Positions 1-64,000 of a DNA stretch of 64,000 nt are shown piece after piece; position 1 is the stretch's first letter; each line of letters starts with the position of its first letter. The stretch comes from Thermorudis peleae. GTDB lineage: Bacteria; Chloroflexota; Chloroflexia; Thermomicrobiales; Thermomicrobiaceae. Below the pieces are notes generated by a model, which did no database searches, was not told the origin of the DNA, and saw nothing but the letters and a program-made list of their open reading frames with translations. The stretch is from positions 868,001 through 932,000 of the forward strand of contig NZ_JQMP01000003.1 in NCBI RefSeq assembly GCF_000744775.1. The letters are read 5' to 3'. The position numbers and the translations under genes were made by a program.

Positions 1-2
1 AG

Positions 3-1355
3 TTCGGTGGACAAACTGCCATTAACCTCGCGCAACCCCTGGATGCTCACGGCGTGCCGATTCTCGGCAGCTCAGCAGAAACGATTGACATTGCGGAGGA
101 TCGACGGCGCTTCGAACGTTTCTTAGCTGAGCTTGGTATCCCTGAACCTCCCGGCGCGGGCGTGACCTCACTTGAAGAAGCCTTAGCGGTCGCCGAGCGA
201 ATTGGCTACCCGGTACTGGTACGGCCATCCTATGTCCTTGGTGGCCGGGCAATGGAAGTTGTCTATAGCGCTGAAATGCTCGAACGATACCTCCACGAGA
301 CTGCTGCGTTTGCCAGTGGCCGCCCAGTCTTGATCGACAAATATCTTGAAGGGAAAGAGCTCGAGGTTGATGCGATTTGTGACGGTGAAACTGTCCTCAT
401 CCCAGGGATCATGGAGCACATTGAGCGAGCGGGAGTCCATTCTGGCGACAGCTTTGCGGTTTATCCAGCACTGAGCCTTGACCCGCAGACAGTCAATACG
501 CTTGTGACCTACACCACGCGGATTGCGCTAGCGCTTGGTGCCATCGGATTGATCAATATTCAATTTGTCTATCATCAGGGTCAGGTCTATGTCCTCGAAG
601 TCAATCCTCGGGCGAGTCGAACGGTGCCTTTCCTCAGCAAAGTAACTGGTGTGCCAATGGTTGAGGTTGCTACGCGAATCATGCTCGGCGAATCGTTACG
701 GGATCAGGGATACGTTGGCGGCTTATGGCCTCGACAACCACTTGTCGCTGTGAAGGCACCAGTGTTCTCAATGGCCAAGTTGCCAGGTGCTGAGGTTTCA
801 CTTGGCCCAGAGATGAAGTCAACCGGTGAAGCGATGGGCGTTGATCGCACATTCGCCGCTGCCCTCTACAAGGCAATGCTTGCGGCAGGATTATCGCTCC
901 AGCCTCATTGTGGAGTGCTTGTTAGTCTCGCTGATCGTGATAAGCCTGTTGGCGTTGAGCTCGTCGCTGAGCTTGTTCGCATGGGCCATCCAATTTACGC
1001 CACTGCTGGAACGGCGGCGGCCTTACAGCAGGCGGGCTTACCGGTTGCGCAGGTCGCGAAGCGTATTAACGAGGGTTCGCCGAACGTGCTTGACATTATT
1101 CTTGATGGCACAGTGCGGGCTGTTATCAATACGCCTGGGCCAGACGACCACATGGTTCGTGACGGGTTCCAGATTCGTCGCGCGGCTGTTGAGCGTGGCA
1201 TTCCCTGTATCACGTCAATCGACACTGCCCGGGCGCTCATTCAAGCGACACTTGCGGGCGGCGCTGCATTCTCTGTCCTACCGTTGCCGGAGTATCGCCA
1301 GCGGATCACCGCGGGTGTTGCGGCGGCCGAGGAGGAGCCTGTTTATGGTGAATAA
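3..1355 (+). CDS. carB: Carbamoyl-phosphate synthase large subunit, C-terminal part (5' truncated by window edge)
   Basis: Carbamoyl-phosphate synthase makes carbamoyl phosphate from glutamine-derived ammonia, bicarbonate and ATP for pyrimidine and arginine synthesis. The frame is open from base 3 and begins inside the conserved segment FGGQTAIN, so the real start lies outside the window. What follows is the second ATP-grasp domain (EVNPRASRTVPF, then SLGPEMKSTGE) and, over about the last 140 residues, the MGS-like allosteric domain. The last 11 bases overlap the start of pyrE, so the two are probably one pyrimidine operon with translational coupling. The GTG at 54 is internal. Confidence 0.97.
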   Translation, partial: FGGQTAINLAQPLDAHGVPILGSSAETIDIAEDRRRFERFLAELGIPEPPGAGVTSLEEALAVAERIGYPVLVRPSYVLGGRAMEVVYSAEMLERYLHETAAFASGRPVLIDKYLEGKELEVDAICDGETVLIPGIMEHIERAGVHSGDSFAVYPALSLDPQTVNTLVTYTTRIALALGAIGLINIQFVYHQGQVYVLEVNPRASRTVPFLSKVTGVPMVEVATRIMLGESLRDQGYVGGLWPRQPLVAVKAPVFSMAKLPGAEVSLGPEMKSTGEAMGVDRTFAAALYKAMLAAGLSLQPHCGVLVSLADRDKPVGVELVAELVRMGHPIYATAGTAAALQQAGLPVAQVAKRINEGSPNVLDIILDGTVRAVINTPGPDDHMVRDGFQIRRAAVERGIPCITSIDTARALIQATLAGGAAFSVLPLPEYRQRITAGVAAAEEEPVYGE

Positions 1356-1947
1356 TCCACTGTTTTCGCTCCGTGCATGCCTGCGAGAGGTGGGTGCTCT
1401 CCAGGAGGGACATTTTCTCTTGGCTTCTGGCCGGCATAGCGACCAGTATGTGGAGAAGTTCGCGCTGCTTCGCCAGCCACGGCTAGTTGAAGCTGTCTGC
1501 GCGGCATTGATTGCGCGCCTACCCTGGCGTGATCAGATCGATGTTGTCGTTGGCCCGACGACAGGCGGGATCCTGCTTGCATATGAGGTTGCCCGCCAGC
1601 TTGGCGTTGCTGCTGCTTATGCTGAACGTGAAAGCGAAGGGGCAGCACGTCGCGTCTTCCGCCGGGGTACAACCTTTGATCCTGGCACGAGAGTGATGGT
1701 GGTTGATGACATCCTGACCACCGGCGGATCGGTACGGGAGACACTTGCAGCGCTCGAGCCGTATGGCGTCGAGGTACTTGGCATTGCTGTCTTGGTCGAT
1801 CGCAGTACGACACCGGTGGTGTTTCCTGTTCCATTCCTTGCGCTCGAGCGACTTGAAATTCCAAGTTGGGAAGCTGCAGCGTGTCCGCTCTGCCGTCAAG
1901 GCGTGCCGCTGGTCAAGCCTGGGACGTCGTTGTCCGTGCAAGCGTGA
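1345..1947 (+). CDS. pyrE: Orotate phosphoribosyltransferase
   Basis: Joins orotate to PRPP to give orotidine 5'-phosphate, the fifth step of UMP synthesis. The 200-residue length fits the family. The PRPP-binding loop VMVVDDILTTGGS lies near residues 117-129. A CPLC pair near the C terminus occurs in a subset of these enzymes. I chose ATG 1345, which overlaps the end of carB by 11 bases; an upstream in-frame extension to 826 is only carB read in another frame. A hairpin follows the stop. Confidence 0.95.
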   Translation: MVNNPLFSLRACLREVGALQEGHFLLASGRHSDQYVEKFALLRQPRLVEAVCAALIARLPWRDQIDVVVGPTTGGILLAYEVARQLGVAAAYAERESEGAARRVFRRGTTFDPGTRVMVVDDILTTGGSVRETLAALEPYGVEVLGIAVLVDRSTTPVVFPVPFLALERLEIPSWEAAACPLCRQGVPLVKPGTSLSVQA

Positions 1948-1959
1948 TCGATGCTCTCT

Positions 1960-2003
1960 GACGAGCACGCGCTGTCGTCTCTGACGACTCGCGCGTGCTC
2001 GTC
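1960..2003. terminator. Bidirectional hairpin between pyrE and ligA
   Basis: A perfect 12-base inverted repeat (GACGAGCACGCG at 1960-1971 with CGCGTGCTCGTC at 1992-2003) encloses a 20-base loop that can itself form a small TCGTC/GACGA stem. It lies exactly between two convergent genes. There is no long T run, so the terminator role is inferred from position and stem strength. Confidence 0.7.
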
Positions 2004-2007
2004 GAGT

Positions 2008-4122
<2,115 letters not shown>

Positions 4123-4201
4123 TCATGCCTGCGCGCTGAACGTCCTTGTGCTGCCGCAAGTATAGGTGACAGATGGGGTGTCCGTACACCTGGAGCAGGG
4201 T

Positions 4202-6220
4202 ATGACTGAGGCTGACGTTGAGCGAGCGCAAATGGGAGAAAGCGCCTATGAGCGCCTTCGCCAGCGAGCCTACGAGTTTGTGCTGCGCAAGGGCGGTTGC
4301 GTCAGTGAACATGACTTGATTGCGCATGTCTTCGGAAGTGTTGGCAGCCTGAGGATCTGGCAGCCGCTGCTGCGCCAGGTGCTTGGCGGTGATGAACGGC
4401 TTGTGATGCAAGCGGATGGACGTTGGACACTCCGTTATTCCCCAATCCAGGAACAGCTGGATTTCCCTGTCGACTTCATCGCGATTGATGTGGAAACCAC
4501 CGGGTTACGCCCAGCACGGCAGCGAATTATTGAGATTGGAGCGGTGCGCTATCACGATGGAAGGCCAGTTGAGCGCTTCTCTCTGCTTATTAATCCCGAA
4601 CGGCACGTACCCCAATACATTACAAAATTGACAGGTATTCGCGACCTTGATCTTTTGGAAGCGCCAATCTTTAGCCGCATTGCTGGGCAACTCCTGGCTT
4701 TCCTTGGAGATGCTGTTCTGGTCGGGTATAACGTCGGATTTGACCTCGCGTTCCTCAATCTCGAGCTCCGTCGTGCCGGCTGGCCTCCGCTCGCGAATCC
4801 GACGATCGATGTGTTGCCCCTCGTTCGTCAGCTTCAGCCGACCATCGGTCGTTGGGGCCTCGACGATGCGTGCCGTGCTTTCGGGCTCTCACGGGAGACG
4901 CGACATCGCGCACTTGCCGATGCTGAAGCCACGGCCGAGCTTTATCTTGCGCTCCGTGCGAAGCTTTGGACGTCGATACTTCCCTCGTCCCTTTCGCATG
5001 TGAACCAGAACGGGCGATACGGCTACGTTACCGCGATTGAGGCAGTAGGGCGCGGGCGTGCAGTACTCGATCGCTCGTTTCTCGCCCAAGCACCGGAACG
5101 GCCTGGTGTCTATATCATGCGTGATGCGCAAGGCCGCGTGCTCTATGTCGGCAAGGCACGGAATTTGCGTCGGCGACTTTCGTCCTACTATTCGCAACCC
5201 CTGGGGTATACGCGGAAAATGGATGGGCTGCTGGAATCGATCGCGGATATTGAGGTGATTGAAACGGGCTCAGAGTTGCTTGCGTTACTGCTCGAGTCGC
5301 AGCTGATTCGTCGCTATACCCCTCCCTACAATACGCAACAACGCAATCACGAGCGTTATCCCTACATCAAAGTCGAACTCGGTAATCCTTGGCCCCGAGT
5401 GTATCTCACTCGCTATCGCGACGATGACGGAGCGTTCTACGCTGGTCCATTTCACAGTAGCACGGCAGCGAGGGCAACAGTGGAACTTCTCCACAAAGTG
5501 TTTCCCCTCCGTACCTGTCCGCGGTCCTTTCGAACGCTTCGAAGTTATGGATCGCCATGTTTAGCGCTTTCGCTCGGACGTTGCCTTGGCCCGTGTGTTG
5601 GGCGTGCTGATCGCGAACACTACCATACGATGATCCAACAGGTCATTGCTTTCTTACGTGGTGAAAATCAAGGGGTGATTGATCGTCTCCATCAGCAGAT
5701 TGCAGCAGCAGTTGCACGACAGGATTTTGAGCAAGCCGCCCGACTGCGTGATCTGCTGCGTTCAGCCGAGTTGCTTGTCCGTGCTCAGCGGACGCTTGAT
5801 GCGGCAGCTGCTCGTGCTCCAACCGTGGTTATTACGCGTTCAGTCGATCCAGGGAGCCGAGCGTTTCTCCTTATTCTGCATGGACGGCTCTGGGCCATTG
5901 TGCATTGCTCGCTCAATGATACCGACGAGGAAGTGGCGGCTCGGCTCCAGCGCGCATATGAGCGCGGATGCGCCGCAAAAGCAATGCCGCTTGCCCAAGA
6001 TGAACTCGATACGTTTTGGATCCTTGAACGCTGGATTGCTGCTCATGCTGGTAGCCCGGCAATTATCCAGTTACCGGCCTCGCCGGATTGGCTCGCACTT
6101 GTCCAGCATGGTCGCTCGTTACCCGATGCGGTTGTCGCTGGCGATGGTAAGCCTGCTACAGCTTTTGATGATGACGATGAACTGGCAGCCGCTGAGCTTG
6201 AGGATGAAACACCTCGATGA
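4202..6220 (+). CDS. DEDDh exonuclease fused to a UvrC-like GIY-YIG nuclease half
   Basis: A 672-residue fusion. Residues 1-85 look like a small helical/winged-helix region. Residues 92-255 are a DnaQ-type 3'-5' exonuclease with the acidic set visible (D96, E98, D181, H235, D240). Residues 298-385 are a GIY-YIG nuclease (GVYIMRDA, LYVGKARNLRRRL, and a Glu in LLESQLI). C439, C453, C461 and C465 match the cysteine spacing reported for the UvrC iron-sulfur site. A UvrB/C coiled coil follows at 497-525. The UvrC RNase-H-like second nuclease and HhH end are missing, as in Cho and the mycobacterial fusions. ATG 4202 follows GGAGCAGGG; a GTG at 4166 is the alternative. Likely a repair nuclease; substrate unknown. 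Confidence 0.88.
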   Translation: MTEADVERAQMGESAYERLRQRAYEFVLRKGGCVSEHDLIAHVFGSVGSLRIWQPLLRQVLGGDERLVMQADGRWTLRYSPIQEQLDFPVDFIAIDVETTGLRPARQRIIEIGAVRYHDGRPVERFSLLINPERHVPQYITKLTGIRDLDLLEAPIFSRIAGQLLAFLGDAVLVGYNVGFDLAFLNLELRRAGWPPLANPTIDVLPLVRQLQPTIGRWGLDDACRAFGLSRETRHRALADAEATAELYLALRAKLWTSILPSSLSHVNQNGRYGYVTAIEAVGRGRAVLDRSFLAQAPERPGVYIMRDAQGRVLYVGKARNLRRRLSSYYSQPLGYTRKMDGLLESIADIEVIETGSELLALLLESQLIRRYTPPYNTQQRNHERYPYIKVELGNPWPRVYLTRYRDDDGAFYAGPFHSSTAARATVELLHKVFPLRTCPRSFRTLRSYGSPCLALSLGRCLGPCVGRADREHYHTMIQQVIAFLRGENQGVIDRLHQQIAAAVARQDFEQAARLRDLLRSAELLVRAQRTLDAAAARAPTVVITRSVDPGSRAFLLILHGRLWAIVHCSLNDTDEEVAARLQRAYERGCAAKAMPLAQDELDTFWILERWIAAHAGSPAIIQLPASPDWLALVQHGRSLPDAVVAGDGKPATAFDDDDELAAAELEDETPR

Positions 6221-6229
6221 TAGGGGTAT

Positions 6230-7672
6230 GTGCCCGAGAGGAGCAGGCAGAGCGTGCAGTCGACCATTCGTTTTGGTACCGATGGATGGCGTGGTATTAT
6301 CGCCGATGACTGTACGACAAGCACGATGCGGCGTATCGCACGCGCCTATGCCATCGTGCTCCATGAATTGGTTCACGGACGTGCGCCACGTGTCGTCGTT
6401 GCCTATGACCGCCGTTTTGCCTCCGATCTATTTGCACAGGCGGTTGAGCTGAGCCTTCGCGAGACTGGTGTTGATGTCCTTGCTTGTCGTGAGCCGTTGC
6501 CAACGCCGGTGGCGAGTTTTGCAGTGCGGACATATGAAGCGGATGGGGCGCTGGTGATTACGGCGTCGCACAATCCGTTTCGATATAACGGCGTGAAGGT
6601 CAAAAGCCGTGCTGGTGCTTCGGCACCCCCAGAACTCTATCGTCGGATCGAAGCCCATCTGTTGGACGCTGAAACGATTGCGATTGATCGGCCCGGTACC
6701 GCAGTCGATCTTGCCCCACTTGATGACTATTGTGCAGCGTTGGCGCAACGTTTACCGCTGGATGCTATTCGCAGTGCGGGATTTACTGTCATCGCCGATG
6801 CTATGTTTGGCACGACGGCTGGACTGCTTCCCCGGGTACTCAATGGCGATCTGACAACGTGCATTGAACTAAATACGACGCATAATCCGCTATTTCCCGG
6901 TATTGTGGCCCCGGAACCTATCGAGCGAAACCTTGCGAAGCTCAAGCGTGCGGTAGTCGACGGCAAGGCAACGATTGGCGTTGCCTTTGATGGCGATGGC
7001 GATCGCATCGGCGTTGTTGACGAGCAGGGCAATGTCGTTTCTCCCCAGTATGTTTTTGCGTTGCTTGCCTACTATCTGCTCGAGGTGCGGGGAATACGTG
7101 GCCCGATTGTCCGGTCGGTCAATGGCACGGCAATGCTTGATCGACTTGCCGAACACTACGGCATTTCGGTCATTGAAACCCCAAATGGCTTTCCGTATCT
7201 TGCGCATGCCATGCTCGAGCATAATGCGATTCTCGCAGGTGAAGAGAGTGGTGGTTTTGCTGTCGCCCTTCACATGCCTGAGCGTGATGGCCTCTTTTGT
7301 GCACTGGTGCTGCTTGACTTCTTACGGGAAAGCCAGCTGCCCCTTTCGCACCTACTTCGCGAGTTGGCGCATCTCGTTGGCACGTGGTATTACCAGCGCT
7401 ACGATGTCTTAGTTTCCAACGAACAGCGTCTCCGCCTCGCGCAAGCACTGCAAACCAGTGAGCACCCCCAGCAACTTGCTGGGGTATCGGTCACCGGCGT
7501 TTCGCTTCTTGATGGCGTCAAATTTCTCCTCAGCAATGGTGGATGGGTGCTCGTGCGTCTCTCTGGTACAGAACCTCTTGTACGCATCTATGCTGAAATG
7601 CCTGATCCTGGACAAGCTGACGATGCAATCCGCGCGGCACAGCGCTGGCTTGCCTTGACGATTGGAGAATGA
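6230..7672 (+). CDS. Phosphoglucomutase/phosphomannomutase family protein
   Basis: An alpha-D-phosphohexomutase that moves phosphate between C1 and C6 of a hexose phosphate. All four family motifs are present: the phosphoserine loop TASHNP (S113), the metal loop DGDGDR (about 254-259), the sugar loop EESGG and the phosphate-binding RLSGTEP near the C terminus. The length of 480 residues is normal. It starts at a GTG 9 bases after the exonuclease fusion, so the two are probably cotranscribed. Glucose, mannose or glucosamine specificity cannot be decided from sequence alone. Confidence 0.9.
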
Positions 7673-7732
7673 TCTGACAGCGTTGAGAGGACATTGGGGC
7701 AAGGCGTCTGGCGGAGATAGTGAGGTGATGAC

Positions 7733-8368
7733 GTGAGTGAGAAAGCTGAGTCGACACCGGAGGCGGTGCTGGCTGATGTTGCTGCGCGTGTCAAAGTCTG
7801 CACCCGCTGCGAGCTTGCGCGGACGCGAACGCATGCGGTGCCGGGCGAAGGCAACCCGCATGCTGAGGTGATGTTCATTGGTGAAGCGCCAGGCTGGAAT
7901 GAAGATAAGCAGGGCCGCCCGTTCGTTGGAGCCGCTGGCCAGTTCTTGAACGAGTTGCTCGAGCGTATCGGGCTCAGACGCTCAGACGTCTTTATCACCA
8001 ACATTGTCAAATGCCGCCCACCTGGCAATCGTGATCCGCTTCCCGACGAGATTGTGGCATGTGCGCCCTACCTTGAAGAGCAAATCGCGGCGATTCGCCC
8101 AAAGGTGATCGTCACGCTTGGCCGCTACTCCATGGCTCGCTGGTTCCCGACGGAGAAGATTTCCAAAATCCATGGGCAACCGCGTCGTTTTGGAGACTAT
8201 GTCGTTGTGCCAATGTATCACCCGGCTGCAGCGCTCCACCAGCCTGCATTAAAGGCCGCGGTTGAACAAGACATGATGAAGCTGCCGCAGATTTTGGAAG
8301 AGGTACGAAAAGCACAACAGCAGGAGGAATCGGCGCCTGCACCGCCGCAACAAATGCGCCTTTTCTAG
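7733..8368 (+). CDS. Uracil-DNA glycosylase, family 4 (iron-sulfur)
   Basis: Removes uracil from DNA; family 4 is typical of thermophiles, where cytosine deamination is fast. The 211-residue protein shows GEAPG at the catalytic loop, followed by GRPFVGAAG, and the four iron-sulfur cysteines C23, C26, C94 and C110. The C-terminal tail is Gln/Pro rich and ends in MRLF, which could be a clamp-binding-like tail, though this is inference. It starts at GTG 7733, 60 bases after the phosphomutase. Confidence 0.93.
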
Positions 8369-8408
8369 CTCGAAGAGGTGTCAGATTTTCTCCGTGCTTC
8401 TCGGCGAA

Positions 8409-8436
8409 GCCGCTCGCCAAGCTGCTGGTGAGCGGC
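8409..8436. terminator. Hairpin between UDG and ftsK-like gene
   Basis: GCCGCTCGCC (8409-8418) pairs with GGTGAGCGGC (8427-8436) through ten base pairs including one G-T, with an 8-base loop. TATACT, a possible -10 element, follows directly at 8437-8442. The stem could end the upstream transcript or overlap the ftsK promoter. The role is uncertain. Confidence 0.4.
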
Positions 8437-8465
8437 TATACTGTGTCCGAACGAGGTGAACGTAC

Positions 8466-10670
8466 ATGGCGGCAAAGGCTCGAGCTCGGCAAGCAAAAGC
8501 AAAACAGCCCAAGCGTCCTTCACATCCTCAGAGTAGTGTTGCTACGAGGGTTATCCATCGAGCACGATGGATGCGGGTAGCGTTACGCCGTCTGCTTTTC
8601 CCTTTGGATGCTCCAGCCCGCTTGATCCGCGAAGCTGTTGCGCTCCTCCTCCTCGTTGCGACGGTACTCCTGTGGGCTGGCCTCCTTGGAATACATGCCG
8701 TTGGCGGAGCAATCATCTGGGTCGTTGATGGCTTGCGCTTGTTGTGTGGGCAAGGTGCGTGGGTGGTTCCTGGCCTTGGGGTGTGGTTGGCTGGGGAATT
8801 GCTGTTGAACCAGCATGGCGCTGCTGTACGGCGCCGCGGGTTGGGGTTAACGCTCTATCTGCTGGCACTCCTGGTGATCTTCGATCGTCAGCCGAGTACT
8901 GACCCGCGCACGGCTGGTGGATATCTTGGTGCCGCTCTTGGTGCTCTCCTTCGCCTGTTCGGCGGATCACTTGGAGCAGAGATGCTCGCCCTCGTTCTCG
9001 GAGCCATCGGCCTTGCCTTTTTCACCGGCCACGCGCTGCTGACTTCTCTCGCATGGTTACATGGTTTGTTTGTCCGCTCGGCACTGGTCAACCAGGTGAA
9101 GACGCCGAAGACAAGCCCCGAGCAGTTCAAGCCAAACCGTGACGGAGAACGTCAGACACCGCTCACGGACGTTCAGCCAGTGATTTCGTTGCCGGAGACT
9201 GGCCGATCGCGCGGGCGAAAATCGGCACGCACTCAGCCTCCTGTGTCCTCCGCTGAATCTACCCATGATGTTGCGTCGTTGCCATTGCCTGATCTCAGCC
9301 GTTTACAACTGTATGCCTATGGAGTTCCCGATCCCAGCGAGTTGCAGCGGAAAGCCGCGATCATTCAGGAAACGCTGACAAGTTTTCGCGTTGATGCGCG
9401 TGTACGCGAAATTTTCCCAGGGCCAGCCGTCACACTCTTTACCCTCGAGCCAGGGCCTGGCGTGAAGGTGCGGCGAATTACCGAATTACAGAATGACCTT
9501 GCGCTTGCCCTTGCAGCGCCGTCAATTCGTATTGAGGCCCCGGTGCCAGGCATGGCACGCGTCGGGATTGAAGTGCCGAATGCGAAGATTCATACCGTCG
9601 GGCTTCGCGAAACCATGGAATCGGCGGCATTTCAAGAATCCGCCGCTAAGCTCCCGCTTGCACTCGGGCGAGATGTGCATGGCCAGTATGTCGTTGCTGA
9701 TCTCACGAAGATGCCGCATCTGCTGATTGCCGGGGCGACGGGGTCCGGCAAATCGGTATGTATTAACAGCATCATTGCTACCTTCCTTCTAACAAAGCGG
9801 CCTGATGAACTCCAAATGCTTCTCATCGACCCCAAAATGGTTGAGCTGACGGGGTTTGAGGGGGTGCCTCATCTTAAGCGTCCAGTTGTCACCGATATGG
9901 CACTCGTAGTCGGCGCTCTGCGCCGCGTCTTACAGGAAATGGAACGGCGTTACCAGCTTTTCGCGCAGTTGGGTGTGCGCAATCTTGAGGGATATCAGCT
10001 GCGGCGCGAGGAGGATCCATCGCTTGAACCATTGCCGTACTTCGTGGTCATTATTGATGAGTTGGCCGATCTCATGTTGACCACGCCGGATGAGGTCGAA
10101 ACCTTGCTGGTGCGGTTAGCACAAATGGCTCGGGCGACTGGCATTCATCTCCTGATTGCAACGCAGCGCCCCTCGGTTGACGTGTTGACAGGCTTGATCA
10201 AAGCGAACGTGCCGGCACGTATTGCGTTCGCCGTCACGTCGCAAACGGATAGCCGCGTGATCCTCGATATGCCGGGCGCTGAGCGCTTGCTTGGGCGTGG
10301 CGATATGCTCTTCTTAGCTCCAGATGCAGCTCGGCCGCAGCGGATTCAAGGCTCATTCATCGAGGATCGCGACCTCAACTATCTTGTCGAGCATTGGCGC
10401 TCGTTGGTGCCTGAGCCGCGCTATGACCCACTGTGGCTTAACCTCGATGCTGATGCGCAGGATGACAACCGGGAAGATCCGTTACTCGATCAAGCTCGAC
10501 AACTTGTGCTTCAGCATGGGTCAGCATCAACCTCGATGCTGCAGCGGCGCCTCCGTATTGGCTACAACCGTGCTGCCCGCTTGATGGAACAGCTTGAGGC
10601 CGAGGGCTTGGTTGGTCCTAGTGATGGGCCCCGAGGGCGGCAAGTGTACCTTCAACACCTCGAGGAGTAA
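8466..10670 (+). CDS. ftsK: FtsK/SpoIIIE-type DNA translocase
   Basis: A membrane-anchored ATPase that pumps chromosomal DNA through the division septum. The N-terminal 200 residues hold a basic tail and about four hydrophobic segments; a linker of about 80 residues follows. The RecA-like motor has Walker A GATGSGKS near residue 424 and Walker [10 protein letters not shown] near 526. The last 60 residues are the gamma winged helix that reads KOPS-like polarity sites. The 734-residue length is typical of a short-linker FtsK/SpoIIIE. It stands 97 bases after the UDG gene and 92 before recR. Confidence 0.95.
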
Positions 10671-10762
10671 GCTACCACCCATACGAGCCGAGAGCTGGGG
10701 GAACCTCGAACGAACAGCAGAATCCCGTTCTTGGTATACTTTGGGGAGAATACGCGAGGCGA

Positions 10763-11389
10763 GTGGATTTGTCGATGCGTACACGTCCAACGAAAATCAC
10801 TGTTGAACCAGTTGCCCGGCTCATTGATGAGCTGGCGAAATTGCCAGGGATCGGTCCAAAGACGGCTTCTCGCCTAGCCTATCACATCCTGCGCGGTTCA
10901 CGTGAAGAAGCGCTTGCACTTGCCCAGGCCATTATGGAAGTGAAAGAGCGAGTCTCGCTCTGCTCTGTCTGTTTTAACATTACTGATGTCGACCCATGTG
11001 CGATTTGTCAAGATCCCCAACGTGAGCGTTCAGTGATTTGCGTGGTTGAAGATCCGCTTGATGTGCTGGCCTTGGAGCGGACCGGGGAATATCACGGGCT
11101 GTACCATGTGCTTCATGGCGCAATCTCTCCGGTGGATGGCATTGGTCCTGACCAGCTAAAAATCCGCGAGCTGATTGCACGGGTACAGCAAGAACGGCCT
11201 CAAGAGGTGATCTTGGCGTTGAATCCGAACATTGAAGGAGACGCGACGGCGATGTACCTTGCTCGCCAGCTTATTCCTTTGGGCGTCTTGGTGACTCGAC
11301 CTGCAAGCGGATTGCCAGCTGGTGGCGACCTTGAATATGCCGATGAAGTCACGCTGGGACGTGCGTTAGCCGGGCGCCGGGCGCTCTAG
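10763..11389 (+). CDS. recR: Recombination protein RecR
   Basis: Works with RecF/RecO to load RecA at gaps. Residues show an HhH ([13 protein letters not shown]), the C4 zinc motif (CSVC ... CAIC) and a Toprim domain ([14 protein letters not shown]). The length is close to 200 residues as usual. The GTG at 10763 and an ATG at 10775 are both possible starts. A TATACT hexamer at 10735-10740 may be the -10 of its own promoter. It heads a run of five plus-strand genes that continues through tmk. Confidence 0.95.
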
Positions 11390-11407
11390 TCGCGAGGTTG
11401 AGGAACG

Positions 11408-12469
11408 ATGATGTGGCTCTGGCGTCCACTCGCATTCTGGCGATGGCGAAGTCGCAGCTCGGGCGAGGTGCAGATTCGGCCCGTGCGCTGGCATGATGTT
11501 GCCCGCTGGATGCGTGGCCAGCACGTTGACTTGCTTGAAGTACCACATGGGATCGGCAATCTTTCGCTCTGGGCGCTCACGCTTGGCTCAGTGTGGCCGG
11601 TGCGGCGGAATCGCCTCCTCTTTCGTAGCGAGCATCCAGCGCTCGGAACAGGGTGGATTGCCGTTCAGCAAGATCCGCGTCCCGAGCATTGGATGATTAC
11701 CCAGTTACTCCAACCCTACACCGATGACAGCGAGGCATATCTTCTCCTCATCGAAGAATTTCTACGTGTTGCTGGGCGGTATGGCGTGCAACGTGTTCAT
11801 ACAGTCATTCCCCGCGAGAGTCCGGTTCTGTCGCTCTTTGAGCAAGCGGGCTTTCTGCCCTTCCGGCGGATCACCGTTTTTGCAGCACAGGCCGGTGCAT
11901 TGGTGCTTGCAGCGCCGTCTTCGGCAGTGCGTCCTCAAGCTGTCCATGATGGCTGGGCAATTCTCCGGCTATATGAACGGGTGACGCCTCGCCCCGTCGT
12001 CTATGCCGAAGCGCGTACCCGTGCATCGTGGCAGCCTGGGCGGCGTGCTGGCTGGCATGTACGGGGAGTGGTCTTGCCATACGAACATGAGGTTATCGCC
12101 TATTGTCAAGTACGCTCTCGGGCCCATGTCCATGTCGTCGAAGTGCTTGCCGATCCATCAGCAGCCGATACGGTCGGTGATGTGCTCTCGGCAGCCTTGC
12201 GTGGTGCTCGACCAGTCCCAACCGATCTGGTCCTTGCGCTTGTCCCAGAAGACGCGCTTGGATTACCTGAGGCTTTCCGAAGGTTTGGCTTTGCCCCAGT
12301 GGACGAGCGGGTTTGGGTAGCCCGTTACCTTACGCGCATGGCTCGCGTACGATTGCCCCGCGCGGCGGCCCCGGTGCTCCGCGAATTGCCTGAGCTCGTG
12401 CCAGGAGTGTTCCGTGGCCTGCCGCAGCGGCAGTTCTCAAAGTCACGTTCACATTACACCTGGTGTTAG
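11408..12469 (+). CDS. Hypothetical protein with acetyltransferase-like (GNAT) regions
   Basis: The 353 residues contain patterns such as IRPVRWHDVARW near the N terminus and VIPRESPVLSLFEQAGFLPFRR in the middle, which resemble the core and the final helix-strand of GNAT N-acetyltransferases. A second, weaker repeat of the pattern (LPEAFRRFGFAPV) comes near the end, so it may be a tandem GNAT fold. I do not see a confident acetyl-CoA loop. It lies 18 bases after recR and 25 before the R3H ATPase. Substrate unknown. Confidence 0.6.
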   Translation: MMWLWRPLAFWRWRSRSSGEVQIRPVRWHDVARWMRGQHVDLLEVPHGIGNLSLWALTLGSVWPVRRNRLLFRSEHPALGTGWIAVQQDPRPEHWMITQLLQPYTDDSEAYLLLIEEFLRVAGRYGVQRVHTVIPRESPVLSLFEQAGFLPFRRITVFAAQAGALVLAAPSSAVRPQAVHDGWAILRLYERVTPRPVVYAEARTRASWQPGRRAGWHVRGVVLPYEHEVIAYCQVRSRAHVHVVEVLADPSAADTVGDVLSAALRGARPVPTDLVLALVPEDALGLPEAFRRFGFAPVDERVWVARYLTRMARVRLPRAAAPVLRELPELVPGVFRGLPQRQFSKSRSHYTWC

Positions 12470-12494
12470 TTGCGGAGGGGTATAGACGTTCAGC

Positions 12495-14261
12495 ATGACG
12501 CAGATGCTGCCCACACTACCGGTCTACGAGCAAACCATTACGGATAATCTGGAAGACCTACTCGCAGTGCTACCGCCGGACATTGTCACGGCGCTTGAAC
12601 ACTACAACACGCCTGAAGAGCGCAGTAAACTCATCGAGATTGTGCTTGACCTCGGCCGACGTCCCGAAGCTCGCTTTGAGGACAAAGAAGTCTATCTGGC
12701 AGAACGCGAGGTGACGCGCGAAGATCTCGCCTACGTCGCCAAGCGGATCGGGCGTTTTGGCGATGATAATCGCGCGGGTATCGAGCGAACCTTGCACCGC
12801 ATCTCGGCTATTCGGAGTCGCTCGGGGGAAATCGTTGGGCTCACGTGCCGTATTGGCCGGGCGGTTTATGGAACGGTCGGCATCATCCGTGATCTGATCG
12901 AAACCGGCCAAAGTATCCTGCTGCTCGGACGACCTGGTGTCGGTAAGACAACGATGCTGCGTGAGACAGCTCGCGTGCTTGCCGATGACTTACGCAAGCG
13001 GGTTATCGTCGTTGACACCAGTAACGAGATCGCTGGCGATGGTGACATCCCGCATCCAGGCATTGGCCGTGCGCGCCGTATGCAGGTGCCGACCCCAACA
13101 TTGCAGCACGCCGTGATGATTGAAGCTGTTGAGAACCACATGCCAGAAGTCATCGTTATTGACGAGATCGGCACAGAACTTGAAGCAGCAGCAGCTCGGA
13201 CCATTGCCGAGCGCGGCGTGCAGCTTATTGGCACTGCCCACGGCAATACCCTTGAAAATATCATGATGAACCCAACTCTTTCTGATCTTATCGGCGGTAT
13301 TCAGTCGGTAACCTTGAGTGACGAAGAGGCGCGGCGGCGGGGGACACAGAAGTCAATTTTGGAACGCAAAGCTCCGCCGACGTTCAATATTCTGGTTGAA
13401 ATCCAAACCCGCAATCGTGTTGCCATCCATCGTGACGTTGCAGCGAGTGTTGATGCGATCTTGCGTAACCAGCCGCTCAAGATCGAAATTCGTGAGCGAA
13501 AGCCTGATGGAACCTATGCGGTACATTATGAAGAGATCTACGGTGGTGAACGGTATGGCGAGCGGCAATTGCCTACAGGCCCCCGCCGGTTGGCACAAAC
13601 CCAACCCTGGTCGCAGACTACGACAGTGATCCCGCAGCCAGTAAGTAGCCGAACGCGGGCGAGCAGCTTGGCGGAAGCAAATGACACACGCGTTCCCGAA
13701 AGTGGTGGGCGTGTTCGACCGCGCGAAGTAGGGCGTAAACTGCTGCGAGTCTATCCCTTTGGCGTGAGCCGTAATCGCCTGGACGAAGTCATTCGTCAGC
13801 TCCTGGTTCCAGCCACGCTTGTTCGTTCGCTTGATGAGGCTGATGTTGTCTTTACGCTGAAGAATTACTACCGCAAGCGGCCGCAGGTGGTGCGTGAGGC
13901 GGAGGAACGTGGGCTGCCTGTCTATGTGTTGCGCAGCAATACCGCAGTCCAGATGGCTAATCTCTTCCGGTCGCTCTTTCCAGAACAATTTGCGCTGATG
14001 CCAGAAGAGCAGCCATGGCACGATGATGATGGCCATGCCGCGAGCGAATCGGATGAGGTCGAGAGTGCACTGACTGAGGCAGAAGATGCAATTCACCAGG
14101 TGCTCAGTGGCCTGACATCACGGGCATCGTTGCGTCCGCAAGCGTCGTGGATTCGCCGTCTCCAGCATCAGCTGGCAGAACGCTATAACCTCGGCTCCCG
14201 CAGCCGTGGGCGCGAACCATTCCGCCATGTCGAAATCTTCCGCGAGGAGTCAAGTGCGTGA
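12495..14261 (+). CDS. SpoIIIAA-like AAA ATPase with C-terminal R3H domain
   Basis: A 588-residue P-loop ATPase of the type seen in SpoIIIAA and plastid Ycf45. Walker [10 protein letters not shown] is near residue 145 and Walker [11 protein letters not shown] near 220, followed by [13 protein letters not shown]. After a variable middle, the last 45 residues form an R3H single-strand nucleic-acid-binding domain ([13 protein letters not shown] ... EPFRHVEI). Family members are widespread in non-sporulating bacteria with unclear roles, perhaps RNA or DNA handling. Its stop overlaps the GTG of tmk by four bases. Confidence 0.85.
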
Positions 14262-14908
14262 GTTTCTTCATTACTGTCGAGGGGCCAGAGGGAAGTGGAA
14301 AAACCACGCAGGTCCGCGAGTTAGCTGCTCGCTTGCGCTCATCCTCGCATCACGTCATCGCGACGCATGAGCCTGGGGGGACGCCGCTTGGTGAGCAGAT
14401 CCGTGAATTGCTGCTCCACGCCCCTTGGCCCCTGTGCCCTGAAACCGAGGCCTTGCTGGTTACGGCTGCACGAGCGGAGCATGTGACACACGTCATTCGT
14501 CCAGCGCTTGAGCATGGCCACATCGTCATCTGCGATCGTTATATCGATTCAACACTGGCATACCAGGGGGCAGGGCGTGGCCTCGATCTTGATCAGCTTT
14601 GGGCGCTGCAGCGCTTTGCGTTCGACGGACTCCTACCCGATCTCACCATCTTGATCGATGTGCCGGTTGAGGTTGGTCTCGCTCGACGGTATCAGGATGC
14701 GGAGCAACTCTCGCGCTTTGATCAAGAGACGTTGGCCTTTCACGAACGTGTGCGTGCGTGGTACCTTAGGGCGGCACATGCTGAGCCGGCACGCTGGCGT
14801 GTGTTTGACGGGACGTTGCCGCCGGAGATTGTTGCTGAACAGATATGGGCAACGGTACAGACATTTCTCCATAAGCGTGAGCAGATGGGCGCGAGAGGGC
14901 GGATATGA
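14258..14908 (+). CDS. tmk: Thymidylate kinase
   Basis: Phosphorylates dTMP to dTDP. Sequence shows the P-loop GPEGSGKTT (residues 9-17), the DRY motif in [13 protein letters not shown], and a lid region with several arginines. 216 residues is normal. The start is the GTG in the GTGA overlap with the R3H ATPase gene, and the end overlaps darA by ATGA, so the three are translationally coupled. Confidence 0.96.
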
Positions 14909-15237
14909 AGCTCCTGGTAACCGTCATTCAAGCTCGCGACCTCGAAAACCTCACGCTGGCATTGCACGAACGTGGGTATGCTGCGACACAAGTGCATAGT
15001 GCCGGTGGGTTTTTGCGAGAGCAAAATGTCACGTTGCTGATTGGGGTTGATGATGAGGCAGTGGCAGAGGTGATCCGTATCATTAAAGCGAATTGCTATT
15101 CGCGTGTGCAGTACGTTAACCCTCTCCTCCCAATCGTCGATGCTGGTGAAGTCTTTCTCCCGAATCCGGTTGAGGTGCAGGTCGGTGGCGCGCATGTCTT
15201 TGTTCTCCCCGTTGAGCGGCTCGTGCGGTTACCATAA
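14905..15237 (+). CDS. darA: Cyclic-di-AMP receptor, PstA/DarA family
   Basis: A PII-like trimeric protein that binds cyclic-di-AMP. The 110 residues follow the family pattern: short beta start ([12 protein letters not shown]), the STGGF-like loop here SAGGFLREQN, the TLLIGVDDE strand, and the late VGGAHVFVLPVERL. In Firmicutes the same gene commonly sits next to tmk, as here. Its presence implies that this organism makes c-di-AMP, although no cyclase is in the window. The start overlaps tmk by four bases. Confidence 0.9.
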   Translation: MKLLVTVIQARDLENLTLALHERGYAATQVHSAGGFLREQNVTLLIGVDDEAVAEVIRIIKANCYSRVQYVNPLLPIVDAGEVFLPNPVEVQVGGAHVFVLPVERLVRLP

Positions 15238-15269
15238 GGAGACAGAAAGGGGAACGGGGGCAAGCTAAG

Positions 15270-15914
15270 ATGGAAGCGCTTATCGCTCGTGCCGTGCACC
15301 TCGTGTTAGCTGTCAGTATTGCCTACTACTTGGCACTCTGGTTTGCCTTAGTCGTCTGGACATTCCAGGATGTACAGGCGCGAACCCGCAGTGTGCTCGC
15401 CCAGATTTTCGCGACGTTGTTGGTCGTTCTGTTTTCGGTTCCCGGGGTGCTGCTCTATCTGTTACTCCGTCCGAAGGAAACGCTTGAAGATGTCTACCAA
15501 CGTTCCCTGGAGGAAGAGTATCTGCTTCAGGATTTGGGTACCTTCGCCTTATGTCCGCATTGCCAGCATGTCGTGCACGAAGACTTCCTTTACTGTCCAA
15601 CATGCCGGAATCAAATTCGCCATGGTTGCTCGGCCTGCGGTCGCCTGATCGATTTGCGGTGGGCAATTTGTCCGTACTGCGGGCACGAGCAAGAGGCCGA
15701 GGCACTGGTAACTACCGAAGAGAGCCGATGGGCGTTGCCCGGGCTCAGTCGGCTTACGCGGCAGCTGCGCCGTGCGGAATCTGAGCCGACCCTTGATCAG
15801 TCGTATCAATCGGAGCCCGCAGTTCTCGGCGATCGAGACGGGCGAGTGCTTCCCCGGGCTACTTCGCTCGCCGACGAGGATACAAGCGAAATTCGGCCCA
15901 CCACGTCGCGTTAA
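15270..15914 (+). CDS. Membrane protein with double zinc ribbon
   Basis: Two hydrophobic segments (about residues 9-30 and 44-67) are followed by a cytoplasmic region with four CxxC pairs (CPHC, CPTC, CSAC, CPYC), that is, two tandem zinc ribbons, and then a polar tail. Length is 214 residues. No enzymatic motif is visible. It lies 32 bases after darA and probably belongs to that operon. Its TAA stop shares the bases TTAA at 15911-15914 with the stop of the convergent photolyase gene. Confidence 0.75.
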   Translation: MEALIARAVHLVLAVSIAYYLALWFALVVWTFQDVQARTRSVLAQIFATLLVVLFSVPGVLLYLLLRPKETLEDVYQRSLEEEYLLQDLGTFALCPHCQHVVHEDFLYCPTCRNQIRHGCSACGRLIDLRWAICPYCGHEQEAEALVTTEESRWALPGLSRLTRQLRRAESEPTLDQSYQSEPAVLGDRDGRVLPRATSLADEDTSEIRPTTSR

Positions 15915-17356
15915 CGCTCTTCGTCTCTCTTTTGCTTGTCCCGGTGTAGCTGTTGTAGCAAGCGGAGTGCTCGTTGACGTGCTTGCTCATGGTCAACGAG
16001 TGGAGCTGGATACGTATCACCAATGCGACAACCAGTTTTGCGCTGAAGATCGACTGGCATATCCCATGGGTGATGGATAAAGCGATCGGGAACGTGGGCT
16101 AAAGCTGGCACCCAACGACGAACATACCGGCCGCCTGGATCAAACTGCTCTCCTTGCTTGACGGGATGAAAAATCCGGAAAAAGGGCGCCGCATCCGTTC
16201 CTGTGCCGGCTGTCCATTGCCATCCTCCATTGTTCGCTGCTGGATCGCCATCAATGAGTTGCTCCCAAAACCATCGCTCTCCCCAGCGCCAGTGCACAAG
16301 GAGATCTTTGACCAAGAAGGATGCGACGATCATCCGAGCCCGGTTTGAGATCCATCCCTCTTCCCGCAACTGCCGCATCGCGGCATCAACGACCGGGTAA
16401 CCTGTCATACCTTCACGCCATGCGGCAAAGAGCGTCGAATCATTTTCCCAAGGAAAGTTGTCATAGACCTGGCGGAAATTCTGTTTTACGACATGCGGGA
16501 AGTGCGCAAGAATGTTGACATAAAATTCTCGCCAGATAAGCTCGTTGATCCAGGCATCGACGCCTTGCTTTGCTTCTTCGGTTTTGGCCTTCGCGCGTGC
16601 TTCCATGGCTGTGACAAACGCAGAGCGGGCAGAGAGTAAGCCGAAGCGAAAATAAGGGGAAAGTCGTGAACTCCCTCGGCCGTCCAACCAATTCCGTTCA
16701 TGGTGATAGCGAAAGATTGGGGCCTCATCTCCGTGGCAGAAATGCTCTAACCGTTCCTGTGCTGCTTGTTCGCTCGGTGGGAAGTGCGACCAATCGAATC
16801 CCGCGATGATTGGAATCGGATCACCTGTGATCTCATCGGGAACAGGTGGAAGATGGGTTGGGGGAGGAAGGAGCGCTGATCGCGACGGGCTTGGAAGCGC
16901 ACGCCATGCTCGCGCAAACGGCGTGAAAACGGTGTAGGGCTTGTCATCGGCGGTGCGCACGGTTTCTGGCGGATGAATCACCACACCGGGGGTAAGGTGT
17001 AAGGGAACGTGTTTGGCTACCCGTGCATCACGTTGTCGGGCATAGGGCGAGTAGTCTTCTTCGGCAAAGACTGCTGTTGCACCACTCTCACGGACAAGTG
17101 CTGGAATGAGGTCGTCGGGTTTCCCATACCGAACAACAAGGCGGCTCCCGCGCTTTCTTAGGGCACGATCGAGGCTGCGGAGTGCCTCGTAGAGAAATGC
17201 AAGCCGTCGTTGACTGACAGAGTGGCCATGGTGAGCAATGGGGTCAAGGATGAAAACCGGAATAACCTGGTGAGCATGGCGCAGCGCTGCTGCCAATGCT
17301 GCATTATCAGTGAGTCGAAGATCGCGTCGAATCCACCAAAGTGCCACCGATGACAT
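15911..17356 (-). CDS. phr: Deoxyribodipyrimidine photolyase (class I type)
   Basis: Repairs UV-induced cyclobutane pyrimidine dimers with blue light and FAD. The N terminus WWIRRDLRLTDN is the antenna-domain signature; the FAD-binding half holds RGSSRLSPYFRFGLLS, WINELIWREFY and the late NNGGWQW ... FRIFHPVKQGEQFDP. Length is 481 residues from ATG 17356, chosen because AGGAGG lies seven bases upstream. That start is inside the end of the upstream oxidoreductase gene (50-base overlap), so the two are coupled. Confidence 0.95.
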   Translation of the reverse strand: MSSVALWWIRRDLRLTDNAALAAALRHAHQVIPVFILDPIAHHGHSVSQRRLAFLYEALRSLDRALRKRGSRLVVRYGKPDDLIPALVRESGATAVFAEEDYSPYARQRDARVAKHVPLHLTPGVVIHPPETVRTADDKPYTVFTPFARAWRALPSPSRSALLPPPTHLPPVPDEITGDPIPIIAGFDWSHFPPSEQAAQERLEHFCHGDEAPIFRYHHERNWLDGRGSSRLSPYFRFGLLSARSAFVTAMEARAKAKTEEAKQGVDAWINELIWREFYVNILAHFPHVVKQNFRQVYDNFPWENDSTLFAAWREGMTGYPVVDAAMRQLREEGWISNRARMIVASFLVKDLLVHWRWGERWFWEQLIDGDPAANNGGWQWTAGTGTDAAPFFRIFHPVKQGEQFDPGGRYVRRWVPALAHVPDRFIHHPWDMPVDLQRKTGCRIGDTYPAPLVDHEQARQRALRLLQQLHRDKQKRDEER

Positions 17357-18893
17357 CAGCTTCCTCCTCATGGAGATTGCGCATCGTCGCGGCATGCTTG
17401 TTCATGTTGAGTGCTTGCCCATGTTCCTGAAGAATTGCGTGCGCAACAGCAAGCCCTCCGAGTGCTGCTGCGGCGATCGACTGCCCCGGGAACGTGCTAT
17501 CACCAACAAGCCAAAGGTTTGGGGCAAGCCGGCGTGGAACAGCGCGGCCGAGGCGGGTCTGCGGAAATCCGCCTACCCACCCGAACAGGCGACGGGTGAA
17601 GCGAGCGAAGCTGACGGGAGTTCCCGGAACAAGGAGCCGAATAGCATCGCGAATGGTAGGCAGTACGCGAGCAATACCGTCGAGCATGCGCTCGGTATAG
17701 GCTTGTTTACGTGCGGCATAGCCGGCGGGATCATGTTGCCGTAAGTTCCACCATGGCTCCCAACGCGTGTGCGTGCTCGCCGTTAACGCGCGTTGCCCAG
17801 CTGGTGCGCGTGCTGTATCCCAGGATGGGCTGAGGGAAAGGAAGATACTGTGCCCCTCGCCAAAGGTGCCGTCAACCAGGATCTGGTGATGCAAAGGAAA
17901 ATCGTTGGGAACTGCGTCCTCGTCAATACCAAGATAGAGCACAAACGCGCTCCAGCCCTCTGGTGGATGGCGAATAATGTGGTGGAGTGTTGCCGGTGGT
18001 GTCGTAAGCAATCGAGCGAGGCTCCAGGGTGAGAGGTTGGCAATGATGCAAGGTGTTGTTACCTCAAGCCCACGATTGGTGATCAGCGTGAACTGCTCAT
18101 CACTGTGTTGTGTAATGGATGTGACTTCGTGGCGAAGCATAACGCGCCCGCCTTGCCGGATGATAGCGTCGCAGAGGGTCGTGGCAAGTGCGCCCACGCC
18201 ACCACGGACGACGACAACACCGCGGTTGGTGAAATCGAGAGCTGCTGCACCATAGAGCGCGTTCACGCGGTTGCTCGTTGCTTGAGCGGTAATGAGCAGC
18301 TGGGCATCAACAAATTGACGCAGTCGACTGTTCTCGGATGGCACATGATGTGCAACAGTGCGAAAAGCATCGGGAAGTAAGCCGAGGCGTTTCCAATCGT
18401 GCTGGATCAGTTGCCAACCCTCGACCCCAAGACGCAGGAAATCCTGCAGGCGCTGTGGCGGCCACGGGATGCAGCGCGCCGCAAGCTCCCAAAGCGGCTG
18501 TGCTGTTGCTTCCTGCCATCTCCAGAAACGGAGTGATGACGGGCCGAATGCTTCACAATAGGTCTGCCAGTGACGCTCGTCGCCCCAGCGGGGTACCGTG
18601 GTTCCATCTGGCAGGTGCACGACGAGTGCAGGCTCGTGCCGGACAACTGGCCAGTCGGTGATGCCTGTTGCGCGGCTGAGCAATGCCATTGGGCCATCGG
18701 CTGTAAATCCACTGGCGAGCGTTGCGCCGGCATCAAACCAGTAGCCGCGATGGCGAAAGGTTGCAGCGCATCCTCCTGGATAGACATGGGCGTCAAGGAC
18801 AAGCGGTGGTACACCTGCGTGCGCGAGTGTGGCTGCAGCGGCAAGACCGCCGATGCCTGCTCCGATAACGACGACGGGTGCGGGAACGGCCAT
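17307..18893 (-). CDS. Phytoene desaturase/carotenoid isomerase-like FAD oxidoreductase
   Basis: A 528-residue flavoprotein of the CrtI/CrtISO type. The N terminus has the dinucleotide-binding fold VVIGAGIGGLAAAATLA and then the GGCAATFRHRGYWFDAGA motif; the C terminus has LWLVGDSTFPGQSIAAAALGG, the usual FAD-binding end. It probably desaturates or isomerises a carotenoid or related polyene, but the exact substrate cannot be read. ATG 18893 has GGAGGG just upstream. It precedes and overlaps photolyase, which suggests a light-related operon. Confidence 0.85.
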   Translation of the reverse strand: MAVPAPVVVIGAGIGGLAAAATLAHAGVPPLVLDAHVYPGGCAATFRHRGYWFDAGATLASGFTADGPMALLSRATGITDWPVVRHEPALVVHLPDGTTVPRWGDERHWQTYCEAFGPSSLRFWRWQEATAQPLWELAARCIPWPPQRLQDFLRLGVEGWQLIQHDWKRLGLLPDAFRTVAHHVPSENSRLRQFVDAQLLITAQATSNRVNALYGAAALDFTNRGVVVVRGGVGALATTLCDAIIRQGGRVMLRHEVTSITQHSDEQFTLITNRGLEVTTPCIIANLSPWSLARLLTTPPATLHHIIRHPPEGWSAFVLYLGIDEDAVPNDFPLHHQILVDGTFGEGHSIFLSLSPSWDTARAPAGQRALTASTHTRWEPWWNLRQHDPAGYAARKQAYTERMLDGIARVLPTIRDAIRLLVPGTPVSFARFTRRLFGWVGGFPQTRLGRAVPRRLAPNLWLVGDSTFPGQSIAAAALGGLAVAHAILQEHGQALNMNKHAATMRNLHEEEADVIGGTLVDSTRSSTH

Positions 18894-18906
18894 GATACCC
18901 TCCGGA

Positions 18907-18928
18907 ATTTAACTAAATATTGTTAAAT
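18907..18928 (-). promoter_or_regulatory. AT-rich palindromic operator-like site before the desaturase/photolyase operon
   Basis: ATTTAAC (18907-18913) and GTTAAAT (18922-18928) form a perfect 7-base inverted repeat around an 8-base AT spacer. It sits 13-35 bases before the ATG of the desaturase, next to its ribosome binding site, in otherwise GC-rich DNA. This looks like a repressor site. A GGAACTT element 15-20 bases further upstream could be an ECF-type -35. Function is inferred. Confidence 0.55.
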
Positions 18929-18960
18929 CATCCGCAAAAGTTCCCGTCTCCTCCCGCGAT

Positions 18961-19821
18961 TTACTGGCGGCTCGTGGGAAGCTCGTGGCGGAGTTTGAGC
19001 GGACGAGAGGGGCGTGCGTCTGGGCGAATCTGAAAATTGAACTTGCTGCGAAACGCCTGGTAAAAGTTCATCTCCGGGAGAACGACGCGAAGAAAGCGAT
19101 GCACACCACGCTGCACCGTAATTAAGTCTCCGGCCTGGAGTTTGCACTGCGGCTGGCCGTCAAGGACGAGGGTAGTGTCACGCTCGCTCGTTAAGAGCAG
19201 CTCAAGGACGGCTTCCTCCGGCACGACAAGAGTTGTTCGAATCGGCGAATGAGCGCAGATTGGTGTTACCGCAAAACCTTTGACGCCAGCGCTGAGAACT
19301 GGCCCTCCAGCTGCCATGCAGTACGCCGTACTCCCTTGGGGCGTTGCGATGATCATGCCGTCGCCTGGATAGGTGTTGACGTACTGCCCATCGATGTAGA
19401 GTTCAATTTCGATCATCTGGAGCCCTGCACGCGCAACGACATCGTTAATCGCCCACCCCTCGCTTACAGCGTGGTCTTCCCGCGTGACGTGGGCGCTGAG
19501 GGTAGGACTTTCCTGGACAACGTACTCACCAGCCAGGACTTGAGCAAGTGCCTCTTGCCAGTGATCTTCCTCAATCATGGCCAGGAAGCCGACGTGGCCC
19601 ATGTTAATGCCAAGAATTGGGATATCGGGGTAGACGTGTGCGGCACGCATGATGAGCCCGTCGCCCCCAATTGTCACTAACATGTCGACACTGGCGTGAT
19701 CAAGTTCGCTTTCGCCAACAACAGCTATCTGTTGTCGTCTGAGCCAGTCTCGGATTGCGGCAGCCAGTTGTGCTGCCCGGGGCTTGCCTTGAGCGGCGAT
19801 CAGGCCGAATTGTCGTGCCAC
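18961..19821 (-). CDS. nadK: NAD kinase
   Basis: Makes NADP from NAD and ATP. Visible are the GGDG motif in TIGGDGLIMRAA, the NMGHVGFLA segment, and the conserved NE/D-type region around INDVVARAG with TPQGSTAYCMAAGGPV. I chose GTG 19821 (286 residues) because AGGAG lies seven bases before it and the protein then begins MARQFGLIAAQGKP, matching the family start; a GTG at 19848 gives nine extra basic residues. It lies upstream of the desaturase operon on the same strand. Confidence 0.95.
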   Translation of the reverse strand: MARQFGLIAAQGKPRAAQLAAAIRDWLRRQQIAVVGESELDHASVDMLVTIGGDGLIMRAAHVYPDIPILGINMGHVGFLAMIEEDHWQEALAQVLAGEYVVQESPTLSAHVTREDHAVSEGWAINDVVARAGLQMIEIELYIDGQYVNTYPGDGMIIATPQGSTAYCMAAGGPVLSAGVKGFAVTPICAHSPIRTTLVVPEEAVLELLLTSERDTTLVLDGQPQCKLQAGDLITVQRGVHRFLRVVLPEMNFYQAFRSKFNFQIRPDARPSRPLKLRHELPTSRQ

Positions 19822-19911
19822 ACCTCTACTCCTACGTCGCTGTCTCACCCCTAGGAATGGTACTCAATTCGCCGTATGCTTGGACAGAGAAGGAGCGAGG
19901 AGGGACAACGC

Positions 19912-20568
19912 ATGACTGGACAACACTGGATCGAAGAGGCTGGGTTAATTGCTGTGATCCGACTTGATGACCTCAGTTGTGCACTCCAACTGACGGAAGC
20001 GTTGCTTGATGGTGGGGTGCGGGTTCTCGAGTTTACCTATACAAATCGGGAGGCTGGGCGGGCAATCGAAACAGTTCGTCGAGAATTTGGTGAGGCTTGC
20101 CACGTTGGTGCGGGAACTGTGCTCGACGCAGAAACCGCACGTCAGGCGATGATTGCAGGGGCTGAATTCATTGTCACACCGACATTACGCCTTGAAACAA
20201 TCGAGATATGTCGGCGCTATAGCGTGACAAGTCTGATTGGTGCGTTTACTCCCACAGAAATTCTGACGGCGTGGGAGCATGGGGCCGACTTTATCAAAGT
20301 TAACCCGGCGAGCCTTGCTGGCCCAGCCTATTTCAAGGATGTGCTTGCACCACTTCCACAAGTCAAGCTTATTCCTTCAGGTGGTGTAACACTCGAGACT
20401 GGCCCTGAGTTCCTCAAGGCAGGTGCTGTTGCCCTCGCCGTCGGCAGCCACCTCATTGACAAGCGGGCAGTTGCGGAGCGCGATTGGGGCACTATTCGCG
20501 AGCGAGCCCGGGCGTTTGCTGAAATGGTTGCTCGCGTGCGGAGCCCTGAGCATCCTGTGCATCTCTGA
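19912..20568 (+). CDS. eda: KDPG/KHG-type aldolase
   Basis: Class I aldolase of the 2-keto-3-deoxy-6-phosphogluconate family, which splits KDPG (or a close analogue) into pyruvate and a triose phosphate. The 218-residue barrel shows the Glu of RVLEFTYTN, the GAGTVLDAE segment, the Schiff-base lysine in DFIKVNPA and the phosphate loop LIPSGGV. ATG 19912 follows GGAGGG. No dehydratase (edd) is nearby, so the pathway is uncertain. The stop overlaps the start of recO (TGATG). Confidence 0.85.
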   Translation: MTGQHWIEEAGLIAVIRLDDLSCALQLTEALLDGGVRVLEFTYTNREAGRAIETVRREFGEACHVGAGTVLDAETARQAMIAGAEFIVTPTLRLETIEICRRYSVTSLIGAFTPTEILTAWEHGADFIKVNPASLAGPAYFKDVLAPLPQVKLIPSGGVTLETGPEFLKAGAVALAVGSHLIDKRAVAERDWGTIRERARAFAEMVARVRSPEHPVHL

Positions 20569-21392
20569 TGAATGAGTCAGGTGTATCACCAGCGCTTCAT
20601 GAGCGTCGTAATCGGCTTTACCGAGTCGAGGCGATCGTCCTTCGTCGCTACGATCTCGGTGAGGCTGATCGTATCCTCGTACTCTATACCTTGCAGCGCG
20701 GAAAGCTGCGCGTCAAAGCGCGCGGCGTCCGCCGTCCGCGTAGCCGGTTAGCCGGTCACCTTGAGTTGTTCGCACGCACGCAACTCGTGCTTGCCCAAGG
20801 TCATGAACTTGATGTAGTCGCACAGGCGATGTTGCTTGATCCTCACCGGGGCTTGCGTGAAAGTGAGCTGCGTGTTGCCTATGCTGGCTACTGCGCGGAG
20901 TTACTCGATGCGCTGACCAGTGAAGCTGATCCGCAGTCAGCCATCTTTCATTTGCTTGCCGAAACACTCGCTGCACTTGCGCACAGTTCTGATCCGTTCT
21001 TTATTGTGCGACACTACGAACTGTGCCTCTTGACGCTGCTGGGATTTCGCCCAGAGTTGTACCGTTGCTTAGCGTGCGACCGCGAACTTCAACCCCTGAC
21101 CCATGCCTTTGTCCCCTCGCTCGGTGGACTCGTCTGTGCTGATTGCGCGGCACAGTATCCCGGCGCATTGGCGGCTTCGGTCCCCGTCGTCAAAGCGCTA
21201 CGGCTTTTGCTGGATCCTCACCAGTGGACAACCCTGCTTGAGCGCCGGACAAGCGAACGCTTACGGCACGACGTTGAAGCAATTGCCCATGCGTATGTGA
21301 CCTCTATCCTTGGTCGCCCCATCGCTTCCCATGCAGTACTGGAGCAACTCCAGCGGCCAGCTTTTTCGCTACCGGCTGAACCACCTGCCTAG
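20568..21392 (+). CDS. recO: DNA repair protein RecO
   Basis: Mediates RecA loading and strand annealing together with RecR. The N-terminal OB fold ([21 protein letters not shown] ... [17 protein letters not shown]) is clear, followed by an alpha-helical domain and a zinc-like pair set (CLACD ... CADC). Length is 274 residues, as usual. The start overlaps the aldolase stop by two bases. Confidence 0.93.
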
Positions 21393-21514
21393 TTCGTGTT
21401 ACGCTTCAGCTGGCGACATCGATACGAATGTATCGCTATGCGTGCACGAAAAGTCAGGATATCCTCTTGATGGCACGGGTGGTGGGTTCACCGCGAAAGA
21501 GAGGCGAAGTTGTC

Positions 21515-21847
21515 ATGATGCAAGATCTTCTGATAACAACCACGACGATGGTCGAAGGACGTCCAGTCAAAGAGTATCTTGGGATTGTCACTGGCGAAGC
21601 GATTCTTGGGGCGAACATCTTTCGCGATCTCTTTGCGAGTATTCGCGACATTGTCGGTGGTCGCTCCGGAGCATATGAGCAAGAGCTCCGCCGTGCCCGC
21701 GATATTGCACTGCAAGAGATGGCTGATGCAGCACGCCAACTGGGTGCGAATGCCGTGATTGGCGTTGATATTGACTACGAAACGATTGACATGGGCGGGA
21801 GTAACATGTTGATGGTAACGGTTTCTGGTACGGCTGTGCGGCTCTGA
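21515..21847 (+). CDS. UPF0145/YbjQ family protein
   Basis: A small protein of 110 residues with the family features: [29 protein letters not shown] at the start, an acidic-basic helix, and [15 protein letters not shown] near the end. Family members form pentamers and have been called heavy-metal-binding-domain proteins, but a firm function is lacking. Two ATG codons (21515, 21518) follow AGAGGCGAAG. It is a single gene, 122 bases after recO. Confidence 0.85.
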
Positions 21848-22483
21848 TCAGTTTGCTGGTACGCGTCCCTCAGCTCCTCTCGCTCGCGACACTTTGCTGC
21901 TGCGCGTACTGCGGTGGCGATGCAAGACTCCGGCAGGGTTCCGTTCGGTACGGTGTACCCTTTTGCCTGTCCAGTTGTCTCGTTGTGCGGCAAGGCTGTT
22001 ACTCTCATATTGACATGAGCGTGAAATAGCACGGGGCCGTCATGCGAATGTCCTTGCGCGCTTCTCGAATATCCCGCGGGACTGCAGCACGCACTCGCGC
22101 GTTGTTGCGATGCAGCTCTTCTCCCGAAACACGCTTACTGCGGCGCCGCACATGCTCTGCGTTGTCACACACTATCCGTTCCTCGTTGTGGGAACCGTTT
22201 CTCTGCATAGTTTGTGCGTTGGACGTGGCGCCCAGGAGGATACGGTGGATCCACTTGGCATGCGCATGAAGACAGGAAGCATGAACACGGGAATACCTGT
22301 CTTCCCGTGTTGTGCTGACCAATAAACGCGGTTGGGGAATCTGGCAGGAGTCCCAGGAGGACTTGTCTTCAGCAAGATGCAGTTGACGGTCGTGCCAGAC
22401 GATGTGTCATTGCTACCCTTGACAGACAACCAGTTGCTTTGTCATCGTATGGCGTCACGTTCATGCTCGACTGGGGGAATGCG
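21848..22483 (+). other. 636-base non-coding stretch before cas6
   Basis: No convincing gene is visible; open frames here are short and lack family resemblance. The notable content is a pair of competing hairpins at 22268-22311, and a TTGACA hexamer at 22419-22424 without a good -10 at normal spacing. No CRISPR repeat units were found by eye. Confidence 0.6.
22268..22311 (+). promoter_or_regulatory. Two mutually exclusive hairpins upstream of cas6
   Basis: Hairpin A pairs GAAGACAGG (22268-22276) with CCTGTCTTC (22296-22304). Hairpin B pairs AACACGGGAA (22284-22293) with TTCCCGTGTT (22302-22311). The right arms share three bases, so only one full hairpin can form at a time. Both stems are perfect (9 and 10 pairs). 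A simple H-type pseudoknot is unlikely since no loop is left between the right arms. This resembles an RNA switch, about 175 bases before the cas6 start. Confidence 0.5.
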
Positions 22484-23311
22484 GTGCGACTGACAGTACA
22501 TCTCGAGCCGGAGCAAACAGGTCTTCTTCCAACAACGTATCGAGAATATGTGCAAGCCGCCATCTACCGCTTGCTTCCAGCGCGAATTGGACAACCGCTT
22601 CATGACGGCAGCTATTGGTCAAGTACACGTCCTCTGAAGTTTTTTGTTTTTTCCCAACTGTATGGGGCTGTGCAGTACCGCAAAGGGGAAGGGGTCATGA
22701 TAAGCGGACCGATCTGGTTTCGGTTTGCTTCACCAGACCGCAACCTGGCCTTAGGAGTAGCGGCTGGTCTCTTGCAATTCGGACGGCTCCGTCTCGGCAC
22801 GCTGGATTTTGCTGTCCGCGAAGTGGCAACGCAGGCCTTGCCAGAGCTTAGTGAAACACTCGTGGTGCAGACGCTTTCACCCATCACGGTTTATCGAACA
22901 GTCGAGCAGGGCGGAAAGCGCCGTACGGAGTACTTCAACCCGCTTGAGGAGGAGTTTGCAGAACTCGTTGTGAGCAACCTTATGCGGAAAGCGCGTGTGC
23001 TTGGCTGGTGGTCAGATGACAATGGCACCGCTGACCAAACGGTGACGGCTGAGCACCCGGTTCGAATTCGTCTCCTCGGTGGCATCTCGGCGCGGCAGAA
23101 GCGGCTTGAATGTTACAAAGGCACGTGGATTGAGGGATGGGTCGGACGTTTCAAGCTTGAAGGCCCGCCACAACTCCTGCAACTTGCGCTTGAAGCTGGC
23201 CTTGGGGCGAAAAACAGTCAAGGCTTCGGGTATGTCGAGGAAGTGTTAGCTGGGGTATCGCCGCGTCGTCCGCATCCCCCGATCGAGCAACGTGAGGAAC
23301 GGTGTTCATGA
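22484..23311 (+). CDS. cas6: CRISPR-associated endoribonuclease Cas6
   Basis: Cas6 cuts CRISPR precursor RNA within repeats. From GTG 22484, which follows GGGGGAA by four bases, the 275-residue protein starts MRLTVHLEPEQ as Cas6 proteins do. The Tyr/His/Lys set known from Pyrococcus Cas6 can be matched as Y28, H40 (in PLHDGSY) and K52, so it looks active. The C-terminal glycine-rich RNA-binding motif is GLGAKNSQGFGYVE. Earlier in-frame TTG 22439 and ATG 22463 are alternatives. No other cas gene or repeat array lies in the window, so it stands alone here. Confidence 0.88.
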   Translation: MRLTVHLEPEQTGLLPTTYREYVQAAIYRLLPARIGQPLHDGSYWSSTRPLKFFVFSQLYGAVQYRKGEGVMISGPIWFRFASPDRNLALGVAAGLLQFGRLRLGTLDFAVREVATQALPELSETLVVQTLSPITVYRTVEQGGKRRTEYFNPLEEEFAELVVSNLMRKARVLGWWSDDNGTADQTVTAEHPVRIRLLGGISARQKRLECYKGTWIEGWVGRFKLEGPPQLLQLALEAGLGAKNSQGFGYVEEVLAGVSPRRPHPPIEQREERCS

Positions 23312-23410
23312 GGGATGAATCAGTATCGTCGTGTCGCTATTTCGAGTTTATGCTGTATTTTCTCGAGGGGAGCGGGGATGGGAGAGCAATGAATTCCGGT
23401 GGGACAGGTC

Positions 23411-23439
23411 TTGACAGGGAAGCATGACAGTGGTAGTAT
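23411..23439 (+). promoter_or_regulatory. Near-consensus sigma-70-type promoter
   Basis: TTGACA (23411-23416), a 17-base spacer and TAGTAT (23434-23439). It is among the best matches to a housekeeping promoter in this window. The predicted start is near 23446. It points to the structured segment at 23448-23521, not to any recognisable plus-strand gene. Confidence 0.7.
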
Positions 23440-23445
23440 AGTCCT

Positions 23446-23533
23446 AAGCCCCGATGATCTTCGGAGCGCGCGGCGAAGACCGCCAACGGATCTTCGTCAA
23501 GCAGCCCGGAATCGTCGGGGCCTTTGCTTTCAT
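23446..23533 (+). ncRNA. Candidate small structured RNA
   Basis: Begins at the predicted start of the strong promoter. Bases 23448-23458 pair with 23511-23521 in an 11-pair closing stem (one G-U), followed by a T-rich tail (CTTTGCTTT). Inside, CGAAGA (23474-23479) can pair with TCTTCG on either side (23458-23463 or 23491-23496), giving two alternative hairpins. It does not match the landmarks I know for 4.5S, 6S, tmRNA or RNase P RNA. A 68-codon frame from ATG 23454 exists but has no ribosome binding site. Confidence 0.45.
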
Positions 23534-23726
23534 CGTGATATGGGCCGCTCGCTTGCTACCGTGCCCCTGTCATAAGTCACGCCCCTTTAACGATGCAGAG
23601 AGAACTGTGAAATCCTGGGGATGCTTCTCTCCGATCATCAAAGCGCAAGAGGTGGCATAGGAGAAGATAAGCGGTGAGGCTCGTTCGGTATTCTTGGTTT
23701 CCGCGCGAAGAGGAGGCCTATTGATA
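23534..23726. other. Non-coding stretch after the candidate RNA
   Basis: No gene or clear signal could be supported. With the RNA candidate and terminators it fills the 517-base gap between cas6 and the permease gene. Confidence 0.5.
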
Positions 23727-23819
23727 AATCAGGGCGTCGGAACCTGCACGTTCCCGACGCCCTGATTATGCTGTGCTGCCGACCCGGCAGCTCCCCGACC
23801 AGCTCGCTCAGCGGTCGGG
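23727..23819. terminator. Cluster of three strong hairpins
   Basis: The first (23727-23767) has a 14-base perfect stem AATCAGGGCGTCGG/CCGACGCCCTGATT extended by three more pairs past a bulge. The second (23775-23791) is GCTGCCG/CGGCAGC with a 3-base loop. The third (23794-23819) is CCCGACC/GGTCGGG. They lie just beyond the stop of the minus-strand permease and would also stop plus-strand transcription from the cas6 side. Confidence 0.7.
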
Positions 23820-23828
23820 TGGCTGGGA

Positions 23829-24902
23829 TCAGCGCAGCGGCAGTGCGATGGCAAGGAGTCCAGCGAGGATTCCCATCCCGATGGTCAAGAGTGTCAATGC
23901 GGCGAGGACACGCCATGGGAGGGCCTGGCTAACCATGAGCAGTGATGCGAGGTTGAGAGGCGCAAGCGTGAGGAGCAGTGCGCCAGCTGGGCCAGCTCCG
24001 ACGCCGAAGGCAAGCATCGTCTGGATGATCGGGATCTCGCCAGCTGTTGGAATGACGAACAAGGTTCCGACAACGGCAAGGGCAATGATCACAAGCAGGG
24101 AATTGCCGAGCTGTGGCCCAGCTGATGGAAAAAGCCACGCCCGGGCGAGTCCCATGAGGAACACGACGATCAGGTACTCGGGCAGAAGCTGCACCACGAG
24201 CCGGGTCAGATTCCCTACCCAGCGTCGTAACCAGTTCCCATGCTCGGCAACCGATGGTCGTGAGGCATTTGCAATCGCTTGAGGAACGAGTGTCGGCCCC
24301 GCGAGACGTTCAGCGAGCGCAGCACCACCAAAAACGAGAAGGATGCCGAGTACAAGTCGAAGCAGTGCCCATTGCCAACCAAGCGTGAAAACGAGAAAGA
24401 CGAGCACAGCCGGGTTGAGCGTCGGATTTCCGAGGAAGAACGCGACGGCACTGCCGATTGAGGCCCCTTGTCGTCGTAGGCCAACGACGACTGGTGAGAC
24501 GCAGCATGAGCACATCATCCCTGGCAATGCGAACACGCCGCCAAGAAGAGTCGATCGCGCGCAGGCTCGACCAATCCAGCGCGTGACGAGATCAACGGGT
24601 AGGAATGTCTGGATTGATGCTGCGAGCAAGAGGCCAAGCACGAGCGCTTGCCAGACTGCGAGGAAGTATGTACGAGCGTAGTCGAGTGCGGCATGGAGTG
24701 ACGGCGCTGGCGGCGTTGCCGCTCCACCAGTCAGAATCGACTTGCCTAGCTTGCCCGTTGCTGCAGCGAGATGTGCTTTGTGGTAATACGGCAACCACTT
24801 CACGTAGGCTAATCCGATGACAGCCAACACAAACACGATGAGTACGCCAACGAGGACATGCTGCTGCCGCTGCGATAGTGCCGGAGTTGACGTATCCTGC
24901 AT
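23829..24902 (-). CDS. DUF318/ArsP-like permease
   Basis: A 357-residue membrane protein with about eight hydrophobic segments. The key motif MMCSCCVSPVV (C131, C133, C134) at the end of the third segment and the later VIPTAGEIPIIQTM are family hallmarks. Members include ArsP, which exports trivalent organoarsenicals, and uncharacterised homologues, so a thiol-reactive metalloid or metal substrate is plausible but not shown. AGGAGG lies before the ATG. A promoter fits at 25036-25063, giving a leader of about 125 bases. Confidence 0.85.
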   Translation of the reverse strand: MQDTSTPALSQRQQHVLVGVLIVFVLAVIGLAYVKWLPYYHKAHLAAATGKLGKSILTGGAATPPAPSLHAALDYARTYFLAVWQALVLGLLLAASIQTFLPVDLVTRWIGRACARSTLLGGVFALPGMMCSCCVSPVVVGLRRQGASIGSAVAFFLGNPTLNPAVLVFLVFTLGWQWALLRLVLGILLVFGGAALAERLAGPTLVPQAIANASRPSVAEHGNWLRRWVGNLTRLVVQLLPEYLIVVFLMGLARAWLFPSAGPQLGNSLLVIIALAVVGTLFVIPTAGEIPIIQTMLAFGVGAGPAGALLLTLAPLNLASLLMVSQALPWRVLAALTLLTIGMGILAGLLAIALPLR

Positions 24903-25254
24903 CCGCTTTCCTCCTAATCTTCAGCTAGCCACGATCGCCGCCTGCCATATCACCATGCCCTACATGGCCCACCCCCTTTCTGCCTCATTTCGCAGCATAC
25001 AAAGCCCCATTCTACGTAAAGAAGTAAGTCGGGTGATAGTAGTGCGCCAAATGCGCCTGTCAATCAGTATGTTGTGCGTCGCAGGCAAAGCCTCCGGAAG
25101 AAAAGTGCACTCGTATGATGATTCGTTGGGGCGTGTAGTCTCAGGGAATGGTGTTCAAGTGACCGTCTCATGGCATACGTGTGCGGTGCTGTCATGCAGG
25201 AGTAGCGCGTGGAGTGCCTTTCTAACTCGGTGAACACATCAGTATGCCGAGCAG
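24903..25254 (-). other. Leader and promoter region of the permease
   Basis: No gene seen. The stretch holds the permease promoter and an inverted repeat CCATG/CATGG around 24952-24966 within the leader. Confidence 0.5.
25036..25063 (-). promoter_or_regulatory. Promoter for the permease gene with repeat in the spacer
   Basis: On the minus strand TTGACA (25063-25058) is followed by a 16-base spacer and TACTAT (25041-25036). The spacer contains two direct copies of GGCGCA and a GCGC/GCGC inverted repeat. A binding site between -35 and -10 is typical of MerR-type activators, which fits a metal permease; this is inference. Confidence 0.55.
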
Positions 25255-26793
25255 CTACTCTGGCGATTCCGCTCGTTGCTGGTGGACAGCTGTCGCAGGA
25301 ATCGCGGGTCGCTCTTGCTCGTTGAGGTTGGCTGCATCTTCATCAGAAAGTTCTTCATCAGCTGAAGGAAGGAGGATCGGTTTCAGCAGATCTTCTGGTT
25401 GGAGCAAGGGGCGTGGCGGCGTCGCATAGGCGCGCTGGGCAGGAACAGAGACAAGTTCGAGTTCTGGATAGCGTAAGGCCGTGAGCGCGTTGCCGAAAAC
25501 GCAACCAGTATCAATGTCAATCGTTTGATTCACCCAGACAGGGGTAACAACTGGGGTGTGGCCATAGACGACAATGGCACGTCCACGGTAGTCCAGTGCC
25601 CAGTTAACGCGGATTGGCAATCCTTGCGCATCGCGTTCCCCAGTGGTGACGCCAAAGAGTGCAATGCGTCGGACAACGGGAGAGCTTCGGCCGTGATACT
25701 CTTCGGGAAGGCCAGCGTGTGCTACGACAAGTCGACCGCCGTCAAGCACAAGATGGTTCGGGAGCTTTGCGAGGAAGCGGCGAACACGTTCGCGAAATGC
25801 AGGCGGTTCAGTTGCCAATTGCGCGACGGTAATTTCGAAGCCGTGCGCAATCAGGACGTCCTGGCCCGTTAAATAGCGCTGAAGCTTACGATCGTGGTTG
25901 CCCATCACCATCAGGGCTCGGCGTTCTTCAACTGCGTCCATCACAAGGCGGAGTACGTTCGGGCTATCAGGCCCGCGATCAGTTAAATCACCGACAAAGA
26001 CAAGCTTGCGCCCATGTGGATGGCGGACGCGGAAGCGGGGCTGGCCATCTCGTGCTGTTGTCTGTTCAACGCGATACCCAAGCCGGTCGAGCAAGGTGAG
26101 CAACTCTGGGAGACAGCCGTGGACATCGCCGATAATGTCGAAGGGGCCATGGAGATTCCGGCGGTCGCAATCCAAGGGGCGCCGGATGACAATGCATCGC
26201 ATAAGCTCTTCAGGCGAGCGAATCCACTCTCGAAGGGCAAACGGTTCACGCAAGATCTGCCCGCGATTGCGTTGTAATTGCTGATGTTGCCGGGTAATCA
26301 CTTCAGCGCCAACATGACGCTCTGGTCGAGCGGCATCCCAGGCGAGGCAAGTCCGCAGTGGCAGGTCGAAGATGATTGCCACGGCTGGTAGATGGTGTGC
26401 CTGCGCAAGGGCCAGAAGCGGGGCGCGGGATTCAGCTGTCGTGTTTGTTGCGTCAATGACCGTGAGTTTGCCGCGACGCAGCCGCGCATCTGCCACTTGA
26501 TGAAGCAAGGCGAATGCTTCACGGCTAGCAGACTGGTCCGCTTCACTGTCAGTCAGTAACGCGCGGAAAAAGTCGGAGGAAAGTACTTCGGTTGGGCGAA
26601 AGTGGGTGCGAGCAAACGTCGATTTCCCTGAGCCTGCTGGACCAATGAGGACGACGAGTGATGGCGTCGGAATGACGAGCCGGCGGCTCGGAGTTGCCTT
26701 TTCTTTGCCGTTGGGTGAGGCGCGGTGGCCTTCGGCAGGTCCAGTAGCCGCAGTGGCTGGTTCACGTTGCTCAGGGTGTTGAATTTGCTCCAT
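25255..26793 (-). CDS. Polynucleotide kinase-phosphatase without ligase domain
   Basis: Two domains of the bacterial Pnkp RNA-repair enzyme. Residues 45-190 are a 5'-kinase with P-loop GPAGSGKST (51-59) and VIDATNTT (113-120). Residues 215-480 are a metallophosphatase with GDVHGC (222-227), GDLTDRGPDS (268-277), GNHDRK (298-303) and late HAGLPEEY and VYGHTPV. Clostridium Pnkp has about 870 residues with a C-terminal adenylyltransferase; here the 512 residues stop after the phosphatase, and no Hen1 methylase is adjacent. It probably heals broken RNA or DNA ends. The first 40 residues are low complexity. Confidence 0.88.
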   Translation of the reverse strand: MEQIQHPEQREPATAATGPAEGHRASPNGKEKATPSRRLVIPTPSLVVLIGPAGSGKSTFARTHFRPTEVLSSDFFRALLTDSEADQSASREAFALLHQVADARLRRGKLTVIDATNTTAESRAPLLALAQAHHLPAVAIIFDLPLRTCLAWDAARPERHVGAEVITRQHQQLQRNRGQILREPFALREWIRSPEELMRCIVIRRPLDCDRRNLHGPFDIIGDVHGCLPELLTLLDRLGYRVEQTTARDGQPRFRVRHPHGRKLVFVGDLTDRGPDSPNVLRLVMDAVEERRALMVMGNHDRKLQRYLTGQDVLIAHGFEITVAQLATEPPAFRERVRRFLAKLPNHLVLDGGRLVVAHAGLPEEYHGRSSPVVRRIALFGVTTGERDAQGLPIRVNWALDYRGRAIVVYGHTPVVTPVWVNQTIDIDTGCVFGNALTALRYPELELVSVPAQRAYATPPRPLLQPEDLLKPILLPSADEELSDEDAANLNEQERPAIPATAVHQQRAESPE

Positions 26794-26871
26794 TGAACCG
26801 CGTCAACTCCTCTCACGGGCAGTTGCCCGCGCAGGCAATCCTAGCACGTAGCTGATGCACCGACTGGCTGG

Positions 26872-26901
26872 TTGCCGACATGCGCCAGCTATCGGTAGAA
26901 T
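26872..26901 (+). promoter_or_regulatory. tRNA promoter
   Basis: TTGCCG (26872-26877), 18-base spacer, TAGAAT (26896-26901), placed 25 bases before the tRNA start. Confidence 0.6.
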
Positions 26902-26925
26902 GAGATACGCGGGAGCCGACGAGAT

Positions 26926-26997
26926 GGGCCTGTAGCTCAGCGGTAGAGCAAGGGGCTCATAACCTCAAGGTCGTAGGTTCGAATCCTACCAGGCCCA
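26926..26997 (+). tRNA. tRNA with CAU anticodon (tRNA-Ile2 or elongator tRNA-Met)
   Basis: A full cloverleaf: acceptor GGGCCTG/CAGGCCC, D arm GCTC/GAGC, anticodon loop CTCATAA, T arm GTAGG/CCTAC. G1 pairs with C72 and position 11-24 is C-G, so it is not an initiator. The loop and T arm resemble known bacterial tRNA-Ile2 whose C34 is changed to lysidine, but elongator Met is not excluded. CCA is not encoded. Confidence 0.93.
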
Positions 26998-27047
26998 CCC
27001 GCTGGCAGCATGGGAGCTGCCGGACAGTTGGTAATCGAGAGGTGGAC

Positions 27048-27419
27048 ATGGCGCGACTAGAACAGGAGACGCTGGCGAGTCCAGCAGCGTTGGCCCGCTA
27101 TGCAGCTGAGGCAGCTGCTGATGCACTTGCGACCGATATTCAAGTACTTGACCTCCACGAATACACTCCGTTCTTTGACCTCTTCGTCATCTGTACAGCG
27201 GATAACACCCGGCAACTGCGAGCGCTGAGTCTGCGCGTTGTTGAGGCGCTGCGTGAAGCTGGCGCTGAACTCCGGCGCAGTGAAGGTGAACCGGAGTCGG
27301 GCTGGATTGTGCTCGACTATGGCACGGTCCTCGTGCATCTCTTCACGCCCGAACAACGCCAGTACTACCGGCTTGAGGAGCGCTGGAGCCATGCACCGAA
27401 AGTGCTGGTGATCCAATGA
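27048..27419 (+). CDS. rsfS: Ribosomal silencing factor RsfS
   Basis: Binds ribosomal protein uL14 and blocks subunit joining when nutrients are low. The 123-residue protein has the family core ADNTRQLRAL near the middle, EGEPESGWIVLDYGTVLVHLF and RQYYRLEERW at the end. ATG 27048 follows GAGAGGTGG; a GTG at 27042 is also in frame. It lies 50 bases after the tRNA and overlaps the next small gene by ATGA. Confidence 0.93.
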   Translation: MARLEQETLASPAALARYAAEAAADALATDIQVLDLHEYTPFFDLFVICTADNTRQLRALSLRVVEALREAGAELRRSEGEPESGWIVLDYGTVLVHLFTPEQRQYYRLEERWSHAPKVLVIQ

Positions 27420-27610
27420 GCCGGGTGGGCGGACAGGCTCTGCGGCGGCTCTGGCTTCAGGCATGGGTACGCTACAGTCTTGTGTTAGCCCTTGGTCTGG
27501 CAAGCGGTATGGCAATCGGCCTGGTGCTTGCTCAGCGTCCTTGGGTGCTCCTTGCGCGGCTTTGGCGTGCAGCCCCCGATCAGCCGCCGTTTGATGCCTT
27601 GCTGCAGTAA
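27416..27610 (+). CDS. Small single-span membrane protein
   Basis: 64 residues: a basic N terminus, one hydrophobic segment with small residues (about 21-41, LVLALGLASGMAIGLVLA) and a short polar tail. It starts inside the rsfS stop (ATGA), which supports real translation. No family recognised. A strong terminator follows. Confidence 0.6.
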   Translation: MSRVGGQALRRLWLQAWVRYSLVLALGLASGMAIGLVLAQRPWVLLARLWRAAPDQPPFDALLQ

Positions 27611-27626
27611 GTGCGAGAGATGCACA

Positions 27627-27665
27627 AAAGCCCAGCGGAAGGCACACACTGCCCCGCTGGGCTTT
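27627..27665. terminator. Bidirectional terminator
   Basis: AAAGCCCAGCGG and CCGCTGGGCTTT form a perfect 12-pair stem with a 15-base loop; the A/T ends give a short U tract on either strand. It separates the rsfS unit from the convergent fmdB gene. Confidence 0.85.
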
Positions 27666-27746
27666 GTATCACACCGTCCTTCATGCTTCGCACGAGAATG
27701 AGGCTTGTTCGCGCTCCGTTCGTCGTTTTACCCAGAGCGCGCCAGC

Positions 27747-28211
27747 TTACTCGAGGTCAGTGACCTCCGACTCTTGATGGCTTTCTTCGGTCTCAGCCTG
27801 ATCTGCTTCTTCTTCCATTGCACGGTCAAGGCGTTCCATGACAGTATCAGGGTCAGCGCCGCGTTCCAGGTCAGTCAGCGCTTGGTCAAGCAGCGGGTCA
27901 AGCGGCTCGCCAGTTTCGGCTGCAAGCTGACGCGCCCATTGGGCCAGGGCTTGTGGATTGTCGTCCTCGGGCAGTGGGAAGTCGTCTTCCTCATCCCATC
28001 GCTCGTCAGCCATTGTCGCGTCGTCCCAGCTGTCAGCCGGCTCGCGTGGTGCCGAGGTGCGGAGGACGGCAATACGTGAGAACCGACGTTCACCAATGCT
28101 GCCGCAGCGTGGACACTGGGCAGGCCCAGCCGCTTCTGCTGCAGCGATTGATGGATAGAAGGTGCTGAATCGCATACGGCATTGTGGGCACCGATATTCA
28201 TAGATCGGCAT
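27747..28211 (-). CDS. FmdB-type zinc-ribbon protein
   Basis: 154 residues starting MPIYEYRCPQC, the typical FmdB start, with a second pair CPRC at 33-36; the four cysteines form one zinc ribbon. The rest is acidic and ends in a Glu-rich tail (EEADQAETEES). FmdB proteins are proposed regulators, evidence being thin. ATG 28211 lies two bases after the stop of the transferase gene, so it is cotranscribed. Confidence 0.8.
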   Translation of the reverse strand: MPIYEYRCPQCRMRFSTFYPSIAAAEAAGPAQCPRCGSIGERRFSRIAVLRTSAPREPADSWDDATMADERWDEEDDFPLPEDDNPQALAQWARQLAAETGEPLDPLLDQALTDLERGADPDTVMERLDRAMEEEADQAETEESHQESEVTDLE

Positions 28212-28213
28212 CG

Positions 28214-29338
28214 TTACGACCTCCGTGGCGGTTGCGGAAGCACTGGCTGGTTGACCGATTGCTCCGTTTTCGCTGCTGCTTTCGGTGTTTGCCGTGCGAG
28301 CAAAGCGAGTGCGACGAGGCCGAGGATACCTGCGGCGCTGAGGACAAGCAGCTTGACGAGTGGGCCGGAAAGGAGCAGCGCTGCAGCGCCAAACGCGCTT
28401 GAGACCACGGCGAACAGGCCAACAATTTGGCGCTGCGACCATCCACGGTCGAGGAGCCGATGGTGAAGATGGCTACGATCAGCAGCCATCGGCGAGCGGC
28501 CAAGGCGGAGGCGGTAGAGGATAAGCCAAGCGACATCGAGAATCGGCAGCCAGAGGACCAAGAGTGCGGTCGCGATCTTTGCCCCACCGATAATGGCCGT
28601 AACAGCGAGCGCGTAGCCAAGGAACATGGCACCACTGTCACCCATGAGTATCCGTGCTGGGTGCCAGTTGAAGACAAGAAAACCAAGGGTAGCGGCCCCA
28701 AGTGCCATCGGCAGAAGGGAGATGGTGAATTGCGGGTTGCCCGCTGGTCGGAAGAAGGTGTGGAGAAAGAGGACGACACAGGCAATGGTGACGACTGTCC
28801 CGGCAAGACCGTCCAGGCCATCGAGGAAGTTCACCGTGTTCATCATCCCGACGATCCAGAAGAATGTGAAAAGCACGGCGATAATAAGTGGCAACGTTGT
28901 CATGCCCCCAAAGGGGTTGCGAAACTGCTCAATGACCAGACCATGCTCGGGGCCGCGGAGTCGCGGCAAGATGATGATTGCAGCCGCAGCAATTTGCCAG
29001 AGCAATTTCGGTAGTGGCCGTAGCCCCATGAGATCATCGTAGAGGACGCTGCCAACGACGAGCCCGCTCCCGATGACCAGCAGGGCGATCCGCTCAATCT
29101 CAATTGGAAACCGCTCGACTGGCAGCACAAATGAGAGCGCAAGACCGGTCACAAAGCCAAGGAAGATGCCTGGCCCGCCGATGCGTGGCAATGGCCGGCG
29201 ATGTACTTGGCGTGGCTCGGTGGGGTAGCTGAGGATGTCATACCGCGCGGCGAGGTGAATCAGCCAGGGCATTATGAAGGCTGATGTTCCCCCTGCAATG
29301 AGACCAACAGCGAGCGCGATGAGTCCTCGTTCCACCAT
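28214..29338 (-). CDS. UDP-GlcNAc/MurNAc:undecaprenyl-phosphate transferase (WecA/TagO/MraY family)
   Basis: An integral membrane enzyme that moves a sugar-1-phosphate from a UDP-sugar to undecaprenyl phosphate, starting a surface glycan. The 374 residues span about ten hydrophobic segments. Motifs: DDLMGL for metal binding, NFLDGLDGLAG, and LMGDSGAMFLGY, then a late cytoplasmic DRSHLHHRLLDRG of the WecA/TagO type. The gene lies 17 bases after glyA on the minus strand. Confidence 0.92.
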   Translation of the reverse strand: MVERGLIALAVGLIAGGTSAFIMPWLIHLAARYDILSYPTEPRQVHRRPLPRIGGPGIFLGFVTGLALSFVLPVERFPIEIERIALLVIGSGLVVGSVLYDDLMGLRPLPKLLWQIAAAAIIILPRLRGPEHGLVIEQFRNPFGGMTTLPLIIAVLFTFFWIVGMMNTVNFLDGLDGLAGTVVTIACVVLFLHTFFRPAGNPQFTISLLPMALGAATLGFLVFNWHPARILMGDSGAMFLGYALAVTAIIGGAKIATALLVLWLPILDVAWLILYRLRLGRSPMAADRSHLHHRLLDRGWSQRQIVGLFAVVSSAFGAAALLLSGPLVKLLVLSAAGILGLVALALLARQTPKAAAKTEQSVNQPVLPQPPRRS

Positions 29339-29355
29339 CGCCGCGCTCCTCGCGG

Positions 29356-30663
29356 CTATCGCAGCTCTCCGGCAAAGCCCAGCTGGGCTGCCTCCATCGT
29401 GTGCACAATCTTGCTGAGTGGCGGCAGACCCGGTACCGGGAAGTGCTCGACCAGTTCGCGTACTTGCCCACGCACGCGTTCGAGTGTCGCCGTATCATCT
29501 GGGTTACGCAGCACGGTCGCAATGAGCTGTCCAGTGAGGCGCATTTCGTCTGGGCCAAATCCGCGCGTGGTCATCGCCGGTGTGCCGAGGCGAATCCCGC
29601 TTGCCTGAGCCGGTGGCCGTGGGTCATTGGGGATTGCGTTCTTGTTGACCGTGATCCCCACGGCATCAAGCGCCTTCTCTGCCTTGCGCCCGCTGAGGCC
29701 AAGTGGACGCAAATCAACAAGCATTAAGTGATTGTCTGTACCGCCCGAGACGATGCGTAATCCCTCAGCCTGGAGTGTTTCCGCTAAGACGCGAGCGTTC
29801 TCAAGTACCCGGGCGATATAGTCCCGAAAGCTCGGCTGGAGCGCTTCTCCGAAAGCAACAGCTTTGCCTGCGATGATGTGCATGAGTGGGCCACCTTGCG
29901 TGCCAGGGAAGACGCTTTTATCAATTGTTTCGGCATAGTCAGCATCACAGAGGATCATCCCACCACGAGGACCGCGAAGCGTCTTGTGGGTGGTTGTCGT
30001 GACGATCTGAGCGAGGCCAACCGGGCTTGGATGGAGGCCGACTGCAACGATGCCTGCGATGTGCGCGATGTCGGCAAGTAACACAGCCCCGACCTCGTCA
30101 GCAATCTCGCGAAAGCGCGCAAAATCGATCGTGCGCGAATAGGCGCTGTAACCGCAGATGATGAGCTTCGGCTGTACTTCGTGCGCTCGCGCTCGAATAT
30201 GGTCATAGTCAAGTTGCTCAGTCTCAGGGTGGAGGTGATAGAAATGGATCTCGAACCAGCGGCCAGAGAAGTTGACGGGTGCGCCATGGCTGAGATGCCC
30301 ACCCTGTTGCAGACTGAGACTCAGAATCCGGTCTCCCGGGGAGAGCACGGCGAGCATCGCCGCCATATTGGCTTGTGCGCCCGAGTGCGGTTGAACGTTG
30401 ACGTGTGCGGCTCCGAAGAGCTGCTTTGCACGTTCGATTGCGATGGTTTCTACGCGATCAACCCATTCACATCCACCATAATAGCGGCGTCCTGGGTAGC
30501 CTTCGGCATATTTGTTGGTGAGGACGGTTCCGACCGCGGCCATAACCGCTGGGCTGGTGAAGTTCTCAGAGGCGATGAGTTCAATAGTGCCTGCCTGACG
30601 GCACTCTTCACCCGCGATTGCCGCTGCGATCTCAGGATCCCAACTCCAGAGTCGTTCGTCCAT
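29356..30663 (-). CDS. glyA: Serine hydroxymethyltransferase
   Basis: PLP enzyme that converts serine and tetrahydrofolate to glycine and methylene-THF. Seen: [28 protein letters not shown], and the PLP lysine in [17 protein letters not shown] 30663 follows AAGGGG by a good spacing (435 residues); an in-frame GTG-type extension to 30678 is less likely. It leads the minus-strand unit glyA, wecA-like, fmdB. Confidence 0.96.
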
Positions 30664-30780
30664 GACGTCCCCTTTCACGTCGAAGGCATGCGCCCGTGCC
30701 GATGGCTACCCGCAGCGAGTCTACCATGCCACGACGCTGAACGTACTGTGCTGATAGTCCTGGCTCGCGCTGTCTTCGCT

Positions 30781-32214
30781 TCAGGTTTTTCGGAGGGCTG
30801 AGCGGGTAGGACGGCGTGCTGCCGAGCGAGCTTTCTCCGGCCCTCCCGGCGCGCTCCGCTCACGTTCGCGGAAAACCAACTCGATTGGGGTACCGAAAAA
30901 GCCATATGCGCGCCGGATCGTGTTCTCCAGGTACCGTTTATAGGAGAAATGGACTCCCTCGGCGTTCCGGCAGAAGAAGACGAACGTTGGCGGTTCTGTC
31001 TCAGCCTGCGTCGCGTAGTAGATTTTGACCCATTTGCCCGGCTTGCTCGGCGGGGGATGATGGTGAACGGCCTCTTGTACCAGGCGGTTGAGTTCTGCCG
31101 TCGGAATGCGGCGCGAGCGTTCAGCAGCAACAACAAGGGCGAGGTCGACAACCTGCTCGACGTTCTTGCCGGTAACGGCTGAGACGAAGACGATTGGAGC
31201 CCACGGCATGAACGCGAATGCGTTCTGGGCCGTCTCGCGGTAGGCTTCTTCGGCGCCTTCCATGTGCTCGAAGAGGTCCCACTTGTTGACAGCCACAACA
31301 ATGCCTGCTTTGGCTTCAAGGACCGCCCCGGCAATGTGTTGATCTTGCGCAGTAAATGGCTCGCTTGCATCAACAACCAGAATGGCTACATCAGCCCGTG
31401 CTAATGCCCGTTGCGCCCGGAGTACGCTATAGCGCTCGACGCCACGCTCGATCCGGCCAGGACGGCGGATCCCTGCTGTATCCACTAAGACGATCGGTTG
31501 TCCCTTCCAGGTCAACGGTGTATCCACCGCGTCACGCGTCGTGCCTGGAATCGGCGAGACAATCTGCCGTGGTTGCCCGGTGATCGCATTGAGCAGTGCC
31601 GATTTCCCAACATTGGGGCGACCGACGATCGCGATGTGCGGTGCATCAGTCGTAGCAGAATCCTCACCCGCTGGGACGGCATGAGGCAGCGTAGCGACAA
31701 GCGCCGTCAAGCGTTCGAGCAACTCGCCAATATTCTGCCCGTGTGCCGCTGAAATGATGATCGGTTCGCCGAGTCCAAGCGCGGCAAACTCCATGGCTTC
31801 GAACTGGCGCTGGCGCTTTTCCGCTTTGTTCGCGACCACAAGCACCGGTTTGTTTGCCTTGCGTAGCAGGTCAGCAATCTCCCAGTCGCCCGCGGTGAGT
31901 CCAGCCTGCGCGTCGACAACAAAGAGGATGATATCGGCCTCCTGAAGAGCAAGCTCCGCTTGTTGGCGCGTTGCTTCGGCAATGTCCCGCTGCGAGGCTT
32001 GGGCAATTTCCTCGTCGGAAAGCAGGCCGCCAGTATCAACGAGGGCAAAGCGAGTACGGCCCCATTCAGCCTCGCCATAAATGCGATCGCGCGTGGTTCC
32101 GGGCAAGTCCTCGACAATCGCTCGGCGTTGCCCAAGGATACGATTGAACAGCGTTGATTTGCCGACGTTTGGCCGCCCGACAATTGCAACGAGTGGCAGT
32201 GGTCCTTCGGGCAT
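30781..32214 (-). CDS. der: Ribosome-assembly GTPase Der (EngA)
   Basis: Two tandem GTPase domains needed for 50S assembly. Each has a P-loop GRPNVGKS (near residues 13 and 200), a DTGG or DTAG switch II, and NKxE/NKWD specificity loops (ANKAEK, VNKWDL). The C-terminal KH-like domain follows (WVKIYYATQAETEPPTFVFF). Length 477. The last 25 residues are basic. Confidence 0.96.
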   Translation of the reverse strand: MPEGPLPLVAIVGRPNVGKSTLFNRILGQRRAIVEDLPGTTRDRIYGEAEWGRTRFALVDTGGLLSDEEIAQASQRDIAEATRQQAELALQEADIILFVVDAQAGLTAGDWEIADLLRKANKPVLVVANKAEKRQRQFEAMEFAALGLGEPIIISAAHGQNIGELLERLTALVATLPHAVPAGEDSATTDAPHIAIVGRPNVGKSALLNAITGQPRQIVSPIPGTTRDAVDTPLTWKGQPIVLVDTAGIRRPGRIERGVERYSVLRAQRALARADVAILVVDASEPFTAQDQHIAGAVLEAKAGIVVAVNKWDLFEHMEGAEEAYRETAQNAFAFMPWAPIVFVSAVTGKNVEQVVDLALVVAAERSRRIPTAELNRLVQEAVHHHPPPSKPGKWVKIYYATQAETEPPTFVFFCRNAEGVHFSYKRYLENTIRRAYGFFGTPIELVFRERERSAPGGPEKARSAARRPTRSALRKT

Positions 32215-32330
32215 CGTCTTTCCCTCCGTCGCTGGTATGCCGGTTGCGGCACACCTAACCGTGTGAGTATGCCACGTCGTCGCGTGCGCTCGCCGCTTTG
32301 CCTGAGTTTGCTATACTTCATATCAGACTT

Positions 32331-32367
32331 GACGGGGCGCAGCGAGAACCGGCGCGAGCGCCCCGTC
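32331..32367 (+). promoter_or_regulatory. GC-rich hairpin in the dnaJ leader
   Basis: GACGGGGCGC (32331-32340) pairs perfectly with GCGCCCCGTC (32358-32367) across a 17-base loop. It lies after a TATACT -10-like element (32312-32317) and 33 bases before the dnaJ ATG. It does not match the CIRCE operator. It may stabilise the mRNA or act as an attenuator. Confidence 0.4.
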
Positions 32368-32399
32368 CTGCCCAGCGCGGGACGGGCCGGAGGAGGCAG

Positions 32400-33551
32400 A
32401 TGACGACGACTCGGGATTACTACGAGATCCTCGGCGTCAGTCGGACAGCAACAACGGAAGAAATCCGGCGCGCTTACCGGCGCCTCGCTCGTCAGTACCA
32501 CCCTGATGTCAACAAAAGCCCAGACGCTGAAGAAAAATTTAAGGAGATTAACGAGGCCTACGAGGTCCTCAGTGATCCGGAGCGGCGCGCCGCCTATGAT
32601 CGTTTCGGCCATGCTGGCGTCCAGGCCGGGGCGACAGCCGGCACTGGCGGATTTAGCGAGGGGTTCGCTGATCCCTTCGGCTTCGGGTCGGTCTTCACGG
32701 ATATCTTCGAAACCTTTTTTGGTGGGGCAACCGCCAGTGCAACGCAGCGCCGGGCCAGTCGCGGCGCTGACCTTGAGGTAACGGTTGAACTTAGCTTCGA
32801 GGAAGCCATTTTCGGTACGGAGAAAGCGATCGAGATTGAGCGCTTGGAAACCTGCCCTGATTGCCATGGTACCCGCGTTCGCGGTGGTGGCCAGCCGGCG
32901 ACGTGTCCGGTCTGTGGGGGCACTGGCCAGGTGCGCCGCTATCAAATGAGTATCCTTGGGCAAATGGTCACGGTCACTACGTGCAGTCACTGCGGTGGCG
33001 AAGGCCGTGTGGTAACTGACCCGTGTCCGCGCTGCCGTGGACGCGGCCGTGTCCTGCGCCGCCGTACCGTCACCGTCTCGATTCCGCCTGGTGTCGAGGA
33101 TGGCACGACACTCCGCATCAGTGGCGAGGGCGAGCACGGTTTCGGCGGTGGCACGCCTGGCAGCCTCTATGTCACGATCCGGGTCCGGCCGCATGAACTG
33201 TTTACGCGCAAGGGCACAACGCTCTACCTTGACCTCCCGATCAACGTCGCCCAGGCAGCGCTTGGCGCCGAGGTGGATGTGCCAACTGTTGATGGCCCAG
33301 TGCGTCTTACGATTCCGCCGGGGACACAGTCCGGCCAGCAGTTCCGCATTCGTGGCAAGGGCGCGCCGGATCTGCGCACCGGTGCTCGTGGCGACCAGGT
33401 TGTGACCGTCTGGGTTGTCGTGCCGACTGAACTCACGCCACGCCAACGCCAGCTCTTTGAGGAGCTTGCCGAAACGCTTGAGCGCCCCGATGTGCATGAA
33501 ACGCGCCGCCGCGGCTTCTTCGAGAAGCTCCGCGAAGTGCTTGGCGTCTAA
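32400..33551 (+). CDS. dnaJ: Chaperone protein DnaJ
   Basis: Hsp40 co-chaperone that stimulates DnaK. The J domain (residues 5-70) carries HPD; a Gly/Phe-rich linker follows; four CxxCxGxG-type zinc repeats lie in the middle (CPDCHG, CPVCGG, CSHCGG, CPRCRG); then the substrate-binding C-terminal domains. 383 residues, full length. ATG 32400 follows GGAGGAGG. No dnaK or grpE is adjacent. Confidence 0.96.
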
Positions 33552-33634
33552 CATTCCCTTACGTGCTGGCATGCTCCTGCCGATCCCTTGGAAGAGGAGA
33601 TTGAAGCAACACGGAGCGAGGGAAGCGAGATCGT

Positions 33635-35251
33635 ATGGCAAGCGTGCCGGCACGCATCACCAGGCGACAAGGGGCCGCAAACTGGCTCGCCGCGAGCCCA
33701 TGGGCGCTCAAAGTTACCGCGCTCGTTGTCTTCACCGTCGTCACGCGCCTGCCGTTTCTCCCTAGGTATCCGTTCAACGGTGACACTGTCAACTACATGC
33801 TGGCGCTCCAGCACTTTGACCTGGCGAATGCGCAGCCACACCCGCCAGGCAATCCCCTCTACGTGCTCCTCGGCAAGGGCGTGCACGTCGTTGTCTCTGA
33901 TCCAAATGCCGCGCTGGTCTGGCTGAGCATCGGACTCGCTGCGGTCGCGGTCGCGCTGACGGCCTGGCTTGGCCGGTTGCTCTGGGATGAAGCAACCGGG
34001 CTCTGGGGCAGCCTGCTGCTCGCGGTCAACCCGCTCTTCTGGCTCTATAGCGCAGTTGGCTTGCCCTATACGGCGGAGGCAGTCGCGGGGTTGCTGGTGG
34101 GACTTGCCACGCTCGCTTGCTGGCGCTGGCCAGGACGGCGCAATGCTGTCGCACTCGGCGCAGCGGCAGCAGTTGCTGCGGGGCTCCGCCCAACAATCTT
34201 GGTCTTGCTCTGGCCGCTGCTCCTCTTGGGGCTCATTGGACTGCGCTGGCGGGATCGGCTGCGTGCGCTCGGGGTGGGCTTTGCGCTCAGCCTGCTGTGG
34301 GCAGTCCCACTGGTATGGCTGAGTGGCGGCCTGCTGCGCTACTGGAGCCTGCTGCATAGCATAACGGAGAGTTTCGCTGTGCGGACGACGGTCCTCAATG
34401 GACCGAGCCGGGCATGGCTGAACAACCTCGGCCAGCTTGGCGCGGCGCTGCTGGTTGGCCTTGGCGTGCCGGCTGTTGCCTTCGGCTACGTCTGGTTACG
34501 CGTCCGGCGCCGGCCGGCCCTTAGCCGTTTCCTGCGCTGGTATCTTGCGCTCTGGATCGTCCTGCCGCTCAGCTTCTTCGCCCTTATCCACTTTGGGCAG
34601 TGGGGATACCTGCTGCTTATTCTCCCCGTTGCGTCGCTTGCCCTGTACGCGCTGACCGCTCCAGCCCTCGGAACGACGCGTCGTGTGCAAGGGGCAACGG
34701 CTGGCTTGATGGCCAGTGTCCTCACCGTCGTGGCGTTCTTCCTTCTCCGTGTCGGCATTTGGGAGCATGACCGGTACTGGGATGCCATGCTGGCAGCGCT
34801 CCAGCAGTTTCCAGCTGATCAGACGGTCGTCTTAACACCAGATGGCAAAGCGCCACTCCGCGTACTCAACTGGCTCGCACCGCAGGAGCTTGTTCTTGGC
34901 ATTGTCCAGAATGACGATGGGCAGATTGAAGGGTTTGGGAGTGGAGCGGTCGGCCGTCAGCTCTATCGCCTGGTGATCGATCCGTCGCTGTCCGCTCAGG
35001 CTCGCCTTGTACCATACGCGAGGACGCCGCGGCAACGGCAGATGCCACAAAACTTCTGCCCGCGTGTTTCCCTCGTCGTCGTCCACGACCCAGCGTTGCA
35101 GGCCTGGGTTCGCGACGCGCCAGCCTGGAATACCCTGCAGCTTCCTGGCAGCGAGCCTCTCATCTGGCGCAGCGTGCCTTCCCAGGCCTGCCTGCAGATC
35201 CGTGATCATCGCCTTCAGGTCGTGCCCGAAGCGGCTGCTGACGAACGCTAG
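33635..35251 (+). CDS. Membrane glycosyltransferase-like protein (PMT/DUF2723 type)
   Basis: 538 residues with about eleven hydrophobic segments and a soluble C-terminal domain of about 150 residues. Near the N terminus an acidic motif (FNGDTVNYMLAL) is followed by HPPGNPLY, the pattern of dolichyl/polyprenyl-phosphate-dependent sugar transferases. Donor and acceptor unknown. Its TAG stop shares CTAG with the stop of the opposing small pilin gene. Confidence 0.7.
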   Translation: MASVPARITRRQGAANWLAASPWALKVTALVVFTVVTRLPFLPRYPFNGDTVNYMLALQHFDLANAQPHPPGNPLYVLLGKGVHVVVSDPNAALVWLSIGLAAVAVALTAWLGRLLWDEATGLWGSLLLAVNPLFWLYSAVGLPYTAEAVAGLLVGLATLACWRWPGRRNAVALGAAAAVAAGLRPTILVLLWPLLLLGLIGLRWRDRLRALGVGFALSLLWAVPLVWLSGGLLRYWSLLHSITESFAVRTTVLNGPSRAWLNNLGQLGAALLVGLGVPAVAFGYVWLRVRRRPALSRFLRWYLALWIVLPLSFFALIHFGQWGYLLLILPVASLALYALTAPALGTTRRVQGATAGLMASVLTVVAFFLLRVGIWEHDRYWDAMLAALQQFPADQTVVLTPDGKAPLRVLNWLAPQELVLGIVQNDDGQIEGFGSGAVGRQLYRLVIDPSLSAQARLVPYARTPRQRQMPQNFCPRVSLVVVHDPALQAWVRDAPAWNTLQLPGSEPLIWRSVPSQACLQIRDHRLQVVPEAAADER

Positions 35252-35418
35252 CTGCCAGGCCATTGCGCGAGGACGCGCTGATATAGGGCATTGACGGCGT
35301 TTCCAAAGGCGCTCAGCGCGACGACAACGGTTAGGGCTACGCCAAGCAAAATCAGCGCATACTCAAGCACGGCCTGGCCAGCTGTCGCAAATGGCCATGT
35401 CGTGCCGTTCTCCCACAT
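35248..35418 (-). CDS. Small Flp-type pilin (56 residues)
   Basis: Below 60 residues and easily missed. Translating the minus strand from ATG 35418 gives a short polar start, then AGQAVLEYALILLGVAL and a hydrophobic segment ending in a short tail. GQ.. EYALIL matches the processing region of type IVb Flp pilins, with the Glu at position 5 of the mature protein if cut after Gly14. It follows the main flp gene beyond a hairpin and may be a minor pilin. Confidence 0.7.
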   Translation of the reverse strand: MWENGTTWPFATAGQAVLEYALILLGVALTVVVALSAFGNAVNALYQRVLAQWPGS

Positions 35419-35524
35419 TGCATGTCATCCTCATCCATGTGCCAGTACCGTGATGCTATTTGCTGCAACACCGAGCTCAGGATTACTGGTGTTGCCTCGA
35501 TCCCAGGTGCTGCTGCGAGTGTCA

Positions 35525-35563
35525 CGAGGCCACACGAGAAGAGTATTTCCCCGTGTGGCCTCG
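35525..35563 (-). terminator. Hairpin after flp
   Basis: CGAGGCCACACG (35525-35536) pairs perfectly with CGTGTGGCCTCG (35552-35563). It lies 31-69 bases past the flp stop and before the small second pilin gene, so it may let only part of the transcript continue. Confidence 0.65.
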
Positions 35564-35593
35564 GGCATCTGCACATTCTGCTCAGTCGAGAAG

Positions 35594-35779
35594 TTATGAT
35601 GGCAGCGAGTTATTAATCTTGTTAAACACTCCTTGAACCTTGGTGCCAAGGGTGATGAGCGCCGCGATGGCCACAATAGCCACGAGCGCGAGGATCAGAG
35701 CATACTCGACCAGCCCCTGGCCTTCGAATACGTCCTCAGGGACATACAGTCCATAGAGTGCCTTGAGATAGTCCAGCAT
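35594..35779 (-). CDS. flp: Flp-type pilin (type IVb)
   Basis: 61 residues from ATG 35779, preceded by a very strong GGGGGGAA site. Sequence: short leader region MLDYLKALYGLYVPEDVFEG, then QGLVEYALILALVAIVAI, the Flp signature with cleavage after Gly20 and Glu at mature position 5, and a short C-terminal part. Flp pili mediate tight adherence. None of the tad assembly genes (prepilin peptidase, ATPase, TadB/C) is in the window. Confidence 0.85.
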   Translation of the reverse strand: MLDYLKALYGLYVPEDVFEGQGLVEYALILALVAIVAIAALITLGTKVQGVFNKINNSLPS

Positions 35780-36091
35780 TGTTCCCCCCTTTGCCATAAT
35801 GGCAGCTGCCCAGATGGAATGAGCAGCAAACAGTCCAGACGACAAGCGTGTTCACTTCCCGATCGGCTCCCCGATGCTCTGCCGTTTCGTCACCCCCTTC
35901 CTTCCCTCTACTGACGCGGATGGGGTAGCCGGGTCGGCCTCGTGAACTGGCTTCACTTTCTAGTGTCGTGAGGAAACGCCAACCTGACTAGGGGCCAGTT
36001 GTCCCTATAGTGAGCGGTACTTTTTGCCCTATACGAACGCGTGGACCAGATCGACTCAGGCCACCGTCTATCACGCGCCTGCTGACTCGGG
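35780..36091 (-). promoter_or_regulatory. Upstream region of flp with CCCTATA direct repeats
   Basis: 312 bases without a gene between the sensor-like gene and flp. The heptamer CCCTATA occurs at 36003-36009 and 36027-36033 (24 bases apart, same orientation; read TATAGGG on the coding strand). GCCATAATGGC near 35793 is a small palindrome. No clear -35 was identified. Confidence 0.4.
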
Positions 36092-37174
36092 CTAGGCCAG
36101 CGGAACCAGTAACCGGAACCGTGTCTGTTCGTCCTGCTGTGACTCTTCACTGAAGCTTGCGCCGAGCCGTTCAAGTCGTTCGGTGACGACGCTCCCGGGC
36201 GATTGCCACTTCGCGATGGCCTGGCGCACGGCCTCGCCTGGTGCCTGGACGTCGAGGATCGCGACGGCCTGGGCTGGCTCATACTGGAGGGAGAGGGTCA
36301 GCCCCTTCAGGCTACGGGTCGCTGCAAGTACGCCGGTGAGTTCCTGGAGCAGGCGGTAGAGCGCAAGCTGGATTGCTGGTGTGAGCGGGGTATCGTGCTC
36401 TGGTCCCGTCAGTTCAACGGTAAAGCCGTACAGCCGTGCAAGTTCGCCGAGGTAACGCTTCAGCGTTTGGGTCAGGCCAAGTTCCTCGAGCACTGGTGGG
36501 CGCAGCTCGTAGAGCAAGCGGCGCGTGTCGAGCAACGCTCGGGCAATGGTCTCGCGTAAGCGCTCGAGGGCCTGTGGCACATCGTCAGGCTGGCGGGCCA
36601 GCAGCTGCTCGCAGAGTTCGACATCAAGCAACACAGTACTGAGGGCTTGGGCTGGACCATCGATAATCTGCCGTGCGACGCGCCGGCGCTCCGCTTCTTC
36701 AGCGAGGATCATCTCATCCAGACTGAGAGTATGCGTTGCATCGCCGAGGAGCCGTGTGCGTCGTTCGGCGGCCCGCACTTGTTCCTCAAAGTAGGCAAGG
36801 ACTTGCTCTGCCAGTTCGAGGAAGCGCCGGAGCCGCTCTTGCTCGCGTTCCAGAGCGTCGTACCGCTCCTGGAGTTGTTCGGCCTGGTTGCGCATCATGA
36901 ACAAGCGGATCGTCACTTCATGGGCCTGGCGAAAGGCGTCACGGATTTCGCTACGCGAATACGCTTCGAGGTTCGCTTCAATCTCCCGAAGGCGCGCACT
37001 TGCTTGCAACTCGCGCTGATTCAGCCGCTCAGCCTCACTGGCTGACTGGTCGAGCAGTAAGCTGATTTCCTGGAGTGAGCGGCTCATCTGCGCGAGTTCA
37101 CTCCGAATCGTCGCAATGATCTCGCGCAGTCGATCAGCCAGCTCGTAGATCGTTGAACTGCTCCGTGTCATCAT
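36092..37174 (-). CDS. DegS-like sensor protein lacking the phospho-acceptor histidine (probable pseudokinase)
   Basis: 360 residues: a long coiled coil (about 10-140), then a HisKA_3-like segment reading ERRRVARQIIDGPAQAL. DegS-type kinases have RE-I-H-D-G-P-A-Q here; the His is Ile171, codon ATC at 36664-36662. Downstream, LALYRLLQELTGVLA matches the start of the ATPase domain but lacks the N-box asparagine, and no DxGxG motif follows. So neither autophosphorylation nor ATP binding looks possible. No transmembrane segment or response regulator is seen. The ATG overlaps the upstream glycosyltransferase stop (TGATG). Confidence 0.8.
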   Translation of the reverse strand: MMTRSSSTIYELADRLREIIATIRSELAQMSRSLQEISLLLDQSASEAERLNQRELQASARLREIEANLEAYSRSEIRDAFRQAHEVTIRLFMMRNQAEQLQERYDALEREQERLRRFLELAEQVLAYFEEQVRAAERRTRLLGDATHTLSLDEMILAEEAERRRVARQIIDGPAQALSTVLLDVELCEQLLARQPDDVPQALERLRETIARALLDTRRLLYELRPPVLEELGLTQTLKRYLGELARLYGFTVELTGPEHDTPLTPAIQLALYRLLQELTGVLAATRSLKGLTLSLQYEPAQAVAILDVQAPGEAVRQAIAKWQSPGSVVTERLERLGASFSEESQQDEQTRFRLLVPLA

Positions 37175-38823
37175 CAACTCCTTTCTCGTTCTGTGGCGGC
37201 GCGTGCTTGTGCGTGATCGGGCAGGCGCTCAAAGATCGTGACAGCCGTATTATCGAAGATGACGCGGTACTGTGGGTCATGCTGCAATGCGTGTCGGAGG
37301 GCGGCGCAGCAGTCGCTCTGGGGATCAGGAAGCTGGGCATAAACGCCACTGATGTTTACGCGCAGTGCCGGTCGCTTGACAATATAGACATACGCGAACG
37401 AGCGATGATACTGCGCAGCCCAGTGTTCGAGGCATGTACCATCGTCAGCGTTGCATGCCTGAAGCACGGTTGCTGCGTCGATATGCTGCCAGAAGGTTGG
37501 AAACCATTCGGTTCCTTGAACGGTGTTTAGACTTATTCGTCCAGTGAGTGCCGGAAGCCATTCGCGTGATCGATCAAGGGCAGCGTCATCTTCTGTCATG
37601 ACGAGGAATGAGGCACCCGGTGGGGTGTGGCTCGCGATCCACTCCATGGCAAGGCGCTCTTGTGCGGAAAGTGGTTGCGTCAGGAGCTGAATCGCCAGCG
37701 TATTGCTAAGGATGAGGTAGAAGCCAGCATACGCGCCAAGCCCAAGGTACAGCACGTTTCGCCATCGCTCCGCAGGCAGGGCACGCTGCAGGAATGGATG
37801 AAGCACCTCGGACAGGGCGATACTGGCAAGCAAGGCAATGGGCACGCTGGCGAGGGTCAGCGCTTTCCGCGAGTCGCCGAGAAAGATCAGGACAAGCCAT
37901 GCTGGGAGAAGCCAGCGCCGGCGGTACAGGCAAACGGCAAGCCCGACCATGCTCAATGCCCGAATGCCGGGGAAACTGAGCTCCTGCGAAATATTGAGGA
38001 AAAGGAGGTTGACAAGACCAACCCATGGCGGTTGCCCTGCCCCGAGTGCTGCGCGGAACGGAGCCAGGCCGTGCTGAGCGAGCACCGTGGCCCACCACGG
38101 CGCTGACAAGGCCAGCACGCCGACGGCAACCAGCAGGGAATCGCGTACTCCCTGGCGGTTGCGCCCATACGCAAGGAAGAAGAGCAGCGCGCTAAGTGCG
38201 ACAAAGAGTGCCGTCTCGAGATGGGAGAGTACGGCGAGGCTGGCAAACAGGCTGCTGAGCGCGACACGTCGCCAGCCTCCCTCGCGGTAAAGCATGAAGA
38301 TCTGCTCGATTGCGAGCACCGCGAAGAAGAAGCCTGGAGATCGCGTCAATCCGCCGCCGACGATCTCCCAGCCGTAGGAACGAGCGAATACCGCGAAGCA
38401 CCCTGTTGCCAGCACCGCTGGAAGACCTGGCCCAAGGATCGTGCGGGCAAGTCGATAGAATGCCACGATGGTCAGCACGCTGAAGATTGGCGGAAGGAGA
38501 CGGACGGCGTCGAGCAGCGAGAGTGGCGTCATGCGGTCGACCAGCGCAGCCAGGTAGAAGCCAAGCGGTGGGTAGGCAAATGGGATGCCTGCGCCGTTGT
38601 ACGTCGTATATGCTGGCAGGCGGAAGCCATTCCGCTCTAGGTCGCGTGCCATGACGTAGAACATGCCGCCGTCGCCAAGCGGAAAGTCAGCCCGCAGGAC
38701 TGGTAACAGTCGCAGGACGGCGCCGACGAAGAACACGGCGGCGAGCAATGCTCGTTCGCCGCTCAGGCTTCTTCGTGCCGGAAGTGACGTCGGGGGAGAG
38801 ATTTCAGCCGCTGGTGTAACCAC
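37174..38823 (-). CDS. Polytopic membrane protein, glycosyltransferase-like (paralogue of 50274-51962)
   Basis: About eleven hydrophobic segments and a soluble C-terminal domain. Motifs FPLGDGGMFYVMARDLE and FAYPPLGFYLAAL resemble ArnT/PMT-type sugar transferases that use lipid-linked donors. It aligns along its length with the protein at 50274. I prefer GTG 38823, preceded by GAGGG and giving MVTP as in the paralogue; GTG 38886 adds 21 residues. Coupled by TGATG to the pseudokinase, so both are made together. Confidence 0.7.
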   Translation of the reverse strand: MVTPAAEISPPTSLPARRSLSGERALLAAVFFVGAVLRLLPVLRADFPLGDGGMFYVMARDLERNGFRLPAYTTYNGAGIPFAYPPLGFYLAALVDRMTPLSLLDAVRLLPPIFSVLTIVAFYRLARTILGPGLPAVLATGCFAVFARSYGWEIVGGGLTRSPGFFFAVLAIEQIFMLYREGGWRRVALSSLFASLAVLSHLETALFVALSALLFFLAYGRNRQGVRDSLLVAVGVLALSAPWWATVLAQHGLAPFRAALGAGQPPWVGLVNLLFLNISQELSFPGIRALSMVGLAVCLYRRRWLLPAWLVLIFLGDSRKALTLASVPIALLASIALSEVLHPFLQRALPAERWRNVLYLGLGAYAGFYLILSNTLAIQLLTQPLSAQERLAMEWIASHTPPGASFLVMTEDDAALDRSREWLPALTGRISLNTVQGTEWFPTFWQHIDAATVLQACNADDGTCLEHWAAQYHRSFAYVYIVKRPALRVNISGVYAQLPDPQSDCCAALRHALQHDPQYRVIFDNTAVTIFERLPDHAQARAATERERS

Positions 38824-39010
38824 GGGCGCCCTCGCTTCGCACAGATCGATCCGCCTGTACGCTCGCAGTCTAGCCAACGCCTGCACTGGAACGGCATGGG
38901 ACAGACGTACTTGTTTGTGCGTGACTGTCGTCGTTGCTCGGAGCCGGTAGCATGGTATGCCGTTCGCGTTGAACCAGCTGGTGAGGGGGTAACTGCCGCA
39001 CAGCCGTGGC

Positions 39011-39040
39011 TTGACAACACGGTGTCAGCTTGGCTACGCT
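39011..39040 (+). promoter_or_regulatory. tRNA-Gln promoter
   Basis: TTGACA (39011-39016), 18-base spacer, TACGCT (39035-39040), ending 20 bases before the tRNA. Confidence 0.55.
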
Positions 39041-39059
39041 TATGCGGGTGACACGACGA

Positions 39060-39130
39060 TGGCGGGTGGTGAAACGGTATCACAGGGGCCTTTGGAGCCC
39101 TTGTTCCAGGTTCGAATCCTGGCCCGCCAG
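39060..39130 (+). tRNA. tRNA-Gln (UUG anticodon)
   Basis: Cloverleaf with acceptor TGGCGGG/CCCGCCA, anticodon loop CTTTGGA (anticodon TTG), T arm CCAGG/CCTGG and discriminator G. The unusual U1-A72 pair is typical of glutamine tRNAs. CCA is not encoded. glmU starts 46 bases downstream. Confidence 0.95.
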
Positions 39131-39176
39131 CCCTTGGTGAAGCGGCGCGTGCCCGGGCAACCGGGCGGAGGAGAGT

Positions 39177-40607
39177 ATGACGTCGCCTCTCCAAGCTGAG
39201 AGTCCTGATAGTTCCCCAGATTCATCATTGCTGCAGGTCGCGGCCGTTGTCCTTGCGGGTGGCCTTGGCACCCGGATGCGCTCTCGTCTCCCCAAAGAAT
39301 TGCAGCCGCTTTGCGGTCGGCCCTTGCTCCGGTATGTGCTCGATGCTCTCGCGCCGCTCCCCTTTGCCCAGCGCATCATCGTGCTGAGTCCTCGCAAGCA
39401 GGCGGTGACCGCCATGCTCCCGGAAGGGTGGCACGTTGTCTGGCAAGAAGAGCCGCTCGGCACGGGGCACGCGTTAGCCCAGGCACTGCCTGCATTGCAG
39501 CCAACGATTACCCACGTCCTTGTTGTCTTCGGCGACCATCCACTGGTAACCAGTGATGACCTGGGCCGCCTGGTGCGTGCGGTGGAAACGGAGCGTCCGC
39601 TGGTTGCCGTACTGACGACCATGCTCGATGACCCAGCGGGGTATGGGAGGATCCGCCGGCGCGGTGAAGCAGTGGCGGGTGTCGTTGAGGCGCGTGACGA
39701 TACGGCGCACTACACGGGCCCTGTTGAGGTTGTCAGCGCGGCGACGTGCTATGACCGTGCCTGGCTCGAGCGTGCAATGCCGCGGCTGCCGCGGAGTCCC
39801 TCGGGCGAGTACTACCATACGGCACTGGTCGAGATGGCCGCAGAGACGCCATGGCCGGCTCTGCCCGTTGTCACCGTGCGCGCACCGGTTGAGAGCGCGC
39901 TTGGCGTCAATGATCGGCTTGAGCTGGCGCAGGCGGAGCGAGTTTTACGCCAGCGGATCCTCGAGCGTCATCTGCGCGCCGGGGTTGCTATTGTTGACCC
40001 GGCGACGACCTATATCGATGCTGACGTTGTGATCGAGCCAGACGCTCGGATTGAACCCGGGACGATGATTATGGGAGCAAGCTGGATCGGGGCAGGCGCG
40101 CGAATCGGCCCGTACGCCATCGTGCGCGATAGCCGAATCGGGCGCGACTGTGTGGTGATAGCATCCGTTGTTGAAGAGAGCGAGCTGGGAGAAGGGGTCC
40201 ATGTCGGACCGTACTCCCATTTGCGCCCGGGGACACGGCTGGCTGACCGTGTGCACGTCGGCAATTTTGCTGAGCTGAAGAATGCCCATGTTGGGCCGGA
40301 GACGCGTATTGGCCATGTGAGCTATATCGGCGACGCTCGGCTTGGCGCGCGCGTCAATATTGGCGCTGGAACCATAACCTGTAATTACGACGGCGTTGCC
40401 AAACACGAGACGGTGATTGAAGACGAAGCGTTCATCGGGAGCGACACGATGCTGGTTGCGCCAGTGCGTGTTGGCGCGCGCGCGCGAACGGGGGCTGGCA
40501 GTGTCGTGACGCATGATGTGCCAGCGGGCGAAACGGTCGTTGGTGTTCCGGCGCGGCCGCTGGCCTCGAAGCAGACGCAGAAAACGGCAGAACAGACGGA
40601 AGCGTGA
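39177..40607 (+). CDS. glmU: Bifunctional GlcNAc-1-P uridyltransferase/GlcN-1-P acetyltransferase
   Basis: Makes UDP-GlcNAc, the precursor of peptidoglycan. The N-terminal nucleotidyltransferase starts with LAGGLGTRMRSRLPKEL; the C-terminal half is a left-handed beta helix of hexapeptide repeats with NFAELKNAHVGPETRIGH and INIGAGTITCNYDG (acetyltransferase site). 476 residues. The stop overlaps the GTG start of prs (GTGA). Confidence 0.96.
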   Translation: MTSPLQAESPDSSPDSSLLQVAAVVLAGGLGTRMRSRLPKELQPLCGRPLLRYVLDALAPLPFAQRIIVLSPRKQAVTAMLPEGWHVVWQEEPLGTGHALAQALPALQPTITHVLVVFGDHPLVTSDDLGRLVRAVETERPLVAVLTTMLDDPAGYGRIRRRGEAVAGVVEARDDTAHYTGPVEVVSAATCYDRAWLERAMPRLPRSPSGEYYHTALVEMAAETPWPALPVVTVRAPVESALGVNDRLELAQAERVLRQRILERHLRAGVAIVDPATTYIDADVVIEPDARIEPGTMIMGASWIGAGARIGPYAIVRDSRIGRDCVVIASVVEESELGEGVHVGPYSHLRPGTRLADRVHVGNFAELKNAHVGPETRIGHVSYIGDARLGARVNIGAGTITCNYDGVAKHETVIEDEAFIGSDTMLVAPVRVGARARTGAGSVVTHDVPAGETVVGVPARPLASKQTQKTAEQTEA

Positions 40608-41554
40608 GGCAAATGGTGGAAGGTCGGCTCCAGCTCTTCACTGGAAATGCGAACCCGCGGCTTGCGCAAGCAATTGCCAGTATTCTGGAGACTCCGCTTG
40701 GCCGCGCGGAAGTCGGCGCATTCAGTGACAGCGAAACGCGAGTGCGGCTCGAAGAGAATGTGCGTGGCTCTGACGTCTTTGTGATCCAGCCACTCTGCGC
40801 TCCAGTGAACCAGCACATTATGGAACTGCTCATCATGCTCGATGCGGTGCGCCGGGCGTCGGCTGCTCGAATCACAGCCGTGATCCCGTACTACGCGTAC
40901 GCTCGACAGGAGAAGAAGACAGCTGGGCGCGAGCCGATCAGTGCCAAGCTCCTGGCTAACCTCTTGACGACGGCAGGGGCCGACCGCATTCTCACCGTCG
41001 ACTTGCATGCACCAGCAATTGAGGGCTTCTTCGACATTCCCGTTGATCATTTGCGGGCGACACCAATTTTGGCGGCGCATGCCCGTCGTCTCGGCCTTGA
41101 GCGGCTGGTTGTTGTCAGTCCGGATACGGGAGCCGTTGCGCGGGCTGAAGAGTTTCGGCGGCGAGTCGGGGGCGGACTTGCCATCATCTCCAAGCAGCGC
41201 CCCAGCCCAGAAATGGCCGAGATGCATGAGATGGTTGGCGAAGTTGAAGGCCGCGATGTCATTATCGTCGACGACATCATTGCGTCTGGCGGCACGCTCC
41301 TGAAAGCAATTGAGCTGTTGCAGGCTCGGGGCGTGCGGCACATCTTCGCCGCAGCCATTCACGGTGTCTTCAGTGGCGATGCGCTGCGGCGGATTGCTGA
41401 ATCACCGATTGAACGTGTCTTCGTGACCGATACGATCCCACTGCCTGACAATGGCCCGGTCGACAAGATTGAAGTGCTGACGGTCGCGCCGCTGCTCGCT
41501 GAGGCGATTATGCGCATCCATAAGGATCTCAGCATTAGTGCACTTTTTACATAA
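40604..41554 (+). CDS. prs: Ribose-phosphate pyrophosphokinase
   Basis: Makes PRPP from ribose 5-phosphate and ATP. Seen: FSDSETRVRL near the start, the flexible ARQEKKTAGREPISAKL loop, DLHAPAIEGFFDIPVDHL and the PRPP loop VIIVDDIIASGGTL. 316 residues. The second ATG (40613) could also serve as start. The glmU-prs pairing is common in bacteria. Confidence 0.96.
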   Translation: MRQMVEGRLQLFTGNANPRLAQAIASILETPLGRAEVGAFSDSETRVRLEENVRGSDVFVIQPLCAPVNQHIMELLIMLDAVRRASAARITAVIPYYAYARQEKKTAGREPISAKLLANLLTTAGADRILTVDLHAPAIEGFFDIPVDHLRATPILAAHARRLGLERLVVVSPDTGAVARAEEFRRRVGGGLAIISKQRPSPEMAEMHEMVGEVEGRDVIIVDDIIASGGTLLKAIELLQARGVRHIFAAAIHGVFSGDALRRIAESPIERVFVTDTIPLPDNGPVDKIEVLTVAPLLAEAIMRIHKDLSISALFT

Positions 41555-41602
41555 TAGCCAAGCGCGGCGTGCCCACGGGCGGACACGTGGAGCGGTGATG
41601 CA

Positions 41603-42844
41603 TTGCGACACGACATCGTTGTCATTCTGGAGCTCATCCTGCTAATCCTTGCAACGTTCGGCCTCCTGCTTGCGGCAATTGCCGAGGCTGCATGTACCGC
41701 GGTCTTTCGCCGTCCATTACGCGAATTGCTTGAGCTTTTGGCGGAACCGGCGAGTTTGCCGGCTACGCGGTTGGAGCGTTTGCGCCAGGCGACGGATGGG
41801 GTACGGGTTGCGCTCCTGCTGATGCAAGGAATCCTTGCGCTCGTGCTGAGCGACCTGCTCCGCCGGCTGCTCGGCACAGCCGCGCTGGCTGTCGGCATCG
41901 TGAGTGTTGCCGGTGCCGCGATCATCGCCCAGGGTGTTGTGGTTGCGGTCGGACGCTCACGTCAGCGAGTACCCATCGGAGCCCAACGGCTGGCACTCTG
42001 GACTGGACAAATTGCTCGGCCCCTCGTTGCGCTTGGTGCACTGTTTGCTCGCGTGGTCGCTGGACCACCACAACCCTCGCCACTTTCGGCAAGCGGGATG
42101 AGCCCAGACGAAGAAGCGGCGATGGTTGTCCGTGTATTGCGCCTCGACCGGTTGACTGCGCGTGATGTCATGGTCCCGCGGATGGACATTGCAGCGGTCC
42201 CTGCTGACATGATGGCCCGGGATGTCTTGGCGCTTGCTCGGCAGACGGGCCATGCGCGCTTTCCGGTCTACCGCGAGCGCATCGATCAGATTGTTGGTGT
42301 GGTTGTGGTCAAGGATGTGCTGCAACTGCTTGAAAATCCCGCGTTGCTTGAGCAAAAACGTGCTGGTGAGCTTGCTCGCCCAGCGTACTTTGTGCCTGAG
42401 TCGAAGCGGCTCGATTTGCTCTTGCGTGAGTTACAACAACAGCGCATGCCTATGGCCATCGTCGTTGACGAGTTTGGCGGTACGGCTGGACTGGTCACCA
42501 TCGAAGATATTCTTGAACAGATTGTTGGTGAATTGCGTGATGAGTATGACGCCCAACCACCTGAGGTGCAATGGATTGGGCCAAATGAGGCAGTAGTTGA
42601 TGGCCGATTGAGTCTCGAGGAGCTCAGCGCAGCGTTTGCTGTACCGATTGACGATGACGAGGCGACGACGGTCAGTGGCCTTGTCCAGCAGCAACTCGGG
42701 CATATTCCGCAAGCTGGCGAGTCGGTTCACATTGATGGGTTGCGGATCGAAGTGTTGACGGTCGAAGGGCGGCGCGTGCGGCAGATGCGTATTGTGCGTG
42801 AGACGCCAGCCGAGGTCAGTCCACGAGAAGTTGAGCAAGAATGA
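41603..42844 (+). CDS. CorC/HlyC-family CBS-domain membrane protein
   Basis: 413 residues. The N terminus has about three hydrophobic segments of DUF21/CNNM type, poorly conserved. Two CBS domains follow (RDVMVPRMDI ... GHARFPVYRE; EFGGTAGLVTIEDILEQIVGE), then a C-terminal CorC/HlyC transporter-associated domain. Such proteins are linked to magnesium or cobalt efflux. The start is TTG 41603. Its end overlaps the biotin ligase by ATGA. Confidence 0.85.
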   Translation: MRHDIVVILELILLILATFGLLLAAIAEAACTAVFRRPLRELLELLAEPASLPATRLERLRQATDGVRVALLLMQGILALVLSDLLRRLLGTAALAVGIVSVAGAAIIAQGVVVAVGRSRQRVPIGAQRLALWTGQIARPLVALGALFARVVAGPPQPSPLSASGMSPDEEAAMVVRVLRLDRLTARDVMVPRMDIAAVPADMMARDVLALARQTGHARFPVYRERIDQIVGVVVVKDVLQLLENPALLEQKRAGELARPAYFVPESKRLDLLLRELQQQRMPMAIVVDEFGGTAGLVTIEDILEQIVGELRDEYDAQPPEVQWIGPNEAVVDGRLSLEELSAAFAVPIDDDEATTVSGLVQQQLGHIPQAGESVHIDGLRIEVLTVEGRRVRQMRIVRETPAEVSPREVEQE

Positions 42845-43386
42845 TCTGCTGGCGTATCGAATGGCTTGACCGCGTCTCGTCAACGATGGATGTTGCAGCT
42901 GAGCGGGCACAGCGTGGTGCGCCCGCCGGCACGGTCATTGTTGCCGATGAGCAAACGGCAGGACGTGGGCGTGAAGGGCGGCGGTGGTTTGCTCCGGCCG
43001 GGACATCGTTACTGTTTACGGTGATTGCGCGCCCTCCGTTGGCGGTAGTTCAAAATCCGATGCTTTCAGTTGCAATTGCCGAGCGTGTTGCAGCGGCATT
43101 GATGCCATTAACGGGATTGCCGATCACGATCAAAGAGCCGAATGACCTCATGGTCAACGGGCGGAAGCTTGCGGGCATTCTCTGCCAGAGCCGCATTACC
43201 CGTGATCAGGTCGACTATCTGCTGATTGGTATCGGCTTGAATGTCAACATTCCCCCCGACCAGTTGCCTTTGCCGACGGCAACAAGTCTCCTCGCTGAAA
43301 CTGGTCGTGTCTTCGATCGCCACGCCTTACTTGATGCCGTGCTACACTCGCTGCGTGAGCTACCAGGAGTGTGGGATCTGCAGTAA
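42841..43386 (+). CDS. birA: Biotin-[acetyl-CoA carboxylase] ligase, short form
   Basis: Attaches biotin to the carboxyl-carrier protein. The catalytic core is present: STMDVAAERA, the GRGREGRRWFAP biotin/AMP loop, and RKLAGILCQS. Two oddities: the usual KWPND reads KEPND, and at 181 residues the protein ends right after the core, lacking the C-terminal SH3-like domain (usual length about 235-265 without a DNA-binding domain). No continuation was seen in another frame. It may be a minimal or impaired enzyme. Confidence 0.82.
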   Translation: MICWRIEWLDRVSSTMDVAAERAQRGAPAGTVIVADEQTAGRGREGRRWFAPAGTSLLFTVIARPPLAVVQNPMLSVAIAERVAAALMPLTGLPITIKEPNDLMVNGRKLAGILCQSRITRDQVDYLLIGIGLNVNIPPDQLPLPTATSLLAETGRVFDRHALLDAVLHSLRELPGVWDLQ

Positions 43387-43431
43387 GTGGCGGGTGCGGG
43401 GAGGAGCGCTGCAAGGCGAGATGTGGCCAGG

Positions 43432-43461
43432 TTGCGAGCGCGTCAGCCCCTCCCCTATACT
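43432..43461 (+). promoter_or_regulatory. Promoter of the acyl-CoA dehydrogenase/ETF operon
   Basis: TTGCGA (43432-43437), 18-base spacer, TATACT (43456-43461), about 60 bases before the dehydrogenase ATG. Confidence 0.6.
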
Positions 43462-43523
43462 GCGGTCAAGCCGCCGGCGAATCCGGCTGGCAGCGAGGAG
43501 TTGCCGGGCGAGGGAGGAACACC

Positions 43524-44744
43524 ATGGATTTTTCGTTTACGCCTGAACAGTTGCAAGTGCGCGACATGGTGCGCGAGTTCGCGCAGCGGGAAGTCGCGCC
43601 CTACATTCGGGAATGGGACGCCAAAGGAGAGTACCATCCCGAAGTATTCCGCAAGATGGGCGAGCTAGGCCTGCTTGGCCTGCCGATCCCCGAGCGGTAT
43701 GGCGGCGGCGGCTTTGACTATATCAGTCTCGCCCTGATGTGTGAGGAACTGGAGGCTGTTGACACGTTCTTGCGCGTCGTCATCAGCGTCCACGTTGGGC
43801 TGAACAGCCTGACGCTCTTGCAATGGGGCACGGAGGAGCAAAAGCAGCGCTGGCTTGTGCCCCAGGCACGGGGTGAGAAGCTTGCAACATTTGCACTTAC
43901 CGAACCGGGGGCTGGCTCAGACGCTGGCAGCATCCAGACTCGTGCGGTCAAAGATGGCGATAGCTACGTGCTCAATGGCGAGAAGATGTGGATTTCGCTC
44001 GCCAACACTGCTGATCACTTCCTCGTCATCGCTACGCTTGATCCATCCAAGAAGCATCACGGCCTTGCCGCGTTCATGCTCGAGCGCGGGATGGAGGGAC
44101 TGACAACGGGGTCGCTTCACGGCAAGCTCGGCGTACGAGCCGGAGATACTGGCTGGATATCACTGCAAAATGTGCGCGTGCCGGCCGAGAACATGATCGG
44201 TGAGCCGGGTGAAGGATTCAAGATCGCGATGAGTGCGATTGACCAGGGGCGATTCACCGTCGCGGCCGGTGCGTGCGGGTTGATCCGGGCATGCCTGGAG
44301 GCGAGCATCAAGTACTGCCACGAGCGGCAAGCCTTTGGCCAGGAGATTGGCCGGTTTGAACTTGTGCAGCAGATGATTGCCAAGATGGTCAAGGGGTACG
44401 AGACCTCGCGGCTGTTGGTCTTCCGTGCCGCTGAGCTGAAGAACCGCGGTATCCGCAATACGCGCGAGACGTCCCTTGCCAAGTGGGTTGCCTGTGACGC
44501 TGCATTTGAAGCGGCAAATGACGCGATTCAGATTCACGGTGCCTACGGCTATTCCAATGAATATCCTGTCGAGCGGTACTTCCGCAATGCTCGTGGCGCT
44601 GTGATCTACGAGGGGACACGGGAGATTCACACGATTCTGCAAGCAGAATACGCGCTGGGCTACCGGGTCGATCGGCCGTTGCGTTGCCCGCAGCCGCCAG
44701 CGCAAGGCTTTGAAGCCCAAACCCCCTCGGCAGCGATGGTGTAA
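43524..44744 (+). CDS. Acyl-CoA dehydrogenase
   Basis: FAD enzyme that makes a 2-enoyl-CoA and passes electrons to ETF. 406 residues from ATG 43524 after GAGGGAGG. Seen: [15 protein letters not shown] (FAD/substrate loop), [12 protein letters not shown], the late [22 protein letters not shown] and the catalytic Glu position in IYEGTREIH. Substrate chain cannot be read. It leads a six-gene operon with gamma-CA-like protein, hydratase and ETF. Confidence 0.94.
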
Positions 44745-44756
44745 AGGGGGTGTCTC

Positions 44757-45317
44757 GTGGCGGCATTGCTCCTTCCCTTCGGGGGCAAGCGTCCGCGTGT
44801 TGCCGCGGATGCGTTCATCGCACCAACAGCCGTCGTGCTCGGCGATGTTGAGATCGGTGAGCAGGCAAACCTGTGGTTTGGCGTTGTCGTTCGTGGCGAT
44901 ATTGGCCCAGTACGGATTGGTGCGCGGACGAACTTGCAGGAAGGTGTCATCGTCCACGTCGACGAGGGCTATCCCACGATTCTTGAAGAGGATGTCACGG
45001 TCGGCCATGGAGCAATTGTGCATGGCGCGGTCGTCGAGCGCGGAGCCCAGGTCGGCATGGGGGCCATTCTGCTGACTGGCTCGCGGATCGGTGCTGGTGC
45101 GATTGTTGGCGCTGGTGCCGTTGTGCCGGAGGGAATGGAAGTGCCGCCCGGCAGTGTCGTCCTTGGCGTCCCTGCTCGTGTGCGTCGCGAGGTGAGCGAG
45201 GCGGAGCGTGCGGCGTTGCTTGAGCGGGCAGCGCGCTATGCGGCGCGCGGGCAAGTGCTTCGAGCGTTGCTCGCCGAGCTTGCCCAAGGGAAGGAGACGC
45301 ATGATGGCGATGGTTGA
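44757..45317 (+). CDS. Gamma-carbonic-anhydrase-like hexapeptide protein (CaiE/PaaY type)
   Basis: 186 residues built of left-handed beta-helix hexapeptide repeats, with histidines placed as in the metal site of the family (VHVDEGYP, VGHGAIVHG). Relatives include carbonic anhydrase-like proteins, the PaaY thioesterase and CaiE, which sit beside acyl-CoA genes; the position here between dehydrogenase and hydratase favours a CoA-related role. GTG start, 12 bases after the dehydrogenase. Confidence 0.85.
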   Translation: MAALLLPFGGKRPRVAADAFIAPTAVVLGDVEIGEQANLWFGVVVRGDIGPVRIGARTNLQEGVIVHVDEGYPTILEEDVTVGHGAIVHGAVVERGAQVGMGAILLTGSRIGAGAIVGAGAVVPEGMEVPPGSVVLGVPARVRREVSEAERAALLERAARYAARGQVLRALLAELAQGKETHDGDG

Positions 45318-46077
45318 AATACGGCGCGAGCCGCCGATTGCCTGGGTGACGCTTAATCGTCCAGAGCGGCTGAATGCGCTCAATAGCCAAGCGCTCATTG
45401 ACCTGCGTGAGGCTTTTCAACAACTGAGCCATGATGATGTACGGGTCATCATCCTGACAGGGGCGGGGGATCGTGCCTTTGCTGCCGGCGCCGACATCGC
45501 CGAAATGCGCGAGAAGTCTCCAACGGAGGCGCTCGCGTTTGCCCGCCTGGGGCAGGCGGCATGTGATGCGATTGCGCAAGCTCCACAGCCGGTGATTGCC
45601 GCGATTAACGGGTTTGCACTCGGTGGTGGTTGTGAGATCGCACTAGCCTGCGATATCCGGCTGGCAAGTGACCGGGCAGTGCTTGGTCAACCCGAAGTGA
45701 CACTTGGCGTGCCACCAGGGTGGGGTGGGACGCAGCGGCTGACGCGACTTGTTGGGCCCGGCGTTGCAAGTGAGTTAATTTTTACTGGCCGCCGCGTGAG
45801 TGCTGAAGAAGCGCTCCGGATTGGTCTCGTCAACGCTGTTTATCCCGCCGATGAACTGCTTGACCGCGCCCGCGAGCTTGCGCTTGCTATCGCCCGCAAC
45901 GGCCCAATTGCTGTGCGCCTCAGCAAGGCAGCCATCCGTCAGGCATTGGATGTTGACCTGAATAGTGGGTTGGCGTTTGAAGCTGAGGCCTTTGCGCTTG
46001 CGTTTAGCACAGCTGACCAGCGTGAGGGGATGAGCGCATTCCTTGAGAAGCGCTCAGCGCAATTCCAGGGGCGCTAA
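45301..46077 (+). CDS. Enoyl-CoA hydratase
   Basis: Crotonase-family enzyme that hydrates 2-enoyl-CoA. 258 residues. Oxyanion-hole segments AFAAGADIAEM and ALGGGCEIALACD are present, as is the catalytic Glu region in QPEVTLGVPPGWGGTQRL. ATG 45301 has AAGGAG upstream and overlaps the preceding gene by 17 bases. Confidence 0.93.
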   Translation: MMAMVEIRREPPIAWVTLNRPERLNALNSQALIDLREAFQQLSHDDVRVIILTGAGDRAFAAGADIAEMREKSPTEALAFARLGQAACDAIAQAPQPVIAAINGFALGGGCEIALACDIRLASDRAVLGQPEVTLGVPPGWGGTQRLTRLVGPGVASELIFTGRRVSAEEALRIGLVNAVYPADELLDRARELALAIARNGPIAVRLSKAAIRQALDVDLNSGLAFEAEAFALAFSTADQREGMSAFLEKRSAQFQGR

Positions 46078-46114
46078 TGTCGCAGGAAGCCTGACGAGAA
46101 CAGGGGGCAGTATT

Positions 46115-46885
46115 GTGCGCATCGCTGTATTAGTCAAACCGGTTCCTGATCCGAGCGCACTTCGGTTCGATCCTCGACATGGTGACCTCGTGCCAGGGGT
46201 GCAGCTCGTTGTTAATGAATATGACTTGTATGCTGTTGAGGCAGCGCTGCGCCTACGGGAGCAGGTTGGCGGCGACGTCATTGTTGGGACAGTCGGTGGT
46301 GGGGCACGCGAAGCGCTCAGCCGATGCCTGGCAATGGGCGCTGACCGCGCTGTCTGGATCGATGGTGATGGACTGCCCGGTGATAGTCTCACCACAGCGA
46401 CGGTGGTAGCGGCCTGGCTCCGACAGGAAGAGCCGGACGTCATCTGGGCTGGCCAGGAGACGAGTGATGCTGGTACCGGCAATGTTGCGCCGCACGTTGC
46501 CACATTGCTCGGGTGGCCGCTGGTGAGTAATGTCGTTGGTTGGCAATACCAAGACGGACAGTTCACGCTCGAGCGCGAAATTGAAGATGGCCACCAATTC
46601 CAGACGGTTGCACCGCCGGTCGTCCTCTGCGCGCTCTCAGCCCTCGATACGCCGCGTCTGCCGACCTTGCGCGGCATTATGGAAGCACGGCGTAAGCCAC
46701 TCGAGCAACGCACGCTTACAACGCTGGGCCTTGATCCTGCGGCGCTTTCGCCTCGCGTGCAATGGGGCAAGCTGTTCGAGCAAGAGCGACGGGCTTCCGG
46801 CATTGTCTTACAAGACGTCGATCCAGATGAGGCCGTTGAGCGCTTCATTGCGTTCTTACGCGAGCGCCGGCTGCTTGCCTGGTAG
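46115..46885 (+). CDS. etfB: Electron transfer flavoprotein, beta subunit (FixA/EtfB)
   Basis: Small subunit of ETF, accepting electrons from the acyl-CoA dehydrogenase. 256 residues: VLVKPVPDPSALRFDP, NEYDLYAVEAAL, the AMP-binding region WAGQETSDAGTGNVAPHVA and late PRLPTLRGIMEARRKP. GTG 46115 follows GGGGG; about 37 bases separate it from the hydratase. Confidence 0.94.
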   Translation: MRIAVLVKPVPDPSALRFDPRHGDLVPGVQLVVNEYDLYAVEAALRLREQVGGDVIVGTVGGGAREALSRCLAMGADRAVWIDGDGLPGDSLTTATVVAAWLRQEEPDVIWAGQETSDAGTGNVAPHVATLLGWPLVSNVVGWQYQDGQFTLEREIEDGHQFQTVAPPVVLCALSALDTPRLPTLRGIMEARRKPLEQRTLTTLGLDPAALSPRVQWGKLFEQERRASGIVLQDVDPDEAVERFIAFLRERRLLAW

Positions 46886-46912
46886 CCGAGTGAGTGGAGA
46901 GGGGAAACTGAC

Positions 46913-47908
46913 GTGGCTGGCGTGCTGGTTTTTGTCGAATTAGCCGGGAGCGAGCCGCGCGGGGTTGCGCTCGAAACGCTCGGCGCAGCTGCTCACGTTG
47001 CTGGGACGCTTGGCGAGGTGACGGCGCTCGTCATTGGCCATGAGTGTCACGCTGTTGCTGAGCGCATCGGCCAGTATGGCCCAAGCCGTGTGCTCGTTGT
47101 TGATGATCCCGCGTTTGCTGCACCGGTTGCTGGTCCGTACGCGCGAGCGCTGGAAGCAGCCGTGGCTGCAACGGAACCTGCGCTCGTCTTGCTTCCCGCG
47201 ACGACACTGGGACGCGATATCGCACCGATTGTTGCGACACGCCTGGGTGCGCCGCATCTCGTTGAATGCATGTCTTTGACGGTTGAGGACCAGACAATTA
47301 CGGTGACACGCCCAGTGTATCAGGGGAAATTGCTCACCACGGTAACGGCGCCACGCGACACTGTTGTGTTTGCAACGGTACGTGCTGGTGCATTCAAGGC
47401 ACCAACACCGGATGAAGCCAAGCAGGCGACAATCGAACGCATGACAGTGACGCTGGACGCCGCTGACCAGCGGGCAGCGGTGACCGGGCTGGCGCCAAAA
47501 GGGCGTGGCGGAACGGCGCTCGAGTCCGCCCCGATCGTTGTCGTTGGTGGGCGAGGCATTGGTGGCCCACAAGGGTTTGCCCTGCTTGAGGAATTAGCTG
47601 CAGCCTTGGGTGGAGCGGTTGGTTGCACGCGGGCAGTTAGTGACTTGGGCTGGCGGCCCCATGATGAACAAATTGGACAGACCGGCAAGCAAGTCAGCCC
47701 GAAGCTTTATCTCGGTGTTGGCGTCTCTGGGGCAGTGCAACATACTGTTGGTATGCGTGGAGCTGAGGTTGTTGTTGCGATCAACCGTGATCCGAATGCT
47801 CCCCTCGTGCAAATGGCCGATTTTGCCATCGTCGCCGACTATAACGAGATCGTGCCGCGTTTGACAAAGCGTCTGCAGGAACTGCGCGAAGCGGCGGGCA
47901 AGGCATAA
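46913..47908 (+). CDS. etfA: Electron transfer flavoprotein, alpha subunit (FixB/EtfA)
   Basis: FAD-carrying subunit of ETF. 331 residues; the C-terminal FAD domain shows VVVGGRGIGGPQGF, GCTRAVSDLGW, QIGQTGKQVSPKLYLGVGVSGAVQH and INRDPNAPLVQMADFAIVAD. Start GTG 46913, 27 bases after etfB. Confidence 0.95.
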   Translation: MAGVLVFVELAGSEPRGVALETLGAAAHVAGTLGEVTALVIGHECHAVAERIGQYGPSRVLVVDDPAFAAPVAGPYARALEAAVAATEPALVLLPATTLGRDIAPIVATRLGAPHLVECMSLTVEDQTITVTRPVYQGKLLTTVTAPRDTVVFATVRAGAFKAPTPDEAKQATIERMTVTLDAADQRAAVTGLAPKGRGGTALESAPIVVVGGRGIGGPQGFALLEELAAALGGAVGCTRAVSDLGWRPHDEQIGQTGKQVSPKLYLGVGVSGAVQHTVGMRGAEVVVAINRDPNAPLVQMADFAIVADYNEIVPRLTKRLQELREAAGKA

Positions 47909-47917
47909 GGACGGCGG

Positions 47918-49216
47918 ATGAGTCAGGAACGGGTTGACGTTATCGTCGTCGGAGCGGGTCCAGCTGGCACGGCTGCAGCGCTGACGTTAGCTCGGGCTGG
48001 GCTCAATGTCGTGGTGCTCGAACGCGGAGCCTATCCCGGGGCAAAGAATGTCATGGGTGGCATCCTCTATCGCCAACCAACTGAACAGCTCGTCCCAGAG
48101 TTTTGGCGTGACGCACCGCTTGAGCGCGCGATCATTGAACAACGCTACCTCTTGCTGACCCAGGACAGCGCTGTTGGCTTCACGTTCCGGAGTGAGGAAT
48201 TGGGGCGGGAGCCAGCGAATGCCTTTAGTGTCCTGCGGGCGCCGTGGGACCGATGGTTCGCTGAGCAAGCTGAAGCCGCCGGTGCGTTCGTGGCGAGTGG
48301 TGTGCTCGTCGAGGACGTGTTGTGGCGGAGCGGCAAAATTGATGGAGTGCGCGCCGCTGGTGATGAGGGCGACTTATTTGCTGATGTCGTCGTCATTGCT
48401 GATGGGGCAAACTCGCTGCTCGCTCAAAAGGCTGGTCTGCACCGGGAATGGCGCCCGGAAGAGCAGGCGCTCGTCGCAAAGGAACTCCTTCGTCTCTCAG
48501 AAGATGAGATCAATCGTCGGTTCAACGTTCCGTCAGGACTGGGTGTGGCGATCGAGGCCTTTGGTGAATCGACCTGCGGGTTGCTTGGCTATGGCTTTCT
48601 GTATACCAACCGCGACACGCTGTCGATTGGCACGGGTGCCCTCCTGTGTGACTTGATCGAGAGTGGGCTCAACGTCAGCGATATGCTCGATCACTTCAAG
48701 CGTCACCCAGCGATTGCCCCATTCCTTGAGGGCGCTGAGCTCGTTGAATATTCGGCTCATCTCATTCCCGAAGGCGGATGGCGTGCCATGCCGCCGCTCT
48801 ATACCGATGGCGCACTGCTTGTCGGCGATGCTGCGGGCTTTGTGAACCCATTGAGTCGCGAAGGTTCAAACTTCGCGATGATCTCCGGTAAACTCGCTGC
48901 TGAGACTATCCTTGAGGCGCGAGAAGCTGGGGACTTTTCTGCTGCGGCGTTAAGCCGTTACCGCGAACGGCTCGAAGAGAGCTTTGTCTTGCAAGATCTG
49001 TGGACCATTCGCAATATCACGCCGTTCGTCCATGAGCGACCCTATCTGTTGCGCGCTATCCCGGAAGCGCTGGCCGAAGCCTGGAAGAGCTATTTGACGG
49101 TTGACAGTACCCCGAAGCGCGAAAAATATACCAAGATTCTGCGTCAGTTCCTGAAACGGGTGCCGCCGCGTCAGCTTTTCGCTGATCTGATAGCAGCGCG
49201 TCGGCTTCTGCGCTGA
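47918..49216 (+). CDS. fixC: FixC-like FAD dehydrogenase (ETF:quinone oxidoreductase type)
   Basis: Transfers electrons from ETF to the quinone pool. 432 residues: VIVVGAGPAGTAAALTLARAG at the start, KNVMGGILY, GLLGYGFLYTNRDTLSIGTG and GDAAGFVNPLSREGSNFAM near the FAD pyrophosphate site. E. coli FixC has similar length and relies on the separate ferredoxin FixX; no such gene follows (the next gene starts within 75 bases and is unrelated). Confidence 0.92.
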   Translation: MSQERVDVIVVGAGPAGTAAALTLARAGLNVVVLERGAYPGAKNVMGGILYRQPTEQLVPEFWRDAPLERAIIEQRYLLLTQDSAVGFTFRSEELGREPANAFSVLRAPWDRWFAEQAEAAGAFVASGVLVEDVLWRSGKIDGVRAAGDEGDLFADVVVIADGANSLLAQKAGLHREWRPEEQALVAKELLRLSEDEINRRFNVPSGLGVAIEAFGESTCGLLGYGFLYTNRDTLSIGTGALLCDLIESGLNVSDMLDHFKRHPAIAPFLEGAELVEYSAHLIPEGGWRAMPPLYTDGALLVGDAAGFVNPLSREGSNFAMISGKLAAETILEAREAGDFSAAALSRYRERLEESFVLQDLWTIRNITPFVHERPYLLRAIPEALAEAWKSYLTVDSTPKREKYTKILRQFLKRVPPRQLFADLIAARRLLR

Positions 49217-49256
49217 TCGTCTGGCAAACAGCAATCGGGCGGCATGGTACCCTTGG

Positions 49257-49277
49257 CAGCAGCACAGCGTGCTGCTG
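49257..49277 (+). promoter_or_regulatory. Hairpin directly before the ribosome binding site of the CvpA-like gene
   Basis: CAGCAGCAC and GTGCTGCTG pair perfectly around a 3-base loop, ending four bases before GGAGG. It could end the fixC transcript or affect initiation of the next gene. Confidence 0.45.
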
Positions 49278-49290
49278 TGGGGAGGTGCTT

Positions 49291-50157
49291 GTGAGCCCGT
49301 ACGCTGTCCTCGACATCTTGCTCCTGATTTTGCTCGCGCTCTTTGTTCCCATTGGCATCTGGCGAGGAGCGCAACGCGAAGTGCTGGTAACGTTCGGCAT
49401 CCTTCTTGGTGTGGCGCTCGGACAATTCTGGGCGCAGCCATGGGGTGGTGTGCTGGCACGCTGGACAGGGCTCAGCCAGAACGGCGGGGCCTTTCTCGTT
49501 GCCATGATCTGTCTTGTTGCCGGGACATTCCTGATTGGCTATGGATTAGGCTCAGCAATGCTGATGCCGCCGCCGGGAACGCTCGGACGACTCGCTGGTG
49601 CAGTGGTTGCGGCTGTCAATGGCGCGCTGGTGCTGGGCTTCGCCTTACAGCATATTCAGGGATACCTCTTGGCTGGCAGTTCCATTCGCCTTTTCGACCA
49701 GGCTATCGTTGCTCACTATCTTAGTAGAGGAGTTGGTTGGTTGTTGCTGGCGAGTGCTGTTGCGCTCTTGGTGACGATCCTGATCCTCGTGCTGTTCGGA
49801 CAATCGGGGACAATTGTGGTTTACGAGGAGGGAATGCCATCTGAACCAGGCCCGGTGACGCAGCAGACGCGCCGCTACGTCCCAGGTGGCGTTGAGACCA
49901 AGACAGCGTACAAGACCGAGCCTCCGCGACGTCCAGCTGAGGAGACGCGTCCGCTGCGTGCGACGGATGTTGAGCCGGGAGGACGAGTACGAGGGAACCT
50001 TAGCGATCAAGAGACAGCGGTGATTGCCCGATCAGCGACCCCAGCAGCCGAGGAAACGCGTCGGCAAACGCCGCTCGAGACTGGCAAGTGCCCCTACTGC
50101 CACGCCGACCTGGATGGTACTGAGCTGTTTTGTCCTCGGTGCGGTCACGTGCTCTAG
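49291..50157 (+). CDS. CvpA-like membrane protein with C-terminal zinc ribbon
   Basis: 288 residues. The first 170 hold four or five hydrophobic segments in the CvpA/colicin-V-production-like pattern. A polar linker leads to a C-terminal zinc ribbon CPYC ... CPRC. The fusion is unusual for CvpA. GTG 49291 was chosen since GGAGG ends five bases before it. Confidence 0.65.
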   Translation: MSPYAVLDILLLILLALFVPIGIWRGAQREVLVTFGILLGVALGQFWAQPWGGVLARWTGLSQNGGAFLVAMICLVAGTFLIGYGLGSAMLMPPPGTLGRLAGAVVAAVNGALVLGFALQHIQGYLLAGSSIRLFDQAIVAHYLSRGVGWLLLASAVALLVTILILVLFGQSGTIVVYEEGMPSEPGPVTQQTRRYVPGGVETKTAYKTEPPRRPAEETRPLRATDVEPGGRVRGNLSDQETAVIARSATPAAEETRRQTPLETGKCPYCHADLDGTELFCPRCGHVL

Positions 50158-50220
50158 TTGCCTCGGTCCGTCCCGCTCGTTCCAGAGAGCCGCTTCCAGT
50201 CAGACGGGCGTAGATGATCA

Positions 50221-50239
50221 GGAGAGGGTAAACCTCTCC
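50221..50239 (+). promoter_or_regulatory. Short leader hairpin
   Basis: GGAGAGG (50221-50227) pairs with CCTCTCC (50233-50239), loop GTAAA, just upstream of the strong AGGAGG of the leader ORF at 50251. Confidence 0.45.
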
Positions 50240-50250
50240 GCAGGAGGAAC

Positions 50251-50292
50251 ATGGTCTGGGAGGTAGGAGAAGGTTGGTCACACCGCGTGTGA
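50251..50292 (+). CDS. Possible 13-residue leader peptide
   Basis: ATG 50251 sits four bases after a full AGGAGG (the best ribosome site in this stretch) and reads MVWEVGEGWSHRV before TGA. The stop overlaps an in-frame GTG (50289) of the following membrane-protein gene as GTGA, the usual coupling arrangement. Conservation would be needed to establish that it is translated. Confidence 0.4.
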   Translation: MVWEVGEGWSHRV

Positions 50293-51962
50293 GCGTGCTG
50301 GAGCGCCTGCAGCAGACCCCTGTTGTGCAACAGCGTTCCTCACGCTGGTATTGGTTCTGGATTGCGCAAGCACTCGTAGTCGCAACTGGTTTTCGCCTCT
50401 GGTTCGTGCTCCATAGCAGTTTCCCATTGAATGATGGCGGTCTCTTCTACACGATGGTACAAGACCTTGAGCATGCTCACTTCCGTTTGCCTTTCTACAC
50501 GTCATACAATCACGCGCATATCCCGTTTGCTTACCCTCCTCTTGGTTTTTATGTTGCAGCAGCACTTGATCGGCTTGGCTGGCCAGTGCTGAGCGTGTTC
50601 CGCTTTCTTCCAACGCTCGTCAACGTTGCCAGTGTTGCCGCCTTTGTCCCATTGAGCCGGGCCATGTTGCGCTCATGGCGAGCAAGTGCTGCCGCAACGT
50701 TTGCCTTTGCCTTGCTGCCAATGGCGTTTGCCTGGCAAATCATGGGGGGAGGCATCACCCGTGCGTTCGGGCAGCTTTTTGCCGTGATCGCTCTGCATCA
50801 GGCGTACCGACTCTACACGCGACGGCAGCGGCGATATGTGGTTGGACTAGCGCTCAGTGCTGGCCTAACAGTGTTAAGCCATCCTGAGGCGGCGTGGTTT
50901 TTAGCGTATAGTGTGCCCTTGTTCTGGTTGTTCCTGGCCCATGACTGGCGTGGCCTGCGAGACTCGCTCCTTGCAGCGCTTGGCGCAGTGTTCCTAACGA
51001 GCCCATGGTTGGTGACGGTCCTTGCGCGGTACGGATTCGCCGTACTCCAACCGATGCGTGACTCGGGTTGGGCACCCTATAGTGGCATCGGTCGCTTTGC
51101 GCTCTTTGACCTCACCCGCGAGCCGGTCTTCCCACTCCTTGGTGCCCTTGCCCTGGTTGGAACGCTTGCCGCGCTGGCTCGTCGGCAGTTTCTGCTGCCG
51201 GTTTGGCTTGTGGTTATCCCGGTTCTACAGTCGCGTGCCTTTGACCAGCGCGCGGTAGTGCCACTAGCGCTGCTGGCAGGTATTGGGCTGGTTGAGGTTG
51301 TGTTACCCCTGACACAACGGGCACTGCTTGGGGTTGCACGCGTTCGGCTACCAGCTGGTGGGCGGCTCCTGACCTGGTTGAATGGAGCTTTCTCCCCTCG
51401 ACGCTATCGCCTGCGGCATGTCTGGTTGCTTCAGGTGCTGCTGATTCTGATCGTGGTCCAATCGGTCGTTGCGACGGAACGAGGATTTCGGCCGTTACTG
51501 ACTGGTCTTTCCGCTGATGACCGTGCAGCGATGGCCTGGGTGGCAGAGCAGACACCGCCGGACGCGCGCGTGCTGGTTGTCACGGGCGAGACATGGTTTG
51601 CCCAGGACCGCGTGGCTGAGTGGTTCCCAGCCTTGACAGGCCGCACCAATGTTGCCGTTGTCCAGGGGTATGAGTGGCTCGGCCAGTTCTCAGATCGGAT
51701 GAAGGCGGCAACTGTTCTGCAAGGGTGCGGTACGGTCGGCGTGAGTTGTCTGGAATACTGGGCAGCCCAGACTGGACAGTCATTTGACTACATCTATCTG
51801 GTCAGTCAACCCATGTGGGTCGATGGTGTGCGTCACGAGCGCTTCGGCGCCTTGGCTGAGGAACTGGTCCGTGATCCCGACTACGCCTTGGTCTACAGTG
51901 GACCGGGCGCGCTTATCTTTCACCGGCAGGCGGTTCCCAGTTGGTGGGGAGGAAAGCGCTAA
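50274..51962 (+). CDS. Polytopic membrane protein, glycosyltransferase-like (paralogue of 37174-38823)
   Basis: 562 residues from TTG 50274; GTG 50289 is the coupled alternative. About eleven hydrophobic segments with FPLNDGGLFYTMVQDLE and HIPFAYPPLGFYVAA, matching the other copy nearly segment by segment, and a C-terminal soluble part with WFPALTGR and CLEYWAAQTGQSFDYIYLV, also shared (CLEHWAAQYHRSFAYVYIV). Likely a lipid-linked-sugar transferase. Its last 50 bases overlap the opposing gene. Confidence 0.7.
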   Translation: MVTPRVSVLERLQQTPVVQQRSSRWYWFWIAQALVVATGFRLWFVLHSSFPLNDGGLFYTMVQDLEHAHFRLPFYTSYNHAHIPFAYPPLGFYVAAALDRLGWPVLSVFRFLPTLVNVASVAAFVPLSRAMLRSWRASAAATFAFALLPMAFAWQIMGGGITRAFGQLFAVIALHQAYRLYTRRQRRYVVGLALSAGLTVLSHPEAAWFLAYSVPLFWLFLAHDWRGLRDSLLAALGAVFLTSPWLVTVLARYGFAVLQPMRDSGWAPYSGIGRFALFDLTREPVFPLLGALALVGTLAALARRQFLLPVWLVVIPVLQSRAFDQRAVVPLALLAGIGLVEVVLPLTQRALLGVARVRLPAGGRLLTWLNGAFSPRRYRLRHVWLLQVLLILIVVQSVVATERGFRPLLTGLSADDRAAMAWVAEQTPPDARVLVVTGETWFAQDRVAEWFPALTGRTNVAVVQGYEWLGQFSDRMKAATVLQGCGTVGVSCLEYWAAQTGQSFDYIYLVSQPMWVDGVRHERFGALAEELVRDPDYALVYSGPGALIFHRQAVPSWWGGKR

Positions 51963-52998
51963 GGAGCAGCGGAAGCACGCGTTGTCGCCACCATGCGAGT
52001 ATCGGCGGAGCGAACGCGACGGCTAACGCTGGCAAGTAAATGCATCCAATGATCCAACCGGTAGCCATTTCAGGTGAAGTGCCCTTCCACACCGCATCCC
52101 CAGGGGTGAGTCGCCAGCCCCAATAGCCGATCCAGCTGAAGACAGTAAGAAAGAGCCCTTCGCGCCACGAACGCGCCATCAGCCAGAGCGGGAGCTGGTC
52201 ATAGAACCATAATCGCTGCGGCATGATGGCCATAGCGAGCAAGAGGCGGGCAGCCGGATCGTGCCAGCGGAGCAGGGCGAGCAGCAGCACGATCCCCGGA
52301 AAGACCTGCAGCGGCATCGGGTAATGGCTCTGGTGTTGCAGGTTGTGGAGCCAGTCGAGAGGCCAGCTCGGCAAGAGTGGAAGCGTCAGCACGACAAAGT
52401 AGAGCGCGCGGAGCCACTGCCGTCGATTGCCATGGGTTAGCAGCACAGGAATCCCAAGGTTCGGCTTGGCCAGTGCGAGCGGCGCGAGTGCTGGGGCAAG
52501 CGCAGCGGCGACAATGAGCGGAGACCATTGCGCAACTGAGGCGGCAACGTAGAACGGAGCGCTCACGAGCAACGGCACGAGCCGCCATTCCTGCTTGCGC
52601 GCAATAAGATAGGCCAGCGTGCCAGCACAGATGCCGAAGAACGTTGGACCACCAAGCCAGGCTGGTAAGAGCGCAAATGGCGCGGCGACCACGACCGCTG
52701 GTAAAGGATAGAACAGCGGCGCATCAAACGGATAGGGAAAGATCGGCGAGAGACCTGGGTCATGGTATGGGTTGTGACCATGGATTAACAGCCGGGCAGC
52801 ACGCCAGGCCCACGTGAAATCACCCGCGTAGCCGCCTCGTTGAAGTAAACAGATAAGGCTAACGAGTGCACTCAGTCCCCCGACGACGAAGGCAAAGTGT
52901 CGTGGATGCTGAGCCCAGTAGTCTGTCCAGAAGCGGAACGGATGCGCAGTAGCCTCGTCGGGCAACGGTGCTAGGCGAAGCCTGCGCAGTCGGTGCAT
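51913..52998 (-). CDS. DUF2029/GT87-like membrane protein
   Basis: 361 residues with about nine hydrophobic segments. GHNPYHDPGLSPIFPYPFDAPLFYPLPA resembles the loop of GT87-type polyprenyl-phosphate mannosyltransferases. It converges with and overlaps the preceding paralogue gene by 50 bases. Enzymatic role inferred only from this loop and topology. Confidence 0.55.
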   Translation of the reverse strand: MHRLRRLRLAPLPDEATAHPFRFWTDYWAQHPRHFAFVVGGLSALVSLICLLQRGGYAGDFTWAWRAARLLIHGHNPYHDPGLSPIFPYPFDAPLFYPLPAVVVAAPFALLPAWLGGPTFFGICAGTLAYLIARKQEWRLVPLLVSAPFYVAASVAQWSPLIVAAALAPALAPLALAKPNLGIPVLLTHGNRRQWLRALYFVVLTLPLLPSWPLDWLHNLQHQSHYPMPLQVFPGIVLLLALLRWHDPAARLLLAMAIMPQRLWFYDQLPLWLMARSWREGLFLTVFSWIGYWGWRLTPGDAVWKGTSPEMATGWIIGCIYLPALAVAFAPPILAWWRQRVLPLLLSAFLPTNWEPPAGER

Positions 52999-53096
52999 GC
53001 TCCCGTCCCTCGTTCAGCTGGTGGGGCCGTGCGAGAAGTCGGCTATAGGCTCGCCACATGCTGAGAAGCCCGCACCAGCATTCCTCCACCCACTGT

Positions 53097-53124
53097 GGCC
53101 ACAAGGGAATAGCTCCCTGTGGCC
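53097..53124. terminator. Hairpin upstream of the DUF1445/liv region
   Basis: GGCCACAAGGGA pairs with TCCCTGTGGCC through 11 pairs with one bulged base and a 5-base loop. It lies about 100 bases beyond the 5' end of the minus-strand gene, so its target transcript is unclear. Confidence 0.4.
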
Positions 53125-53240
53125 GCCCTCCCCAGCTGTCGATCCTCCCTCACGATGACCAGCCGAGCACGCCCCTTCCGCATGGAGGATAGCATGCTGC
53201 TCGTCTGGTTCCCATGCGCATTATGGCATAGCCTGCAACA

Positions 53241-53255
53241 TGTTGTAATACAACA
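53241..53255. promoter_or_regulatory. Palindrome TGTTGTA-A-TACAACA
   Basis: A perfect 7-base inverted repeat around one central base, about 105 bases before the -35 of the DUF1445 promoter. Such TTGTA..TACAA sites are common GntR- or LacI-type operators; the binder is unknown. Confidence 0.5.
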
Positions 53256-53286
53256 CGCTGAACGCGCTATGGCAGGAGCTGCACTC

Positions 53287-53302
53287 CTCTCATCGATGAG
53301 AG
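53287..53302. promoter_or_regulatory. Perfect 16-base palindrome
   Basis: CTCTCATCGATGAGAG reads identically on both strands. It lies between the TGTTGTA palindrome and the promoter. Confidence 0.5.
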
Positions 53303-53358
53303 TGCCCGCTGATTGTCCTCGTGCACAAACGGCTGCGTTCACGTTTGGAGTCGGGGAG

Positions 53359-53388
53359 TTGACAGCTGACAACCGTTGCCGACATACT
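53359..53388 (+). promoter_or_regulatory. Promoter of the DUF1445/liv operon
   Basis: TTGACA (53359-53364), 18-base spacer, CATACT (53383-53388). The predicted start is near 53395, giving a leader of about 80 bases. Confidence 0.65.
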
Positions 53389-53409
53389 AGCGACTGGTTG
53401 CCGGAAAGA

Positions 53410-53426
53410 CTGGAGTCATACTCCAG
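53410..53426 (+). promoter_or_regulatory. Operator-like palindrome CTGGAGT-CAT-ACTCCAG in the leader
   Basis: Perfect 7-base inverted repeat with a 3-base centre, about 15-30 bases after the predicted transcription start, a typical roadblock repressor position. GACTGG also occurs three times nearby (53392, 53408, 53426). Confidence 0.55.
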
Positions 53427-53476
53427 ACTGGCGAAAGTGGCGGGATGCTGAAGCATTCTTATCCTGTGAGGAAGGC

Positions 53477-54271
53477 ATGACAACATCTTCTCTGCCGAAA
53501 ACACCTGCTGAGGCGCGTGCCCTCATTCGCTCTGGCGCCTGGAGCACACATACTGCCGGGCTCGTTCCGGGAGCTGTGCAAGCAAACGTCGTCATCCTGC
53601 CCGCTGATCTGGCCTACGACTTTCTGTTGTTCTGCCAGCGAAATCCGAAGCCATGCCCAGTTCTCGAAGTGACAGATCGCGGTTCGCCTGAGCCGAAGCT
53701 GACTGCGCCAGGAGCAGACCTGCGGACTGATGTGCCGCGATACCGTGTGTATCAGCACGGTGAGCTGATTGAGGAGTGTACAGATATCTCCCACTGGTGG
53801 CGTGACGATCTCGTTGCGTTCTTGCTTGGCTGCTCGTTCACCTTTGACACCCTGCTCCTTGACGCTGGCGTGCCAGTGCGCCATGTGCAGTGCGGCTGCA
53901 ACGTGCCAATGTACCGGACGAATTGGCCATGTCACCCTGCTGGTATCTTTGCTGGACCATTGGTTGTCTCATTGCGGATGATCCCTGGCCCGCTGGTTGC
54001 GCGAGCCGTTGCCGTGACAGCGCGTTTCCCGAACGTTCATGGTGCGCCAATTCACATTGGCGATCCAGTGGCGCTTGGCATTGCTGACCTCAGCCGGCCC
54101 GACTGGGGTGACCCGCCAGTGATGGAGCCAGGAGACGTGCCAGTCTTTTGGGCCTGTGGGGTGACGCCGCAAGCGGTGGCGCTGGCTGCGCGACCATCGC
54201 TCATGATCACCCATGCTCCTGGCCATATGTTTATTACCGATCTCCGTGTTGAAGAGATCGCTTCGTGGTAA
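53477..54271 (+). CDS. DUF1445 (YcsI/UPF0317) family protein, putative hydro-lyase
   Basis: 264 residues with family landmarks [18 protein letters not shown] near the start, [25 protein letters not shown] and the late [17 protein letters not shown] ... ITHAPGHMF. The mammalian relative is D-glutamate cyclase; bacterial members are called putative hydro-lyases without proof. The gene heads the liv-type importer genes, so its substrate may be what the importer brings in. ATG follows GAGGAAGG. Confidence 0.85.
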
Positions 54272-54335
54272 AGCTCCGGTTTGGTAGTGTGCGGCAGGCT
54301 CTGATGGACGTGGAGAGATGAGGAGGAGTGCTGCG

Positions 54336-55742
54336 ATGAATTCGCTTACCCGTCGGCAGGTCCTACGCCTTGGCTTGGCTGGTCTCGCTGGTGGGTTGCT
54401 TGCTGCGTGTGGCGGCCAGGCAACGTCAACGCCAACTCCGGCGAAATCGAGCGGAGCGGCGACGAGCTCGACGGCAACGGCACAAACGCCAACGACTGCC
54501 GCAACTGCGACGAAAGCGACCACCGCAACAGCGAGCACGGCAAGTGGGAGCAGCAAGACCATTCGGATCGGAGTGATTTTCCCCTTGACGGGTACCGCTG
54601 CCAGTGTTGGCAATGATGCGAAGCAAGCGGTGCAACTCGCCGTTCAGCTTGTCAATGAGGGAGCACCCGATATTGCGTTGCCGCTTGCCAAAGGTGGTGG
54701 ATTGCCGAACCTGGGTGGAGCCAAGGTTGAGCTTGTCTTTGGCGACAGTCAAGGGAAAGCTGAGGTCGGACAGTCAGAAGCGGAGCGCCTCATTAAGCAA
54801 GAGAAAGTCGTTGCACTACTCGGTTGCTATCAGAGTGCGGTGACGAAGACGGCAAGTGCCGTTGCTGAGCGTGCGGGCATCCCCCTGGTCAACGGTGACT
54901 CGTCCTCGCCAGCCTTGACCGAGCAGGGATACCAGTGGTTCTTCCGGACGTCACCTCACGACGGTGACTTCTCCAAGATCATCATGGAATTCCTCCAAGC
55001 GCTAACACAGCAGAAGAATGCGGGCATTAAGACGGTTTCCCTGCTGTATGAGGATACCGACTTCGGTGTCAATAGTGCGCAGGCATTAAAGGCTGAGGCG
55101 CAAGCACATGGGCTGCAAGTGGTTGGCGAGGTCAAGTACAAGGCCAATGCCACCTCGCTCACCACCGAAGTGCAAACGCTGAAAGGGCAGAATGCTGACG
55201 CCCTGGTTCCTTCGTCGTACACCAATGATGCAATTTTGACCATTAAGACGGCGCAGCAGTTAGGTTACCTGCCGAAAATGATTGTGGCTCAGGATGCAGG
55301 GTATGCTGACCCCGCCTTCATCAGCGGCGTTGGGGCAAATATCGCTGAGGGGATGTGCACGCGCTCAGCGTTCTCCGTTGATATCACCCAGCTCAAGCCA
55401 GCAGCAGCGAAAGTCAACGAGCTCTATAAGAAGGCAGCCGGTAAGGATATCTATGATGTGCCAGCGCGCGACTTTACCGCAATGCTCGTCTTGTTAGATG
55501 CCATTAACCGTGCTGGCTCAACTGATCCCGCTGCAATCAAGCGTGCCTTGGAGGCGACCAATCTTGGCCCGAACGACACCATCATGCCGTGGAAGGGCGT
55601 GAAGTTCGATAGCAAGCATCAGAATACGCTCGGTACAGGGATCATCTTGCAGATTCGAGATGGGCAGTATCGAACCGTCTATCCCTTCGACGTCAAAACC
55701 ATTGATGTTACCTTCCCATTGAAGCCCTGGAACCAGCGCTAG
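54336..55742 (+). CDS. livK: Branched-chain amino acid-type ABC transporter, substrate-binding lipoprotein
   Basis: 468 residues. The start carries a twin-arginine-like TRRQVLRLG and then a lipobox LLAACGG with the lipidated Cys25, followed by a Ser/Thr/Pro-rich linker to about residue 70. The binding domain begins IRIGVIFPLTGTAASVGNDAKQAV, as in Leu/Ile/Val and amide receptors. ATG 54336 was chosen over 54318 because AGGAGGAG lies between them. Ligand unknown. Confidence 0.9.
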   Translation: MNSLTRRQVLRLGLAGLAGGLLAACGGQATSTPTPAKSSGAATSSTATAQTPTTAATATKATTATASTASGSSKTIRIGVIFPLTGTAASVGNDAKQAVQLAVQLVNEGAPDIALPLAKGGGLPNLGGAKVELVFGDSQGKAEVGQSEAERLIKQEKVVALLGCYQSAVTKTASAVAERAGIPLVNGDSSSPALTEQGYQWFFRTSPHDGDFSKIIMEFLQALTQQKNAGIKTVSLLYEDTDFGVNSAQALKAEAQAHGLQVVGEVKYKANATSLTTEVQTLKGQNADALVPSSYTNDAILTIKTAQQLGYLPKMIVAQDAGYADPAFISGVGANIAEGMCTRSAFSVDITQLKPAAAKVNELYKKAAGKDIYDVPARDFTAMLVLLDAINRAGSTDPAAIKRALEATNLGPNDTIMPWKGVKFDSKHQNTLGTGIILQIRDGQYRTVYPFDVKTIDVTFPLKPWNQR

Positions 55743-55763
55743 GGCTGAGTAGACGAGCAGCGA

Positions 55764-56666
55764 GTGAGCGCGGAGGCGATCGTGGAGCTCACTAATGTGC
55801 TCCAAGCCCTCGTGAATGGGCTCCTGATTGGCATGGTCTATGCCCTGATCTCGGTTGGGCTGACTCTGATCTTCGGCTTAATGGAAATTGTGAATTTTGC
55901 CCACGGCGACTTGCTGATGCTGGCAATGTATGCCGCGTTCTGGGCGAGTGTCTTGGTGCATCTCGATCCCGTCTTTTCCTGGCCGCTTGTGGTTGTCGGC
56001 CTGGGACTGCTTGGTATCGTCATCTTTCATCTGGTGATCGCGCCCATTCTCCGCGCGCCGATGCTGGCGCAGATCTTCGCCACCTTTGGCCTCGGATTGT
56101 TTCTCCGGGGGCTCGCGCAGTTTCTGTGGAAAGCGGATTTCCGCACCATTGACCATCCGCTGCTCGGACAGGTCGCCGGGGGAACGCTGCAACTCGGATC
56201 ATTGTTCATTGGCCTGCCGCAGCTTGCTGCAGCCGTGATGGCCGCGCTTGCCTTCGGATTACTCTGGCTGTTTATTAACCGGACACGCGTGGGACTCGCC
56301 TTGCAAGCGGTTGCGGAAGACCGGGCAACCGCTGGGCTTGTTGGGATTGACAGCCGGCGGATGTTCGCGCTGGGGTGGGCCATCGGTGGTGGCTGCGTGG
56401 GACTCGCTGGCGCGGCGCTCGCGAGTTTTTATCCGGTCAGCCCAACCGTCGGTGTGCTCTTTGGCTTGATGTCCTATTTTGTCGTCGCCCTTGGCGGCTT
56501 TGGCAGCGTGCCGGGAGCGCTCCTTGCGGGGCTCTTGGTTGGGCTTGTCCAGGAACTCAGTCCAGCGCTGCTGGGCGTGCCGCCTTCCTACAAGTACGCG
56601 GTCGTCTTCGGGCTGTACCTGTTGGTCGTGCTGGTGCGGCCACAGGGGCTCCTGGGCCGGTTCTAA
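55764..56666 (+). CDS. livH: Branched-chain amino acid-type ABC transporter permease LivH
   Basis: Inner-membrane subunit, 300 residues with about eight hydrophobic segments. GLTLIFGLMEIVNFAHGDLLML is the LivH signature; LVGIDSRRMFALGWAIGGG is the loop that contacts the ATPase. GTG start, 21 bases after livK. Confidence 0.93.
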   Translation: MSAEAIVELTNVLQALVNGLLIGMVYALISVGLTLIFGLMEIVNFAHGDLLMLAMYAAFWASVLVHLDPVFSWPLVVVGLGLLGIVIFHLVIAPILRAPMLAQIFATFGLGLFLRGLAQFLWKADFRTIDHPLLGQVAGGTLQLGSLFIGLPQLAAAVMAALAFGLLWLFINRTRVGLALQAVAEDRATAGLVGIDSRRMFALGWAIGGGCVGLAGAALASFYPVSPTVGVLFGLMSYFVVALGGFGSVPGALLAGLLVGLVQELSPALLGVPPSYKYAVVFGLYLLVVLVRPQGLLGRF

Positions 56667-56682
56667 CACGTTGGGGGCGAGC

Positions 56683-57735
56683 ATGACAGCGCACAACCGA
56701 CGGCCACTGCCAAAACGCGGCCTCGTCTGGCTATCCGTTATCGTGGTCGCGCTTGCTGCCCCGCTGGTATTCCGAAGTGATACCGCACTTAACATCGGTA
56801 TCTTGTTACTCCTCTATGCTACGCTTGCGCAGGCGTGGAATATTCTGGGAGGGCTTGCTGGGCAAATTTCCTTTGGGAATGCCGTCTTCTTCGGTATCGG
56901 AGCCTATACTTCAACCGTATTACTTGTCCGGGCAGGCGTTTCCCCCTGGCTTGGGATGCTCGCCGGGGCAGCGTTGGCGCTGGTCGTTGCGTTGCTGGTG
57001 GGCTTCCCAATGTTTCGGCTCGGCGGTCATTACTTCGCCATCGCCACCATTGCACTTGGTGAAATTGCCTCAACGATTGTGACGAACTGGGATGCTGTCG
57101 GGGGAGCAACTGGGATTGTCATCCCGCTCGTGCGTGACGCGCAAGGTCAGCCAAGTGATTCCTGGCGCATGCTTCAGTTTAATCAGTCACGGCTGCCATA
57201 CTACTACCTGGCGCTAGTTTTGCTTGCTCTGACAACGCTTGTAACTGCTCTGATTCTCCGCTCGAAGCTCGGCTACTATTTGCGTGCTATCCGCAATGAT
57301 CAGCAAGCGGCTCGAGCACTTGGCGTCGCGGTATTGCGCTACAAGCTTGCCGCCATTGCTCTTTCGGCTATCTTCACGGCGATCGCTGGCACGCTCTATG
57401 CCCAGTATCTCCTCTACATTGATCCCGAGACTACCATGCGCCTTGATCTATCAGTGCTTGCTGCACTCATCGCGATTCTCGGCGGTGTTGGCACAGTCGC
57501 CGGGCCGCTGATCGGTGCGGCTGTGATGGTGCCGATGTCCGAGCTCACGCGCGCGTTCTTGGGTGGTGGAGGCAATGCCATCGACCTCCTGCTCTACGGT
57601 GGACTCATTGTGCTGATCTCGCTGTTCGAGCCACAAGGACTGATTGGCATTGGACGACGCTTCCGTCGCTCGCCGCGGTCACAGCCCGTTACTGTCGAAC
57701 CGGCGCCGATCTCCAGCTCAGAGGAGGCGCACTGA
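56683..57735 (+). CDS. livM: Branched-chain amino acid-type ABC transporter permease LivM
   Basis: Second permease, 350 residues. Markers: NILGGLAGQISFGNAVFFGIGAY, FRLGGHYFAIATIALGEI and LRAIRNDQQAARALGV (ATPase-contact loop). ATG 56683 after GGGGGCGAG; a longer frame from 56479 runs back into livH. The stop overlaps livG (TGATG). Confidence 0.93.
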   Translation: MTAHNRRPLPKRGLVWLSVIVVALAAPLVFRSDTALNIGILLLLYATLAQAWNILGGLAGQISFGNAVFFGIGAYTSTVLLVRAGVSPWLGMLAGAALALVVALLVGFPMFRLGGHYFAIATIALGEIASTIVTNWDAVGGATGIVIPLVRDAQGQPSDSWRMLQFNQSRLPYYYLALVLLALTTLVTALILRSKLGYYLRAIRNDQQAARALGVAVLRYKLAAIALSAIFTAIAGTLYAQYLLYIDPETTMRLDLSVLAALIAILGGVGTVAGPLIGAAVMVPMSELTRAFLGGGGNAIDLLLYGGLIVLISLFEPQGLIGIGRRFRRSPRSQPVTVEPAPISSSEEAH

Positions 57736-58475
57736 TGCCGTTGCTCGAAGTGGACCGTGTCACCATGCGCTTCGGCGGGCTGCTGGCGAACGATGCCGTG
57801 AGCTTTGGTGTCGAGCCAGGCCAAATTGTCGGACTCATTGGCCCCAATGGCGCTGGCAAGACGACGCTCTTCAACTGCATCTCTGGCTTTCTCCGACCGA
57901 CGAGTGGCCATATTCGGTTTGCTGGTCAGGATGTTACCGGCTGGCCTGCTGAACGGCTGGTTCACGCTGGCCTTGCCCGCACCTTCCAGATTGTGCGCAC
58001 CTTTACCGACATGACCGTTCGTGAAAATGTCATGGTTGGCGCCTTTGCCCGGACGAACAGCACTGCTGAGGCACGACGCATTGCTGACGAGTTGCTCGCC
58101 TTCACTGGTTTAGCGTCACGGGCTGATGTGCTTGGCGGCAATCTTACGGTTGCTGAAAAGAAGCGGGTTGAACTCGCACGTGCGCTGGCAACCCAACCGC
58201 GTCTGCTGTTGCTCGACGAAGTCATGTCCGGCTTAACGCCTGCTGAACGTGGCCAGGCAGTTGACCTGATCCGGGCGGTTCGCGAGCGAGGGATCGCTGT
58301 TGTGCTCGTTGAGCACATCATGGAGGTCGTCATGCCGGTCTCTGATTGGGTCGTCGTGCTCAGCTCGGGCCGTAAAATCGCTGAAGGACCTCCGGCCACA
58401 GTTGCGCGTGATCCTGATGTCATTGCTGCTTACCTTGGTGAACGCTATCGCCAGCGGATGCAGGAGGAGTCCTGA
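57735..58475 (+). CDS. livG: Branched-chain amino acid-type ABC transporter ATPase LivG
   Basis: 246 residues. Walker A GPNGAGKTT near residue 37, the LivG-type ARTFQIVRTF Q-loop segment, a degenerate signature NLTVAEKKRVELARAL (usual LSYGxQR) and Walker B LLLLDEVMSGL. Stop and start overlaps link it to livM and livF. Confidence 0.93.
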   Translation: MPLLEVDRVTMRFGGLLANDAVSFGVEPGQIVGLIGPNGAGKTTLFNCISGFLRPTSGHIRFAGQDVTGWPAERLVHAGLARTFQIVRTFTDMTVRENVMVGAFARTNSTAEARRIADELLAFTGLASRADVLGGNLTVAEKKRVELARALATQPRLLLLDEVMSGLTPAERGQAVDLIRAVRERGIAVVLVEHIMEVVMPVSDWVVVLSSGRKIAEGPPATVARDPDVIAAYLGERYRQRMQEES

Positions 58476-59182
58476 TGCTGCTGGAGGTGCGAAACCTGCG
58501 AGCTGGCTATGGCGGTGTTCCGGCGCTGCATGACGTTCGCCTGGCCGTTGCGCCCGGAGAAGTGGTGGCACTGGTTGGCGCGAATGGGGCGGGCAAAACA
58601 ACGACACTGCGGGCAATCTCGGGGCAAATTCGTCCGATGGGAGGAGAGATCTGGTTCGATGGGCAGCGCATCGATGGCCTACCAGCTCACCGCATTGCCG
58701 AACTCGGTATTGCCCATGTGCCGGAGGGGCGCGGCGTCTTCAGCCGCTTGACCGTCATCCAGAACTTGCAGCTTGGTGCCTATTGTTCCCGAGCTCGGCC
58801 AGCGGAACGTGAGCAGCTTACCCGCGTCTTTGCGCTGTTCCCACGGCTCCGTGAGCGGATGCATCAGCGAGCTGGTACGCTCTCGGGCGGCGAGCAGCAA
58901 ATGCTGGCGATTGCTCGTGGGCTGATGTTGCAGCCGCGTCTTCTCATGCTTGATGAGCCGTCGTTGGGACTTGCGCCAGTGCTCGTTGAAGAGATTTTCG
59001 CGACGATTCAACGCATTGCCCAGGAAGGGATAACGATCGTTCTCGTCGAGCAACACCTGCACGAGGCGCTCGAGCTTGCCGATCGAGCGTATGTGCTGCA
59101 AAGTGGGCGAACCGTCCTCGAAGGAACAGGCGCAGAATTGCTTCGCTCTGACCTCGTGCGACAAGCCTACCTTGGCTTATAG
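58475..59182 (+). CDS. livF: Branched-chain amino acid-type ABC transporter ATPase LivF
   Basis: 235 residues. Walker A GANGAGKTT, HVPEGRGVFSRLTVIQNL, signature TLSGGEQQMLAIARGLM and Walker B LLMLDEPSLGL. It ends the five-gene importer unit. A small GCCC/GGGC stem with a T-rich tail lies about 20 bases after the stop. Confidence 0.94.
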   Translation: MLLEVRNLRAGYGGVPALHDVRLAVAPGEVVALVGANGAGKTTTLRAISGQIRPMGGEIWFDGQRIDGLPAHRIAELGIAHVPEGRGVFSRLTVIQNLQLGAYCSRARPAEREQLTRVFALFPRLRERMHQRAGTLSGGEQQMLAIARGLMLQPRLLMLDEPSLGLAPVLVEEIFATIQRIAQEGITIVLVEQHLHEALELADRAYVLQSGRTVLEGTGAELLRSDLVRQAYLGL

Positions 59183-59323
59183 CCCTTGTGCGCAGGGTAT
59201 TGGCGCCCTTCGGGCATTGTTTCCTGATTGCCCCTGCCTGCACCCGACCCTTGGGATGTCCAGCATGGCGCAGGCAGCCCCCGGGCGACCCTGACTCTTA
59301 CCTGCTTGGTGGCTAACTCTCGT

Positions 59324-59356
59324 TTGACCCTCAGTTGACCCTCAGCTGACCCTCGC
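59324..59356. repeat. Three tandem 11-base repeats
   Basis: TTGACCCTCAG occurs twice back to back and is followed by a diverged third copy CTGACCCTCGC. It lies in the gap between livF and tRNA-Leu. Confidence 0.75.
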
Positions 59357-59439
59357 CTGCCCCCCCATATGCCTCCTCGTCCCCCAGTTCATGCTGAGGG
59401 GAAGGAGGGCCAGGTTTCCGCGTGCTGCTGCCGCTTTCG

Positions 59440-59527
<88 letters not shown>

Positions 59528-60199
59528 CCAAATGGCTTGCGGGCCAACCATCAGTGTGCCCTATGGCCCAGCCAGGCGACAAGTCTGTTCGTCATGGAAC
59601 GCGACGCCGCAAGGCCGACGTGGCTCTGGACCGTGTTCGGTAGCCCTCATCGCTCGCGGATGTGCAGTCCTTCCGCGAATCGGCCTCAGCGCGCTGTGGG
59701 TTGCCTCACGTTGTCAGCAGCGATACTGCCTCCCGACCAGAAGCTGCCAGGCGTTGGCAATTCCGCTCGGGAAGCCACCAGACGTTGGCAAGCGGCGCCT
59801 GGCCAGAGCGCCGCTGGTCGGCTTAACGGCGACGGTTTGCTATCTCAACCGACTAGCCAGGAGGGTTCGCCGGCGTTTCGCGCACGCAGTGTCTTGCCAG
59901 GTACAGCATAAGCATGGACCGCTCTCCTCCAGCAACTTTGGCCCCGCCCGGGATGGTTCGGTGAGCGGTCAGCTCACGGGCAACCGCCAGGTGCAGTGCC
60001 CAGATCGCGAAATGCCAGACCCGCTGGGAGTGGCTGTGCGTTCACGACCATGTCCAGGGGCGCGTCGGTCACGTCGCTGCGACGATCGGGTGAAACCGGT
60101 AAGTCGCGCCACCCCTCGTGCGTTGTACAGGGTGGAGACCTTCTGGACGAGTGTCTGCTGCCGCGGCGTGCGGTGCCTGAACCGGCAGGGCTCTAGCCG
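59528..60199. other. 672-base stretch without a recognisable gene
   Basis: An open frame runs through it on the plus strand but its translation (Cys/Arg/Pro-rich, no domain) looks non-coding. Noted: GCGGCGC/GCGCCGC stem near 59790, two copies of CGTTGGCAA about 37 bases apart. I looked for RNase P, tmRNA and 6S landmarks and did not find them. Confidence 0.5.
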
Positions 60200-60376
60200 A
60201 TGGCTAAGCGGACACGCATAACGGTAGATAATGCTGCTGCAGTTGAACGGTCGCTACGCCGTCAGCTTGCTCGTGGAGTGACAGAGCGCATGCAGGATTG
60301 GCATCTATCCAGTACCATGAACGGGGCTGTTGTCAGAACGGAACAGACTGGGGAAATCAGGGAAGCGGCAGAGTGA
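60200..60376 (+). CDS. Possible small basic protein (58 residues)
   Basis: ATG 60200 to TGA 60376 reads a hydrophilic, Arg-rich sequence starting MAKRTRITVDNAA with a plausible amphipathic helix (VERSLRRQLARGVTERMQDW). There is no good ribosome site and no family match known to me. It is listed because composition looks more protein-like than the surrounding frames. Confidence 0.3.
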   Translation: MAKRTRITVDNAAAVERSLRRQLARGVTERMQDWHLSSTMNGAVVRTEQTGEIREAAE

Positions 60377-60437
60377 GCACACTGCTGCCAGCCATGGCGC
60401 CGGCTCTAGCAGGAGCGTGGCTCGAAAAGGGGGCACC

Positions 60438-61793
60438 ATGCTGCATCGTCCATCGACGGTTGTTCTCCTCGTGGCGAGTATGCTGATGCTTGGCGCGTGC
60501 CAGGGTACGCTTCGTGCTCGCGTTGTTGCGACACCGACGGTGTCTGCCGAGCAGAACACGTCGCCGACGTCGCCGTTCTTCGTCATGGCAAGCCCAACGG
60601 TGCCGTCACGCGTCACTGCCACGCCTGCATCGTCACCGAGTGTCCCTGCGCCGTCCACGACGCCGACAACCGCAACGGGAACGCCTTCCCCGGCTTCGCC
60701 CACTCCGCCATTGCCAAACCAGCCTCTCGCCGCTGCGAGCCCAACGCCAGCCAGCCTCCCGCCAGCTGGCCGGGAGACGCCACAAACCGGGCAGGGCCAG
60801 CAGCCATCTCCGCCGACGCCGACTGAGCCGTCGCAGCCCGCTTCTCCAAGGGAGCCGACGCCAACGCCAGTGCTGGCAAGCTCGCCAACGCCACCTCCGC
60901 CGACGCCAACCGCGACGCCCCAGCCGTCACCAACGGAGCCGACTGCTTCCTGCGACCTCGCCATTGCCAAGCAGATGCGCTGGCATGCTGATAGCAGCGG
61001 CATGCTCGACGTGAGTATCATCGTGCGCAATATCGGCACGGCAGCATGTCCAGCTGGCGAAACGGTGCTCGATCCCGAGCCACCATCGTTGCATTTCATC
61101 CCGCCGGTGCAGATCACTGAGTCGGGCGGGCAGGGGAACTGGCAGTGCCAGAGCACGACCTGCACCGCCAGCGATCCGCTGCCCCCTGACTACAGCGCTG
61201 TGTTCAGTTTTGTGGCCCAGCTCCGGGCGACGCCGTCGGCGAGCGTACCGATTGTCAACTGCGCTCGCGTCACCGACTTGGGTGACATGAATCCCCAGAA
61301 CAACCAGGAATGCGCGCAGCTTACGATCACGCCGACACCGACGCCACGGCCAGTACCCACACCCACGCCAACGCCAATACCAACGCCGACACCAACACCG
61401 TTGCCGACGCCGACGCCAACGCCATGCCAGTACCAACTCACAAAGCAGATGCGGCAACAACCGGGCACGACGGCGATCATGGTGACGGTGACGCTGTCGA
61501 ATACAGGGCCTGCTGGCTGTGCTGGCCCGGCGACGTCTCGCATCGTTGACCAGCCGCCGCAGGGGATGACGTTCGGGCAACCCGTCCAGGTGAGTCCGTC
61601 AGACTGGCAGTGCCAGCTCACGAACGGCACCGTAGAGTGCTCCGGGCCAACGCCAGCCCCAGGGCAGAGCGTCACGGTAACGTTCCCTGCAACGGTGTCG
61701 GCACTCCAGCAAGCGAGTGCGCGCAACTGCGCCCAGGCCTCGCCGATGGGGCTGACGGCCTGTGCGACGCCTTCATCACCGACGGCGCCCTAA
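60438..61793 (+). CDS. PT-rich lipoprotein with two DUF11-like domains
   Basis: 451 residues from ATG 60438 after AAAAGGGGG. Signal peptide with lipobox LGAC (Cys21). Residues 25-170 are Pro/Thr/Ser-rich. Two domains of about 110 residues start CDLAIAKQMRW and CQYQLTKQMRQ and share VxVxxxNxG...A/GC..; each ends with cysteines (NCARVTD, NCAQASP). They resemble DUF11/CARDB surface repeats and are joined by a PTPTP linker of about 40 residues. Likely a cell-surface stalk protein. Confidence 0.75.
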   Translation: MLHRPSTVVLLVASMLMLGACQGTLRARVVATPTVSAEQNTSPTSPFFVMASPTVPSRVTATPASSPSVPAPSTTPTTATGTPSPASPTPPLPNQPLAAASPTPASLPPAGRETPQTGQGQQPSPPTPTEPSQPASPREPTPTPVLASSPTPPPPTPTATPQPSPTEPTASCDLAIAKQMRWHADSSGMLDVSIIVRNIGTAACPAGETVLDPEPPSLHFIPPVQITESGGQGNWQCQSTTCTASDPLPPDYSAVFSFVAQLRATPSASVPIVNCARVTDLGDMNPQNNQECAQLTITPTPTPRPVPTPTPTPIPTPTPTPLPTPTPTPCQYQLTKQMRQQPGTTAIMVTVTLSNTGPAGCAGPATSRIVDQPPQGMTFGQPVQVSPSDWQCQLTNGTVECSGPTPAPGQSVTVTFPATVSALQQASARNCAQASPMGLTACATPSSPTAP

Positions 61794-61827
61794 GGTGGGG
61801 CGCTGATTCACTTGCCTGCGGGGCCAG

Positions 61828-61879
61828 GCGAGGGGCGGCTGACCTCGGGATGACCGAGCAGGCTGCCCCTCGCTTTCCT
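61828..61879. terminator. Terminator between convergent genes
   Basis: GCGAGGGGC (61828-61836) pairs with GCCCCTCGC (61865-61873) around an inner CTCGG/CCGAG stem, followed by TTTCCTT on the plus strand. Confidence 0.75.
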
Positions 61880-63811
61880 TTAGGCTCCGGGCGTGCTGTC
61901 AGGCGGGATGTACTGACGGAACCAGGCGATAATCCGCTCGAGCAGGTCGCGTTGATGGGCGCGCTCCTCGAAGCCGTGCTTTTCCCGCGGGTAGGTGACG
62001 AGCTGGCAGATGGCGCCCCGCAGCCGCAGCGCCCGGTAGAACTGGATCGATTCGCTGACGGCCACGCGCGGGTCGTCCTCGCCGTGCAGGATCAGCAGCG
62101 GCGTGGTCACTTGATTGACGTAACGGATCGGCGAGCGCTGCCAGTAGGCGTCGGGGATATCGGCCGCTGAGGCGGGGAAGTAGGAGAGATTCGCGCGGGG
62201 GATATCGCCCAGGTAGTTATCGCTGATGAGGTTGCTCAGCCCTGCGCCCATCACCGCTGCCTTGAACTGGTCGGTCTGGGTGACAGCCCAGGCGGTCAGG
62301 TAGCCGCCCCAGCTCCAGCCAGCGACCCCAAGCCGCTCTGGATCAGCAATGCCACGCTCAACCAGCGCCCGTACGCCTGTCAGCACATCGCGGAGTTCCC
62401 CGCCGCCGACGTCGTCGAAAATGGCGTTCGTCCAGGCACTGCCGCGGCCGGTGCTCCCGCGCGGGTTCGGCAGCAGCACCGCGTAGCCCTGGGCGACGAG
62501 CGCTTGTGCCCAGTCGTGCCAGCTCGCGGCGCACTCATCGCCCCAAAAGCTCGTCGGGCCACCGTGAATCTGCACGACCAGCGGCAGCCGTTGCCCAGGC
62601 TGGGCCGATGGTGGACGAAACAGGAGGCCCTCGACGGTGACGCCAGGGTCGCTCTCCCAGGTGATCCGCTCGCCCTTCATCATCCCAGCCTCGATCTCGG
62701 GGTGGAACACGGTCAGCCGCTGCCCGGGAGTTCCTGGCTCAGCCAGCGACCAGCACCAGACGCCCGGCAGGTGCGCGCTGTCAGAGCAGATGGCGGCGAG
62801 CCGTCCGGCGGCCGTGCTGACGACGCCGTGCACGACCCCGTGCGGCTCGGCGAGCAGCGTGCGTTCGCCCGTCCAGGTGAGCTGTTCGATACGCGCGGTC
62901 AATCCGTTGACCACCGTCAGCGCCAGGGCCTCCCCACCGGCGAGTGGCGCAAGCCCCTCAGCTGTGCCGTCCTGGGCTGGGTAGAGGCAGACGGTCTCGC
63001 CGGTTGCGAGTTCGTAGCGATAGACGGCCTCGCCGCACACCACGCGTCCTGCTCGGGCGCGATAGGCGAGGAAGCGGCCGTCGGCCGACCAGGTCAAGTC
63101 CTCGGCCAGCCCGACGAGTGTGAAGAGCTGGCGAGCTTCACCGTCGACGGTGATGAGCCAGACGCTTGTCTCGCCGAAGAGGTCGTCGACCTTTGGCGAG
63201 GGCGTCGTCGCCAAGGCGAGGCGCTGGCCGTCAGGTGCCCAGGCATAGCTCCAGACGTGCACGTGCTCGGGCGAGCGCACCTGTCCCTGCTTTGTCTGTG
63301 GGTCGACCAGCCAGAGCCGCTGGAACTTCTCTTCGGTGTCCCAGACGTGCCAATCCTCACGTCGCTCGCGGCGCTGCCGTTCCTCGTCCGTTTCGGGCTC
63401 GACCATGAGCACGCTCAGCCAGTGTCCATCAGGCGACCAGTCCAGGAGGTCCAGCTCGCCCTGCTGGTCGAAGGCGCGGATCGCTTCGCCGCCGTCTCGT
63501 GGCATCACGTAGATGCTGCTCTTGCCCCGCTCGGCCCGGTCAGAGAGGAAGGCCAGGCGTTGGCCGTCGGGTGACCAGCGTGGACAGCGGTCATGCCACA
63601 TGCCGCTCGTGAACGGCCGAGGAGCTTCGCCGGACGTCGGAGCGATCCAGATTGCTGTTTCCCAGTGCTCGCCACTGCGGCTGACCGGCCGTCGCACAAA
63701 GGCGACCAGCGCGCCATCGGGCGAAAGGTGTGGCTCCGTCGGCCGGTCATGCGTCACACACTGCTCGACGGTCACCCCGGTCGCGGTAGCCTGTGCCGTT
63801 GCTTCGCTCAT
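61880..63811 (-). CDS. S9 family peptidase (prolyl oligopeptidase/acylaminoacyl-peptidase type)
   Basis: 643 residues from ATG 63811, preceded by AAGGGG; an upstream in-frame start at 63829 is less likely. The N-terminal half is a TolB/WD40-like beta propeller (repeats such as PHLSPDGALVAF, PRWSPDGQRLAFLSD). The C-terminal alpha/beta hydrolase has the Ser in GWSWGG, an Asp in GEDDPRV and a His in KHGF. No signal peptide, so probably cytoplasmic; cleaves short peptides. Confidence 0.93.
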   Translation of the reverse strand: MSEATAQATATGVTVEQCVTHDRPTEPHLSPDGALVAFVRRPVSRSGEHWETAIWIAPTSGEAPRPFTSGMWHDRCPRWSPDGQRLAFLSDRAERGKSSIYVMPRDGGEAIRAFDQQGELDLLDWSPDGHWLSVLMVEPETDEERQRRERREDWHVWDTEEKFQRLWLVDPQTKQGQVRSPEHVHVWSYAWAPDGQRLALATTPSPKVDDLFGETSVWLITVDGEARQLFTLVGLAEDLTWSADGRFLAYRARAGRVVCGEAVYRYELATGETVCLYPAQDGTAEGLAPLAGGEALALTVVNGLTARIEQLTWTGERTLLAEPHGVVHGVVSTAAGRLAAICSDSAHLPGVWCWSLAEPGTPGQRLTVFHPEIEAGMMKGERITWESDPGVTVEGLLFRPPSAQPGQRLPLVVQIHGGPTSFWGDECAASWHDWAQALVAQGYAVLLPNPRGSTGRGSAWTNAIFDDVGGGELRDVLTGVRALVERGIADPERLGVAGWSWGGYLTAWAVTQTDQFKAAVMGAGLSNLISDNYLGDIPRANLSYFPASAADIPDAYWQRSPIRYVNQVTTPLLILHGEDDPRVAVSESIQFYRALRLRGAICQLVTYPREKHGFEERAHQRDLLERIIAWFRQYIPPDSTPGA

Positions 63812-63850
63812 GCACCCCTTCCGTTCCATCCTGCATGCTTTGCTACGGAG

Positions 63851-63879
63851 AGTATCGACCGTCAGCGATGACCTGGCAA
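63851..63879 (-). promoter_or_regulatory. Promoter of the S9 peptidase gene
   Basis: On the minus strand TTGCCA (63879-63874), 17-base spacer, GATACT (63856-63851), about 40 bases before the ATG. Confidence 0.6.
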
Positions 63880-63967
63880 GCGGCCCCCTTTTCGCTCACG
63901 ACGTTCTCAGGTAGGCTCTTGACAGTCGGGCTGGCGAGCCGATCGGGAGCGATGAAAGGATAGGCGC

Positions 63968-64000
63968 ATGGACACTGCTGCCGTCTTACGCGAGCACCTC
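63968..64000 (+). CDS. Start of a further gene (truncated by window edge)
   Basis: ATG 63968 after AAAGGA opens a frame MDTAAVLREHL that runs off the window. Too short to identify. Confidence 0.45.
   Translation, partial: MDTAAVLREHL

Follow-up and report, generated by a model that had tools for sequence, protein, structure and literature searches.

A conserved DegS-type pseudokinase beside pilin genes in Thermomicrobiales suggests an enzyme turned pilus-linked off-switch or adaptor

Introduction

Pseudo-histidine kinases are already known, with Caulobacter DivL and Streptococcus RocA the clear natural cases and few others in the literature that we searched. DivL has Tyr at the position of the phospho-acceptor His (PMC4211667), RocA interacts with CovS (PMC7028121), and a ChrS pseudokinase evolved in Corynebacterium heterodimerises with HrrS (PMC9491836). 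RocA and this ChrS are kinase-dead sensors that work through an active kinase and its regulator. In the phosphatase complex of Bacillus subtilis DesK with DesR, Gln193, Leu200 and Arg235 of DesK contact the regulator, the His is marginal and Gln193 sits where it can orient the attacking water; the same work also cites the His as non-essential for the phosphatase activity of NarX (PMC5231405). DesK H188V has been crystallised as a phosphatase-state form (PMC6879721).

Here we describe a DegS-type pseudokinase encoded in a 64,000-nucleotide stretch of the Thermorudis peleae genome; this whole stretch is the window to which positions given without a contig refer. The protein shares with DesK the HisKA_3 DHp-CA fold, the phosphatase Gln and the regulator-contact Leu and Arg, whereas DesK, a transmembrane sensor, has its ATP site intact, and its H188V form is man-made. 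Like DivL, it is a natural pseudo-histidine kinase that lacks the phospho-acceptor His across an order; unlike it, DivL is of HisKA type, has PAS domains and Tyr at the site, keeps its N and G boxes, and has no described link to a pilus. RocA differs in being a membrane protein with a dispensable His, and the ChrS pseudokinase in having arisen by a laboratory frameshift; neither shows a pilus link or order-wide conservation. The intact DegS2 kinases of Chloroflexota Tad/Flp loci are orthologous to it by tree and share the DegS domain, the DHp helices and adjoining Flp genes, but in them the His is present together with the N, G1 and G2 boxes, and outside Chloroflexia a response regulator usually adjoins them.

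By sequence, the protein behaves as a pseudo-histidine kinase of the DivL/RocA kind, conserved under selection and apparently without kinase chemistry, and homology and operon structure point to a candidate partner kinase and response regulator through which it might act. No DegS/HisKA_3 pseudokinase family of this kind was described in the literature searched, which did not extend to most subscription papers. The family adds such an example, together with intact orthologues and an intermediate that has gone half-way, losing the ATP site but not the His. It also offers named candidate partners, a predicted output (Tad pili) and a natural counterpart of DesK H188V, and it makes directly testable in what order, and with what effect, kinase chemistry is lost while regulator docking stays.

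Results

An intact frame encodes a DegS-type protein without kinase motifs

The gene and the parts of its product are placed in the window as follows.

36092..37174, minus strand: DegS-type pseudokinase (Thermomicrobiales DegS2), 360 aa and stop
36749..37165, minus strand: N-terminal DegS domain, a predicted long helical hairpin, residues 4-142 (from Pfam DegS, AlphaFold2 and entropy)
36662..36664, minus strand: codon ATC of Ile171, at the phospho-acceptor His position
36503..36721, minus strand: DHp (HisKA_3) helices, residues 152-224, with Q176, L183 and R218 invariant
36101..36421, minus strand: degenerate CA domain (no N, G1 or G2 motif), residues 252-358, its fold still predicted

The initial annotation, made without stating the strand, had described a sensor in an intact frame that had lost its phospho-acceptor His and its ATP-binding motifs, and all three points held. 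The frame is open from 36092 to 37174 on the minus strand. Pfam DegS matches residues 16-126 (E=2.4e-13) and HisKA_3 residues 162-229 (E=1.8e-12), both above the cut-off. The H box, RRVARQIIDGPAQ (RQI-I-DGPAQ), has Ile171 where DegS-type kinases carry His, and alignment revealed neither the N-box Asn nor the G1 Asp nor the G2 Gly. Pfam gave no HATPase_c match in this protein, whereas the DegS1 paralogue of the same genome matches at 2e-17.

AlphaFold2 predicts helices at residues 4-67 and 74-142 with pLDDT mostly >90. The single-chain model has a pLDDT of 82 and a pTM of 0.47, and domain placement in it is unreliable because the pTM is low; DesK H188V is among its nearest solved structures and DivL also among its matches, at large rmsd values. 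Phage protein families gave no match, and promoter and terminator scans nothing informative on operon structure.

The His is missing across the order while the gene is maintained

We searched 61 genomes of the order and recovered full or nearly full-length orthologues from 16 (one slightly cut) and fragments from two more; the genome of the window is G000, and the named contigs of its family come from Thermomicrobiaceae, Sphaerobacter, Thermomicrobium and Thermalbibacter. The His is absent from all 14 members in Thermomicrobiaceae and from both members of a second family. The only member with His is G041, the deepest branch of the clade, and its N and G boxes are also missing. The position holds Ile in G000, Val in genus g3 and Sphaerobacter, Leu in G004, Glu in Thermomicrobium, Ala in G008, and Thr in G030 and the fragment from G025. 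The loss of the His is thus general (bar G041), but genera differ in what replaces it; no substitute is fixed, and the Ile about whose fixation the initial annotation had asked is one of several residues found there.

Sequencing error or recent mutation can be ruled out, as we looked for His in close relatives and none of them has it. The idea that a different histidine is phosphorylated fared no better in a conservation check, which found none invariant; in 3 of 15, Gln takes the place of the best candidate, His85. A His does stand at position +1 in Thermomicrobium, but there too the ATP site is missing.

A decaying gene, a kinase on its way to being lost, might show differing residues between genera, as at an unconstrained site, and would be absent from some genomes of the order, as this gene is. 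Such decay is contradicted by frames intact in every full-length member, by residues invariant across the order and by pairwise dN/dS values of 0.07-0.30, of the same order of magnitude as in the active paralogue (0.09-0.23), and we regard it as extremely improbable. These comparisons indicate instead that purifying selection maintains the pseudokinase, in line with the initial annotation.

The pseudokinases belong to a Tad-pilus-linked kinase family

Searching 400 genomes of the phylum yielded orthologues in about 100, and the H, N and G boxes are intact in the best 21 from outside the order. In an IQ-TREE phylogeny, the pseudokinases form one clade (100/100) inside DegS2, beside intact Chloroflexia proteins and apart from DegS1. 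Judged by homology, then, the pseudokinase is what DegS2, a DegS-type kinase linked to Tad pili, has become in Thermomicrobiales. Outside this order, most DegS2 proteins are intact kinases encoded in Tad/Flp pilus loci. Several other lineages have the operon order DegS1 - NarL-type response regulator - DegS2, followed in some by Flp - CpaB - TadZ - CpaF - TadB - TadC.

A partner search, as the initial annotation had suggested, led in G000 to an intact DegS1 and a NarL-type regulator at about 398-400 kb of contig C4 (regulator G000:C4:398310-399071), unlinked to the pseudokinase gene. The Tad machinery CpaB-TadZ-CpaF-TadB-TadC lies on C3, at about 1.077-1.083 Mb. The pseudokinase thus has candidate partners, since G000 keeps DegS1, the regulator and the Tad machinery elsewhere. 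The C4 regulator is the clear G000 counterpart of the Tad-linked regulator (58%, next 44%). Of the 14 pseudokinase genomes with a completeness of 90% or more, 13 have an orthologue of it; in the remaining one, G008, neither such a regulator nor DegS1 was detected.

Two further features of these loci were seen. In the TadZ-like protein of G000 (L145 5788-7053, on C3), a ParA-type ATPase is preceded by a fused receiver domain at the N terminus. A Sphaerobacter DegS1 (L149 8846-10243; G001:C1:1778926-1779948) has an in-frame TAG just before the H box, which may be genuine or stem from the assembly; its counterpart in the related genome G006 is intact.

Flp pilin genes adjoin the pseudokinase

The neighbouring genes are the following.

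33635..35251, plus strand: 538-aa TMEM260-like membrane glycosyltransferase, also downstream of Sphaerobacter orthologues
35248..35418, minus strand: 56-aa Flp-like pilin 2, recognised by its conserved position and the prepilin motif GQAVLEYALIL
35594..35779, minus strand: Flp-type pilin 1 (Pfam Flp_Fap and conserved downstream position; start ATG 35779, ATG 35797 possible)
37174..38886, minus strand: 570-aa membrane protein with a weak PMT_2 glycosyltransferase match, a lineage-specific neighbour
39177..43386, plus strand: glmU, prs, CBS-domain protein and birA (names from sequence), a syntenic anchor that adjoins orthologues in three families

The initial annotation had drawn attention to a TGATG coupling with a glycosyltransferase. 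The overlap is real (bases 37176-37172, joining the pseudokinase start to the stop of the upstream 570-aa PMT_2-like protein), but it is lineage-specific; since it is absent from every other genome examined, a glycosyltransferase operon as the key to function was ruled out. In other classes, genes for long membrane proteins are repeatedly found close to the locus, but two that we checked gave no Pfam match, and we therefore make no claim of glycosylation.

The pilin genes, which had also been pointed out, do adjoin the pseudokinase, and this neighbourhood is conserved. Pilin 1 scored 31.6 bits against the Flp_Fap cut-off of 32.2, and 32.3 in a second run; pilin 2 had no Pfam match. Two same-strand Flp genes lie downstream in 12/12 members outside genus g3 with downstream sequence (G000, G001, G004, G005, G006, G009, G010, G013, G016, G019, G025 and G030), contig edges placing G008 and G041 outside the count. 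The locus adjoins glmU-prs in families f1, f2 and f3. In genus g3 (L034, L035), the pseudokinase gene has left glmU-prs, lies among other neighbours and adjoins no Flp. The gene keeps the company of a Tad-locus component, with Flp genes in the order and Tad operons in other classes. Counted by hand in 30 genomes of the order at least 90% complete (two of them >5% contaminated; relatedness uncorrected), pseudokinase and Flp were both present in 12, both absent in 15 and present singly in 3. The link to the pilins is tighter than that to the regulator, because DegS1 and the regulator occur without the pseudokinase in four genomes (G003, G012, G017 and G018).

Such a neighbourhood would suit a structural scaffold for Tad pilus assembly or localisation, its two-component role gone. 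The conserved downstream pilins, a presence that tracks Flp more closely than the regulator, and very high N-terminal conservation are all consistent with this. Nevertheless, the residues that contact the regulator are invariant, the orthologues are active kinases beside a regulator, and the g3 gene is conserved although it has moved away from Flp, and a purely structural role seems to us improbable.

Regulator-contact residues are kept and kinase residues lost

We aligned 16 pseudokinases against active DegS1 and DegS2. The His is present in 1/16 and the N-box Asn and G1 Asp in 0/16, whereas Q176, L183 and R218, aligned with DesK Gln193, Leu200 and Arg235, are kept in 16/16. The Gln at His+5 (Q176) and the regulator-contact residues thus occur in every member, as in HDxxxQ phosphatases (NarX/DesK mechanism), and the acid position at His+1 (DesK Asp189) is Asp or Glu in 12/16 and His in the other four. 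Taken over overlapping but not identical sets of species, the N-terminal domain has a mean entropy of 0.98 bits for the pseudokinases versus 2.03 for same-order DegS1, while that of the DHp is similar (1.17 versus 1.05). Constraint therefore centres on the hairpin, and no other part of the pseudokinases is as conserved.

We favor a signalling role on the regulator over a pure scaffold because docking and phosphatase residues are invariant while kinase residues are lost, and because the orthologues are kinases that have, in a Tad-pilus cluster, a NarL-type regulator common to a second kinase. Of the structural or signalling scaffold first proposed, the signalling half is retained; a purely structural one is not the best reading.

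Our best explanation, held with less than even confidence, is that the kinase-dead DegS2 docks on the shared regulator and probably dephosphorylates or sequesters its phosphorylated form against DegS1, under control of the hairpin and in connection with the pilus. The pseudokinase would neither make nor pass on phosphate. Its DHp helices would dock it on the C4 regulator (G000:C4:398310-399071), and Gln176, equivalent to the residue that positions water for hydrolysis of the phosphorylated regulator in DesK and NarX, would let it act as a phosphatase in one direction only, or failing that as a sink. In this way it would oppose DegS1, and the job of a bifunctional kinase/phosphatase would be split between two paralogues. 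The N-terminal hairpin may sense the state of the pilin or the Tad pilus and set when the pseudokinase acts, with control of Tad pili the predicted output. A pseudokinase retained over a very long period in thermophilic Chloroflexota, mostly next to its pilins and with its putative regulator-docking surface intact, suggests an enzyme turned pilus-linked off-switch or adaptor.

Several points weigh against a phosphatase. Active kinases, too, conserve Q176, L183 and R218, and the reason for their retention may lie in folding or in the packing of the dimer. The DesK Asp189 position is Glu in three members and His in four, all Thermomicrobium. Four genomes have DegS1 and the regulator without the pseudokinase, G008 has the pseudokinase with neither detected, the pair is unlinked to the pseudokinase gene in G000, and Chloroflexia keep both kinases active.

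The retention of docking residues with loss of kinase chemistry could also mean that the protein reads the regulator, binding its phosphorylated form, leaving it unchanged and relaying its state through the N-terminal hairpin, so that signal flow is reversed. DivL does likewise with Tyr at the His position (PMC4211667) and is among the structural matches, and the hairpin is the most constrained part of the protein. However, DivL keeps the N and G boxes that the pseudokinases have lost (PMC4211667), and a reader would not need an invariant phosphatase Gln; we give this reading a small probability.

Alternatively, the pseudokinase could tune active DegS1 allosterically by joining it in complexes or heterodimers, with the coiled coil and the DHp helices as the interface. 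DegS1 and DegS2 are paralogues with common operons in other classes, RocA-CovS (PMC7028121) and ChrS-HrrS (PMC9491836) provide precedents, and the helices of the pseudokinase are well preserved. Against this stand the divergence of the two N-terminal domains (DegS1 has no Pfam DegS match) and G008, whose pseudokinase has no detected DegS1, and we consider such a partnership unlikely.

DegS2 has lost kinase chemistry more than once

Parsimony on the tree implies at least two losses of the ATP site and at least two of the His in DegS2, the placements of f30, f40 and G085 being unsure owing to long branches. DegS2 proteins of f40, f54 and f30 lack the ATP site but retain the His, and most are encoded in operons that also contain DegS1 and the regulator. 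These proteins (L170-L178 in f40 and f54, L183-L185 in f30) might accept phosphate or act as partners in heterodimers. That ATP-site loss goes with the presence of DegS1 is no more than a suggestion, because Chloroflexia DegS1 and DegS2 are both still active kinases by motif and G085, in which no DegS1 was found, has a DegS2 that looks ATP-dead. It is conceivable, if doubtful, that Chloroflexota have repeatedly split a bifunctional sensor into an active DegS1 and a phosphatase-only, Flp-tied DegS2, with one regulator common to both; the ATP site of DegS2 would have gone at least twice, the His surviving in one lineage and disappearing in the other. In G149, a DegS2 in a two-kinase Tad operon (L137 8112-9197) has Gln in place of the His, and its N and G boxes are intact.
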